This document shows positions 1 through 64,000 of a stretch of 64,000 bases of DNA, one piece after another. A program made the position numbers and the translations under genes. The notes under the pieces are model-generated. The model was not told the origin of the DNA. It searched no databases and saw only the letters and a list, made by a program, of their open reading frames with translations. The DNA lies in contig OZ034967.1 in assembly GCA_964030785.1 (NCBI GenBank), positions 65,048,742-65,112,741 on the forward strand, read 5' to 3'. This DNA is from Siderastrea siderea (Eukaryota; Cnidaria; Anthozoa; Scleractinia; Rhizangiidae). Every line of letters starts with the position of its first letter. Position 1 is the stretch's first letter.

Positions 1-1490
1 ATTTTAAAGTGGGGGGGCTAACTCGATCGCTCAAGCGTCAGGGAGGGGGGAGGTGGTGGAGCCTCACGCGAATTTTTTTCCTCTTTAGTGACTATCAATG
101 CATCTAGGGCGGCCAAAAGTGTTAAAAGTTGTCAGTTTTTACCCATCAAAGAGACCGGTATAAGTAACGAATCAGCGCTATACTAAAAAGTACAAAGACA
201 TCAAACTATTCGACCTACCAGTAATTAACAATGTCGATACTTAGGACACGTTTTGGTGGACTAATCCGGAATAGAAGACAATATACTCTAACAGTTTTTT
301 TCATTTTGAAGATGACGATTCCTTTCGCGCAGTAGTGATCCACGATAACAAAATGAACAGAATGCGGGCGGAGCGTTTTGGCTTACTCAGAACAGACAAA
401 ACTTGTGTTCTTTTAGGGGGTCATTCTGGATATTCCTAAACCGGAACAGAAATAGCCAGGATAGTCCTAAAGTAATGTGCCTGAGCCTCTTCTTTCATCT
501 CTGCACACATTTTAAGACGTATCCGGCAAGGTGCAAACCTTGACGCATTCGCATTTAAGATCTCAAACTCAAAATGTTTCACTTAAGACTTGTGCAAGCA
601 AACTTGCTGTCATTACAGAATCAGAAGGCAAACTGAGAAAACTGAGCTGAGCATCAGGAAAAAGGTAGTTCACCAAAGTCAGTCTGTCGGTATGTCCGGA
701 CTGCAGAATATCTTATTTGTCATCGTTAGGAGCGAAAGAGATCTTTCGGCAGCTATCCTTGTTGCAAAGTATACATGCATAGAGAGGCTTGAAGAAGTCA
801 CGTTGATTTTCAGCAAATATCTAAGCACGTTGCTGCCGATAATCTCATCTGGAGACAGACTACAGCTCGTAATGCCCAGGCCAGGCAAGAACGAGAGTCA
901 AACTCTTTAAGAACATAAGAAAGTCAATGAAAGCTCACAAATTAGAGGCCAAACGACAGCGAGAGTTTCAACTTCCGTTGATTGTAATTAAAATCTGAGC
1001 AGTTTCAAACTCTTCAAGATAGGCTCCCCCATGCAGAGCGCACGTGAGTTTCAACTAATCCGAAGCAAAATGATAGCAAGGCGATTTGAACTCTTGAAGA
1101 GTATTACGTTTTTGTTTGGTCCATACGAAAATTAAATCTGAAACAACGGGAAAACCACGGTACTGGTTAACCCTGAAACTAATCACTGACTAATGGATTT
1201 TGCAACTTTATTATTATTATTATTATGGCACCAAAAAATGGGGGGTAAAGCCCCCTCAGCCCACCCTTCGCGCGGTCCCTGTGGAAATATGACGCATGTG
1301 ATTGCGGGTTCCACAGGACTCAACAATCCCTACTATGGCTGAGCCTCTTATCTAAGGCGGTGGTGGGTGAGTTTCTGTGCAGGATTAGGTGTGGGTCGTA
1401 GTCCCGAGAGAATTTCATGCACTCTCAATACAGAAAAAAGAGTTTTCCTCAAATACTACACGAGTGTTCCGTTAGATCTTTTAACATAAG
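1..1490. other. 5' flank of the TRP gene, no exon assigned
   Basis: I see no recognisable gene here. One open stretch on the plus strand (590-910) could be an upstream exon, but I do not recognise its product and its splice boundaries are unconvincing. A short ATT trinucleotide run lies near 1209-1226. The N-terminal half expected of a TRP channel must lie upstream of this window or in exons I could not identify. Confidence 0.4.
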
Positions 1491-4400
1491 TTGTTTAACT
1501 TAATACCCAAACATTTATCTGAGATCAACTTCCCCACAGGTGTATACAAGAAGTACAAGGATTATTTCACAATTCCCTACTTCATCTTTGTTCGAGATAC
1601 GCTGACCTACCTGGCCGTCCTGGCAATGCACTTAGCGATATGTGTTCAGTCTTCACATATTTCTTTCAGTGGTCTAGAGTGGGTGATTTTGGTTTTTCTT
1701 TTGGGGCGTTTTTTCAATGAAGTGAAGCAAATCATAGACATGGCGCGAAAACAGACCGCGGACAAGGAGAAATTGACACTGGGGGATTACATCAGGTACA
1801 TACCCTTTCAATTGTTTTTTTTCCTTTCTTTGTTCTTTCCTTCTTTCCTTCGTTCCTTCGTTTCTTCGTTCCTTCGTTCCTTCCTTCCTTCGTTCGTTCG
1901 TTCGTTCGTTCGTTCGTTCGTTCGTTCGTTCCTTCCTTCCTTCCTTCCTTCCTTCCTTCCTTCCTTCCTTCCTTCCTTTCTTCCTTCCATCCATCTTTCC
2001 TTCCTTCCTTCCCTCCTTCCTTCGTTCCTTCCTTCTTTCCTTCTTTCTTTCACTTATTCGTCTATTTGTTTAGTTATTTGCTTGCTTGTTTTTTTTTCGT
2101 CTTAAGAGTGTCGGTTAGTTAGTTACTCGGTTAGTCAGCTAGTCGGTTGGTTGGTTGGTTGATTCAGTTCTGAATATGCCTGCAAAAGGGTCTGTTATGC
2201 TTAGGATCTCAATTCATTTTTGTATTTTTAAAAGCTTTAAAGAAATTAGATGTTATGTAATGGATAAGAAGCCATATAGGAATAATGTTGCTTTAATGAT
2301 TTGGAAATTAAAATCTCATTAACCTTTTTCATTTCTTACAGGGATCGTTGGAACATTTTCGACATCGCTATTCTCGTAACCTATTTTACTGCGATATTAC
2401 CACTGAGAATATTCACGTGGGTAGTTTCAGAATCAGCAGCGTACAACCGTGTTCTGGTGTTTGCTGGTTATCTTTATGGCCTCAACACGATGTTTCTTAC
2501 TTTTAGGGCTTTTGGTTCTATTTTGGAGACCTATAGAGGGGTTGGTACCATTCAAATCGCCTTGTTTCACATCATAAGAGACGCAGTGGTAGTGGTATTT
2601 CATTTTGCTGCAATCACTTTGGCTTTTTCAAGCGCAATAGCTAAGATATTTGTGGCCGAAACTTCAATGGTTAAAGGAGAAATCTCCAGCAAGAAACCGT
2701 AAGTTTAAGAACTTGTTTTGCTTTTGTTCTTGTTTTTTTCTTGACCCTTTAAGCCGCGGCTACACGAGCGATTTTTTGCTTGCGATGGTGATGCGATTTT
2801 TTGGAAAATTGTCGCGTCGCCAGCGCGCGGAAAATCGCATGTGTAGCCACCCTCGCACAGGTGATGCGACAGATGAAAAAATCGTAGAAAAAAATCGCGA
2901 GAAATTCAATGAGCTTAATTTTTTGTGACAAAATCACGGTCTTTGTCAGAGGGTGGCTACACTTGCAATTTTCGCCGCGCGCTGGCGACGCGACAATTTC
3001 AAAAAAATCGCATCACCATCGCAAACAAAAAATCGCTCGTGTAGCCACGCCTTTAAGCCCTAATAGTGACCAGCATCAAATTTCTAGTTGTAATATCACT
3101 GCTTAATCAGTCAGAGAGGATACGATCATCCAATGTGAACTCTTTTGATTTTTAACAACTTCTCCCTACTACTACTATAGTAAATTTATGAGGACAAAAA
3201 AGGAGAATTTCTATTTTGATATTAGGGGGTAAAGGGTTAAAGGTAAAATATGCAAAATGTCATGAGCGCAAGATAAAGAAAACATCTGAGTCTGACAGGA
3301 ATCAAACCCATGACCTTCTGTGCACGGGTAGAGCGCTCTAAGCACTGAGCTACTGTGAGACTCGTGGCGAGCGAAAGGTGGTGACACGCGTCCTGTATAC
3401 TGCTAGAAACAGTAACGTCAAAGGGGCCCTGTGGGTTGATAAAGAAAGAAAGATGGTTAAGTTTTAAGCTCGATTATAAAAATAAGAAAGATGTAGTATT
3501 CGTCGTGCCACGGGCGTGGGACAAATCTGAGTTGCTGAAGGGAATCGGAACCATGACCTCCCGTACACATGTCGGGTGCTCTAACCTATGAACTACTGGG
3601 GGACGCGGGGTGAGAGAGGTCTTATTTACTACGTTCATTGTGACAAGCGTCCTGGATAGGTAAGAAAGATGTAATATTCACCACGAGTCACAAGAGTGGG
3701 ACAAAGAAAAAAAAAACAAGACAAGATGAAAGTAAAAACTGATCGTTGGGACGTTAGGAAATAACACCAATCGACATAATTTCTGATACTCGGTATCTGC
3801 TGGGTCTTTTGGTATAATTTGCAATAGTCATAGTAAGGGACTAAACCCTAAAACCTGGGTGAGGTTTGGTGATTCCTGAATTTTCATCTTTCGCATGCGT
3901 AACTCCCCCTCATCGTCCATATTTGGCCACACTGATGTACAATGTTTAAATGTTGCTGAATGATGTTGAATGGTTTAGCCCTGAACAGAGTTTGACTGCC
4001 ACCAACATTCGTACAATAAAGTTGTATTCAACAATGTTGGATGACGTTGAATCCAAGGTCTCAGTGTCGAACAGTGTGTAATATTGTCTAATTACAAACT
4101 CAAACCACTATATCACGACTGGTTACCGTTCGCTAAAACTTTAAAAATTTGCTGCATCAAGTCTCTTTCTTGTTTAAGACAAGAATTCGACAAAAGTGAT
4201 CAATTTAAACATTTCTAATTAATAGCTGCTTTAAAAAAATCGTATATTATAAATTAGCAGCACGTCAGAGAAGTCTAGGTCAAGTTGCGTATATTTCCTA
4301 GGGAACTTGTAGCTTTTCACTGGTGTACTGCGGGCTTGCGAAAGCCGAAAATCCAGGACACAAGAAACGTCACTTAGAGCTTAGCCGCTTACGTAGGGTA

Positions 4401-7400
4401 GGGCTATGGGCGTCTGGGTAGCAGGGCTAAATTTGCAATTATTTTCTTGGTGTAGACAGTGTATTTCTCTACCAAACTTGGCAAGTTAGTATGGAATAAT
4501 GTGCCAAACAGTTTACAAGTTTGACGTCTTACCTGATGACGTCGTCTGTATCATTTTACGGTTTCGTCCTTGCTTTTGATTACTTTTGAGTCAATTTTGA
4601 CTCAATTTTTTGTACAAACAACAACAACAATAGCAAAACAGTTGTACTTGCATTTAGTGGTTCGGTAACAAACTAGAGTCCTCAAGCAAACTAGGGTGCA
4701 TTTGGTAGCAAACTAGAGTCTTCTCAGGGAACTTATCAGAACACTCCTATTGTTATGATGAACCAGCTGTCAAGCCTTGTATTAAAAAATATACATCTGT
4801 CTCTTGTTTCAGTGTGTGTGACACAACCGGGGTAAATTGGTGAGTTTTGTAAACGTTGCTTGTCACTTTTCTTTCCCAGCTACTAGTAACAAATCTTATC
4901 TGTACAGTAGGCTATTTAGCAGTTATCCTTTAATGATTGTTAGCCAAAGTATAGGGTTATTAAAATAACAAGCCCATTGCTACCGTCTTCCTATTGAGGC
5001 TGCGGAGAATACTTTAGCCTCATTAGTAAGCATTTAGCGAAACAGAATGTACGATTGGCAATGACTGATGTGTGCCACACGGAAAATATTTTAGTGAAAA
5101 GTTATTTCCTAGAATATTGTTTTTGCGTCAGAAGGTGGACGTGTGTAAGAAAATAACACGGGACATATTTCTCGTGTCCCTAATCTTATTGAGCTGTGGG
5201 TGTGCTGCGTTGCAGAGGTCTCCCCCTCAATATAACCCATAACTTTAACTAAACTTTTTGGCCAATCTTTTTTTCTTACAACAATCACCCTCCCACACAC
5301 CAAAGCTCCCCTCACCCATTGATTATAATCACTGGAGACTTAGGAATCCATTTTCTGGGATTCCATAAACCAGCACCTGACAGGCCACAAAGGTTGCTAG
5401 AATAACTACTGATTTAATTTTTATCTAAACAACGAAATGACAAACTAGAGATTTAATGTAGCTTCATGGTATTGTGTTACATAGACAATTGACATTGACA
5501 CGTTCACTCCTTTATAAGATAATAACTTCCAACAAAACTCAAAATCACAAAATCTCGAAGAACACAGTACATGTGCATTAAATAAAAACATATCTATCGT
5601 AACATCATGACTTCTCAAAACAATAAGATAATTAGAAAATTTATTTTTCTATTTTTATTTCTTTTAGTTGGGGGAAGATAGCAAAAAAGCTGGGCTGGTC
5701 TTTGCTGGATTTATCAAAAGAGCTCGATTTCTTCAATTCAGTTGATTCTTTCACAGCAACTTTTTCACGTCTTTTATATGCTGCTTATCTAGTCGTGGCA
5801 CTAATCCTTCTCATCAACATGCTCATTGCGTTGCTCTCCAACACGTACCAGTGTGTGCAGGTAAGTGTTCCCTCTGAAGGCTATGGGGGAGGGGCTGGGA
5901 TCATTATAATTACATACATACTTATTTGACTGATAAAGACGATCAGCGAGTTGTCCGACAAAAAATTTCTTACATTATTCAATCATATACAGTGGGTTAA
6001 TTTTCTTCAAAACTTCTGAGATGTAAGAAGTTGCTAGCGAAATTTATATTTATGCAGTTCTAAGTGTATTTTACGTGGAAAAGAAAATGCGAACTTCGAA
6101 TGAAAAAATCACCTATTTTGTTTAAGGTTAGGATAACACACTTCTGAAAAAAAAAACCAAAAAACACCTACACTACAAGAGATATCCTAAAAGTCCATTT
6201 AAGAAATAGTTTTCTTTTTTTCCAGGATAATTCGCGAAATGAGTGGGCGTTCCACAAAGCCATTACAATTCAGACTTATCGTGACTATCACCCCATTCCT
6301 GTTCCTTTTAATATTATCTCTACTATCGCTATGGAGGTATATGGGCTCCTAAAGACTGAGAAAGCGGATAAAACTCCAGAGTCACAAGATTATCACGTAT
6401 ATGTAAGTTGTTGGTATTGTAATTTATATTTTCAGCCCTTGCGTACCAAATATTAGTCAAAACGCTTCGTGCGATGCAATATTCTCCAACTAAAACTGGG
6501 GTAGCCGGGTTTCGCATTGGCATGTTCAGCAGTTCTAATTGATATGTAAATCGTTCGACAGAATAAAATCAACTGTTTGAGAAATATAAAATGAGGTGAA
6601 ATCGAGTAATCGCATCACGAGTTTATAATTCTGTATTATATTCTACATACTCACGAGACTGCGATAAGATAGGTGGAAATTGAACAAAATCTTTACAAAT
6701 ATTTACAAGTGAAAACATATTTAATTAATTTAAGTGAAAAAAAAAATAATTAATTAATGCTCGGGAGAGAAAGCGTATTCTCTCTAGGTCCCAGTCCACT
6801 GTTTAGCCTTTGTGTGAGACACTTAACGTTCTTGGAATCGCTCTGTCGTAAAAAGGAGATTTCAGTTCAGTCCTTATCTAAAACAAGGGTGCTAGCTACA
6901 AAAGTCACAACTGGACTCTCCCTTTATACATAAAAGTTATTACTCTTTCTTTAATAGGATCAATCCTGATCACTAATGAGGCTTAATTGATTTCATGTTT
7001 CCTTCTTCACATTCAAGCTGAACACGAGGTATCTTCTGGATACGTATAGGCTCAAGTACGGGGATTTCTTTCCTCCCACAAGTACGTATCTGTTAAAAAT
7101 CATATACTTAAACTTCATCATGGAAGGAATCTTACTTTGAAGGGCATATCCGATATCATAAGTATTTCGTCTGTTCGGAGGCATCATTTCTTAAGTTACC
7201 CAGAAAGTATTTGTTCAATTTTTTGTCTCTGAGAGAATTGTTCCGCTGAGAAATGATCACTTTGACAAACGCAATTTAAGTTGAATGCGAATCACCAGTT
7301 AAATCCAGTCACATTTCTCATTTAGATAAACAACCACAAGACACTCCTTTCAAATGGTGCATATATAATCGGTTACAAAAAGCGGAAGGCACCAAGGGAA

Positions 7401-8925
7401 TACTTAATCGGAAACAAGAAGCGCCGCTTCGTTTTCTTCGACCTTCCCATGATCCCTTGCGCCTCTGGAGGATCCCGCGTAGAAAAAGAAGTGACCAGGT
7501 GACTGGGTACGAAGTAGGGAAATGCTAGGCTAAACAACCACTCGCCAACTGATTCTCGGTATTAACAGTGAACATTCGGAAATTTCCATAAAAAACGTCG
7601 ATCTTACCCCTCGCCTAGAGTAGAGAATCCCTTGACACTTTTAAAGAGTTACTTTTGCTAAATTTGGTAATCTTCAGCTACTGAAAAAACTGCTAAACAA
7701 CAAAGGCAATAGGAGCAAAATGATTGAACAAAGACAATTGAAAACAAAGTTTTCCAGTAATAATTAGTCCCATACGGAGTGTTCTTTCGTGATCTTTTCA
7801 AAGTTGCCAAGTTGCTCTTCCAACGTAACGCACAGGTATCGCGGAGGTCATAGACTCAAATCTCACTGTAGCCTTGATTTTCATTTTCAGGCTAAAAAAG
7901 CAATTACTAATATTGCCAAACGTTGCGAAGATCGTTCCACTCATTTCATACTATTACTGCAGTTCTTCCAATATTCATTACGCCACCACCAGAAGCTGAA
8001 CACCTAGGTGATAAGCTTCTGATCACCACCTACCGTGTTGTTGTACGAGGGGAGCCATGTATTGGAATGTAAATTTCCGATGAAAATTACTTCCTTACAT
8101 GCAGTCACTCTTATTTCATGTAAGTTTTAAGCAGTCTTATCCATTGCAAATCACTTCTTTGTCCTGTTGCGACAAAAATTTCCTCCTCTAGCCACTGTGA
8201 CTTCTGCATTAGCAGACAAGGCGACGAGAGGGGAGAAGCTTTGTTGATGTTTGAGCGTTTTATAAAAACACCTTACACTTTGACTGTCTAGTTACATGTA
8301 AATCTAGTTTGTTTTACAATTTTGTTGAAAGCAATCGGATTCATCTTGACTGCGACAGTGCATAATCATATCTTCCGGTATGAATGAAACAAACAAACAA
8401 AGCGTTTGTAAATTGACCGCGAAACACCCCGTTACAAGTCACAAGACCCTTCTACGAACAACATCAATTGTGCAAGTGAATTTTCGTCCTTTATTGTTTA
8501 TTACTTTTTTACTGTACGGAAAGGTGAATAGGTTTCTAATTTTTGCAACAAATTTGATTAATTGCATGACAAAATACGTATGATATGGGCTTTGCACAGT
8601 GTTTCACGACACACGCTAATCCAAATAATACTGAACAGCATAGAATGACATATGTCTGATGTTAATAATTTCCACAGATAAACTCGACCAGGTGCTTAAC
8701 GACACAGGGAATACTGCAAGCATGGTGAACCAGGTTCTTTACAGAAGCTTCAAAAATCAACAAGGCCGTGATAAAGCTCTCCTACCAACTGGTCCAGAGG
8801 TACAGGTCATTGAAGTGGATTTTAGAAATGACTTCACCAGATTCTTGGGAAATAGACCTTATGGCTATCCATGTGCTAAAAATTTTAAACCAATGACTGA
8901 TCGTTTGATTGATTCTTCCGCTTGA
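1491..8925 (+). CDS. TRP-family cation channel, membrane/pore region and C-terminus (6 exons)
   Basis: Exons read by hand: 1491-1795, 2342-2698, 5668-5860, 6226-6402, 7018-7081 and 8678-8925. All have GT-AG introns and matching phases, and they sum to 1344 nt, that is 447 residues plus a stop. Exon 1 gives an S1-S2-like part ending with EWVILVFLLGRFFNEVKQI. Exon 2 has the DRWNIFDIAILV segment and S4-S5. Exon 3 carries a pore-like LGWSLLDL, then S6 with LINMLIALLSNTYQ. Exon 4 continues with NEWAFHKAITIQTYRDYH and PVPFNII, like the region after S6 in TRPC and TRPM channels. TRP channels are tetrameric cation channels of the plasma membrane. Ankyrin or other N-terminal parts are not in the window. 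TRPC versus TRPM type cannot be decided by eye. The weakest boundary is the acceptor of exon 1, which has a poor pyrimidine tract. The last exon ends at TGA just before a GATT microsatellite. Confidence 0.8.
1815..2060. repeat. TTCC/TTCG tetranucleotide microsatellite
   Basis: A long mixed run of TTCC, TTCG and TTTC units lies in the first TRP intron, starting about 20 bases after the splice donor. It is translated in several frames as apparent protein (KERKE or PSFLPS runs), none of which should be taken as genes. Confidence 0.95.
2754..3049. mobile_element. Foldback MITE with ~100-bp TIRs and 8-bp TSD (hAT-like)
   Basis: The left end starts CCGCGGCTACACGAGCGATT. The right end, read on the other strand, starts CGTGGCTACACGAGCGATT, and the match continues for about 100 bases on each side. 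The 8-bp direct repeat CCTTTAAG flanks the element at 2746-2753 and 3050-3057. An 8-bp target duplication with long TIRs and no ORF fits a non-autonomous hAT-type element, although the terminal bases are not diagnostic. It lies in the second TRP intron. Confidence 0.85.
3235..3425 (-). mobile_element. tRNA-derived SINE copy (minus strand)
   Basis: On the minus strand the sequence has a tRNA-like A box (AGTAGCTCAGTGCTTAGAGC) and B box (GGGTTTGATTCC). The head contains GGACGCGTGTCACCAC and GCTCGCCACGAGTCTC, and the tail runs toward CGCTCATGACATTTTGC. The same arrangement occurs on the plus strand at about 10650-10850. The tRNA fold is degenerate, so this is a retroposed SINE and not a working tRNA. 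Confidence 0.6.
3480..3690 (-). mobile_element. Second, more degenerate tRNA-derived SINE (minus strand)
   Basis: A B-box-like sequence (minus strand of GGAATCGGAACCATGACC) and an A-box remnant near 3590 lie within a stretch resembling the neighbouring SINE. The copy is divergent and partly duplicated at its downstream end, where a second CACGAGTC-like stretch occurs near 3682. Confidence 0.4.
3700..5660. other. TRP intron 2, remainder, no gene seen
   Basis: This part of the large intron has no coding signal that I can support. It holds AT-rich unique-looking DNA and scattered repeat-like stretches, for example around 3900-4080 where TGTTGAATGATGTTG-type words recur. Confidence 0.5.
7326..7498 (+). 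other. Possible alternative TRP C-terminal exon
   Basis: This stretch is bounded by an AG (7324-7325) and a GT (7499-7500). It starts in the same phase as the last TRP exon (both begin with the bases AT AAA after a phase-1 exon) and is open for 57 codons, ending in a basic segment (RIPRRKRSDQ). Joined in phase it would run into a possible terminal exon at 7891-8007 that ends in TAG. No family match is recognised, so it may simply be intron. Confidence 0.25.
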
Positions 8926-8929
8926 TTGA

Positions 8930-8966
8930 CTAATTGGTTGATTGGTTGATTGATTACATGTAATTA

Positions 8967-9008
<42 letters not shown>

Positions 9009-9041
9009 GATTGATTGATTGATTGATAGATCGATTGATTG
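8930..9041. repeat. GATT tetranucleotide microsatellite
   Basis: About 25 GATT units, with a few substitutions, begin five bases after the TRP stop codon. It lies in the presumed 3' UTR. Confidence 0.95.
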
Positions 9042-9276
9042 AGTTACTCATTGTACGGGTATAGTGAGTTGTAGTTATTTAGTTAAGTTCTTTTTTTTTT
9101 AGTAACTTAGTTATTTAGTTAGGTCCTTCATCGCTTATATACTATCTTATTTATGCCAAATATACTTAGTATTTTAGTTAACTGTCGTCATAAATCTCTG
9201 TAACACTCCAATAAGAGTGTCCTATTTTTTATGAATTCTACTTTAATAATTCAATTTCGTTACAACCAGAGTTAAA

Positions 9277-9376
9277 ATTACCCCTCCCCCCCCACCTTCT
9301 CTTAAACAATGTTGTGCAACATGTAAACTGCTTTTGCATGGATGGAAAAGCCAACATTGTACGGGGGGTGGGGGGT
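9277..9376. repeat. C-run/G-run hairpin with AATGTTG stem
   Basis: CCCCTCCCCCCCC followed by AAACAATGTTG on the left is complemented by CAACATTGT followed by GGGGGGTGGGGGG on the right, with about 40 bases between. The same kind of hairpin forms the centre of the repeat arms at 17509-17788 and 21104-21379, so this may be a diverged relative. Confidence 0.5.
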
Positions 9377-10229
9377 AGAAGAAATTTCTTTGGCAATTAC
9401 GGAGATGTGAAGGTGTCCCAAGATTATTGACAAAGATTGTGATACATGCCAAATGTTGATTCATTCACAATATTCTTATTATTCAAAATAATGCAACATT
9501 GAGCTTCAAGGGCTGGATTACATGACGCATTTCAGATCGGGCTGAAATTTGATTTGAGTTTGCATGAGTGTTTTCAGCCCGTTTAGTCGGGTTAGCTTCA
9601 ACCGGGCTGGAATGTTCAGCGCTGGTAGAAGTTCCCCCCAGGATTAGATTTTCTTCATATAATTCCAAGTAAGTCCTTTAACCTTGTCAACAAGGTTTCT
9701 TAAAAAATGTGTTTTTTATGACTAGAAGAGTAACAACCACGATCGTTTATAAGTAACAACCACGAGTAACAACCACGTTCGTGGATAGTTTTCCTATTAC
9801 TAACAGCGAATAAATTCTGGGCTTTAAGTCGCCAAAAAATTGTTCGATGGGGTCTAAAGGTCTTTCAACCTTTGAAACTTAGATACTTTTAGACAATGCC
9901 ATTTTGACGGACGACATCGTCGCAAAAATCCTCGTATTGTTCGTAATCGAAGCTGTTTTTACTTGGGGCCTTAGGAACTTTAATCTTATGATGAGCTACA
10001 AATTATGGTTGACTGAATTGACCCTTTTTCTGTCACTGTACTGATTCAAGACTGTCTGTTATGTAGACAGCTCATTTACTTTGCCAAACAGTCTTTGATA
10101 TGAGGCATTTTTAGCGTTGCACTGGTTACGTTCTGGCGGTGATCAGAGAATCACATATTCTGTGACCGTTTCACTATACAGAACTACGAAAAATACGCCA
10201 ACTTTTCAATATGTAAAAATTAACTTTAT

Positions 10230-10445
10230 ATAGAGCTAACTTTTCGCCGATGATCAGCGGCGAAGTAGTCCTGTCTATATAAAAAAGAACTCCAAAACTC
10301 GCCGACGATCAGAGGCGAGATAGTTCTGTCTGCATAAGAAAGAACTCCAGAACTCGCTGATGATCAGCGGCGAGATAGTTCTGTCTGTATAAAGAAGAAC
10401 TCCAAAACTCGCCAATGATCAGCGGTGAAGTAGTCCTGTCTGCGT
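10230..10445 (-). repeat. Left array of ~62-bp units (copy 1), inverted
   Basis: About 3.5 units contain GATCAGCGGCGA, TAGTTCTGTCTG, AGAACTCCAAAACTCGCC. Each unit carries a short palindrome around TGATCA (CGCC...TGATCA...GGCG). The units run opposite to those of the array at 11195-11600, so the pair forms inverted arrays around a ~750-bp centre. Confidence 0.85.
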
Positions 10446-10649
10446 TAAAAGAATATGCATGCAGCCACTGACAAAATAAATATGTCATAAAATTCGTATC
10501 ACAAGAACGTCTTCGCAGATTTTTACCACGGGTCCCGCTTGCCTTATATAACAAAATATCAGAGAATATTCCATCTTTTCTTATTTCTTCTCCGAGCTTA
10601 AAATTCACCATCTTTCTTTATTTATCATCTATAGGGCACTTCGACATTG

Positions 10650-10850
10650 CTGATCCCAGCAGTATGCAGGACGCGTGTCACCACGAACTCAGTAAAATAT
10701 AACCAATGCTCGCCACGAGTCTCCCAGTAGCTCAGTGGTTAGAGCGTCCAACCGGTGTACGGAAGGTCATGGGTTCGATTCCCGTCGAGGACACACATTT
10801 TCTCCTTTTTCCACGCTCGCGACATGTTGAATATTCCATCTTTTCTTAAT
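10650..10850 (+). mobile_element. tRNA-derived SINE (plus strand)
   Basis: The A box TAGCTCAGTGGTTAGAGC and B box GGGTTCGATTCCCGT lie at 10731-10782, with the head word GGACGCGTGTCACCAC shared with the SINE at 3235-3425. The anticodon arm is not convincing, so I read it as a retroposed element. Confidence 0.65.
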
Positions 10851-10984
10851 AGTTTGATTATAATTAATCACTCCGGAATACGATCAATCAAACGAGGCCT
10901 TATTTAAAATATTACGTACCATAGAAATATATGTAGACCATCGCAGTGAAGGTATTTCTACGTAAGCAGTTGAAAGAAGAAACC

Positions 10985-11072
10985 TGAAAAAATTCAGGCT
11001 TGAACGGGAAGGAACCCATGACCGCTGCCATACCGGTGCAGCGCTCTAACCAATTGAGCTATTAAACCAACT
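10985..11072 (-). mobile_element. tRNA-derived SINE fragment (minus strand)
   Basis: Read on the minus strand: TAATAGCTCAATTGGTTAGAGC (A box region), then GGTCATGGGTTCCTTCCCGT (B box). The part after it (CCAACTGGGAGCTGG) is kept in the second copy of the segment near 52500, where the tRNA-like part is missing. Confidence 0.55.
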
Positions 11073-11194
11073 GGGAGCTGGTCAGTTGAGAGTTCGTATT
11101 TATCCCGTAAATGGAGAATGAATAAATATTAATATAAGAAATGATGATATATTTGAAATGTGGATTAAAGATAGAAACATATGTAGACCATCGA

Positions 11195-11600
11195 ATCATC
11201 GGCGAGTTTTGGAGTCCTTCCTTATACAAACAGGATACTCTCGCCCTCTGATCATCGGCGAGTTTTAGAGTTCTTCCTTATACAGACAAAACTACCTCGC
11301 CGCTGATCATCGGCGAGTTTTGGAGTTCTTCCTTATACCAACAAAACTACTTCGCTGCTGATCATCGGCGAGTTTTGGAGTTCTTTCTTATACAGACAGG
11401 TCTATCTCGCCGTTGATCAACGGCGAGTTTTGGATTTTGTTTTTATACAGACAGAACTACCTCGCCGCTGATTATCGGCGAGTTTTGGAATTCTTCCTTA
11501 TACCGACAAAACTACTTGGCCGCTGATCATCGGCGAGTTTTGGATTTCTTGTTTATACAGACAAAATTACCTCACCGTCGAACATCGGCGAGTTTTCCGT
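11195..11600 (+). repeat. Right array of ~61-bp units (copy 1)
   Basis: About seven units contain ATCATCGGCGAGTTTTGGAG, TTCTTCCTTATACAGACA and CTACCTCGCCGCTG. Each junction CGCCGCTGATCATCGGCG is a near-perfect palindrome with an 8-base centre. Units differ from one another by a few bases, so the array is not brand new. Confidence 0.9.
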
Positions 11601-11761
11601 TCTGTATATTAGTCACTTGATAATTAACCACTGAATGTAAGATTCACAAAAACAAAATCCGTTTCCATAAATATAAACATTCACATAACATGTGACTGTA
11701 TGTACATACAAGTTCTGGTGACGACCATTTCTATGTAGTAACCTGTTTTTAAAATGGGTAG

Positions 11762-14700
11762 GCGTGGGAGACTCATGAAGCCATACTGGTCGAAGATTAC
11801 CTTGTTACTCGTCAGCCATACGTTGAGAAATGGCGTAGATGTGGGGCTAGATATGTCAAAGAATTTTCTCCCAGATTTCCGCATTTTGAAGTAAGTAACC
11901 ATCTTATTTATATATATGTTGGGTAGAATTGAACATGCAGTCACTTTACAACAAAAACCAGGTGACCAAAAATGGCTGTATTCATGACAAACAGACAACT
12001 TGGATCCTCACTTTTCATACACACCAGCCACAGATTACTACGATACACAGATTTCCATTGCCGCGACTTTAACATCTTAATTTCCACGACCTGCTCACAG
12101 CTTGGCCTCGTAGCTCAGTTGGTAGAGCGGCGGTGATCTAATCAGAAGGTCGTGGGTTCAAACCCCGCCGGGGTCAAAGATTTTTCTTTGATCCTGGTTC
12201 TCATTTCTAATTTCTTCTTTCAGGCCTATGGCCTATGTCAGGAGGCCGTCCTAACGAAAGGAAAATAACGCCCGAGACACCAGCGAGGGACCACCGATAA
12301 GTCATCATCTTAAGAGCTGCATAAAGTACTAATTGTTTGTATATAATTCTATGGTAGTGTGTTCCGCGATAAGAAAAAAAAATAGTACAAAGAATCAACA
12401 AATTTCTTCAACTTTTTGGGCATTTTATTAAAGGTCATGATCCTTGAAAGTGCGGAAACAAAGTGGCTTGGAGTGGGTGTCGTTTTCAAAGATTACGACT
12501 TGAACTTGATGCCCGGATGGAAGGATGGAACTGTGGGATACCACACAGATGATAGGAAAATCTTCGATGCAGAAATGAAAAATCGTGGCAAAAAAACTAC
12601 AGGTAAAGGGAGTAGTATTTTTATTAACGCCGATCCTCTCATTAAGAAGAAGCCGTTTCCAACTATCATACTAGGAACATGCCTACCCAGGCTTAATGCA
12701 TCAGTCAATTCCAGCTGCGCCCATCCCCCCCCCCCCCGGGCAACTGCGGGGCATTTGCGTGCCTTGCCAGTCCCGGGGGTGGGGCATTAGCAAATTTGGC
12801 ACGGCCCAGGGGTCGGGCATTTGCCTACCCTCGGGCTTTTGACACATATGTGGTTTCCGACTCGAAATCCAAACATGGAGGATTTTATCGCAAAGGACCA
12901 GCAGTTCGTCGCAGATTGGATCGTCCGTTAAGGACTGGACAAGCTTGTGGAGGCTTTCTCGATTTTATGCATTTCTTCATTGCTTATCAAGGCACAACTA
13001 TCACTTTATATAGCGAGATCGGCAACGATCAACGTGAATCGGCGTACGCATGCTTCTTTGAACAAGGATTTAAGCAAAATTTGGTTGCGATGATTCTTAA
13101 ACTATTACGATCGATTATTGAATTCAGAACGTCGTTTTATACTTTTGCATATTATTAAAATATTCACAACAGACTTTTATAATGTCAAGATTTTTGTTTA
13201 CTAGCGAACTGTTTAAAACAAAACGGGAAAGTAACTATCAACTTCATGTAGTATTGTTGTCTGTGAAGTATTAAAATATCATCGCTTGGCATTTATACTA
13301 ACTTTCTTATTACGTTAAACATCGGATAGTTCCACAATAGAAGACTGAGAGGCAGGCCTACAGAAATGAAAAATCACACATAAAAAACGCTGAAAGTGGC
13401 ATTTTTGTGCAATGAATGAAAACTTGCTGCAGTGTTGATTGGGGACGTACGATCCCGGGGGCGGGGCATTTGCCCTCTTCCTTAGTCCCCACCACGCCAC
13501 CACGGGGCATTTGGCAGCTAAAGTGTCCCCACCCCCGGGAATTTGCCATCTAAGAGAAAAAAATGCTAATGCCCGGGGGTTAGCCCGGGGGGGGGGGGCA
13601 TGGGCGCAGTTGGAATTGACTGATGCATAACCCTCGGGCGTAGAAGCAAACTAATACTTCCACCACGGTATGAGAGGTTTTTTTTGTTGTGTTACAATAT
13701 TTCGAAAAGATTATAACTTTGATAGAAAGCCTTTGATGTGCTCTACAAGATGAGGTAAACATTATGAGTTTGGCGCTGCTGGGGGCCTGTGATGTCATCC
13801 AAATGGCAGCCAAGATGGTCACCATCTTGGATTTTACTCAAAATTAGAAATTATAAAAAAACGGTGGAAATTTTAAATGTCTCATTTTTCGTTTTAATTT
13901 TTCCACGGAAAAAGGTGAAAGCCAAAAATTTTTATTCAAACATGACTCAACCACATGGTACCTATGACGTATCTCGTAATCATAGCAACCAACTCTTACG
14001 CCAAAATGTGTCTAAGGGAAATGCGTAGAGCTGCTGAAATCGGCAGGTGCTGATAAGAAATCCTCTTGAAAAAATTGAAGAAAGATCTTGCGGAGGGGGG
14101 CATCTATTCCCCCTCCCTTGTACGCCCGAGGCTTAATATTGTTTCATTGACAACAAAAATATTTGTTCTGCTCCTCGCACTAAACACAGACAGCTCCGAA
14201 ACCCACAAATCAAGTGAATTTTCGATGGGTTCAGACGTAACAAAGCTTAGGAAGGCAATACGTACTATCCCCATTGCTCCCTCTCGTGGTCTGTAGCAAG
14301 AAAAATAATCACAAACGACATGAAACGGGACGAGTCTGGTCCTTCTCTAGTCCTCTTGTAGGACTCAGCCAACTCCACCTGATCAAAGAGGCAAAACCCT
14401 GGGTGTTGTTCGTTAAGTTCTGGGTTTTCCGTTTTCGCATGCGTAACCTGTTTCCTGAGCCCTATTCAGACCGGGGGGGGGGGATTCTGCCGGCACGGAC
14501 TTTTGACGTTTATAACTTTTTTAATAAGCACGTTAAAGCCACCAAACTTGGTGACTTTTCCTAAAATTTATCTGGGAACAATTTGGTATAGCAAGACTTT
14601 GTCTATTAAGTTTGACGTTACCATGGCAACCACTTTTTTACAAGCGGCTTGTTCAGAATTTTGAATTTCCCTCTTTTTAATAAAAAATCACTGCTTTTAA

Positions 14701-17700
14701 ATTTTTTGAAGTAAAGATCAATTTCGTGTAATTTTATTGACTTTCATCACTTCTTGATCAATTTTGGTGGTTTTGAAGGTTTTGGAAACTTCAAGAAATC
14801 CAAAATGGCGGATCCAAGATGGCCACCATTTCAGAACAAAACATTATTGTGACGTCATATGACGTCATCAGTTGATGTTGCGGACCTCAATGGAAACATT
14901 TTTCGACGTACTATCTGTCCTTTAAGTTTCTTTGTCATAGCTTTAGTATTCTCGGAGTTAAGAGGTGGGGGCGGAATCCGCCCCCCCCTCCCCCCCGGTC
15001 TCACAAGACCAAAAAAAGCCCGGTCTGAATAGGGTTAAGTTAATTGTGGGAGAAAATCCGCTTATTTGATATAATATTTTCGAAACTTTGTCTGCAAGTG
15101 ACGGGCCCTTGAAGTTTGTTTGTGTATTAGAAGCAATTAAAGTCACATCATATGGAATGTAATCTTAATTTTCGCCCTTAGAAAAAATATCAAGCAAGTT
15201 ACTGGTAGAGATTTTGAAAGCGGTTAACGCTTTGGCAACCTCGATTTGGGTTTGTCAAAATAGGGATTTTGTAATTTTAACAAAAGATAAAGAAAACACC
15301 ACGAGACGAGAGCTTGATTAACAGTAAAGAAAAAAAAGTGGAGTTAGGGTTTATAAATTTTAGTCAGGTACACAGGAGCCCAAAATCTGATACCCACGGG
15401 CATTTTTGTCTGATTTTTGGTAACATAGCTATTTTTACTAACTCGAGTACGCTGATTTCGAAAATCATTGTCACCAAGCTCAATTCTTGTGTTAAGATGG
15501 TGTTTTGGGGGCATTTAATTATGACGTCATTGTCAAAATAAGGAGTTTTCTTTCCTGTATCAATTTTAAGTTTAATAGATCCAGAAATTCTTTCAAAGCG
15601 TTTTTGGCGTACTGTAAAGATGATTCTAAGAATTTGTGACAGTTTTTACGTTGTTTCTATGAATATCGAGCCGTCACGTGACAATTGACCACGCCCTCTT
15701 ATATGAAATTCACCTTATTAGTTGCAAAAGTTGCAATTGAAATTAGAAAGAAAAATGTTCTCGTCATGCCACGCTGAAGCTACGGGCTAGCGAGCATCAA
15801 GAACGACGTCGTGACAATGTCCAGATATCGAGTTTTCCATTTTTTCAACTTCATAGTAGGAAAATGGAGATAACATCATCGTTGTTATACTTGGAGATAA
15901 AACTTTATTGTTTGCCTTGTATATTGCAGAATCTAAGCCATTTCACAATGTACTTTGTCTGTCACTGGCTCATAGTGGTGACTTTGGTTGAATTCATGTA
16001 AAATTAACGAAATCAAATTGACAGGACGTTGCTCCTTACTTTTAGGTTTAAATCTGTCTTTAATATTGTTAATCATTGTAAATATTACTAATAAATCTAC
16101 TAAACTCTTTCAAAAACACTGAACTAATATTGCTTTCTATACAAGCGTCTTAAATGCGTTTTAGAGCAGGTTGATTCACCAATTAGCGTCGGTCTTGGTG
16201 CATCCACACAGCCCAGTGCACACGACATGCGACTTTCTGCATTTACAGCGAAGAGTTGCGCATCCAGTGGAGCATCGAAACCATCTCCAAACAAGCCTTT
16301 GGGATTGGATCTAGTGTCATAAATACAGGGACCAGTAGTTCTGCTAGCGTCCAGTCTGTCTCTTCTGGGTTTGGAAGCACTGGTTTCTGAATGCGCGGCT
16401 GGCCCCACACCGAGGTTTGGTAGTGTCGTCTCTCCAAGTGTTGCTTGAACGCATCGCTAGTCGGTGGTAGCTTTTCTGGGCTACTGATGTTGCCAAGTAG
16501 CACGACACAAACCAAGTCAAATGAGTCCTCCGATGTCTTATACATTCGACAAGCAAACCTTTCTCCGGATGCGATGGTGTCAGGATCGAGGACGTCTTCA
16601 CCCACCGAGGAGAGAAGATCAAAGTGCTCTGTGAAAACCGTCCACGCAGTCCTCTTTAAATGGCCACAGATCAGTGAATGAGGTGCTGTGACAGCCGGCG
16701 CCGGTGATGGCGTGAAATTTTAACAATGCACTTGAGGAGTTACGAGGAAGATTTGCTGAGACCTCCCCCTAAGGTATGTACTTTGGCTTCTTTGAAGTTC
16801 CTGCCCATGTCCACACCTTTGATGAGAGCTTAGCGCGATGCGCCAGCAGAAGTAACTAACAGCAAGCCTGTGTCTCGAGCGGAAACGACGTTGTCGACAT
16901 GCCCGACTTCATGAAGAACAAACCTCGTATCAGCTTCTTTGTGGCTGGATCTCAGAACGGCTGCATCAAGGCTAGGATCCGAGCAGAGAACATCCTCTTC
17001 GTTTGAACAACCGCCAGATACTACCATGTAGTGTCAGCAGGTGCTTGCACGATACGTTAGGCTGAGAAAAACCGTGCTAAGTCGCCTTTGTTGTCTCCTA
17101 CTGCCAGAAATGCTTGCCGCTGATGGCGTGCGTGCGATAATGATAGAAAAACACGTCGATCCTCTGGCATCCAAAACTTTTCCGAAACACAGCGTCCACG
17201 TGGCAGTCCGCAAAGCCACGGAAAGTCTTTGCTTTTTCTGGTTTTCCAATAGCTGCGACCAGAGCAAAGTCATCGATGAACAAAGCAGCATTTCCTTTAA
17301 CTGTAACTGACTCCGGGCGCTTGAACTTTTCTATCAGAACGTCTGCAGAAATAGACTTGTTTCCTGTCCGCATAGTGTGATTCATTTCTGCATTAGCGCA
17401 TGCTGGAATATGGCTTGCATGTTTACCTCGCGCCTGGCTTCATAAGCTGTCACTAGACGACATAGTATACTCCGGTCGGCATGCAGAATCTTTGTCTTCT
17501 CGGAGCTACAATCTTGGACGGAACTGTTGAGACACTTTCTTCCTAAAGTGAAAAATAATCAGTGACTCGGTCATCCGCTTGATTTCAAGCCCCCCCCTCC
17601 TCCTAATCAATGTTGTCAAGGCACTGGGAAATGTATGGTTGCAAAGGCAAACTCACAAATCAACACTGAATAGAGGGAGGGGGGGGGGGGTCGTAAATAA

Positions 17701-20700
17701 ATTTGTATGTTGTTTGAAACAAATGAGTTAAATGAGGGGATAATTTTGGTACTGAGCAGTGTGTCTCAACTAGTTTCGTCCAAGATTGTGTGAAGTGGTT
17801 TTTGCAGAAAATCTCTGTTATATTTAGTGAAATAATCTTGCAAGACCTCGTGTAATTTTTAATGATTGTCCTTTATATGTAAAAGTAGGGACACATTCAA
17901 TTAGCCATTCGTTCCCGAAATTAGAGCAATTATTCATTAGTCATAGACACCCCTCTTACAATTAGCACCCAACTGCTGTCGTCTAAAACTATCACAATGG
18001 TTTTTACGGGCGCTATCGACCCTAAAAGACGAGCCTATATCGCATTTTTGACAAGAGATAAGAGAGTCAGGACGATGGATATCGTGAAAAGGTGTAAAGT
18101 ATCGCGGGCGACAGTTTACCGTATGAAAAACGACATCGGTTGGGCCAAGCAGAAGAACATGAACGAAGGCAAGGGCGGACGCCCAAAGAAGCTGAGTGAG
18201 TGCGATGAAAGGAAATTACTTCGTACTTTAAACCTTCTTAGAAAAGAGGAAGGACAGTTTTCGTCTTCCAGACTTATGGAACGTGCAGGCCTACTAACAA
18301 ATGTAGTGAGTAATTGCACTATTCGCCGTTTTTTAAACAAGGAAGGCTATAACTATTTGCAAGCACGAAAGAAAGGATTTATGTCCGACGATGATCTGAA
18401 AAAGCGCGTTGAATTTGCAAAACACATTCAGAAAACCTATTCATCTGACGTATGGACTGAAAGAGTCGCATTTTATTTGGACGGGGTTAGTTTTTTATCA
18501 TAAAACTAATCCCGCAGATCAGGCTCGAGCGCCGAAAGGACGCGTATGGAGAAAGACGTGCGAGGGGTTAAAGCAAGGATGCACAGCAAAAGGAAGTAAA
18601 GAGGGTAGTGGGAGAAGAGTTGTCATTTGTCAGTGACAAATTTGATGGTATGTTCGCTAAAGCCGACAAGAATGATTCCAGACTGTTCATTCAAGATAAC
18701 GCACCTAATCAGAACTCAGCGCTTGTGCGTAGAATGTTGCGAATAAAGAGGGCGAAGTAGCTTTTTATACCAAGTCGTAGTGCCGACATAAATTGCATTG
18801 AAAATTTCTTCCATCTCGTAAAAAGGGAGGTAAGAAAGCAGGCGCTAGAATTAAATATCACCCACGAGACATTCGAAGAATTCGCGACACGCGTAATTAG
18901 AACAATGTACAACTTTCCCGTAGAAAAGGTAAACAAAATCATAGAGACAATGGACGGTCGTATGGATGCCATAATTGAAGGAAAAGGGCAACGTTTAAAA
19001 TATTGATACTATATTTGAATGTAAAGATCTGTAAAACTTAAAGTGGATGATAACAAAACGTTCTTTTAAACTACAAGAAATGTCACGTTAATGAACTCCG
19101 TGTCACGCATAAGGCTAAGTGTGACCTATGTCGAGCTGTTACGTAATAAAATACATTTGAAAGGTGGAAAATGCGTCTTTTTGAATCCATATCTCTCCTT
19201 CTGTAGTTGAAAAGAATAACACAATAATGACCATTCTAGATATTTACACGATTAAAAGGGCGAATGATATCATTTTCAACGATTAACAACGATTAACACT
19301 CCATTATAAAGAGTAACAAAGATCATCTATTCTTTTCATACGCCGTCTAAAAGCTCTGTTAATCGTTGTTTTTTTCCACAGTTGCCTTAAATTTGCAAAG
19401 TTAATCGTCAAAAAACAAATTACAAGTTTGTTTATCCTATAATAAGCTCGGAAAAACAGCGTGAACATGAGGGGATTTCCCGTTGTCGTTCCCTAGGGAT
19501 CTGATAATTAAAATGGAAAATTCGCCAGCGGACAGTCATCATTTCTGTCTCGCGTTCATCTACTACGCCGTTTTTAATGTAAATAAGTGGATGTTTTCCT
19601 GTGCAAAAGATAGGGGTATCCGCAGTAAAGGTTATGTCTCTCGCAAAATGTGTTTTTGGTGCGGCTAAATGTACAGCGTGACCTTTGAGTAGTAGAAGCA
19701 AGTCATGCCAGGGTATGAGCTGAGGAGACCACCTAAAATCATTTAAAAAGATACACTCCGCACTTTCCACCCCTATCCAAGCAAAGCTTCCTGACGCTGG
19801 ATTACAAAAGGTATGATACATCTCTGTCAGTGGATTGAGAAGAATTGTTTTACCACAGTTCGCAGCGCCAACTATCATAATGTTCCTGTACTTTCCTCGT
19901 CCTTTCGTGAGGAGATCAGTCACGGCTTCGCTGAAAATACCCACAGGTACCCCATTGTTGTGCAGGATTTCTCTTGCGCAGGACAACCACTCTCCATTGC
20001 AACCAAGTACGCAATCCCGCTCCCTAGCTTCTCGCAAAATATCCATGCTGCTTTTCATTGCACGGTTTAGTTTTTCCTGTGCGGCCTCTATTTCCCATGC
20101 AGAGTTCAAAATGTCTGCTACTGCTCTTGGAATACGTGTTAGGAGAAATTCAGCGAGATCTGTTTTTCCTTCTTCTTTCTGTTCAAATGCCAAGGCTTGA
20201 AGCTCAGTCGAAGTTTTGATGTTTCTTTTTACAATAATTCCTGACACTTCAAAAGCAGACAATCACTTTTTTTTTCCTTTTGCCGGGACTCGACTTGGAC
20301 TTTGATACCGCTTCATCTTCTTCATCTTCTAAACCACTTTCCTCTCCGTCTTCTATCGGAAGTGATCTTTTGGGAATACGTTGACGCCTTCTTCTGCTCG
20401 CAGAACTTGTTTTGGGTTCACTTTTGTCGCCAAGATATGGATGGTTGGCGCTTTCCTTGTAATCAGGGTCAGATTTTGTGACATAACGCCAAGCGCTATA
20501 GTTGTGATGCTTATTAGAAAAGTGCACTGAGATCCCGTATTCCCTCTGTAGAAATTCTCTGGCAGACAGCCAGCGTTGATTTCTATCGAGTTTAAGAGCT
20601 AGGTGGTAATGGTCGCCTGAGTTTTTATGTTGTTCTCGGCAACAACACCACTGCAAAACCTGTGCTTTGCCTCGCGAGAACGATGCCAAAACCGCTAACG

Positions 20701-23700
20701 CAAAATCTTCACGCCAGGAAAACTTCACAATGTCTACTTGGCTATATGTGACCAAATACACACTACGTACGTCTTTAGCAGCAAGAGAATCGTCAATTGA
20801 ACTGCTCGTCGTTTCTTCTGAGCTTGAGTCGTCACTACAATAGTTTTTTAGTAGCTCCATAAATACACACCTCTACAAACATCAAACGCACGCACCACTT
20901 ACAGTGGCGACGCGACGCGCACACTGTTTTCATGGTTACAGGGTAACCATGAAAAAAATTTGCCTCGCAAAAAACATTATTTTCAGAGAATCAGCTATTC
21001 CAATCTATTACCTATGTAAGACTCGACGGCTACAAACTAGACCCGCGACATCATCTTAAAATAGTAATCCTTTTTATAGAAATCTTTAAAAAAGCATCCA
21101 ACACAATCTTGGACGGAACTGTTGAGACACTTTCTTCCTAAAGTGAAAAATAATCAGTGACTCAGTCATCCGCTGGATTTCAAGGCCCCCCTCCCCCTAA
21201 TCAATGTTGTCAGGGCACTGGGAAATGTATGGTTGCAAAGGCAAACTCACAAATCAACATTGAATAGGGGGAGGGGGGGGGTCGTAAATAAATTTGCATG
21301 TTGTTTGAAACAAATGAGTTAAATGAGGGGATAATTTTGGTACTGAGCAATGTGTCTCAACTAGTTTTGTCCAAGATTGTAGTTGCAGCACTTTTAACTT
21401 CATAAAGGTTGGTTAATGTAGGCGGATTATTCTTGGGAATAGGGTCCAGGAAGTTTTCCTCCACCCCTTCTTCCCGTTCCCGTTCTTCTTCTTCACAGCC
21501 TGCAGATAGCAGCCTCCGTTCCACTAATCTTTCAAGCTGGGTCTGTCTCCAAGAACGAGCTTGGACGAGAGACTGTTCAATTTCTGGAGTCGTAAGATCT
21601 TTTGTGGCAATGTTCTGCAGTTCCCATTTGTCTGTGACGAGAACACCCTAAATTTTTGTGTGGAATGTAGAGCATTCTCAGCTTCATTATCTTGCTTCTG
21701 TCTCTCCTTGGCACTCTCGTTGTGGATCAAGCGGTCGTCGTGGTGTATGTCAAACATCGCTGATGTTTGCACAGCAATGTGGGAACGCAGGTTGTGGGAT
21801 AAAGCCCATCTGCTAACCGCTGTGGGTGTCTTTGTATACCAACAATGCCGCCACCGTTCTTTCCAGTCGCACTCCGCTTCTAATTCAGGCGTTTTCACAT
21901 TGGAATTTAATATTATTTTTAATCTCCAAAACAATAAAAAAAATTCCAACGGGAAAATGCGACAGCAATATGCGTACCCTTTAAATAAGTCCACCCTTTG
22001 TCTTTTCATTAGTTTTCACCTTTAAATTAGCCGTAAAAAGTTTTTATCTTAGCTTGATTAGGGTTGGCACGGGAAGGTTTTCCAACTACCAAGAATTCGT
22101 GCTATTGACTATATTGAAAGGGTTGCATGTTTTCAATTGCAACTTTTATTAAAACAAAAATCACATTCGATTTTAAAAAATGTCAAAGTTATACCCGTGA
22201 TAAGGTGAGTTTTATACGAGAGGGCGTGGTCAATTGTCACGCATGACGGCTCGATATTCATAGAAACAGCGTCAAAACTGTCACAAATTCTTAGAATCAT
22301 CTTTACAGTACACTAATAACGCTTTGAGAGAATTTCTGGATCTATTAAACTTAAAATTGATACAGGAAAGAAAACTCCTTATTTGGACAATGACGTCATA
22401 ATTAAATGCCCCCAAACACCATCTTAACCCAAGAATTGAGCTTGGCAACAATGATTTTCGAAATCAGCGTACTCGAGTTAGTAAAAATAGCTATGTTGCC
22501 AAAAATTAGACAAAAATGCCCGTGGGTATCACATTTTGGGCCCCTGTGTTCCTGACTATTTCTACCGCTAAACTTACCCTATTTTCAGACCGCTCAAAGA
22601 AAGCGAATGTAGCAAGACTCCTCTTTACCGACGCCTCTCTGTATTAGGGACAGTTAGCTTAGTCCGAAAGAGAACAAAATTCATATAAGTGCCACCACGC
22701 CTTGGCCGAGTTGTATAGGCTCCCAAGCGAACTTATTCTAGTGTTCTTTAATGGTGAAATTTTAGCATGCGAAAGCGGAAAAACAAAGACTAAGCAAACA
22801 CTTCCAGGACGTGACCCGTTCGAAAAAAATGAAATGAAGAGAACGCACTAAATTTCTTTCTCAAAGACAGTTTTTTGGTAAACAAGTTGTCAGCAACATT
22901 TCCTTCTAGTGTTTAAGTGTTTCTGCAGGTTTTCATATTAACAAAGTGAGTGACTGTATGCAAATAGGCTAAGTCTTTCTAATCTTAACTTGTTGCCTAT
23001 CATTTCATCTTAAAATATGAGCGCTCAAGTTAACAATCAGCGCGCGAGAATTCGCTCAGTTATTGTAAAATATGTTTCCTCATATAGGCGCTACTGCAGC
23101 CCGTCGAGGTGATGTGATTAGATGCACCGTTCTGTTTGATCATGAGAAAGAGAGAGATGGGAAATTCCAAGTGCCAGTTGTGTTTAGCGTGAACGGGAGT
23201 AGGATTGTTCCAGAAGGAGAGCAGACAATTATTGAATACAGCTCCCACAGAAAGCTCTACCCTTACATTGCTTTTAGATACGAAAATAGCGTGCTAGCCA
23301 AGGTAATTAACCATTAGACTTTATATTTGCTGCCTTTCTTGTTTGTTCTTTTTTTAAAGCGGAGCCTGCGGGCAAAGCCCGCCAGCGGAGCTCCATTGCT
23401 AAGGAAATTTGGTAACCTATCAAGCCGAGAAATTTTGGTTGTGACGTAATAGTCACGTGACCGTACGTCCGTACATCCGTACGTCCGTCCGCAAGACTCT
23501 GGGAGGGGGAGGGGAGTGCCAAGTCAACCCGACGGCGGTAGAGAATGTCATCTTTTCTCGGCTGGAAATCGTGCGGTGCTTTTGGGCAACCCGCGTTTTT
23601 CTTGGCGGGAAATCGCATGACCATCGTCGCTTTTGAAAAAGAGGTTTCTTTAAAAGCTTGAGCTTCTTAAGCATTTAACGATTGTTCGAGAGTACTGAAG

Positions 23701-25985
23701 TTTTATACTTGACAAAAAAAAACATCTAATATCTATAAATGGAAAGAAAAAGTTCAAAAGAATACTGGTAGAAGGCGAAAAGTTCAAGTTACGAAAGCTG
23801 CCTTCAAAGGACTTCATGGCTTTGTTTTCTTCACGGCGGAGAGTTTGCCCTGTTCTGAAACACAACCGAGTAAGTGAAGTTTTTAAAGGGTCTAAGGTAC
23901 ATGATTTCGAGTATTACGGTGAAAGAAATAACGTTTTGAAATGGAAATTTGATTTATGCCATTAGAAATGTGTCATTTACTTTTGACTTTAAACAATTAT
24001 TAGAAAACGCGCTCAGATTTGTGACAGATTCTTGAATATTTTGCCATGCTCAGCCGATTTCACTAGTGTGGACTGACCTACGATTTTGGAACTGTAACGC
24101 GAATTGCATTTAAGTATAAACTTACGGGTTTTCGAATAAACTTTTTTCAAAAATGATTTCTCTGTCCACTATTTTGTGTTTGTTTATTCATAACAGTAGG
24201 TCTAAGCACAGTCGCAAGACAACTGCACAAGCTTTGCTTTCAATTTTGACTGTCCGGACCATCTCTTTGTGCAACTGTCGATTTTCTTGTCCTAGAAGTT
24301 TTCAATAGTAATAATCTTTTGAGCGAAGCAGTTGTCGGTTTAAAGCTATTTTATTCCAAAAGCTTGCGAAAACAGTTTTGTGCGTTCCTCAAAGCGCCTA
24401 ACTTTATAAAGGCTTACTTCGCATCCGCAAAACTTATGCCGGCATAATTTAATTAAAGTGTGTTTGGTGTTTCTTTGTTTTGAATCTTCATGGTCTCTAG
24501 TTAGAGAACGAAATATAACAGTTATTTGAAAAACTATAAGCGAAGCAGTTGTCTGGTTAAACCTATTACATCCGAAAAGCTTCCAAGAACAGTTCTGTGC
24601 ATTTTTAAAAGCGCTCTAATTTCAGACAATTTGCAGCCGCAAAACTTATGCCACAGAGTTAAGAATGTTTGGACGGTGTTTGTTTGTTTGTTTTCAATCT
24701 CGATGGTCTCAAGTTAGAGAACGAAATATAAGGGTTACTTAAATAACTATAAGCGAAGCAGTTTTGAGTTTAAAGCTATTTTATCCGGTAAGTAATGTGT
24801 GTTCCTCAAAGTGCTTGAATTTTTTCGCGGCTGCTAAAACCTACGCGACATTACTTCGATAAGTTTATTGCAAGTGCTTCGAAGCTCCCCAGATCCTTTC
24901 TTTCGGGTAATCCCAGTAAAATGCCGGTGAAATGTCAGTATAAATGTTTGACCAGAGTAATATTTTTATTTAGTGGCAGTTCATGTTATTTGTTAACATC
25001 CGAACGCGATGAAGATAACCCATTTAAACAGTCGAATAATTTTTATTTTGTTTTTGTAAATGAGCGCCGTTTCAAGTTCATTCAAGCGAACAGCCAATAA
25101 TCCAAGGAGAATTGACAAGCCTTGACAGTTAATGACAGGATATGGAAACATTACAAACACCAAGCAACACGGTTCGTGAGTAAAATGTGTTCAGTTTGAT
25201 GCCCGAAAAAAAAAAATAATCAAGCTGTGCTCAGCCTCTAGAATGACCTTTCGAGCTTAGTTTTACAGAACAGATCCCCAAAATATTGGAGAACAATTCG
25301 GAACACTTTTAGGCTTTTTAAGAAACACTTTTCGAAAGCGAACGAGCCAAAAAAAGCCCCGAAATATATTTCAGACCGAAAAGTTTCAGGACTATTTTTG
25401 AGAAAGGAACACCAGTTTATTCCTTCGCGGCTCCGCTTTTAGGCTTGGCTAAATCTAGATATTATATATTTAAGTAAGCTGAAAAGTTTAACGTCGGATA
25501 AACGATTGGCTCTGTTAAAATGCCAGATTTTACCGCGTAACCTTTGTGTCCCTTACTTTCGTAGTTCAACTGAACATTGCATCCAATCGGGTTATACACA
25601 AAGGTTGTTTAACCGTGACTTACAAATTAAGAATACGTTGACGAAATGTTGACAGATGGTTCGACTCGAAAGTCTTCAATTTTTTTGCGACGCATTTCAG
25701 AACATTCTTGTTAATGATGATTTTCTTGGCTTTATTCAGATGTGTCCGAGGGAGGATGTAGATTATGAGGGCTCACAGCTACAAGAGGTAAAATCTGATC
25801 TTGAAACTCAACTTACCGAGGTGAAATCGGAACTTGCCGAGGTCAAATCGGAACTTGCCGAGGTCAAATCGGAACTTGCCGAGGTCAAATCTGAACTTGA
25901 ATCTAAACTTGTTGAAGTAGGAAGAAGCCTGGACGAGAAACTTGATGCTGTGTTAACAAGGTTAGGCGAGAAGGAAGTGAAATAA
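11762..25985 (+). CDS. SPRY-domain protein with C-terminal coiled coil (4 exons, 5' end missing)
   Basis: Exons: 11762-11890 (phase 0 out), 12434-12602 (phase 1 out), 23088-23302 (phase 0 out), 25740-25985 with TAA stop. All boundaries are AG/GT and all phases agree, giving 252 residues. Exon 1 encodes EDYLVTRQPYVEKWRR. Exon 2 has KWLGVGVVF, MPGWKDGTVGYHTDD, the classic SPRY signature. Exon 3 has RRGDVIRCTVLFD and VPVVFSVNG, the second half of SPRY. The last exon is a charged coiled coil with a repeated ELAEVKS unit (21-nt DNA repeats at about 25820-25895). SPRY domains are protein-binding modules; the partner is unknown. The ~10.5-kb second intron is filled with nested transposons. The start codon lies upstream and was not found. 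Exons 1 and 2 exist a second time at 53418-54158. AATAAA-type signals near 27053-27080 could end the mRNA. Confidence 0.75.
12105..12180 (+). mobile_element. tRNA-like SINE head
   Basis: TCGTAGCTCAGTTGGTAGAGC and GTGGGTTCAAACCCCGCC give good D and T arms, and the acceptor arm pairs with wobbles. The anticodon stem does not pair and the stretch CGGCGGTGATCTAATC is unlike a normal anticodon arm. It is more likely a SINE head than a functional tRNA gene. Confidence 0.5.
12693..13630. mobile_element. TIR element with C/G-run ends
   Basis: The left end TAATGCATCAGTCAATTCCA and the right end, read in reverse, TTATGCATCAGTCAATTCCA, continue into CTGCGCCCAT and a C run. Both ends also contain GGGGCATTTGCC-type words. 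The interior has a damaged open stretch near 12870-13100, including a MEDFIAKDQQFVADW-like reading interrupted by a stop, which may be the remnant of an element protein. I could not define a target duplication. Confidence 0.7.
14460..15034. mobile_element. MITE with CCCTATTCAGACCGGG ends
   Basis: The 16-bp ends CCCTATTCAGACCGGG and CCCGGTCTGAATAGGG are perfect inverted repeats, extended inward by G/C runs and GGATTC/GGAATCC. There is no ORF. It carries GGATCCAAGATGGCC and two close TGACGTCAT motifs (14850-14870). No clear target duplication is visible. Confidence 0.75.
17509..17788. repeat. Arm 1 of the composite: MITE-like repeat with central hairpin
   Basis: The ends are CAATCTTGGACG...GTTGAGACAC and GTGTCTCAACTAG...CGTCCAAGATTG, so the arm is itself a TIR element. 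Its centre folds: a CCCCCC/TCC run plus TAATCAATGTTG is complemented by CAACACTGAATA plus a G run, with about 55 bases in the loop. It is near-identical by eye to arm 2 at 21104-21379 in direct orientation. Confidence 0.9.
17997..19004 (+). pseudogene. Tc1-like (IS630/Tc1/mariner) transposase, inactivated
   Basis: The N-terminal 168 codons (17997-18503) are intact: a helix-turn-helix (VKRCKVSRATVYRMKN), a second DNA-binding part (GGRPKKLSECDERK), then RRFLNKEGYNYLQARKKGF and the first catalytic aspartate in FYLDGVSF. After a frameshift the reading continues with KTNPADQARAPKGRVWRK, then a stretch of about 35 residues expected in this family is missing. The second aspartate lies in LFIQDNAPNQNS. 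A TAG stop precedes SRSADINCIENFFHLVKR, where the third acidic residue would be E. DDE transposases cut and join DNA at TIRs. Frameshifts, a stop and a deletion show this copy is dead. AATAAA lies downstream at 19147. Confidence 0.85.
19278..19408. promoter_or_regulatory. Iteron-like repeats between the convergent transposase and Rep genes
   Basis: AACGATTAAC occurs twice in tandem (19278-19297). Its complement GTTAATCGTT follows at 19358-19367 and GTTAATCGTC at 19400-19409. The inverted pair could form a stem with a 60-base loop. Short direct repeats of this size near a Rep gene recall Rep-binding iterons of rolling-circle replicons, but binding is inferred only. Confidence 0.4.
19432..20262 (-). 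CDS. SF3-type helicase half of a Rep-like protein
   Basis: A 276-codon minus-strand ORF in a frame +1 to the upstream HUH ORF, overlapping it by 14 bases. A Walker A motif (VGAANCGKT, residues 131-139) and a Walker B-like stretch (ECIFLNDF, 169-176) are followed by PIFCTGKHP (217-225) in the position of SF3 motif C, and an R-rich end (VRWRIFHF). The layout is that of superfamily 3 helicases of small DNA viruses and related replicons, which unwind DNA as hexamers. No normal ATG was found at the start: the first codon used is TTG, so it is probably translated as part of the HUH ORF by frameshifting or is separated from it by a mutation. It is otherwise undamaged, unlike the neighbouring transposase. 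Confidence 0.7.
   Translation of the reverse strand: MSAFEVSGIIVKRNIKTSTELQALAFEQKEEGKTDLAEFLLTRIPRAVADILNSAWEIEAAQEKLNRAMKSSMDILREARERDCVLGCNGEWLSCAREILHNNGVPVGIFSEAVTDLLTKGRGKYRNIMIVGAANCGKTILLNPLTEMYHTFCNPASGSFAWIGVESAECIFLNDFRWSPQLIPWHDLLLLLKGHAVHLAAPKTHFARDITFTADTPIFCTGKHPLIYIKNGVVDERETEMMTVRWRIFHFNYQIPRERQREIPSCSRCFSELIIG
20249..20860 (-). CDS. HUH-endonuclease half of a Rep-like protein
   Basis: A 203-codon minus-strand ORF starting at an ATG at 20860. Three motifs of rolling-circle Rep proteins are in order: motif I YLVTYSQVD (35-43), the HUH motif in HYHLALKL (84-91), and motif III WRYVTKSD (124-131) with the likely catalytic tyrosine followed by K three residues on. An acidic serine-rich N-terminus and a basic stretch (SRRRRQRIPKR, possible nuclear signal) follow before an acidic linker. 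HUH Reps nick DNA at an origin and stay bound through the tyrosine. The ORF ends TTT-TGA just as the helicase ORF is open in the +1 frame. The motif spacing is closest to CRESS-type Reps, but a parvovirus-like or plasmid-like origin cannot be excluded by eye. Confidence 0.7.
   Translation of the reverse strand: MELLKNYCSDDSSSEETTSSSIDDSLAAKDVRSVYLVTYSQVDIVKFSWREDFALAVLASFSRGKAQVLQWCCCREQHKNSGDHYHLALKLDRNQRWLSAREFLQREYGISVHFSNKHHNYSAWRYVTKSDPDYKESANHPYLGDKSEPKTSSASRRRRQRIPKRSLPIEDGEESGLEDEEDEAVSKSKSSPGKRKKKVIVCF
21104..21379. repeat. Arm 2 of the composite: MITE-like repeat with central hairpin
   Basis: It has the same orientation and almost the same sequence as the arm at 17509-17788, with a shorter G run. 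The central stem pairs CCCCCCTCCCCCTAATCAATG with CATTGAATAGGGGGAGGGGG; outer ends are CAATCTTGGACG and its complement. Its right flank is TA, its left flank CA. Confidence 0.9.
23355..25443. mobile_element. 2.1-kb element with GCGGAGCC ends and an internal tandem repeat
   Basis: The left end AAAGCGGAGCCTGCGGGC and the right end GCGGCTCCGCTTTT are inverted. Just inside the left end are AGCGGAGCTCC, TAGTCACGTGACCGTACG and a CGTACGTCCGTACG run. The same set of words, in opposite orientation, occurs at 52330-52497. There is no convincing ORF. It lies in the third SPRY intron. Confidence 0.6.
24315..24800. repeat. ~215-bp tandem repeat inside the 2.1-kb element
   Basis: The word GCGAAGCAGTT recurs at about 24323, 24541 and 24753. 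Between occurrences, AAACTTATGCC, TTAGAGAACGAAATATAA and AAAGCTATTTTAT also recur at the same spacing, giving roughly 2.3 diverged units. Confidence 0.75.
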
Positions 25986-25989
25986 TGAG

Positions 25990-27575
25990 TGAACGAACCG
26001 ATGAACTAAGTGAGGATTCAGAGGAAGAATAAACTAAGAACGAAACATAAAATGGCGCGGGAGCTTACGTAAAGTCACGCAAAAATGAAACGCAAGCGTG
26101 CATCTATAAGCTAATGGACGCGCGCTAGCGCGTCAGCGATGATGTTGTTTAGTGTTTTGCGCTTGAAAAAAATAAATAAAAGTATAGGCCCTGTATTTGC
26201 ATTGTTCCTTCGGATCAGAAACAAAAGATACGAAACTTCAAGGTCTATCATTTATCCTTTTGGCACTGAAGTTATCAAGGGGCACTGGATCTTGAGAAAA
26301 AAGTTAAGTAGAAAAGAAGATTGTAGTAGTTCAGTCAATGCAATGGGCAAACGAACCCCTATTGCTTTCACTAGATTAAAGTACAGCAGCGTGAAAGACG
26401 AACACTCGTGGAGTTTTGCTACCGAATACAAATTTTGGCGCAAGGAACGTAGCAAAAAGTAAACAAACAAATTCGCGAAAGCTCATGAACATTGTGTAAC
26501 ATCTCAAATCGTTATATTTTACGTATTGAAAAATGAAAAATGCAATTCGCAGTTAAAGGCATTAAGAGGCTTTGTACGAAGTTAAAAATAAAAGCATTGA
26601 GTTTCTTGGTTAAGTTGATTTCTGATAGAGTTTTGGCAATAAAGTTCAAGTTTTTTTGGTAATAATTTTTGTAATAATTCTTTGTTTAGTTGCAACATTT
26701 TATTAAACAATGAGGTTGCTTCTCCTTTAGTGTGTATTAATGTTGTTAACATTTTTTGCTCAACTGATGCTTCCTAGAGGAAGCAAACTCTGTGCAAAAG
26801 AAAACTGTCAACGGCAAGCCTTTGTGTTTTAAAGATTTCAGCTTTGCTCGCATACCTAGTTTATGAGTATCTTGTCGTTGCTATAATAATTGGTTCATGC
26901 TTTTATCTCTGCTTGTGAACTCTCGAGTTATGGATGCACTGGGAATGAATTTAGAGTGGACAAAGAAAGCAACAGTCAAGAGAAACTCTAACTTCTTACA
27001 ACGAGTATTTCATCGGTAATGTTTGCAAATGCATATGTAATAATGTAAATTTTAAATAAAGGGATGTTGAAATAAAAAATGTGAAAAGTGAATTTTCTCT
27101 GACTATGCTTAGAAAAATTAAGTTTGCTCCCTGACTAAAACTCGAGTTATTTATTCGGAGGGAAAAGAACATTGATGTGCATGATCAGACAGTACACCGA
27201 TCAGCTACGCCAGCCGACATTTACGCCAACGCATTTTGTCATTTTAAGTTTCAATTTATTTTGTGTTGTGCTTTATTTTTCAACGTCATATTAACGCCAC
27301 GACGACAACAAAAAGTCGTTCCTTTTTTTTTCGCTCATTAGAAAACAACATTGTTCTGGTGTAGTTTTTTCTCGTTGGGTGCCCCTGTGTTTTCGGGCCC
27401 GCACTTTAGATTACGGACCAAGAATCTTCCAATCAGAGAGAGAAATAAAATTATATGTGGGATGCGACAGTTTTTGTAGCTACAATCATTGTTTGTTTGT
27501 TTGTTTTTGTTAGACATAATTAATAATTAGTTAACTTGCGATTTTTAAGTTTTTCATACTCATGTTATCTACTTT
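25990..27575. other. Presumed 3' UTR and spacer of the SPRY gene
   Basis: There is no further gene signal. Short open stretches (for example 26139-26462) lack recognisable domains. Several AATAAA words occur near 26170 and 27053-27080 and could serve as polyadenylation signals for the upstream SPRY gene. Confidence 0.4.
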
Positions 27576-27581
27576 TTCTTA

Positions 27582-27899
27582 CCGTAATGATTCGAATTAG
27601 CGCCCTTCTCTTCGCCCCCTTTCTAATAAGCGCTCCCCCCTTGAATGTCGTTTTGTTAATAAGCGACCCTATTCCAATAAGCGCCCTTATTGCGCAAGTG
27701 GTATTGAGATAGACTGATTAGGCAAGAAAGTTATAGTCTTCTTCTCATCTGAAAGTAATATTAAGATTTTGACTTGGAATAGACAAACGAATACTTTTCT
27801 GACTATGCAAACCCGTATCGTTACAGCTGTTGTGTCCGATGCTTATGAAAAAAAAACCCTTGAAATAAGCGCCCCGGGCGCTAAATCGAACCATTACGG
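27582..27899. mobile_element. TA-flanked MITE with AGCGCCC repeats
   Basis: The ends ACCGTAATGATTCGAATTAG and the reverse of CTAAATCGAACCATTACGGT are inverted repeats, flanked by TA on both sides (27580-27581 and 27900-27901). The interior repeats AATAAGCGCCC-like words. The TA flank suggests mobilisation by a Tc1/mariner-type enzyme. Confidence 0.75.
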
Positions 27900-27904
27900 T
27901 ATAA

Positions 27905-27994
27905 TGGTAATGACAGTGATGGTGATGGTGATGGTGATGGTGATGGTGATGGTGATGGTGATGGTGATGGTGATGGTGATGATGATGATGATGC
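27905..27994. repeat. ATGGTG hexanucleotide microsatellite
   Basis: About a dozen GTGATG units ending in four GATs lie directly beside the MITE end. Its apparent protein (MVMVMV) is not a gene. Confidence 0.95.
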
Positions 27995-27999
27995 CCCAG

Positions 28000-30900
28000 A
28001 GTGCATAGCTGAAAACGAGTACTACAAGTTGCGCTGGGATTTTAGCATTCGGGCCGATCAGAAAATTGAGGCAACAAGGCCAGCTTTATAGTTAACAATA
28101 ACAATGAGAAAAGCTGCCAAATAGTAGATGATGTGAGAGTACGAGCGAACGAAGGTGGAAAAGTTGAAAAATATCAAAACCTGGCCAGACAGGGGTGAAC
28201 ACACCAGTTAGACTAATTCAGAAATCAGCGCTGTTGGGATCAGCTAGGATCACGAGAGAAGTTCTTGAGTTATAGAAACGATGATGTCAGTATTCAAGTT
28301 ATAGGTCTCTTTAGGCAACTGGTTGTTGATTGGCAACATAGAAAGGATCAGCTTGGACATCATACAAGAAGGTGATTTACGGAAGAGATAACACAATGTT
28401 CCCTTGCAGTTGTTGCAGTTTTGGATATCAAAAGACGTTGCTTTGTGATACTATTCTCTGGGAGTTATTCTAAATGAAGCTAAATGAGGGGTTTGAAATT
28501 TTCGATTCCGGGATTTTTTTGGGTAGCAGAATTTGGCAAGTATTTTTCTTTGTGTATGGCTTGATTTAAGTAGGGATTTTTTGGGGTATTCAAAACAATC
28601 TCAAGATTCTTGGTAGTGCAGACTGCGTAGTTCGTGTCATATCATGTAATCCTTTCTGGAAATTTTTAAGGCTTGGAAATTCGGCATGGGATTTTCTTAG
28701 GGGTTAATTTTTGGTCCAGGGATTTTTGGGGGGTTTTGTTGGAAGCCCCAGGGTTTTGATTCTTGCCCCCTTTCGATCATCCCCATCACTAGAAATCTGG
28801 AATAACCCCCCTGGGATGGTGACTAAACAAATTACTTAAAATTAGTTCCTCATCATACCATAATCTTTACTCTCGATACCAGTGATTGGCACATAATTTC
28901 TATTTCAAGTACAGTAAAAATACTGATCACACAGGAGAAGATGCATATTGTCAATGAGCATTAAAAAAAAGAGTTTGAGTTTAGGACATTCCCTGTGAAA
29001 TAGTTTAAAGAAATAACTCATAGGGATCAGTAAGAATCAATAGTTTATATTTTCCATTTTGAATATTACCCCTGTGAAAAGTTCAGAGAATTAATATTTA
29101 CATTGATTAGTAGGGAGAATTTTTGTAAACAGTTTGGATAGAAATGAAATAAAGACATTTTATTAGCAACAATAACTACTCTTAGCAATTACCAGATAAT
29201 GTGTAGTAGGCATAGGTACAAACATGTATGTTTTGGATATGAAAGAACAAAATTACTGCTTCACATTAACAACTATTAATAATTTCATGCTACCTACAAT
29301 GATCAGCATCACAATTCTCCCAGGAATATCAATGCCAAGTGAGCACATAGATCATGGGAATTGAGAACCTGATCACCTTCAGCATAAGTTGTCTACGTGA
29401 AAGTTTACTCAGATTCACCTCACTATGGCTATGAGAGCTGTATTGACACAGTAGGGGGAATCTACATGTACACATTGATTTTGGAGTCTTTAAAGTGGTC
29501 CTTTACCTTTTTCTCCAATTACATACTCTTATGTTTGTTACCAACTAACCCTTGTACGTGTATTTACTATTATGGTACATCAGTATGAAACACTGTGCTT
29601 TGATTGCCATTTTTTCTGTATTAGTCTCATTGCTATTTTTGGGTATAAATGAACTGTTTTTAAATGCAACTGTGCCTACATTGAGTTGTTATTTTTTTGG
29701 ACAGCCTTACTCTTTAGCAGTAGTAGACTCCTGCTATCTTAACCATTCAAGGGAAAGAGTGATATTTTTTCAACAATTATTAACACTTCTCAATACCCAG
29801 TTAAGGGATAGGAGTCACAAGGTTCAACACTGGAATTTGAGACAGCAGGAGTCACCTACATTTCTGATAAACTTTCTCTTACCCAACCAAAATAAACAGA
29901 AACACCACTGCTATTGTCCTGGACAACAGGTCCACAATATTATACATCCTCTCTGTGAACTATTTTCCTTCTGTCAGAATAATAATGAGAGGTGTGGGAG
30001 GGAGAGGGGCTGACGGTCTTTTCGTACCCAGTCCCATAGCAGTTACTTCAATACTCGTACCCAGTTTCCATGTGTTTGATTTTAGGATTACGGTCGTTCG
30101 GATACAATTTAAATACAAGCGATTGGGAACGAGAATGTCGAAACTCACAGTTTAGGGACCATTAACACCCACCCCTCCTCTCACAAAGACACCTTGCTTT
30201 CTTTCCAGATTTTCAGTTCAACCGGAAATACGATCTATTCCCCGCCCCCATTGCTTAGTTTAAGGTACACCCTTCTCCGAGCTTTGCGAGGTTTTGCGAC
30301 TCACATATTTTTAGTTCTATCAATATTCGTTGGGAATTTGAGAATCTACCACTATCAGACAAGGCGATTCCTATGTAGGTGTGGTAATGGGAGTTGGAGG
30401 TCAGCAGCATCGTGCTGAAGTAGAACTACGTCATCCACAAAGAATGAACAACTCAGTGGGGAACCATTTGGGAAGATAATTGGGTCATAGGCTTTGCAAT
30501 ATCTAAGAGGTTTGAATTTCTCGTGGTTCCAAGTTCACAAAGAGAAGGAAAAGGACAGATCACTGTCTTATGCCTCTACAATAGTCAAAATAACGAAGTC
30601 TTTTCTAACAAAAGTTTACACCACATTTAGAATTCGAGAATGTTACAGAAAGAACATGTTATTCTAAAATGCAGTAGTTTCTTGATGAGTCCAGGATGTA
30701 ACGAATCAGACGTTTTGATTAGGTCTATGAAACAACAATAAAATGATTTTCCCTTCGACTGCTGTAGTACATACTAACCGATAAGGGCTCGATTAGAACA
30801 AATGTGATCAGTCATTCGGAACTCTGAGAGAAACAATTTGTGTAGTATGTATAAAATTCTGTTCTCTTACGAACTTATGTAATCTCGAATTTACGATGAA

Positions 30901-31200
30901 GCAAAATAATTATCGTTAACAACTGGAAATACAAATTCCGCGATAATCGGAAGGGTCTGATTTGTCGCCCGATGTATACATTGCGCGAATCAGCCCTTCT
31001 GACCAATTGTCAAGAAAATATCCAGAAATGAGCAAAAGATTGAAAAAGATGGTTACTAGTGATGGAAGTTAAAATTTCGCTGCCCTTTTTTTAGTGGTCA
31101 GCATCAAATTTCCTCATCAAATCAGAGCATTGCTCTCAGGAGTTTTGGTCATTTGTATTGAGAATACGCGTTCTGTGAGGTAAAGGGATTTTTTTTTACA
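28000..31200. other. Intergenic, no gene supported
   Basis: AT-rich DNA. The longest open stretch (29552-30013, with an ATG at 29585 and a hydrophobic start) has no recognisable domain and lacks supporting signals, so I do not call it. GGGATTTTTGGGG-like words around 28490-28750 look repetitive. Confidence 0.4.
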
Positions 31201-31415
31201 AATAGACTAATAATTTCCAGGTGTGAGCAAACCACTGTCTGTTACTGTATCACTCAGCCTGAACCGAAGCCTGTTAACAGACTCAAGTTTGGAGAGGGCG
31301 CGGAAGACAATACGTTGCCATCCCCACTCCACAGCCGGACTGCATCTTTCGTTTTTTTTTTATCTAGACACTGGGCAATTTTTCTTACGCGCCATTCGTC
31401 GCTTAGGAGTCTGTT

Positions 31416-31944
31416 TAGGCCTAGCTGCAAAAATCCCGAATAATGGCCTAAAAATCTTCCCGGAATTTCTCCAAAAATGTCAGAAATGTTCTAAAAATCT
31501 CCGGTTTCACCTCTAAATATCCCATAAAAACTCCTAAAAATCTCTACAAATCCCATGATATTAAAAAATTGGGTAACCTGTGGTGAAAATTCCAGGGCTT
31601 TGGTGGGCTTTCTGCTAGCGTCCTCAGTCTCAGCCATATCAACAAGCTCCGCTGAGCCCGCCATTTTGAACTCACGGACATCAAGGAATGCTGGATTATG
31701 GGTAAAACCGCCGCCCGATACAGTGAGGGATCATCAAGGGGTCATTGAAAAGGTTTCGTCACAATCGCTTGTGGCGAAACTTTTCTAAGTTTCAAGCTTT
31801 TTTGTAACAAATAAATAAAACAAAAAACCTTGAAAATATTCACCAAAAAATCCCTCCAAATCTCTAAAAATCCTACCGTTTTCTAAAAATCCCGTGAAGC
31901 TCTAAAAATCCCGAAAAAAGTTCGGATTTTTGTAGCTAGGCCTA
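31416..31944. mobile_element. hAT-like MITE, 8-bp TSD AGTCTGTT
   Basis: TIRs TAGGCCTAGCTGCAAAAATCC and the reverse of GGATTTTTGTAGCTAGGCCTA. AGTCTGTT flanks it at 31408-31415 and 31945-31952. Many AAAAATC(C/T) words fill both ends. The 8-bp duplication supports a hAT family origin. Confidence 0.85.
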
Positions 31945-31987
31945 AGTCTGTTCATAGGCTAGTACAGTCACGCTTTCGCATATTCGA

Positions 31988-32072
31988 ATAGCCTGTTCCA
32001 GGAGTTCAGGTAGTGGCGCACGAAAGAAAAATGTTGAGAGTAGGCCACTATATGAACGCGTGGAACAGGCTA
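31988..32072. mobile_element. ~85-bp MITE with TAGCCTGTTCCA ends
   Basis: TAGCCTGTTCCA and TGGAACAGGCTA form perfect 12-bp TIRs. Possible flanking repeats ATATTCGA and ATATTCAC agree in six of eight bases. Confidence 0.6.
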
Positions 32073-32247
32073 ATATTCACACCATTGTTGGATTCCATGA
32101 TATGTATGTTTATTCTCTCAGCAATATAATCAGTTCAATAGCTGAAAGTCTTTCAATTGTTTTTTGTTTAATTATAGGCTGTAGAGTATTTGCAGCATTG
32201 CGAAGGAGAAAGTATGTGTCCCATGGGTCCTAGAAATTGTTGTCTGT

Positions 32248-32387
32248 TAGCCTGCCTAACAGGCGTTACTGAGCAGAGCGAGTTATTTTTTCAGACCCTC
32301 GTCTCGTACTCCGCGCTCGCGTCTCGCTCTTCGCGCGGCTCAGAAATAATGGCTCGCTCTTCGCAATAACGCCTGTTATGCAGGCTA
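32248..32387. mobile_element. 140-bp MITE with TAGCCTGC ends
   Basis: The ends TAGCCTGCCTAACAGGCGTTA and TAACGCCTGTTATGCAGGCTA are inverted. GTTGTCTGT (32239-32247) and GTTGTCTAT (32388-32396) are probable target duplications (eight of nine bases). The interior is rich in TCGCTCTTCGCG words. Confidence 0.75.
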
Positions 32388-33778
32388 GTTGTCTATTGTT
32401 GTCGAATGTCAAGTTCTCCGCCGATAAAGATTCCTGCCTTTTTCGCAAAAGCAAAAGCGCATCGAACCGTTGCGTTTAAATCAGTTGGGTGGAACAAACT
32501 TTTGTTTCATAGCAGCTACTTAAGAGCGGTTTGCTGTAAGAACCGACTAAGGGTCTGCAAGATAGAAAAATCCGATTTTCTCAAAATCTGCCAGGATAAA
32601 GGCTTTGGTGAACTAGTTCTAAAAATATAAGTTTCCTGTCGTTTAGATTTTTATTTATTTTTTAGTGAATATTTTCGTATTTTGCCCTTCGCGGCAGTCA
32701 AAATCAACGCCAAAACCGGGACTTTTCCGGAAGCTCCCGTTCAAATATCGAAAGCGTCCTAAAAAAGATTAACCCAGGGAGTTAAAAGATCTTTTTTCCT
32801 CTGTTTATTAGCAGTGTTAAAGTTTCATTAAAAGCAAACTTGAATTTTTTACGAAATTTTAAAATTTATACCCAACAACGGTCGTTACCGACAACCCAAT
32901 TTAGGTTAAATTCAAGGCTCAAAAAAGCACTCTGGTACATGGCTTTACACAACGAGACTATGCTCCGGGAAAGAACAATCACTTCAACTAAACATCGGCA
33001 GAAAAACATTTTGGGACAAATGAAACGGCGAATTTTGACAGCGCTTTGAAAACAGGCTACTTGAGTGATATGAGCGACCCTTTGACCCTTCATGTCAACG
33101 GAAATCAACACATAGCAGCTCTTAAAATGTGACTTTCCTTCGCCAGAATACGAGTTTGCTTGTTTTTCTAGAATGTTTTCAAGTAAAGGAAACCAGGATT
33201 TTGAATTTGGAGGCCTTTGTTCCCAATATTGAGCGATAGTTGGGCAATTTAGAGAAGTATGTTATGAAATTGACCTACTTTGTTTATCACCGAATTATAC
33301 ATTCAAAGTCTGTTTACAACATGAATGCGGAATCATTAACGAAGTAAAAAACCGATTCATGAAATGTTTAGGAAATAACTCTTACCTAATTAAGTGAGCT
33401 TTTCCTGGCTGGAAACTGCAACTTTCATTGCAAAACACATAGCGAGATCGCGGAGTCATGTTGCACGTGAGTTGTCAAATGTTTCTACAGTGCGGCCAAA
33501 GTTCCCTACGTTAACGATTAACCAGATTTTAGGCCCGCATAGCGTGCAGTCGGAAAAACACCATGGTGGCGAACGCTTGTGCTTGATAGGGAAAAAAGTA
33601 GGGGAAAAAGGAAAAAGAGAGCTTCTATTACATATATACTTATAATTATATATATTTTTTACGTCCAAACCGGTGACACGTACTACTAAACAAGTTCTCC
33701 CAATGTAGGTGACATGAGAATTAGAGCCTTATAGTGCTAGCCCGCTTGCAGACGTCTCCTATTTCCTTTGCTTCACAG

Positions 33779-34370
33779 ATGTCTTTCTCCCTTGCTCGTC
33801 TTCGATGATACGGCAGCCACACCCGTAGACAAGCCTTTTCATGTTGTCTTTCCTATGGATGTCGCACAGGTTCGAGTTGTCATATGCGAGGCTGTGAAAA
33901 ATGTAATTTTATACTTAAAAAAGTACTTCATCCAGTACAATCTGGCAGGTATCACAGAGATTTTCTCACTTAATATCTCCCGTTTGGGCAGCGGTACCTC
34001 TGCCTGTCCCTGGAAAAATGCTGAATACCCCGCATATCATCAGGACAATGATTCTCAACAAGCGAGCATGCTTACCGGTAGGAAACAGATTTTACTGCAT
34101 TCAGCACAGCAACCATATTAAGACCCTTGCCCACCTGCATTGCAAGAGCCAAAAACAAAAACAAAAGCAAAAACTGCCCGTGTCATCGAGACTACATCAC
34201 AAGAGAGCTCTGCTGTATAACTCAAGAGATCAAGAATCCCACGATCGACACCGCTATCCTACTACGTGAGTACGCTGGGTGCTATCAACTGCTGTGTAGC
34301 ATCATGTACTCTAAAGAAGGTCAATACCTGAACGGGCATCTGCAGAGTGGATTTCGGTGACCCAGAAAGA
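33779..34370 (+). other. Unrecognised coding-like stretch between the inner repeat arms
   Basis: After CTTCACAG a plus-strand frame reads LVFDDTAATPVDKPFHVVFP and stays open to about 34121. A second frame near 34018-34100 (KMLNTPHIIRTMILNKRACL) and a third at 34127-34360 (CPCHRDYITRELCCITQEIK) also look protein-like. Frames shift, so it is either several small exons or a decayed gene. I do not recognise the family. Confidence 0.2.
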
Positions 34371-35234
34371 GAAAAAGGGGCTTGTGACATAGAGGTAGAC
34401 ACTATCGAAACCCTAGCCTGCGTAGCAAGTGTTTACGTAGCCCTAGGGTTTTTCGTACGTTCGAAGCATTTTTCGCTTTTTGGCCGCGCGAAAATTGGGG
34501 CGAGCGCAAAAGAAGTGGGAGAAGGGGCAGGAGAAGGGAGGAAAGAAAACGCTTGCCCGCAAAAGCCCACGATTTTGAAAAACCCGTACGCCAACGAACG
34601 TCAATCAAATCAGGTAAGTTAATTTGAGCGTGGTCCACATCAACACAACTAACTGTTTCTCTCCAGCTGGAAAATTTCGATGTTCAGGTTTGACTCTAAA
34701 AGACGGCTGTTCGGTGGCTTCAAATCTCAGGGACTTTCGGGAAGCTTTCTCTTTCCACATGGACTGTTAACTGATGGAGTTTTGAACCACCGTTTAGACA
34801 AGTTGATACGCTGATTTGGCGGAGCTTGGGAAACAGGAGACTTGATATACTTATTGCATTCCGAATAACTTCGAATAATACCCCTAAGTTCCTAATTTTG
34901 CGAGCACAAAGATTGCATACACGTTCCGAAAATAAGCCCTCGGGCTACTTTCTTGGGCTAATATTTGTTGTGAACATCAAATTTCCTCGAACAACCTATC
35001 ACACGGTAATGCCATCAACAGAAGAACTCTATTGTTTAAATAGGCCACCGACGTTGGGTGAACTTGCTTAGTAGTACGTGTCACCGGTTTGGACGTAAAA
35101 AATATATATAATAATAAGTATATATGTAATAAAAGCTCTCTTTTTCCTTTTTTTCCCCTATTTTTTTGCTTATCAAGCACAGCGTTCGCCACCATAGTGT
35201 TGTTTCCGACTGCACGCTATGCGAGGGGGACATG

Positions 35235-37030
35235 GGGATTTGCGGTGTTGCGGTGTGGCTTGTTTTTTTGTGCGGTGTTGCGGTGAATAAAATCCCATCT
35301 CGCGGTGTTGCGGTGATCTCAAATCGTACGGTGTGCGGTGTTTTTGATTTTAAACCTGCGATGTTCGGTGAAAAAAGATTTCTTGCGGACCCTTTGCGGT
35401 GTTGTGGTTTATTGTTTGACACATTTGACCGACTTACCCTTGTCGAGTAACTGTCAAAACCTGTTTATATTCGTCAAACCGTCGATTATCACCCTTTTTT
35501 GGAAACAATCTGTGTCACGCAATGAATGCCAGGCCATTTCCGTTTTCATTTATAAGTAACTTGACCTTTGCTACGCGGACTGTCAGGGATCCAGTCAGCC
35601 TCCTTGTGTTTCACGGCGCGTGGTCAAACGGCTGCAACATACAACAGAGTGCATAATCGACTGTGTCGCTTTTTTTTATGAAGAGGGAAAAGGGAGGGAA
35701 ACTACCAGTATAAAAACAAATTTAGGTGCCGGATCAAACAAAAGTAAAAAGTGCCCGACGAAGCTCAGAGAATCTATTTAGTAAGTTCGTAACACGCTAC
35801 CTTGCATTCTTTATATATGCACGACTGAAAATAGAGTTCTTAGAGTCTTGAGGTCAGTCTCTATAACCCAAACCAGCTCCGAGATCCTCTAACCCCAGTT
35901 ATATGGAGATTTGGATTAGATTAGCTCCCATTAGGTCCATTAAATGGTCAGTAAAAGCACGCTGAAGGGGGATTAAAGCGACTGATACTCGGGGGGGGGG
36001 GGGTAATCCCTCTAATAACCCATACTGGGAGGCTCCGCCCGAAAGGGGTACCTTTTTCAGGCTTCAGGTATATGAAAGGGCAGGGATTTCACGAGCTGAA
36101 GTATATGAAAGGGTAGGGAAATCTGTCATTTAGGTATTTAAAAGGGCCTTTAATTAAAATATTTCGAGTAGACGCACCTTATAACTGTATTATTTTAATT
36201 TATTAAACGCTACATGAAAACGACAAGGAGACTTCCTTCCAAGGGTTTAGAAAAGGGATGCAGTGTTCTTAGGTAAGTATGTGAAAGGGATACCATTTTT
36301 CAATGGAAGGTATACGAAAGGGGTACCTTTTCTATCAAAAATGGTATATAAAAGGGTAAGGGGTTGGACCTCGGGGCGGAGCCTCCCCGTATAAAACTTT
36401 GTTGAGTGCCTCCCCCCCCCCCCGGGCTGATACTACCCCTTTCCTCCGTGTCCTTTCATCTCTCTACGTCGCGGTTGCGGAGGTTTTCGCGAGAGAGACT
36501 AGTTAAATGTCGGAGGGTGATAAGCATCTTATATTTACAGGCTGTGCTAATGGGTTGAATCCATTAGATCCATTATGCCCGATTCTTTGGTTAATAGACG
36601 ATAAAGGAGCGCTATCATCCCAGAAGACATTAAAACGCGAAACTAAGCAAGTGAGCTCGTGGCAACCACGACCGCGCTGGGCAGCGGGAATGTTACCAGT
36701 TCATCTTTGTCGTCATGTACATACGACAAAATGTTGGCCACAGCAAGAATACAGACATCATCAGTATCCGCGTGATTCACGTGCAGACCACAAGGTGAAA
36801 GCAGTATGGCTTTGTGATTTGTATCTGTTGAGTGGAAAATAGCTGAGGTAATGACATTTGTTTAAATGAAAAATATTACATCACGTGAGGACGTTTTCCC
36901 TTTTCCAAGAAGCTTTTTGGATCATTTAAATCATAGGACAAAAATGAAATTGCGGTGTCGGTGTTTCGTCAACTTTTTTTGCGGTGATGCGGTGTTCGCT
37001 ATTTTTTTCTGCGGTGTTGCGGTGTTGACA
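35235..37030. repeat. Degenerate GCGGTGTTGCGGTG minisatellite at both ends of an inserted block
   Basis: GCGGTGTTGCGGTG-type words occur about eight times at 35240-35405 and again at 36955-37030 in the same orientation. They bound the block that separates inner arm B' from outer arm A'. The block also contains a MITE (35990-36426) and an unrecognised open stretch (36507-36842). Confidence 0.55.
35990..36426. mobile_element. G-run/C-run MITE with 8-bp TSD CTGATACT
   Basis: The element starts with a C plus a long G run and ends with a C run plus GGG, flanked by CTGATACT at 35982-35989 and 36427-36434. The interior repeats GTATATGAAAGGG-like words in both orientations. The 8-bp duplication suggests hAT. 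Confidence 0.75.
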
Positions 37031-38132
37031 GTCCCCCAATGTCCACCTCCTATGCGGGCCTAAAATCTGGTTAATCGTTAACGTAGGGAACTTCGGCCGC
37101 ACTGTAGAAACATTTGACAACTCACGTGCAACATGGCTCGGCGATCTCGCTATGTGTTTTGCAATGAAAGTTGCAGTTTCCAGCCAGGAAAAGCTCACTT
37201 AATTAGGTAAGAGTTATTTCCTAAACATTTCATGAATCGGTTTTTTACTTCGTTATCGATTCCGCATTCACGTCGTAAACAGACTTTGAATGTATAATTC
37301 GGTGATAAACAAAGTAGGTCAATTTCATAACATACTTCTCTAAATTGCCCAACATCGCTCAATATTGGGAACAAAGGCCTCCAAATTCAAAATCCTGGTT
37401 TCCTTTACTTGAAAACATTCTAGAAAAACAAGCAAACTCGTATTCTGGCGAAGGAAAGTCACATTTTAAGAGCTGCTGTGTGTTGATTTCCGTTGACATG
37501 AAAGGTCAAAGGGTCGCTCATATCGCTAAAGTAGCCTGTTTTCAAAGCGCTGTCAAAATTCGCCGTTTCATTTGTCCCAAAATGTTTTTCTGCCGATGTT
37601 TAGTTGAAGTGATTGTTCTTTCCCGGAGTCTAGTCTCGTTGTGTAAAGCCATTTACCAAAGTGCTTTTTTGAGCCTTGAATTTAGCCTAAATTGGGTTGT
37701 TGGTAACGACCGTTGTTGGGTATAAATTATAAAATTTCGAAAAAAATTCAAGTTTGCTTTTCATGAAACTTTGACACTGCTAATAAACAGAAGAAACAAG
37801 ATCTTTTAACTCCCTGGGTTAATCTTTTTTAGGACGCTTTCGATATTTGAACACGAGCTTCCGGAAAAGTCCCGATTTTGGCGTTGATTTTGACTGCCGC
37901 GAAGGGCAAAATACGAAAATATTCACTAAAAAGTAAATAAAAATCTAAACGACAGGAAACTTATATTTTTAGAACTAGTTCACCAAAGCCTTTATCCTGG
38001 CAGATTTTGAGAAAATCGGATTTTTCTATCTTGCAGACCCTTAGTCGGTTCTTACAGCAAACTGCTCTTAATTAACTACCGCTATACAATTAAACTTTAT
38101 GCAATCATAATGATTGCACGAATTCTTGCGCA

Positions 38133-38140
38133 TATATAAA
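38133..38140 (+). promoter_or_regulatory. TATA box of a small candidate gene
   Basis: TATATAAA, followed about 25-30 bases on by CCCATAGTTGCTGTCG as a plausible start region. It is followed by a short leader exon ending TTCAG at 38231 with a GTAAGA donor. Confidence 0.5.
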
Positions 38141-38501
38141 CCCCTATTCTCTTCCCATAGTTGCTGTCGTTAGCTCGCATTTGAAGAAAGAGAAAATCGA
38201 TTAAAGGGATTTACTACACAGGCAACTTCAGGTAAGATCACAAGAAATGATTACAGTCCGAAACTGAAATGTAACTTCACTTGCTACAATGTATTTGACG
38301 ATGGTGTATTAGGAATTAGCCAACGTTTGCTATATGTGACTGTGACAGCGTTGAATGGTTTGTACTAAGTTAACTCCGCGCTCTCTTTAATCACTTAAAT
38401 CAGGTTACACTGCTAGCGATATTTTAAAGGAAGGATTATTTGCATCATAGTTGTAGATATGATCAAAATGGTAAGAATTTAACAAACAGTTACTTTGTAG
38501 G

Positions 38502-38732
38502 ATGGAGGAATTCACGTCCATTGTCACTGCTAACGGAAACTTTAGCGTCAAACATAGCAACTTTTCATTCTTGATTTTCCTTCCAGTACATTGCGTGTCC
38601 AATATTCCGGCCACCACGTTTGTTTTTTTGTTTACTCATCTCATAGTTGTTTATTTAAATCTGTTTGTTATTTCGGTCGTCAACCTTTTGCGGATCGCAC
38701 GCAAAAATTTGGATAACACTGTGTATGCGTGA
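38502..38732 (+). CDS. Small predicted membrane protein, 76 residues
   Basis: The set of signals is compact: TATATAAA (38133), a leader exon to 38231, a GT-AG intron (38232-38500), ATG two bases after the acceptor, and a polyadenylation signal AATAAA at 38737, four bases after the stop. The product has a short polar N-terminus (MEEFTSIVTANGNFSVKHSN, with possible glycosylation sites NFS), then two hydrophobic segments (about residues 21-35 and 39-64) and a basic end (RIARKN). It resembles no family I can name. It lies just outside the right end of the 5.5-kb inverted-repeat structure. The ORF is short, so chance cannot be excluded, but the ordered signals are in its favour. Confidence 0.45.
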   Translation: MEEFTSIVTANGNFSVKHSNFSFLIFLPVHCVSNIPATTFVFLFTHLIVVYLNLFVISVVNLLRIARKNLDNTVYA

Positions 38733-39185
38733 TTTGAATAAAGTCAAAGCATCTCCTTGCTTGTGCGTATTATATTCCAAACCGACTTCGAAAGGCAGCC
38801 TTGAGCCTCGCTTTGGATGATTTTGGAGCGACGTCGCCTTCTCGTTTGTTGGGGTAACGAATGTCAGTTGAAAAAGGAAAGGTGGAATGCTAGTCATAAC
38901 AAATAATGTATGAAACAAATCTAGTGTCAGCCCTCTCACAGTCAGAAGCTTGGTCTTAATTTCTGCACACTCCAGTGCGTCTTAAGCAGCAGAAAAATAC
39001 AAGGAATTTCAGATTCATTGTTTTTCATTGTTTTTCGATTCATGATGAAGTCATGAGAATCCACATTTTTTCCACGCTGCAAAATGAAAATTGGAACTAT
39101 TTCTAGATGTTTGAACTGATGAAAGTGAAATGGTTACTGAATTTGTAACGTTCAGTTTCGCTCTCCGTAACGGCTAACCTATCGG

Positions 39186-39437
39186 TCAGTGTCGAGTCAG
39201 TGCTTGAGTTTGGTTTCGGAAGTAACGGAACGGCAAGTCGCTCAAGTAATCTCTCAGATTTTGAACAATGATCAATGTTAGTATGACAACCAAAATAATA
39301 TTAGAAAGAAACAGAACAGAAGGGGTACACATAGAAAGAAATAAAATAAAAAGGGCTTCTATAGCGAGAAATGTCGTGCAACAGATAAGGAGAAAGACAA
39401 AGATCACTTGTATGCCAGTCATCAGCAAAGGTGACAC
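39186..39437 (-). CDS. Hydrophobic ORF, possible membrane-protein exon
   Basis: An 83-codon minus-strand frame with two long hydrophobic segments (GIQVIFVFLLICCTTFLAIE and LSNIILVVILTLIIVQNL), ending in a polar tail. It starts at GTG and stays open upstream without an ATG, so it would be an exon if real. AT-rich DNA easily gives such frames by chance. No family is recognised. Confidence 0.2.
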   Translation of the reverse strand: MSPLLMTGIQVIFVFLLICCTTFLAIEALFILFLSMCTPSVLFLSNIILVVILTLIIVQNLRDYLSDLPFRYFRNQTQALTRH

Positions 39438-39903
39438 TTTATAAGCAAAGACAATCTCACAGAAACATAAACTTAAACAAAAATTACATGTTTATTTACG
39501 GTAGTTCATGAACCTTTCCTTACAAACAGATATCGGCAGACTTTCATTGGAACCAGACAGAATGCAAGGAATAACCTTCTTAGTGCATAGATGTAAGCAC
39601 TTTAAGCCCAGGCCGGAGGAGCCTGAAATCCTAACAGCTTCATGCTAGAATCAGATATCCCTACCAGCCTCATAGGTATCTACACTTTAAAAAGACGATA
39701 CCCTTACATAGGCTTTACCTAGGTTAGTTTCAACTTGAGATGCAGTTGCAAATCGCAGGTAGATGTTTAGATAGAGTCGCTTGGTCTTCGTAAAATTATA
39801 ACAGCGCCTGCACCCAAACATCGCAAAATTTTACAGATTCCGCGAGATTCTTACTAAGCCCCTCTGGTTCTTCTTTTGCTTCAGAAGTATCAATAACAAC
39901 GCG

Positions 39904-41218
39904 ATGAACAAAGTGGAAATGCGTATGGACATCGAGCGCATGCAGCGTGAAATACGAGAGGCAAAAGAAAAACGCAAAGCCCTTAAGGACATGGACATGT
40001 TTGTTTTGGACAATTCCCTTCGTGAGAGTACACTGGGGCAGCTCCGAGGTCACACCATTGAGAACAAGTGGAAAATCTATGAACAGGTTTGTGTTTCTCA
40101 CTAAAACTAATCCATAGTTGAGCTGCACTTCTAACATAGTTTATCACTGTCGTCCACCTATATATAACCTCAGTTTGTATAGCGCAATAGTCTAGAGGGA
40201 TAGGCATTTCCGTTCTGTATTCGAGTCTATATGCACAGACCAACTCCATGGGCTCGAAAAGCCTGGGTATAGCTTATGGTGTCCATTAGTATGGTGTTAG
40301 TGGATACAATTTACTTAAGATTAAAGGCAATACAAATCGAATAATGCCAAGTAACTGGGAAATGAAACTGAAAGGGAAACGATAATTAAACTAAGTTAAA
40401 ATGATCACTAAGGAGGAAACGCTTTCAAATGTAAATTTCATTTCACGATATACATCTGAACACTGATGTCATTGCGAACGCCACCGAACTTTATTATACA
40501 CTGCTGAAACTATCTCAAGTTTGATCGGCTACGAGCACACTCCTAATTCCGGCCGACGCTATTTTCGTGACGTCATTCCTAGAGGCAATAGTTTTTATGC
40601 ATGTAGAAGTCATGTCATTTTGCAGGCAAAAGTGTTTATACGCGCCAAGAACTTAGCAGACTCACTTTTACACGTAAGCATTTCAAAAGACTTTTTTACT
40701 AAAGGGTGAATAAAAATGGAATTGTGTTCAGCATAAAGCTTAATTTTGAGTTTTAAAATACACACGTTTTAAATTGGGTTTTGGAAAAACGTTCTGGAAC
40801 TTTTAGAGTGAGAGTTTAGTTTCTTGTGCACTCGTCTTTACAAACGCACAAGTAGGTGCATAACAAAACAATCATTGGATTCGATTTTGCATGATAGCGA
40901 GGACTATTGAGGCCTCGGTTTGGTCATACGCGGCAGCCTCAACATACATATATACATACTTTATTGAACCTCCCCAATGGAGCTTTTCAGGAACAATAAT
41001 AAAAAAAGTCTTTGGGCGAAAATTAATAAGGCCAAGGTTTTCATTTATTGCCGCAGCAGAAGGCTGCACGGTAATTAACATTGTACACAGAATTAGTTCT
41101 GTCTCCAGTGTGCGATGGAAAAATAAACATAGCAATTATTTTCTCTGTTCAAGATCTAATTCTCTTCGACGTTTGCTTTTTCTAGGTGAAAAAGCTTGGC
41201 TTTAAGCACATCATTGTC
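39904..41218 (+). pseudogene. Broken paralogue of the DRE-TIM/EF-hand gene (first exon plus start of second)
   Basis: Exon 39904-40086 encodes 61 residues ending LRGHTIENKWKIYEQ, nearly identical to exon 1 of the gene at 56922-59509, including the DNSLRES motif, and ends at the same phase-0 GT. After an intron, 41186-41218 reads VKKLGFKHIIV, matching the start of that gene's second exon (IKKVGFKNIIV). The match stops at once at a hairpin repeat (41219), where TAG follows. The remaining ~490 residues are absent downstream, so the copy is a truncated pseudogene, or exon 1 serves another unseen isoform. Confidence 0.7.
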
Positions 41219-41360
41219 GAGCGTTAGCCCTTCGTCAGAGCAAAAAGGATTTGCTCTGACGAAGGGCTAACGCTCGAAACGTCAGCTTTCAGTCTCTTTA
41301 CGGTGGCCAATTTACCTTATCAACTCAGTTGATAAATCCAAAATTTTGTGTTCACGTCGT

Positions 41361-41394
<34 letters not shown>

Positions 41395-41400
41395 ACCCCC
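41219..41400. mobile_element. Hairpin-headed repeat inserted in the paralogue
   Basis: GAGCGTTAGCCCTTCGTCAG is complemented by CTGACGAAGGGCTAACGCTC after a short gap (41219-41275), giving a ~25-bp stem. It continues GAAACGTCAGCTTTCAGTC and CACGTCGTCACCGACGCAGC, words I associate with a common cnidarian repeat. It ends the exon similarity of the broken paralogue abruptly. Confidence 0.5.
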
Positions 41401-43420
41401 TTGCTTGTTATGTAATCTTTGTTGATTCATTTGTTTTTTGTTGGATTGACATAAATCGTGTGCCGATAATGAGAGCTAATTTAGGTTTTGAGTCTCCTGC
41501 GGCGTGACTGACAGGATTGCGACAGTACAATAGTTAAGTAAACATGAGTATCAATTTTAGCCTTTTATATCACTAAGGTTTTTTTTGACAACTCAGATCA
41601 TGGAGTTATTCGATCAGGAGAAAAGTTAAGTTGTAAACCAAGAGAGACGTGAATAAACCAGTGAAGTATCGGAATCCATGCAGACTCTGTAGTCTCATTT
41701 CCGACACCTCCGCTAAAGAGACGATACTTTATCAATTCGAAATACTACCAGGGCTTTCTGCCTTTACGCGAAATGGGCAAATACGTACAGGGGCGTTCCT
41801 ACCAGTGGCACAAGTGGAAAAATCGATTTCGCTCATATTTTGCTCATAGATAGGCCCTAGTGAGAAACTAAACGGGTTGTAGTTAGTTTTTCCAAATACG
41901 GCTTCCTTTCGTGAAAATACGAGAAAAACCATTTTGCCCCAGTTGAGCTCAAAATCCACTTCCGGTAAAGCGTAATTTTCCCAAAATTTGATTGGTTCAC
42001 ATTTCAAACCAGAACTAGGTATGAAACTCCAAATAACATGTGTTGTTTTCCCAAGTCTTCTTGTGCTGATTAAGAAAGAAATTTGTGAAATCTAAGTTAC
42101 TTTTATGCCCGAGACAGATCTAGAACAACACGCTATAATTGAGAGTTTTATGCAACCAAATTTTAGCTCTAAAATACAGCTAATTTTCACTATGGGCGAG
42201 AACTTAGAATTTCGTGGCTTTTTTATATGCTGCTTTATCAGAATATCAAAACAAATCCTTGGGTAAATCGTTTTAAGTGACCCGCAGGGCCTCGAGTTCA
42301 ACCCCCATTTTGTCGAGAATATGGCTTTCCCGTTGTAAACAATTTCGTGACACTGCTAATCACCGCGACTTGGGAGCGCCAAAGGGAACACCAGAAACAT
42401 AATTTTCAGACAGAAATATGGAAATGTTTGGGTACAATTTCTCTACGAAGGCATTTCTTATCTTTTGGCTCTTTTCCTCTTGCTTGTCCTTCTCAGTTTT
42501 TCGATACTTGTAAGTAAATGTTTGTGTGGCGACGGCGAGTTTGAGAAATTATAATGGGGATCGTCATTGACCCGTGGTAGAAAGGAACTGCATGCGTCTC
42601 TCAACAAAGGGAGCTTTCAGAAATCAACACAATTTACCAGAAGTAGATATGTCTGTTTTAAATCACCCATTTGCTAGACAACGCGGAAACTATAAATAAG
42701 AGTTGCGTTACCTATACTACTGTGAGCCGGTCACCGGAAGTGTCACTGGAGAATGTCTGAAACGCCTAGAGTTTCAGTTTACTTTCTTACTTTATGTTTT
42801 TAGACCAGGCTAGCTCATTATGATAGACAGGGAAAATTAAAGCTTAACGCAATTTCGGCGGTAGAATAAAAATGGTTTTCAGTCAGTTTGATTGACAAGT
42901 ACCAATTTTAATCATCTATTGAACGACTATCCGTGTACTGTGTTGTGCCTCGCATCTTTTATCCGAAAAACATGACATTACTGTCTCGACTCTTGGACTT
43001 GACTTAAGAGTAAGTGCGAAGTTTTGTATCACATGACAATCAACCATTTGCTTAGCCCAATTAAGAAGGATGTTTTGAAATAAAAGATGTTGAAGTCATG
43101 AGAAAAGATTGAAGTCTAGTCCATCTGTTTTCTTTCAACTTTAATTCGTAGCAATATAAACACATCACATATATTTGTTTGCCCGAGCTAAAAGCCACTG
43201 TGGTTCTTGTAATAGGATTGGCCAATCCTGTTCCAATATCGATCTGTTAGATAAGCCCCCTTCCCCACTCCTTTCAGAAATCCACAAAGACCCTAAAATG
43301 ACGCCACTGTAAATGGTCATGAAGCATTATTTGGAATGAGTAAAACGTCCCTTAAAGGTGTCTTCTTTTGTGGGTACATCCTACATACGATAGTAAGAAG
43401 CGAAGGCTCAACACATCAAA
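41400..43420. other. Intergenic, no gene supported
   Basis: I see no convincing gene. Open stretches at 41649-41849 and 41732-42007 are shadows of each other and match nothing known to me. Confidence 0.4.
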
Positions 43421-43444
43421 TACATTTTTAGACCCTAAAATCAG

Positions 43445-43560
43445 TTATATTTGATAAAAGCGCATGGCAGAATACAACGAGCCTCTATAGACTGAGGACT
43501 AACAACAGACTATTCATACTTAGGTAACGCAATATCTTGTAACGCTGTATCACTATAACA
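43445..43560 (-). repeat. 3' LTR fragment of the gypsy element
   Basis: This matches 49333-49448 almost base for base (TATTTGATAAAAGC, CATGGCAGAATACAA, TAGACTGAGGACTAACAA, GGTAACGCAATATCTTGTAACG), then the similarity fades to the left. It ends at TATAACA beside a purine-rich tract on the element's strand. Confidence 0.8.
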
Positions 43561-45284
43561 CCTCCCTGCGGAGATGTGTTGTCACGCAACGATTCTTAAG
43601 AAAACAAAACTAGAGCAAATCAATGGTTTTCCTGTGAGACTCTTTTAGCCTAAGAAAAACTACATTATTTTGAAAGAAAAAAGACTCTTTTTAAAAGTGA
43701 CGGATAGCATGTTTACTGAATGTTCAATCAGATCTGTTCGACCAGTCTCTCAGGCGGTTTCGACTAGCAGGACTAGGAGGTGCCTCTTCCGGTGCTTAGG
43801 TTTCATGTGGAGGTGCACTAGATTCAGCTGACTCTTCGAGCTGTGGAGAGTTGTTTTCAACCAAGCTTACTTGTGCAGCTTCCTCAACTGGTGTGGAGAG
43901 TGGTTGTGTTGACTTAGAGCTAGGGTTGTTCTGCAGCACATCATCCACATGTCGTCTCCAAGTTCGCCCGTTGTCTAACTAGACCTTGTACGAGTGAGGC
44001 GAACTATGCTGCAGTACGGTTCCAGGTTGCCACTTTTGACCCAATAAGTGGTCGCGTGCAAGGACACTTTCACCTACAGCCAATTCTCGGAACTTGGCGT
44101 GCTTGTCGTGGTGAAATTTCATCTCGTGAGGTACTTAGGCCATGAAAAAAATTCACAGCATGCATTCTTTAAATGCGTTATTTTACGCGAGTCATTTCTG
44201 TCAGCAACGCGGAGAATTATATCAACACGTGCGATCGGTATGTGTCCTTGCGGTTATTTAACAGCTTGACCTACATAAAGATTTATATGAGAAAAGCGAT
44301 CACATCGTGAAGCAAACATTATTACAGGAAAGAACGAACGCAGTCAGCGCAAGTGCGTGAATCTCAAGGTAAGTCTGTCTGCGGTTTTTCGGGTAACCTC
44401 CTTTTGGCTCTGTCGAATGCCAGCAACACAAAGGGTTTTGGTCGCACGACTTGTCACCATACGCAAGGAAAGGAAGAAAAAAGGACCAGAGAAGTATTCA
44501 GTCTTGTCACGCCGTTTGAAATGATGTAGTGCGACATGTGTTCGTCGTTTCAGTTTTATGGTATATTTTCTTTGCTAGACCGCCACCATAGTCCTTTGTG
44601 ACAATCAAAACCGGCTGATGCGTGCAATTGCGATTTTAGTAGATTTTCCTGGTCAGGCTGTCATAAGCGAATTATAATTTGTGTGAGAATTATCTGGCGG
44701 GAATTTATTTCAACATTACGTAAACCTGCAAATTCCCCTCGATGCCTCTTAGAAAACTGAAAGTTCATATTTGTCTTTACTAAGTTGCATTGCGGATTGT
44801 ATTTGGGTCGAGCAAGAACCCAAAATCGATCAATTTTTAAGGCTACTGACTTTCATGTGAAGAAATGTTTGTTAGAAGACGCATGGGACGTGGTGGCGCT
44901 TTCACGACTCCGATTATATTTATTCGAGCTACACTGGTATCATTTCCCAGCCGCTAGTTATAGCGTTTTCCTTTTGATATTTTACTTTATTATAAGTATA
45001 GAAGGTTTCCAACCTAAATACTGTAGCGACATCTTGGGTAATACCAGGCTTTCTTCAACACATTATATTGAATTTGCGTTTTGCGTGTAACACAATGGTG
45101 GCGGGAAATGTGAAGTTTTGAAAATCGCGCGCGTCTTAACGACGACCGGTCCACGATGCTATGGAATCGAGACTGAAAGAGACAAGAGACCTTTGGTAAG
45201 TCGCAATAAGAATTCAGATTTTGTATACATGTACACCTTAAGGCAAAATATCAGCATCGCGTTCTAGCTTTATTCTGATTTCTC

Positions 45285-45560
45285 AGATAATATGCTGTAC
45301 CTGGAAAGCGGAATGTCTAACATCGCTTTATAGCTTATTCTGTCTTCCTTGGGTAGCGTATACCTGGAAGCGGGATTTCTAACATCGCGCTTTAGCTTAT
45401 TCTGCTTTCCTTGGGTAGCATATACCTGGAAGCGGAATGTCTAACATCACTTTTTAGCTTATTCTGTCTTCCTTGGGTAGCGTATACCTGGAAGCGGAAT
45501 GTCTAACATCGCTTTATAGCTTATTCTATCTTCCTTGGGTAGCGTGCATATACCTGGAAG
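45285..45560. repeat. ~65-bp tandem repeat, about 4 units
   Basis: Units contain TAGCTTATTCTGTCTTCC, TTGGGTAGCGTATACCTGGA and AGCGGAATGTCTAACATCGC. Copies differ by a few bases and the last is truncated. Confidence 0.9.
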
Positions 45561-45819
45561 ATTCTGTTATTTGTGCAATGAAAAGAAGCAAAACAAAACA
45601 AAAGATAACCGATTGCCAGGTTTTCATATACAAACAATGTACATTGAATGTTACGTTGTATTACGGCTCTAAAATCATCATATTTTTGGAAAACCTTTTT
45701 CCCGGTCTTACAGGTAGCAGGGCGGAGAATTTATTCCATTCAATATTACCAGTTACACAATTGTATTCTTGAGTTTACCAACATTTTATTTTATTTGACT
45801 AACTGAAATTGAATAACGT

Positions 45820-45868
45820 ATGCAAATTAGCTGGCTGCCCATTCAGTGTGCAGCCAGCTAATTTGCAT
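45820..45868. repeat. Perfect 19-bp hairpin containing ATGCAAAT
   Basis: ATGCAAATTAGCTGGCTGC and its exact complement are separated by 11 bases. Both stems end in the octamer-like ATGCAAAT. It sits exactly at the junction with the integrase coding remnant. Confidence 0.9.
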
Positions 45869-47199
45869 GACATTTTTTCGCACCGCAAAGCTTATCATGC
45901 CTTGTTGAGAGGCGACACGACTTGCGAGGTCAGGTCTCGCAAGGGCGAGCCGTATTCGAAGGTCTCGCTTTAAGAACAACTTGGCTGGAGATGAGCCTAT
46001 TGTGGTATGTGGAGTGCTTCGGTACGACAGCAGCAAGCTCTGAATTCGATGTTGGAGGGAACATGATGGATCTGCTTTTGACGACTCCAGAGAGGACTTG
46101 AAAGTTTGGACGAGTCTTTCTGCGAGTCCATTAAAGGATGGATGGTACGGTCAAACCAAAACTCGCTGGATGCCATTTAGTCGCAGGAATTCATCATACT
46201 CTGCGGACTAAAATGGAGGACCGTTGTCAGGGACGACTTGATTTGGGAGCCCGTATCTTTTCAAAGATGTTGCGCAATGCATTAATGGTACTCTCAGCAG
46301 TGGTGGTCTTCATGGGACCGATCACTTCAGGACAATGTGAATGAACATCAACCACGATGAGGTAGTGGTTAGACTGATGTGTGGCAAAATCCACATGTAT
46401 GTCCTGCCAAGGAGCTGTGGGCCACAACGAAGGGAGCAACGGAGCGGCTGGAGGAGCCTTCCTAGCTTTAATACACTGCTGACATCTGCCCGCGGTCTCC
46501 TCAATGTCGCCGTTAATTCCTGGCCACCACACACGGCCGTGTGCTGTTGCCTTCATGCGTGCTACTCCTGGGTGAGCCGTGTGTAGTTCGTTCAGGATTG
46601 GCTGCTGTAAGGTAGTAGGTAGGACTGTTCGTAGACCCCACATGAGGCAGCCCTCTTCGACAGAAAGCTCGTCCTTGCGCAAGAAGTATGGCTTGAGATC
46701 AGGGTCTGTGCAGAAGTTAACATGCCAACCATTTTGGGTGAGCGATAGTGCCTTTGCCAGGGTAGGGTTCCTTGACGTTTCCCTGGCGATTTCTGAGACG
46801 GAGAATGGGTGTCTGCTCAGCTGCTGGCTAGCCACAAGGAAGATTTCCTCTTCGACGCTAGCGTCCTTCTTGTACTGAAGTGGGAGTCTGGACAAGGCGT
46901 CAGCACTGGCGACTTCAGCGGAAGACTTAAACTCTCTGTCGTACAGGTAGGAAGAAAGAAGGAGTGACCAACGCTGAAGTCGAGCTGCTGCCAAGACAGG
47001 TGTGGCGGAGTCCGGTGCGAAGATGTTCAGAAGGGTTTGTGGTCAGTTCGGCTTGAAGACATTAGGGTAGGACTGTATCGTGGTGTGTAGTCTTGTCTTC
47101 ACATCCTTGTGGTAGGCTTACATCGGACACGCGGATGCTACATATTTGTTTCCAGTCCAGCTTCACCTGCGACAGCCAGTCTCTCCCGAAGAGAGATGG

Positions 47200-48332
47200 C
47201 CCAGAACCTTCAACTACCAGACGTGATACAACGGCATACTGATCTTGGTACTGTAAGTGTGCCTGGAGTTGACCACAGACTCGTACTGGGTGCCCGGTGT
47301 AGGTGTGCAGGCCCGTGCTGGGGGGCTTGAGAGGGTTCGTTTGAAGAACCTGTTGTATGTATCCCGAGAGATGAGTGAGACACCGTCGCCCGTGTCTAGT
47401 TCCATAAGAAGACTAGTTCCATTTAGTTCGACTGGTATTTCAATGTCTTTCGTCTCTGGAATTAGGTTGTATAAGGAGATAGAGAACGGATCAACTGAAG
47501 AGGGACTAGCTTCTGAAGTTTCTGGTTCTTCAACCTTAAAAACTTTGTGGGGTTTGCTCTTGCAAGCACCAGTTACGTGACCCGGTCTGCCACAGGAATG
47601 ACAGGTATAATTTCTGTATTTGCACTGAGAACGTGGGTGGCGTGATTTCCCGCAGGAAAGGCGTTCTGACGTAGTACTGTTGTTGTGACTGGAAGGGAGC
47701 TTCCCTTGGCCCTTGCTAGGAGGCTTGCGTGGTTTCCAGGGAAAGAAAGTGTCGACGGTTCCCAGAATTAAGCTTGTTTATTGAGGTTGAGCTCTCTTGG
47801 GAGAATGTGGCGACGTCTTTCTCGGCGGCTTCTGCACTAAGGGGGGTTTTAGCGCCTCGTCGAAAGTGTGTTCCTCTGTCAGCAATTTCTTTTGAATCTC
47901 CTCGCTCCGAAGACCGTAGACAAAACGATCACGCAAAGCTTTGTTGAGATGGGTGCCGACCGAACTGACATGTTGAAGCCAGATGTTTTAAATTAGCGGC
48001 GAACGTGGAGACGTTCTCGCCCTCGCGTTGGACGCAGTGTGGAACCTGTATCTTTCGGCTATGACCAGTGTTTTTGGTGCGTAGTGGTTTTTCAGAATGG
48101 TAGCAAGTTGTGCATACGTCTTTTCTGAAGGAACTGCTGGGGAGCAGAGGTCCGAAAGAACATCGTAAGCCTTGGAGCCAATAACACATATTAAGGTTGC
48201 CCTTCGCTTGAACGATTCTGAGGAATCGGCTGGAACGCTGTTTACCACAAAGTATTGTTCTTATCGCTCCAGGTAGCGATTGATGTTTGTGGAGGCCGGA
48301 TTGAACTCTTCTATTTTACCTAGACTTGGCAT
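47200..48332 (-). pseudogene. Gypsy gag and protease remnant
   Basis: Gag starts MPSLGKIEEFNPASTNIN at 48332 and meets a stop after about 23 codons, then continues with SFKRRATLICVIGSKAYDVL. A later part is in other frames. A CCHC zinc knuckle (CHSCGRPGHVTGAC) lies near 47566-47607. The aspartic protease has MELDTGDGVSLISRDTYNRF at 47405-47340. It ends with the linker GPSLFGRDWLSQVKLDW just before the RT deletion near 47060. Confidence 0.8.
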
Positions 48333-48355
48333 GATCCCGTCTTCGTCGCCAGAAA

Positions 48356-49448
48356 TGTTATGTTTTTAGGATAAAAAATGCGAGGCACCCACAGGCAGCC
48401 GAAGCTCACGCCTCGAGAAAGCGAGGAACTTTAAAATTATTTATTGTCCTCGAGCCGGGACGTGACCTTCGAGAGAGACCGGTATTGGGTTACAAGCGGC
48501 CGTTAACAGTTTGAGACATTGTATGGGGAATAAAATATCGTCGATTTCAAACGTGGAATAAAACTCAATTTCAACACTTTTTTAGTGAAATGAATAAAAC
48601 TAACTTACCTCTTGTGTCTTTGTGTGTTTTTTGGGCTTATTTCATCGTTTTGGGCTTTCTTTGTTATGACTGTTACTACCTTCATAAGACGAAGTCAAGG
48701 CACCACACTGTTTTAGGCCGGAGATTCGAACTTGTCGACTCGAAGGTGGTTTGCGGCCCGAAAATCCATCCTATCGCAGATTTTTTCGGCCAGAGGTAAA
48801 GCTCTATGATCTCTGCACCTTGTAAAATGTTCATTCGCCAAATACCCCCGCGCATTTTCCTGAAAATGAGCATTTTCTCACTCCATGTCCAAAATTCCTT
48901 CTTTCGGCGAACGCTTATGATTTTGAAAATCGACACGAGGCTTGGGTCCGAGGTCAATTTTCTCTCGACCGAGGGTGGTACAGGAGAATTGAATCAAGCG
49001 TAAATCCAGTTAAAAAGGACACAGGAGATACTGCATCAGTTGGTTTAACGTTGTGTAACACATTTTTAAATTTTTTTTACCTCACTGATTTGGTATATAT
49101 TAAAACTATTATTACCGTCAGTAGCTGTACCACGAATTGACTGAATTGACTTTACCACCCTCGGTCGAGAGAAAATAACGGCCGCTTGTAACCCAATACC
49201 GGTCTCTCTCGAAGGTCACGTCCCGGCTCGAAAACCATAAATAATTTAAAAATTCCTCGCTTTCTCGAGGCGTGAGCTTGGGCTGCCTGTGAGGCACCAC
49301 AACACAGTAAACGGATAGCCGTTCAATAGATGATTATATTTGATAAAAGCACATGGCAGAATACAAAGAGCCTCTATAGACTGAGGACTAACAAGAGACT
49401 ATTCATACCTAGGTAACGCAATATCTTGTAACGCTATATCACTATAAC
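48356..49448 (-). repeat. 5' LTR of the gypsy element, interrupted
   Basis: Its minus-strand ends are TGTTATAG-like (49448, last base lost) and ATAACA (48356-48361 as TGTTAT on the plus strand). Most of its length is a foreign inverted-repeat element (48381-49300). Without that the LTR would be about 170 bp. Confidence 0.65.
48381..49300. mobile_element. Foldback element inserted in the LTR
   Basis: The left arm (48381-48505) with AGGCAGCC, AAGCTCACGCCTCGAGAAAG, GTTACAAGCGGCCGTT is repeated in inverted form at about 49180-49300. A second inverted pair around GACCGAGGGTGGTA lies at 48960-48985 and 49135-49165. No ORF is recognised. Confidence 0.75.
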
Positions 49449-49449
49449 T

Positions 49450-51030
49450 AGTAGTAATCGCAGATTAGTGGAGTGCGTTCGACTGCAACCCTTGTCGACA
49501 CCGAAATTAGGGAAAGAAAGAGTCTCCTCAGCTTTCTGATCTTTCTCGACCCTCGGTTATTCCTCGAACATTGTCAGATATGAAATACATGTAAATCTTA
49601 AAATAACAAATTTGCGTGACATATGTTATTTTGCAGGCGGACATATTTATTTACATGACCGCTTGTATGACTCATCGAAAGTTTCACACGTAAATACAGA
49701 ATCAAACTGAAATGTTACAACTACCGTTGAACTCTTTACCTTTGATAACCTCCATAAATATTCGCGCAATGGTCCTCTCAACCTCTTTTAGTTCGCGGCT
49801 TCGTTGATAAACGTCGATTTCCGAAATAAGCAGACAACGCGATTTCTAAATTTAAAAGTGGCAGCATGGACATTACACAAAACTTCGAGAGTGACTCGCC
49901 AAGGCATTGTTCGAGAGAGTAAGTAAATTTAAATAGCGTGTTTCTTTCACGGACATATACCGTTAAGTTTGAATGTTGTATGCCGAGTGGTTCCCATCGA
50001 AGGCGAGAAGGTTAGAATGCCAACTGAACGGCGAACTGCAGGTTGACATATGTACCAAGGCTTCGATCAAGGATTTACAATAACTCCTTGGTAGAAAGGT
50101 TGCTTTTGCGAGCCTGGCTGAACTTCCCTCGCTCGAAACAAGCTTCTTCACAACAACACAGACGCCTTTGGACGTCAAAACGAGGTCATTTGGTTTCATG
50201 AAAACGAGTCCAGTATACACCAGTTCGCGGCCGAGGTTATGCCCCTGCAAAAATCTTCGGGTGGGGGGGGGGGGGGTGGGGGGCTAAATTGGTGTCCATC
50301 CACTACAGAGAAAATCTCGATTTCAATCCGGCCGGGATTAGGGTTGCGTTCTCCTATCGTCGAACGCAACAAGTAAAGAAAAAGTTCCCGTCAGTTGAAG
50401 ATTAACCGCGCGATAAAGGAGAACATAGCGTATCAAACTGTCTTCCCTTTGCCGGAATGAACGTTAACATTTACATTCAACCACAAAACCTAAACGAGGG
50501 TCGTAATGATGCTTTAACTAGCAAAACACGGAAAATATAGGAATAAACAAATTTCCAGACTAAATCGAGAGACGAAAGACGACTGAAAGTATATTTTGAA
50601 GATTACGCTACAGAAAATACTATAACCAAGACGTCACGCCAGGTCAAGAACGTAACCGTATATAGGTGAAACTGTTTTCATAAATTTTCAGTGGGCACGA
50701 ACACAAAATTACTCTTACGTGCTGGTTTTGTTGCCAAGTGTTGACTTACATGTTTGCTCCCTTGGAACTGGTTGGAGACAGCGATGGCGTTCTAGATAAA
50801 GGTTTCTGCTTATTTCTTTCTGCAATCGACCTCAAACTGACAGAATACTTTCGCCACGAAGAAACACTTTAGTGCCAATCTGCGGAGAAATCTTCCCAAA
50901 TCCTGACAAATTTGTTGTCAAAATTCTCCAAATTCATTGTATATTTCGAAACCGGAGGTACATTTAGCGTTATTCAGATCTAGTTGCTTTTGACTCTGTT
51001 TTATGAGACAAGATTCGCATGTATTTGCTT
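49450..51030. other. Intergenic, no gene supported
   Basis: A minus-strand open stretch (49963-50250) and an overlapping plus-strand one both look weakly protein-like, but neither is recognised. A G run lies at 50262-50283. Confidence 0.35.
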
Positions 51031-51384
51031 TAGACAATGCCACTGACGGACGATATCGTCGCAAAAATCCTCGTATTGTTCGTAATCGAAGCTGTTATTA
51101 CTTTGGGCTTTAGGAACTTTAATCTTATGATGAGCTACAAATTATGGTTGACTGAATTGACCGTTTTTATGTCATTGTACTGATTCCCGACTGTCTGTTA
51201 TGTAGACAGTTCATTTACTTTGCCAAACAATCTTTGATATGAGATATTTTTAGCATTTCACTGGTTAAGTTCTGGCGGTGATCAGAGAATCACATATTCT
51301 GTGACTGTTTCACTCTACAGAACGACGAAAAATACGCCAACTTTTCAATATGTTAAAATTAACCTTATATAGAGCTATCTTTTC

Positions 51385-51530
51385 GCCGATGATCAGCGGC
51401 GAAGTAGCTCTGTCTATATAAAAGAGAACTCCAAAACTCGCCGCGACGATCAGCGGCGAGGTAGTTCTGTCTGCATAAGAAAGAACTGCAGAGCTCGCCA
51501 ATGATCAGCGGCGAGGTAGTCCTGTCTGCG
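51385..51530 (-). repeat. Left array of ~62-bp units (copy 2)
   Basis: Two to three units like those of 10230-10445 (GATCAGCGGCGA, TAGTTCTGTCTGCATAAG, AACTCGCC). Confidence 0.85.
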
Positions 51531-51779
51531 TTAAAAGAATATGCATGCAACCACTGACAAAATAAATATGTCATAAAATCGTATCACAAGAATGTCTCCG
51601 CAGATTTTTACCACGGGTCCCGCTTGTCAACCAACTGACCTAATATATAGATTTAGCCAAGCCTAAAAGTGGAGCTTCCCGTTTTGTTTTGTTTGTTTGT
51701 TTGTTTATTGCTGACAGTTATTAATCTGTGAAAATACTCTCATTCAAGTCGTTAAATTAAAAAAAAACAAAAAAAAAAC

Positions 51780-51860
51780 CAAGAAAAAATTCCCACCCTC
51801 GCTGAGAGTCGAACCCAGGTCGTCGGCGTATGAAGTCGGATATCAGTCCACTTGGCCATG
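51780..51860 (-). mobile_element. tRNA-like SINE head (minus strand)
   Basis: On the minus strand: CATGGCCAAGTGGACTGATA (A box region) and CCTGGGTTCGACTCTCAGCG (B box) with flanking acceptor-like bases. This is a different tRNA origin from the other SINEs in the window. The tail is A-rich (AAAAAAAAACAAAAAAAAACC on the plus strand at its left). Confidence 0.45.
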
Positions 51861-52329
51861 AACATTCCTTGACATTTTTCAAGTTAATTTTAATAGTTAT
51901 TTCTTTCTTCGTGACAAGCTGCCTATCAGGATGAAAATGCTGGTGTTTTTCCTGGCAAAATGTGTTGGGGACGCCGTAAAAACCATGGTTGTGGACATAA
52001 AAAACCAAAAAGCAATAGTTCTGCTATATTTGACGTCGAAACCGCTGCGAAAAGCTGCGAACTCAAGCGGTGTGCCGACCGAGTTCGAACAGAACCGACG
52101 CGGCAAATTTGAACTTTTCGCCTGAACTTTGTCGCCTAATTTTTTTCGCCTAAATTGAACTTTTCCCCTTCCACCAAAAAGACAACTGAGTATTCCTTTG
52201 AACTTTTTTTTTCCATGAACAAATTTGTTTATGACTTTTGTTGTCTTTGCTTGTTTTGCTACAACGCGGGTCAACATACGATTTCGCGCCAAAAACACAC
52301 GGGATTCAGCACAGGGTTTTATCCAGTGT

Positions 52330-52497
52330 ATGGAGTGTATTGGGAATCCTGTGGTGCGGACGGACGTACGTACGTACGTACGTACGGACGGTCACGTGAC
52401 TATTACGTCACTATCAAAATTTCTTGGCTTGATAGGTTACCAAATTTCCTTAGCAACGGAGCTCCGCTGACGCGCTAGCGCGCTGGCTCCGCTATTA
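52330..52497. mobile_element. Truncated relative of the 23355-25443 element
   Basis: CGGACGGACGTACGTACGTA, GGTCACGTGACTATTACGTC, TGATAGGTTACCAAATTTCC, AACGGAGCTCCGCT and GGCTCCGCT match the first ~160 bases of that element in reverse orientation. Confidence 0.7.
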
Positions 52498-52627
52498 CAC
52501 CAACTGGGAGCTGGTCAACTGAGAGTTCGTATTTATCCCGTAAATGGAAAATGAATGAATATTAATATCAGAATGATCATATATTTGAAATGCGGATTAA
52601 AGATAAAAACATATGTAAACCATCGCA

Positions 52628-53255
52628 TCATCGGCGAGTTTTGGAGTTCTTCCTTATACAAACAGGATACTCTCGCCCGCTGATCATCGGCGGCGAGTTT
52701 TGGAGTTCTTTCTTATACAGACATAACTACTTCGCCGCTGATCATCGGCGAGTTTTGGAGTTCTTTCTTATACAGACAGGACTACCGCGCCGCTAATCAT
52801 CGGCGAATTTTGGAGCTCTTCCTTATACAGACAGGACTATCTCGCCGCTGATCATCGGCGAGTTTTGGAGTTCTTTCTTATACAGACAGGACTATCTCGC
52901 CGCTGATCATCGGCGAATTTTGGAGTTCTTTCTTATACAGACAGAACTACCTCGCCGCTGATCATCGGCGAGTTTTGGAGTTCTTCCTTATACCGACAAA
53001 ACTTCTTCGCCGCTGATCATCGGCGAGTTTTGGAGTTCTTTCTTATACCGACAGAACTACTTCGCTGCTGATCATCGGCGAGTTTTGGAGTTCCTTCTTA
53101 TACAGACAGGACTATCTCGCCGCTGATCATCGGCGAGTTTGGAGTTCTTTTTTATACAGACAGAAATACCTCGCCGCTGATCATCGGCAAGTTTTGGAGT
53201 TCTTCCTTATTTCGACAAAAAATACTTCGCCGCTAATCATCGGCGAGTTTTCCGT
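52628..53255 (+). repeat. Right array of ~61-bp units (copy 2)
   Basis: About ten units of the ATCATCGGCGAGTTTTGGAG repeat, each with the CGCCGCTGATCATCGGCG palindrome, against about seven in copy 1. This shows array length change since duplication. Confidence 0.9.
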
Positions 53256-53417
53256 TCTGTATATTGGTCACTTGACCATTAATCACTGAATGTAACATTC
53301 ACAAAAAAAAATCCGTTTCCATAGACATAAACATTCACTTAACATGTGACTGTATGTACATCCAAGTTCTGGTGACAATCGTCTCTATGTAGAAACTTAT
53401 GTTTTTAAAATGGGTAG

Positions 53418-54158
53418 GCGTGGGAGACTCATGAAGCCATACTGGTCGAAGATTACCTCGTTACTCGTCAACCATACGTTGAGAAATGGCGTAGATGTGG
53501 TGCTAGATATGCCAAAGAATTTTCTCCCAGATTTCCGCATTTTGAAGTAAGCAACCATCTTATTTATATATATGTTGGGTAGAATTGAACCTCCAGTCAC
53601 TTTGCAACAAAAACCAACCAGATCACCAAAAATGAGTATATTTTCATGACAAACAGACAACTTGGATCCACATTTTCATACACATCAGCCACAGAATCAC
53701 GCTGGACCAATATTTTAGCACAGCTACGTGTAGTTTGTCAGCATGCTTCCGTTCTAAAAAAGTGTCAAATTTGAGTCGTTTAGCTAGTAGGTGAAATCAG
53801 GAGGCCGTCCTAACGAAGAGAAAATAACGCCCGATACACCATTGAGGGAGCACCGATACGTCATCATCGTAAGAGCTGCATAAAGTACCATTTTTTTGTA
53901 TATAATTCTCCGGTAGTGTTCCGTGATAAGAACAAAAATAGTACAAAGAATCAACAAATTTCTTCAACTTTTTGGTCATTTTTTTAAAGGTCATGATCCT
54001 TGAAAGTGCGGAAACAAAGTGGCTTGGAGTGGGTGTCGTTTTCAAAAATTACGACTTGAACTTGATGCCCGGATGGAAGGATGGAGCTATGGGTTACCAC
54101 ACAGATGATAGGAAAATCTTCGATGCAGAAAAGAAAACTCGTGGGAAAAAAACTACAG
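53418..54158 (+). pseudogene. Truncated SPRY-gene copy (two exons)
   Basis: Exons 53418-53546 and 53990-54158 are duplicates of 11762-11890 and 12434-12602, with the same lengths, phases and splice sites and a few substitutions (for example GAMGYHTDD for GTVGYHTDD). The second half of SPRY and the coiled coil are not found downstream: similarity ends at 54247. It is open but incomplete, so I call it a partial copy. Confidence 0.7.
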
Positions 54159-54249
54159 GTAAAGGGAGCAGCATTTTTATTAACGCCGATCCTCTCATTA
54201 AGAAGAAGCCGTTTCCAACTATCATACTGGGAACATGCCTATCTAGGCC

Positions 54250-55980
54250 ACTTATGTCCAGGATTGAACTCTGCAACGAATTTTACGATTTTTCGCATCA
54301 GTTCCAAATTTTACGATTTTTCGTAATGTCACGAGTTTTCGTTCTAAAGTAGCGAGATTAACAAATTTTCCTTTTTTGCACCGTTTAATGATTTTTTTGT
54401 CAACAGACGCTCGCGGGCTAACAGATTTTACAAAATTAGCGAAATTTCGCAGCCTCAATGATTTTCCGCGCTGTGTTGCGATTTTTTTCAGTCTTTTGTC
54501 TTGCTAATTGCCTCACATAAAGCATGAATTTATGAATATCCCTCGTTCTAAATGCTCCTAAAGCGGTTCATGACATGAATCTATGAAATATTCCTCGTCC
54601 CAAAAGCTCCGATCGCGAGATATAACATGAATACATGATTCACTGATTCCCAGTTAAAGTGAGCCAAAACGCAGTTTTCTTGTCTTGGTCGGGTAGCTTT
54701 CTCCTGGGCAAGAGTTCTGTACTGGAAAATATGTTTCAATCATGAGAAAGGAACGGCCTTCACAGAAAAGTAGTATATGAGCCTTGCAAAATTTTTTTGT
54801 TAATTTTGTGGACTGCAAACACCTCAATACACAGCTTTTTTGGCTGTCCATTGGCAAATATATAACTTAAACACTTGCGATGTGTCTGTTTCCTAACCTA
54901 GAATATCACTTTAACCGGCAAAAAGCAAAAATACAAGAAGCGTAGCTTCCAACGAGCCCTGACGTTTCTTTGGATTCCTACTTTGGAGTAAAATATCGTC
55001 ATCGGAACATTGTCCATTATTTTCAAGTAACCTCCGTTACCTGGAAATCAGTAGCTATGCAATATTAGTTATAAATACAATTTCCTACTGATAAGTCCTT
55101 CAAATTATCGCTCAGATATAACTACATTCACAAACGGAAATTGAAGTTTGCTTCTGACAAGCCGACTCAGAATTGTTAATTTCATGTCACACAACTCAGT
55201 GCGTATGGATAGGAGCATAACCTCCGTTACCTCAATTTTTTCATCATAACCTGTCTGCTCCTTAATTTTGCTCTGGTTACTATTTCCTCTTAACCCTCAG
55301 TAAGTTTTAGTCATAATGCGGTAGGTAAGGTGTTAGTTTTTAAGACGGACGAAGCATCGAAGTTTTGAAAAATAACTTCCGTTACCGAGCGTTACCAATA
55401 ACCTCCGGACCAACTTTTCTTTCTTTCGTTAAATATTTGCGATACTGTTATCAATTAACAGCAGTAAGATAATACTCCGTAAATAAAACGTCATGCACAT
55501 GTTTAACGTAGATTTTGCAAGACTAATTAACATTTTCGGATAAAAGAAGCCGCAACACGTGGACCACCGAAAGACTGCTCCTGCAATATTCAAAAACTTC
55601 ATCTTCCCCAGGTTTAATTGCTTTAAATAGGGGAAAAAACGCAAGGTGAGTATTATGCCAGTCATTGACAGTTATTTTAGCGAGAAAACTAAACAAAATA
55701 GTAGTCATTTGTGACACGTAACGATTTAGGTAAAGGAGGTTGTTGAAAGGATGTCGCAAAATTTTCTCACATTGTAAGAGTAATAATAACATCAACTTAG
55801 AGGTAACGTCAGAGAACGGAGACTAGATTACTTTACAGACAATCCTGGGTTTTCGTTGAAAGCAATAACATTGTTATAATATTTTTACGCTAATAATTCA
55901 GTTTGATCGTGGCATTTTTTCGTTGTCCCGCATCCAAACCCAGTGCAATGCCTTTTATAAAGTGGCAGGTGGATAATTTC
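54250..55980. other. Intergenic, no gene supported
   Basis: AT-rich. TTTTACGATTTTTCG-like words repeat near 54280-54330, and TAACCTCCGTTACC-like words recur at about 55030, 55220, 55375 and 55400. Confidence 0.4.
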
Positions 55981-55987
55981 CTTACAG

Positions 55988-56617
55988 ATGCCTCCAAAAA
56001 CACGTGCCGAGATCCAGAGAGCGCACAGAGAGAGAAAAATGGAACGTGAAGGAATAACGAAAAAGAAAGGAAAAAACTCAGAGCTGAAATCCAAAGAGAC
56101 TACAGAGAGAGGAAAAAGCAGGCTGACAGCGAAGCCTTCTTGAGAAAGGAAAGGGAACGGAAACGTGCCGCATATACACCGACGTGTCTACTATCTGAAA
56201 GTTTACAAGCTAAACGACGTAAAGAAAACCGAGAAAAAGCACGTCTATTTAGAAATAAGTTAAAGGCAACTTCCATCGTTGAAGACGAAGATAACGATCA
56301 GAATGGCGTCGAGGAGGCCGACGAAGAGGCTGGTTGTTCTTCTAATATCCAGCAGAAAGGGCGAGTTGGATTTGGAAATGGATTTTAAGGCACCATTAAA
56401 GCGAGTAAGTACCAGGAAGAGAATAAGCCGGGGAATTTCGAAGGCAAACAGAAAAATCAAGAGTTTTGAAAGCGAGAAAAGCAAGTTACAACGGAAAACA
56501 TGGATGCTAGAGAAACGACTCCAGAGAGCCAACAAACATAAAGCAAAGAAACGCACGCCGACCGGGCCAGAACCGACTGCTGCGACGACTGCACCTAACA
56601 CTCCGAGAAGGTGGTAA
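55988..56617 (+). pseudogene. Decayed basic coiled-coil transposon-associated ORF
   Basis: Starts MPPKTRAEIQRAHRERKMER, then a frameshift leads to DYRERKKQADSEAFLRKERE and QAKRRKENREKARLFRNKLK, and another shift to RKRISRGISKANRKIKSFES, ending TAPNTPRRW. Three frames are needed, so it is broken. I recognise the pattern (short RERKK repeats, a central acidic stretch, a coiled coil, then TPR) as the N-terminus of a repeated cnidarian ORF family; its function is unknown. Confidence 0.5.
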
Positions 56618-56921
56618 AGTTTGCAGAAAAGTTAAATGCGAAATGCTTGAGACAGACATTAACAATAAGATTTCTCAGACTTTTAAATTCTTTAATCGAC
56701 GTCTCAAACCAGTGTAATACACACAACTCAATTCTACTACATTCATTACAGGTTTGTACTGACAGTTTTGAATAAGCTCAAAAAAGGACTAAAAATTGCC
56801 CTATGTAGCAGAAAAAAAATCTAACTCGACAAAGAAGTATTTCATGAATTCAGCAAGTAGAATACTTGTGTAGGAGAGTTGGTTATAGTCTCTCGAACAC
56901 TCTTTTTGGCAAATCGCCGCC

Positions 56922-59509
56922 TCATTCCTGCTTGAGGACCTCGTCTTGCATGGCCGGGATGACGCCTTTGCGGAAAGCAATTGACAGCAGCTCCTCAGCC
57001 GTCTTGGTCTCAGGATACTGGCGAATGGCCCACTTCAGGTACAAGGCAAACTCCTCCCAATCCACTGTGCCGTCTTCATCCATGTCGATCGCTTTCAAGG
57101 CTTTCTTTGTCTCGTCGCATCTGTAGCAGCCAAAGTAAGGGCCCATGAAGCCATTGTAGAAAGCATCAAACTCCAGCTTGTCGTCTCTCTTTCCATCTTC
57201 TCTCAGGTCCCACTCATCCCACATCTTTCGAATCTCCGCGATCAGCTCTTTGGCGTGGACCTTCTTTGGCTCGTCCTGAGCGATGACCTCGCTCATCTTG
57301 TCAGTAAGGCTGCCACCGGAGCGATCAAACAAGAGGGCAAGACCTACTGCACTCATGTATTCCTCTTTCCTGTTCTTGTGGAGATCTTCCAACATCACTT
57401 CCAGCATTCTCTTGCCTCTTTCAGCTGTGAACTGAGGATCGTCACCAAAAACATTCTTCAGCCTGGTTGCAATCATCTCAGGGGAAGCCAGAGTTGTCAT
57501 TCGCATGATCGGCTTTTCACCAAAGAACGCCGCCATGCTAAACTCTTTCTTGCTTGGGGTAAAGTTTGGCATCCCGAAGACCATGTCCAGGGCTCTTTCG
57601 CCATACACAACTTGTCTGTCATAAGGCTCGAACCCAGTGGTGATCCTGGTGATCTCTTGTGGTACTTCACGCAGTTTTGTACAGTCGTACTGTTTAAGCA
57701 CCTTCTTGTTTCCAAGGCGGACCAGGTTCATCAGCATGACGCTGGAGCAAGAGTGACCCATAGAGGCTCCTTCTATAATCAGACTGGCCCAGATACCATT
57801 CGCACCATGGGCAAGGCACTCTAACTGGGTGCTGTCTGCCATTCCCCACTGCTCGTGAACGTGGACAAGCAAGTGGCCTTCCTTGAACCCACAATCGTTC
57901 ATCTCTCTGCGAACGGCTGCTGTCCATGCACCGAGTTCCTCTGGAAGATACTTCCCAGACTCTTCAAACACCAGACCAAATGGACGTTCTTCTGGGGGCA
58001 GGGAGGAAAGGTAATTCACGATCTTCAAGATACGCCTAGGCTTCTTCACCATACCATCTGGAAGGTCGCGCAGGTTGAAGAGTATCTTACAGTCTTTCGA
58101 GAGGTTTTCACGGCACCATGCCATCCTGTCATAGAGGAGTTGTTTGATAGCTGCGACCTTGAAGTGCCTGTAGTCGATTCCTGCCCAGACCAGGTCTAAC
58201 TCTATGATGGCGTTCTTTATTCCGAGATCTTTCATTTTTCGCAAGCCAATTGGAACGGTCTTGGTATCTGGTATCTTAGTCTTTGGGTCGACAGATTCCA
58301 GGAACTCAGAAAAAGCCCATAGGTTGGTGAAGTCCTCACCTTTCTCGTGCAGTTGACGAATGAAGGTATCACCCAAGCGAGTCATGTGGGAGAAGGAAGC
58401 GACAATGATGTTCTTGAAGCCAACCTTTTTAATCTGCATAAAGACCGAACGAAATGTTGTTAGCCATTAATAGATGAAGAGATGATGACATTGAGCACAC
58501 ACGTTTGACTGCACAGGAGAGGGCGTTTCAAAAATAACCCTGAATAATCTTTCACCAACAACCTGAAAAGAGTTCAAACATCCACCAAGACGGACTCTAC
58601 GTTTCTTACGTTAATTCTATTTCCTCACAACGTGTATTATTTTTTAGACTGGGGAAATTGGTGGCTGTTTCAATACATTATTCTACTGTATTTTATCCAA
58701 AACTCTGCTAAAATATGATTCCAAAGATAAACAAATTGATTCTTAGGGAGATAATTCTGTGTTCTTGTTACAGTTTTCCGTTATTGTCTGATAACTGTTC
58801 TGCTGGTTTCTATACATTTGGTCCGAAACATTGTAACTTGATCCTTTAAAATAATTTCACCAGATTGACACCCTGACAATGGATTCAAATTAAAAGTATA
58901 AATTGTTGCGATGTTATACAGTTTTCCGTTATTGTCTGATAACTGTTCTGCTGGTTTCTATACATTTGGTCCGAAACATTGTAACTTGATCCTTTAAAAT
59001 AATTTCACCAGATTGACACCCTGACAATGGATTCAAATTAAAAGTATGAATTGTTGCGATGTTATACAATTGAAGGCCTTTTAAGAAAGCACTCTCAAAT
59101 AAGAATGTGATGTGATGTTTATATTCAAGCCCACAGTGAGAAGTCAGGGAACCCAGCGTTTTTGGCATTTCGATTTGCCGTACAAACGTTTGGAAGCGCT
59201 TGGACGGTTTGAGAGGTGTTCTAAACTGGAGCTGCTCTGTCCATTTGGTAATGTCGCGCTATTACAAACATCTTTAAAAATAGTTGAGGCAATTCTGGTC
59301 TCAAAATAAAATAAAACTTTTACCTGTTCGTAGATTTTCCACTTGTTCTCGATGGTGTGACCTCGCAGCTGCCCCACTGTGCTCTCACGAAGGGAATTGT
59401 CCAAAACAAACAGCTCCATTTCCCTGAGAACTTTTCGCTTTTCTTTCTCTTCACTTATTTCGTCGTGCATGCGCTTAACTTTACGTTTTAATTCTTGTTT
59501 ATCCCCCAT
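56922..59509 (-). CDS. DRE-TIM metallolyase-like protein with C-terminal EF hands
   Basis: Two exons on the minus strand: 59509-59324 (62 codons) and 58433-56922 (503 codons plus stop), joined at phase 0 with GT-AG ends, for 565 residues. Exon 1 is a charged helix, then FVLDNSLREST (about 34-44), which fits the D-x-x-x-R-E signature of the DRE-TIM family (HMG-CoA lyase, isopropylmalate synthase, HMGL-like). Exon 2 continues the barrel (KKVGFKNIIVASFSHMTR) and has HVHEQWGMAD (about 253-262), fitting the metal-binding H-x-H strand, then AHGANGIWASL. The C-terminus holds one canonical EF hand (DMDEDGTVDWEE, about 512-523) and a weaker one before it (DLREDGKRDDKLEFD). I infer a divalent-metal carbon-carbon lyase or synthase under calcium control; the substrate is unknown. 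A broken paralogue lies at 39904-41218. The intron holds a 148-bp tandem duplication. Confidence 0.85.
58771..59066. repeat. 148-bp tandem duplication in the intron
   Basis: The 148-base unit starting CAGTTTTCCGTTATTGTCTG is repeated at once with about one visible difference (AGTATAAA against AGTATGAA). It is therefore recent. It lies in the intron of the DRE-TIM/EF-hand gene. Confidence 0.95.
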
Positions 59510-59956
59510 GACGCAGTCGTTCAACTTGACGTGTCTGAAGCAAAAGAAGTGAGAGGTTACTTTCTGGCAGAGAGAAAAGGTGGATTGCCCCCAGATACCA
59601 TTTTCTGGTCTTCTGGGACCGGGGAAGGGGAGTGAGAATATTCCCCACAGACTCCAGGAGTATTTGATATGACAATTAAACATGAAGGGAATAGTGCATT
59701 AAAAATCACTGTTTCTCCCGGTTTTCATATTTTGTCCCTAAAGAGCAGTATTTAGTTTACTTTTTACATCGGCTAGGCATCTTTCTCCCGTTATGCAGTC
59801 TTTATCGAGTTGATCTGACTGTTTTTATGCTGTATTGGTATGAGCATGAGCATCTGCACTTAACACTTGATATAGCTATAGATGGCGACATAAACAAAAA
59901 AGCGAAAGCGTTATGGCTTTGGAGAAGGAAAATTGAGGTAGAAATAACAAAAGAGT

Positions 59957-60337
59957 TTGTCCACCCCACAAACTATCATGCCGTGTTTTCCCAAAAGTGC
60001 CTTGCTAATTAGGTTAATTGAGGACTGGAAAATAGCTGCTGATAGGAAGGAGTGTGTGACTGTATTATTCACCGATAAGAGTAAAGCGTTTGTGTCGCAG
60101 TACCCTGCCTTGATGATTGAGAAGCTCAAGGCATACGGCTTTTCGGACACATCCTTAAATCTTAAGCGATCTTTATTCGAGCTTAGAAGAAACCGAGTAA
60201 AGCTAAACGACCTGCAAAGTGAGTGGAACGAACAAACAAGGGGATGCCCACGGGGTTCGTCCTTGGAATATATTTCAGAACGATCTCTCATCATATGCAG
60301 AATCAGCCGATAATCTTTTTGTGTATGCAGATGACCA

Positions 60338-60399
<62 letters not shown>

Positions 60400-61240
60400 C
60401 CAGAGACTCTATTAAGAAAGCTGCTCACGAACTAAAGAGTGGAACAGAGAAGGTCATGCAGTGGTATAAAGTGAATCTCCTAAAGGCCAACCCCACCAAA
60501 TATCAGACTATCGCCATCGGTCCGAAGTCCTCTAAAAAGGAGCCTGCAGATGAATTATCGCTTCAAATTGACAATCAAGTGGTGAAATCCTCGGATAATT
60601 TCACAATTCTCGGAGTGACCGTCGACGATAAGTTGACATACAGTGAACATATAAAAGATATCAGCAAAAGGGCCAGTCAAAATGTAGGAGTGTTACTGAG
60701 GTTACGTAATCTTATACCCTGCTCCGCTAAGTTGCCACTTTCTAAATCCGCTATTATACCTCATCTGACGTACTGTGACATTTGTATGGCACTTTTGCAA
60801 TCCTCGACAAGCGCAAATATGAAAGAATTCAAGAACGTGCAATTAAGAGCAGTTTTTAAATTAAAGACTGAATCCTATAGTGATCTCTGAAAAAGAGCCT
60901 ACCTCCCTTCTCTGCACCACAGAAGATTGCAAAAGATAGCGACTTTGAAGTTTAAAGTTAAAAACGACCTAGTACCGCACTACATATATCAGAACTATTT
61001 CACACAATTCCTAAAGGATACAACCTCAGAAATGCTGGCTTCAACATCCCTCGTTTAGAACAACACGTTACGGTAAACACTCACTGCATTTTCTCCCGGG
61101 CTTTTCTTGGACCCCTTCTATAGGGAAGGTTAAGCCCGACCGTGACAGATCGAGCCTGAATAGTTTCAAACAAAGCACCAACAAGAAAGACTTAATACTT
61201 CTAAAAGACGAGTGTATGAATTGTGACATATGTTCTTAAC
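59957..61240 (+). pseudogene. Non-LTR retrotransposon (LINE) reverse transcriptase, dead 3' part
   Basis: LIRLIEDWKIAADRKECVTV, then LMIEKLKAYGFSD, then GCPRGSSLE fit RT blocks ahead of the catalytic site. After a frameshift near 60260, NDLSSYAESADNLFVYADD gives the active-site YADD. An (AT)n run (60340-60398) follows directly. The frame then continues: VMQWYKVNLLKANPTKYQT, FTILGVTVDD, YSEHIKDISKRASQNVGVL, as in RTs of CR1/L2/Jockey-like LINEs. The 3' tail (LQKIATLKFKVKND, NSFKQSTNKKDL, CMNCDIC) is split by stops. The 5' part is absent. Confidence 0.8.
60340..60398. repeat. (AT)n microsatellite inside the RT
   Basis: A pure AT run of about 59 bases immediately follows the YADD codons and CACC. 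It keeps the frame open as a YIYI run. Confidence 0.98.
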
Positions 61241-61547
61241 TTTTCCAATCTACGCTTTTGTCACTTTCTTAGAACAATTCTAGACCGCTTAGTAACTATA
61301 AGATGCAACTTCTATTTATTACAAGGTCAGTTTCAAATTACTTGTAGAGTATCTATTAATTAGTTAGCATACACTAGTCCTTTCTTATACAGAAAAATAT
61401 TTAATTTCCCATTTTATTGCATCTTATCTTTTATCTATTTATATATGTAAATGTTTTTATTTTCCCTTTTTTTCATTCTTTCTGTACTTTATTTAGTGTC
61501 CCCAATAAGTTTTTCAAAAGCTTAATACCCAGACACTTACTATAGTG

Positions 61548-61638
<91 letters not shown>

Positions 61639-61657
61639 ACTACTACTACTACTACTA
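61548..61657. repeat. Compound TAC/TGC trinucleotide microsatellite
   Basis: About 16 TAC units, then about 12 TGC units, then about 7 TAC units. The middle block is a C/T-to-G-type variant of the outer blocks. It lies shortly after the LINE 3' end. Confidence 0.98.
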
Positions 61658-61699
61658 GAGTCTACTACTTGCACGGAAAACTACAGAGGTTTAGTGTTG

Positions 61700-63200
61700 T
61701 CCTCATAAAGAGATAAGAAATTCAAAGCATAAAAACTGAGACTCAAGGAAATCTCAAGCATGTTTAAAACTGTTGCGATTCAGTAAGCGTCCTTGATTGC
61801 AGTCGAATTTCACCCAAAAGTTATTTAACAGTGGCTAATTCGGTACTTCGGTAGGTAGTACAGTTAGCGGAATCTGGGATTGCTTCCAAATTGGAACTTC
61901 AGTAAGAGCTTAATTTGGCATTTGCAATACATCTTTGTTTAAAGGTAAAATGCTATAAGTGAGCTTAAGTGAGCAATAAGATTATTGAAACAGGCCATTC
62001 AGCGAAGTTCAATCAACCGACCCTCAGCTATCTGCTTACTACTGGAACTTTTCTTACCTTAAATTGTTGGTTCAATAAGAAAACTTGTCACCCTTTCTTC
62101 ACTTCAAGGGCGAGGCACTCTATCTCCGGATCTCAGCAACAGAGTGGCTTTTGTATGACAGCTTTCAGGAAATAGTTGCATGTAGCGTGGCCTACTTTAA
62201 TTAGCACTCCAGCCAAGCAATTGGCTCACTGGCAGCAGCAAAAACATCACGCCTCACTGCGTTTCGTAAGAGTATCTTTGGAAAATGCAGAGTTTCAGTT
62301 CATGTTTCTAAAAAATAGTGGTGTGTTTGGAAGAAATTCAGCAATTTCGGAGATCGGAGACAGTGAACTGTTGTAAATCCGAGTTTTGAATTAATGTTTG
62401 TGTGCACTCAGGACAAGTGCTATTTTTATTCAATGATGCCAGCTCTCGATAACACTGACGTCAAACGGCAATGACTTGTTTTCTTGAGAATGTAAATACA
62501 AACCGAATTTTCATGCAAATTGACCCAGGACGTTGTTGTCATAGGTGATTGCATATCTTAGCCTTACACATATAGAATAACATCAATAGCATTTTCGAGA
62601 CCTGTTTTTAAAACGTTTTGTGGAAGGAAAACGACAGTAAGGAGCTTCGGTTCCAAGCTTACGAGCGATCGTGCCTTTTGAAGTCACTACATCAGATGAG
62701 GGCAGAATCACTCCCGCCCCCCAAACTGAAAAATAATTGTATATCCAGGACTAAGAATGCATCGTTGTAACTAAGGAATTTATGCGAAACATTGGTAAAT
62801 AACAATGTTCTGCATTGGGGAAGGAAACAAAGAAAACGAAAACTCTCTAAAAGGCCCTGAGCCACCTGTCGTGCAAGGTCTTAAGAGTGTATATATATGT
62901 GCGCCTTTAATTCTATGGTTGGCAAACCCTTCAAGTTCTTATTACGTAACATGTCTCCTCAAATCACGATGTTGGGTTGCCCAGGAAAAAGTGTTCAGTT
63001 TGTTGCAGTGGAATAATTATTAGCTTGAAGTTTAATATATCATATTAACAACAGTCGCAAAGCACAAACAATCTGGAAATTAATTGAACTTTAATGCGCA
63101 GGCTATTTTGGCTGTAACTACAAACTCTTATTTAAACACAGGCAGCCCAGACGCGTTGTATGTGAAAATATATGTAATAGCAGGAAATAAATCTTTAATT
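61700..63200. other. Intergenic, no gene supported
   Basis: Open stretches at 61969-62175, 62176-62376 and 62805-63023 are short and unrecognised. I see no other signal. Confidence 0.4.
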
Positions 63201-63212
63201 CACAAAATAAAT

Positions 63213-63723
63213 CTTGTTTGCTTCTGCTTATTGTGTCCTGTTTAATTAATTTCCGGTTAATCTTGCACCGTTCTCTTACGCAATCGTTTGATACCGTTGC
63301 CGCTTATATGAGCAGTTAAGCCTAAGGTTTGCAGAGATTTATAACGGACTAACCGGTGATAAAAGAATCGAGATATCTTGCAATACAGCCTATGTACCTT
63401 CAGCTCAATGCTTCCCTGTTCGTCCTGGCTGGTTTAAATGACATTTTGTGGCTTTTTTCTAGTGGAAGCTACCTCCGATTGAAAAAAGCCACAAAATGTC
63501 ATTTAAACCAGCCAGGACGAACAGGGAAGCATTGAGCTGAAGGTACATAGGCTGTATTTCAAGATATCTCGATTCTTTTATCACCGGTTAGTCCGTTATA
63601 AATCTCTGCAAACCTTAGGCTTAACGGCTCATATAAGCAGCGACGCTATCAAGCGATTTGAGAACGGTGGTTTGATTAACCGGAAATTAATCAAACAGGA
63701 CACAATAAGCAGAAGTAAACAAG
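63213..63723. mobile_element. Half-kb palindrome (foldback element)
   Basis: The left arm 63213-63459 and right arm 63481-63723 are inverted copies with few mismatches, around a 21-base centre. Landmarks are CTTCTGCTTATTGTGTCCTG, TCACCGGTTAGTCCGTTATA on the right arm and GACATTTTGTGGCTTTTTTC. No ORF or clear target duplication is visible. Confidence 0.85.
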
Positions 63724-63739
63724 TAGCCTGCAGAGCAGG

Positions 63740-64000
63740 AGTATTTTGCTGGGCGAGCAATGAATATCCTGGGCGAGCGATGAATAATCCGATATGCCGC
63801 CATCTTGAATAAGGGGACTGGGATCGAGCGTCAGGGGGACTGGGATCGAGCGTCATGGCGGGTGGCAGCTAGCTTCGGAGCTGCTTCCTTCTTTTCCCCG
63901 TTACCACATGGTTAGACAAAATTATACAAGGCGAAAACGAGAGGACCGACAAAGTAGCTCGCCTGAATCGATCAAACCACCTCCGAAGGCCGCAAAGTCT
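63740..64000. other. Right edge with short direct duplications
   Basis: CTGGGCGAGCAATGAATA/CTGGGCGAGCGATGAATA (63749-63789) and GGGACTGGGATCGAGCGTCA (twice, 63817-63856) are tandem-like duplications. The remainder is too short to call. Confidence 0.5.

What the first reader, a model, noticed from the sequence alone, without database searches (positions are those of the whole stretch)
17509..21379. Composite transposon joining a Tc1-like transposase with a Rep-like (HUH + SF3 helicase) replicon
One TA-flanked unit carries both a DDE transposase gene and a rolling-circle-type Rep gene pair in convergent orientation. The sequence shows the unit moved as a whole: only its outermost ends have TA, and removing the unit plus one TA rejoins the host CXC/EADTR ORF in frame across the junction (KSAAT to SSEKTK). 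Tc1/mariner elements normally carry only a transposase, and Rep proteins belong to circular ssDNA replicons. I infer a chimera that could be copied as a circle and pasted as a transposon; this is not a class I can name.
Basis: partly seen in the sequence, partly recalled or inferred. Interest (0 to 1): 0.9.

Follow-up and report, generated by a model that had tools for sequence, protein, structure and literature searches.

The report
Jumping gene carrying its own replicator
In this genome, probably a coral's, a family of small mobile DNA elements carries both a cut-and-paste enzyme and a virus-like DNA-copying enzyme between two repeated arms, and it occurs as single insertions and as long head-to-tail arrays, which suggests that it copies itself as a circle and then pastes itself into chromosomes.

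Summary
17509-21379 is one TA-flanked unit: two direct arms of 280 and 276 bp (95% identical) around a decayed Tc1-type transposase (+) and a decayed Rep (-).

The same 831-Mb genome holds relatives with open genes. 72 of 88 scored Rep hits have a convergent transposase, usually 396-397 bp away. The transposase has DD34E spacing; the Rep has HUH motifs and AAV2 Rep68 as its best fold match. Three lineages were read, each with direct arms that carry both transposon ends; four loci have inverted iterons, origin-like, at the same place. Units also stand in head-to-tail arrays of 8 to about 50 copies; two of three arrays read at both ends are TA-flanked as a whole.

Best reading: a transposon-replicon. 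Rep amplifies a circle into concatemers; the transposase pastes any arm-to-arm stretch at TA. Shown: composition, arms, flanks, arrays. Inferred: circle, rolling-circle step, activity. Closest precedent in print: a decayed truffle element with geminivirus-like Rep plus transposase ORFs (Liu 2011). Ten paper searches found no description of this family.

The parts
17507..17508 (.). left TA target-site dinucleotide
   Evidence: TA on both outer ends
17509..17788 (+). left arm, 280 bp, direct repeat of right arm, with terminal inverted repeat CAATCTTGGACG.../...CCAAGATTG
17997..18503 (+). Tc1-type transposase remnant, N-terminal part (HTH_Tnp_Tc3_2, 35.1 bits, cut-off 31.5)
18472..18624 (+). transposase remnant, middle piece in another frame
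18602..19003 (+). transposase remnant, C-terminal part (DDE_3-like, below cut-off)
19273..19414 (.). inverted iterons (ACGATTAAC, two on each strand) forming an origin-like stem between the 3' ends of the two genes
   Evidence: (z -2.97)
19432..20262 (-). Rep gene, C-terminal part (SF3 helicase domain), second reading frame
20249..20860 (-). Rep gene, N-terminal part (HUH nuclease: HYH motif, YxxK motif), first reading frame
20927..20955 (.). short hairpin upstream of the Rep start; function unknown, not in the repeat list of L017
   Evidence: z -4.48
21104..21379 (+). right arm, 276 bp, same orientation as left arm
21380..21381 (.). right TA target-site dinucleotide

Best explanation
A eukaryotic transposon-replicon with two enzymes. 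Shown: a unit is TA-[arm]-transposase(+)-iterons-Rep(-)-[arm]-TA. The arms point the same way, and each arm carries both a left and a right transposon end. Inferred mechanism: (1) a circle with one arm, or two abutted arms, arises by recombination between the arms or by end joining; (2) Rep (HUH nuclease + SF3 helicase) binds the iterons at the end of its gene, nicks there and drives rolling-circle replication into head-to-tail concatemers; (3) the DD34E transposase cuts at the outer left end of one arm and the outer right end of any later arm and pastes that stretch, mostly at a TA. Because every complete arm holds both ends, monomers and multimers are equally legal transposons. Arrays can then also grow or shrink in place by arm-arm exchange, and loss of the inside leaves TA-flanked solo arms. 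The window copy is a dead member.
For: Gene pair: 72 of 88 Rep hits have a convergent transposase within 1.5 kb. Of the 16 others, 15 lie in one array whose single unit read also has a transposase. Rep hits without a stop: 86 of 88. Transposase: DDE_3 and HTH_Tnp_Tc3_2 in 18 of 18 aligned members, DD34E spacing in L017, Sleeping Beauty E 2.9e-14. Rep: invariant HxH, Y and Walker-type residues over 34 members, best PDB fold match AAV2 Rep68 E 7.4e-13. Iterons: four loci have inverted ACGRKTWAC-type repeats between the genes or beside Rep; the L017 stem has z -11.6. Outer 2-bp flanks identical: 12 of 13 single two-armed elements (10 TA, one CA, one TC), 2 of 3 arrays, 10 of 13 solo-arm loci. Arrays: units of mostly 3705-3823 bp in four places; nine units of one array identical over a 3260-bp core while singles differ from it and each other by 1-13 sites. 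Abutted arms at three places in one lineage; C4:3.1 Mb reads arm-inside-arm-arm, as expected of a cut from a concatemer of an end-joined circle. In public proteins, five longest-contig lengths above 4250 bp are shared by the Rep and transposase lists; shifted controls give 0.08 on average, at most 1.
Against: No free circle was seen, and IMG/VR gave no confirmed relative. No activity was tested. The mid-array stretch read in the largest array (L026) lacks about 106 bp including one transposon end, while units at the array's two ends are complete; this points to growth in place for that array. That array (TA/TG) and C1:18.98 Mb (AT/TA) lack matching flanks. The exact abutted junction is absent for the L017 lineage. 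The whole-protein fold match has a low TM-score (0.35-0.37); the helicase domain alone scores about 0.6 against its targets. 36 of 108 transposase hits had no Rep partner: two gain one, two lie inside two-armed elements, two are units of the big arrays, 14 sit in 2450-bp arrays, and 16 were not examined. L012 has a Rep without a transposase.
Confidence: 0.55

Rival explanations
1. Plain cut-and-paste Tc1 transposon that captured a Rep gene as passenger or helper; arrays arise only by unequal exchange between the direct arms after insertion.
For: Direct arms are good substrates for unequal exchange. The mid-array units read in C12:25.5 Mb share a secondary deletion while end units are complete, the mark of growth in place. 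Single insertions with TA duplication are what a Tc1 transposase makes.
Against: 86 of 88 Rep hits have no stop, and Rep proteins of different lineages stay alignable with dN 0.23-0.58 where dS is beyond reach; inverted iterons recur at the same place. Four arrays of so long a unit, in two lineages, are hard to explain by exchange alone (judgement, no control run). The arm-inside-arm-arm copy and three abutted arm pairs suggest an end-joining step.
Confidence: 0.25
2. Circular Rep replicon that enters chromosomes by homologous recombination with resident solo arms; the transposase moves only the arms, as MITEs.
For: Solo arms with matching flanks exist (10 of 13 read). Recombination of a one-arm circle into a solo arm gives exactly TA-arm-inside-arm-TA with no duplication at the inner ends.
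Against: Two-armed elements whose arms are 98-100% identical to the query arm sit at five different TA sites; each would need a fresh solo arm. The transposase gene is kept with the Rep, and solo arms are equally explained as loss products, like solo LTRs.
Confidence: 0.15
3. Chance composite in this window: two MITE copies that happen to flank unrelated transposase and Rep debris.
For: Each arm alone looks like a MITE and solo copies exist. In one search (40 of 282 candidates scored) no other locus matched the whole unit.
Against: Same two genes, orientation and arms recur in other lineages with open frames.
Confidence: 0.01
4. Endogenised virus rather than a transposon: a parvovirus-like or CRESS-like replicon that lost its capsid gene and borrowed a transposase.
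For: Rep fold and Parvo_NS1/PPV_E1_C matches.
Against: No third ATG-started ORF above 74 aa in the 4.0-kb unit of L017, and no confirmed relative in IMG/VR. This concerns origin more than mode of life and is compatible with the best explanation.
Confidence: 0.2

Closest known systems
Tc1/mariner superfamily, DD34E/Tc1 group
   Same: Transposase domains, DD34E spacing, short terminal inverted repeats, mostly TA duplication
   Different: Second gene (Rep), origin-like iterons, ends embedded in long direct arms that each carry both ends, head-to-tail arrays, occasional CA/TC/TG duplications
Geminivirus-like transposon of the truffle Tuber melanosporum (Liu et al. 2011, PMC3198968; abstract, passages and section 3 part 3)
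   Same: Rep-like ORF plus transposase ORFs inside one element with terminal inverted repeats
   Different: Rep called geminivirus-like, ORFs interrupted or truncated, 37-bp TIR, no obvious target duplication; no direct arms, arrays or origin described in what I read
Parvovirus Rep/NS1 and parvovirus-like repeats DENSOV_HM (Hydra), PIVE (planarian), acorn worm element (PMC3198968)
   Same: Parvovirus-type Rep repeated in animal genomes
   Different: No transposase is mentioned for them in the text I read; sequence relation to this Rep not tested (Repbase not held)
Teratorn, piggyBac + herpesvirus fusion (PMC10175614; passages)
   Same: Cut-and-paste transposase joined to a DNA-virus replicon; the review proposes rolling-circle concatemer plus transposition for its origin
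   Different: 180 kb, piggyBac transposase, herpesvirus genome
Helitrons
   Same: HUH nuclease + helicase in a eukaryotic mobile element
   Different: SF1 helicase, two tyrosines (PMC6213432 passages); lack of a DDE transposase and of a target duplication is recalled

Membership tests
Tc1/mariner (DD34E/Tc1) | DDE_3 and HTH_Tnp_Tc3_2 domains | tested here: met
   18 of 18 members at E<=0.01; L017 above both cut-offs. Window copy: HTH_Tnp_Tc3_2 above cut-off, DDE_3 below it
Tc1/mariner (DD34E/Tc1) | DD34E catalytic spacing | tested here: met
   D174, D273, E308 in L017
Tc1/mariner (DD34E/Tc1) | TA target-site duplication | tested here: met
   TA/TA at 10 of 13 single elements; one CA/CA, one TC/TC, one mismatch
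Tc1/mariner (DD34E/Tc1) | transposase as the only gene | tested here: not met
   72 of 88 Rep hits stand convergent with a transposase; so filed as works-like plus extra module, not as a plain member
Parvovirus/CRESS Rep proteins | HUH motif, single catalytic Tyr motif, SF3 helicase | tested here: met
   invariant H101, H103, Y144 and Walker-type residues; best PDB fold AAV2 Rep68 E 7.4e-13, TM 0.35-0.37; Parvo_NS1 in 14 of 34 members at E<=0.01. No credible PDB sequence match
Parvoviridae/CRESS-DNA viruses | capsid gene | tested here: not met
   only transposase and Rep among ATG-started ORFs above 74 aa in the unit of L017
CRESS-DNA viruses | circular ssDNA genome | not testable with these tools
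   needs circle or virion DNA; no confirmed IMG/VR relative
Helitron | SF1 (Pif1-type) helicase, Y2 nuclease | tested here: not met
   SF3-type fold and single conserved YxxK motif
Truffle geminivirus-like Rep transposon | homologous Rep and transposase | not tested
   sequence not held; compared only in text
Rolling-circle replicon | origin nicked by its Rep | tested here: inconclusive
   inverted iterons at four loci; nick site not identified, no assay

The most novel reading that the evidence does not exclude
A new class of eukaryotic mobile element that alternates between a rolling-circle replicon and a DDE transposon. Direct arms bearing both transposon ends turn any length of Rep-made concatemer into a legal transposon, so the element multiplies without relying on host replication of the donor site and seeds satellite-like arrays.
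Probability: 0.45. Interest if true: 0.92.

Novelty: new variant of a known kind. Interest (0 to 1): 0.84.

Why it matters
Cut-and-paste transposons do not copy themselves, and how ssDNA-type replicons enter and spread in genomes is debated. A family that keeps both enzymes, with young copies whose genes are open, makes the transposon-virus link directly testable in a living animal. It also offers a concrete route from a transposon to long tandem satellite arrays.

Tried and rejected
Considered and rejected: two separate Rep genes (they are one broken gene); one-off composite of MITEs (recurrence); Helitron (wrong helicase, no fit of ends). Led nowhere: IMG/VR scan (38 pattern matches, 0 confirmed) and GTDB contigs (27 pattern matches, 0 confirmed); PHROGs 0 families for 3 proteins; PDB sequence search with the Rep profile gave no credible hit (best E 0.25), so the Rep assignment rests on motifs, weak Pfam matches and the fold. 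dN/dS ratios could not be formed between lineages: NG86 gave no dS and YN00 failed. Paper searches without a description of this family: (seen as listings with abstract starts; two returned no paper). Of papers I saw passages of PMC6668415, PMC10175614 and PMC6213432, and abstract, passages and one part of PMC3198968. The iteron pattern was written after seeing these regions, so its enrichment is descriptive. A first comparison of single copies misaligned two loci held in the other orientation; it was redone. In one search one arm (L026) came out empty because its left end is missing there.
Full report
THE UNIT IN THE WINDOW. 17509-21379 is bounded by two arms of 280 and 276 bp that run in the same direction and are 95% identical over 282 columns. 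Each arm begins CAATCTTGGACG and ends with a near-perfect reverse complement, so each arm by itself has the form of a small transposon. TA stands just outside the two outer ends and not at the inner ends, which read CA[arm]TG. Inside lie a Tc1-type transposase on the plus strand in pieces of different frames and a Rep on the minus strand in two frames. Both genes of this copy are therefore broken.

RELATIVES IN THE SAME GENOME. The window lies in an 831-Mb, 402-contig genome. The only organism names among the 120 Rep relatives listed are the corals Acropora millepora and Porites evermanni, so a stony coral is likely (inference). In one search (40 of 282 candidates scored) no other locus matched the whole unit, but a second family carrying the same two genes appeared. 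In L017 (C6:50.47 Mb) the transposase is one open frame of 375 aa, the Rep one of 518 aa, convergent, between two 266-bp direct arms that are 100% identical. Genome scans gave 88 scored Rep hits, 108 transposase hits and 89 Rep hits with another query; these are lower bounds, since only the best candidates are scored. 72 of 88 Rep hits have a convergent transposase hit within 1.5 kb, 64 of them at 396-397 bp. Of the 16 others, 15 are units of one array at C1:19.56 Mb, whose single unit read carries a transposase with one frame break; the sixteenth, L012, has none in the 8 kb read. On the other side, 36 of 108 transposase hits had no Rep partner: two gain one, two lie inside two-armed elements, two are units of the big arrays, 14 sit in 2450-bp arrays and 16 were not examined.

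WHAT THE TWO PROTEINS ARE. The transposase matches HTH_Tnp_Tc3_2 and DDE_3 in 18 of 18 aligned members at E<=0.01, has catalytic spacing DD34E in L017 and finds Sleeping Beauty in the PDB at 2.9e-14. The Rep keeps H101, H103, Y144 and Walker-type residues over 34 members. Its Pfam matches are weak: REP_ORF2-G2P in 22, Parvo_NS1 in 14 and PPV_E1_C in 9 of 34, and it has no credible PDB sequence match. Its AlphaFold model (mean pLDDT 80.6, pTM 0.54) has AAV2 Rep68 as best PDB match (E 7.4e-13, but TM only 0.35-0.37 over the whole chain; helicase-domain targets reach about 0.6), and parvovirus NS1 proteins, with a papillomavirus E1 among the first ten, lead the viral library. The naming of HUH, Walker and DDE motifs is from knowledge of these families. 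Between lineages dN is 0.23-0.58 in seven comparisons while dS could not be computed (NG86 no value, YN00 failed), which is consistent with saturation and long selection on the proteins.

ENDS AND TARGET SITES. Read at both outer ends: 13 single two-armed elements, of which 12 have identical 2-bp flanks (10 TA, one CA, one TC) and one does not (C1:18.98 Mb, AT/TA); three arrays, of which two are TA/TA (C12:31.0 Mb, C1:19.56 Mb) and one is not (C12:25.5 Mb, TA/TG, inside a short satellite); and 13 solo-arm loci, of which 10 match (9 TA, one TG) and three have degraded ends. Two of the solo matches (L022a, b) share one flank by segmental duplication, and two of the 13 solo loci are abutted pairs. 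In the lineage at C4:3.1 Mb the inner ends also read TATA[arm]TATA, so TA only outside is not a rule for the whole family.

ARMS AS THE KEY. Arms of the three lineages read (window, L017, C4) differ in sequence but share the plan: terminal inverted repeat beginning CAAT, a GTTGAGACA block (GTTGAAACA in the third), a C-rich stretch, CAATGTTG followed by its near reverse complement, and a G-rich stretch. In the third lineage two arms stand 3703-3706 bp apart at five single loci and 4614 bp apart at a sixth. Three places show two arms abutted end to end with nothing between: C3:75.03, C13:36.19 and the right side of the C4 element, which therefore reads arm-inside-arm-arm. The exact 22-bp junction of this kind does not occur for the L017 lineage.

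ORIGIN-LIKE STEM. Between the genes lie inverted short repeats with a 41-59 nt loop: ACGAGTAAC three on each strand in L017, ACGGGTTAC in the C1:19.56 Mb array, ACGATTAAC in the window, and variants such as ACGGTTAAC beside Rep in L012. The pattern, written after seeing them, occurs 11 times in the 64-kb window, 4 of them here. The stem of L017 folds far better than shuffles (z -11.6), that of the window modestly (z -2.97, 2 of 200 shuffles as good). No nick site was identified.

ARRAYS. Head-to-tail arrays stand at C12:25.484-25.671 Mb (about 50 units by length; 42 Rep hits listed), C12:31.0 Mb (9 hits, period 3740), C313 (8 Rep hits, period 3742; ends not read through) and C1:19.56 Mb (15, mostly 3705). 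I read only parts of them. Nine units of the C12:31.0 array are identical over a 3260-bp core and eight of C313 vary at one site, while single copies differ from that array and from each other by 1-13 sites. That is what one template copied many times in a short time would leave. Against insertion as a finished concatemer stands the largest array: the mid-array stretch read (L026) lacks about 106 bp including one transposon end, while units at both ends of the array are complete, so at least that array seems to have grown in place. Assembly errors in arrays cannot be excluded.

BEYOND THIS GENOME. In the lists of 120 shown, 28 Rep and 27 transposase clusters have a longest contig of 3.4-4.3 kb, the unit size; this fits circles but equally collapsed repeats. 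With a third search, nine longest-contig lengths are shared between Rep and transposase lists (shifted controls: mean 2.3, maximum 7), five of them above 4250 bp where controls give 0.08 on average and at most 1. So the pairing very probably exists in other assemblies too. No relative was confirmed in IMG/VR or in prokaryote species genomes.

HOW IT MOST LIKELY WORKS. Best reading: a circle is replicated by Rep from the iteron stem into concatemers, and the transposase pastes any arm-to-arm stretch, mostly at TA. The arms make this possible, because each complete arm holds both ends. The arm-inside-arm-arm copy at C4 is what a cut from a concatemer of an end-joined circle would give. Shown: gene pair, arms, flanks, arrays, abutted arms. 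Inferred: circle, rolling circle, activity of both enzymes. Rivals, a plain Tc1 with passenger Rep and unequal exchange, or a circle entering by recombination with solo arms, are not excluded.

KNOWN OR NEW. Liu et al. 2011 (PMC3198968; section 3 part 3) described a truffle transposon with a geminivirus-like Rep ORF, two transposase ORFs, 37-bp TIRs and no obvious target duplication, and named parvovirus-like repeats in Hydra, planarian and acorn worm. A review of Teratorn (PMC10175614, passages) calls that piggyBac-herpesvirus element the first fusion of a cut-and-paste transposon with a DNA virus and suggests concatemer plus transposition for its birth. I found no account of a Tc1 transposase with a parvovirus-type Rep, direct two-ended arms and arrays in ten paper searches; Repbase and most subscription journals were not searchable. 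I therefore rate it a new variant of a known kind, with a fair chance that it deserves a class of its own.

Noticed in passing
G000 C12:20561625-20581943 and C3:24505884-24518342: Arrays of mostly 2450-bp period holding a shortened transposase with a stop (8 and 6 hits); no Rep hit listed there. Possibly defective units amplified in trans.
   Followed up: no
G000 C4:58641069-58683785: Seven arm matches (87-90% identity) on one strand at irregular spacing over 43 kb, perhaps an old decayed array.
   Followed up: no
L009 (C4:54.18 Mb), 3520-4974: A Rep-and-arm remnant 95-97% like the window copy is split by about 1.45 kb of other sequence and shows no transposase half.
   Followed up: partly
L022, 2122-2395 and 7253-7524: Two solo arms 5.1 kb apart share near-identical flanks: a segmental duplication, not two insertions.
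   Followed up: partly
L012, 3269-3392: Rep copy without transposase has a C-rich/G-rich inverted core like that of an arm directly beside its iterons, suggesting a deletion derivative.
   Followed up: partly
window 20927-20955: Short hairpin with GGTTAC/GTAACC arms upstream of Rep, not in the repeat list of L017.
   Followed up: partly
L013 5500-5758 and L015 7867-8200: The largest array sits inside a short-period (about 10 bp) TGTATAGC-type satellite, which blurs its target site.
   Followed up: no
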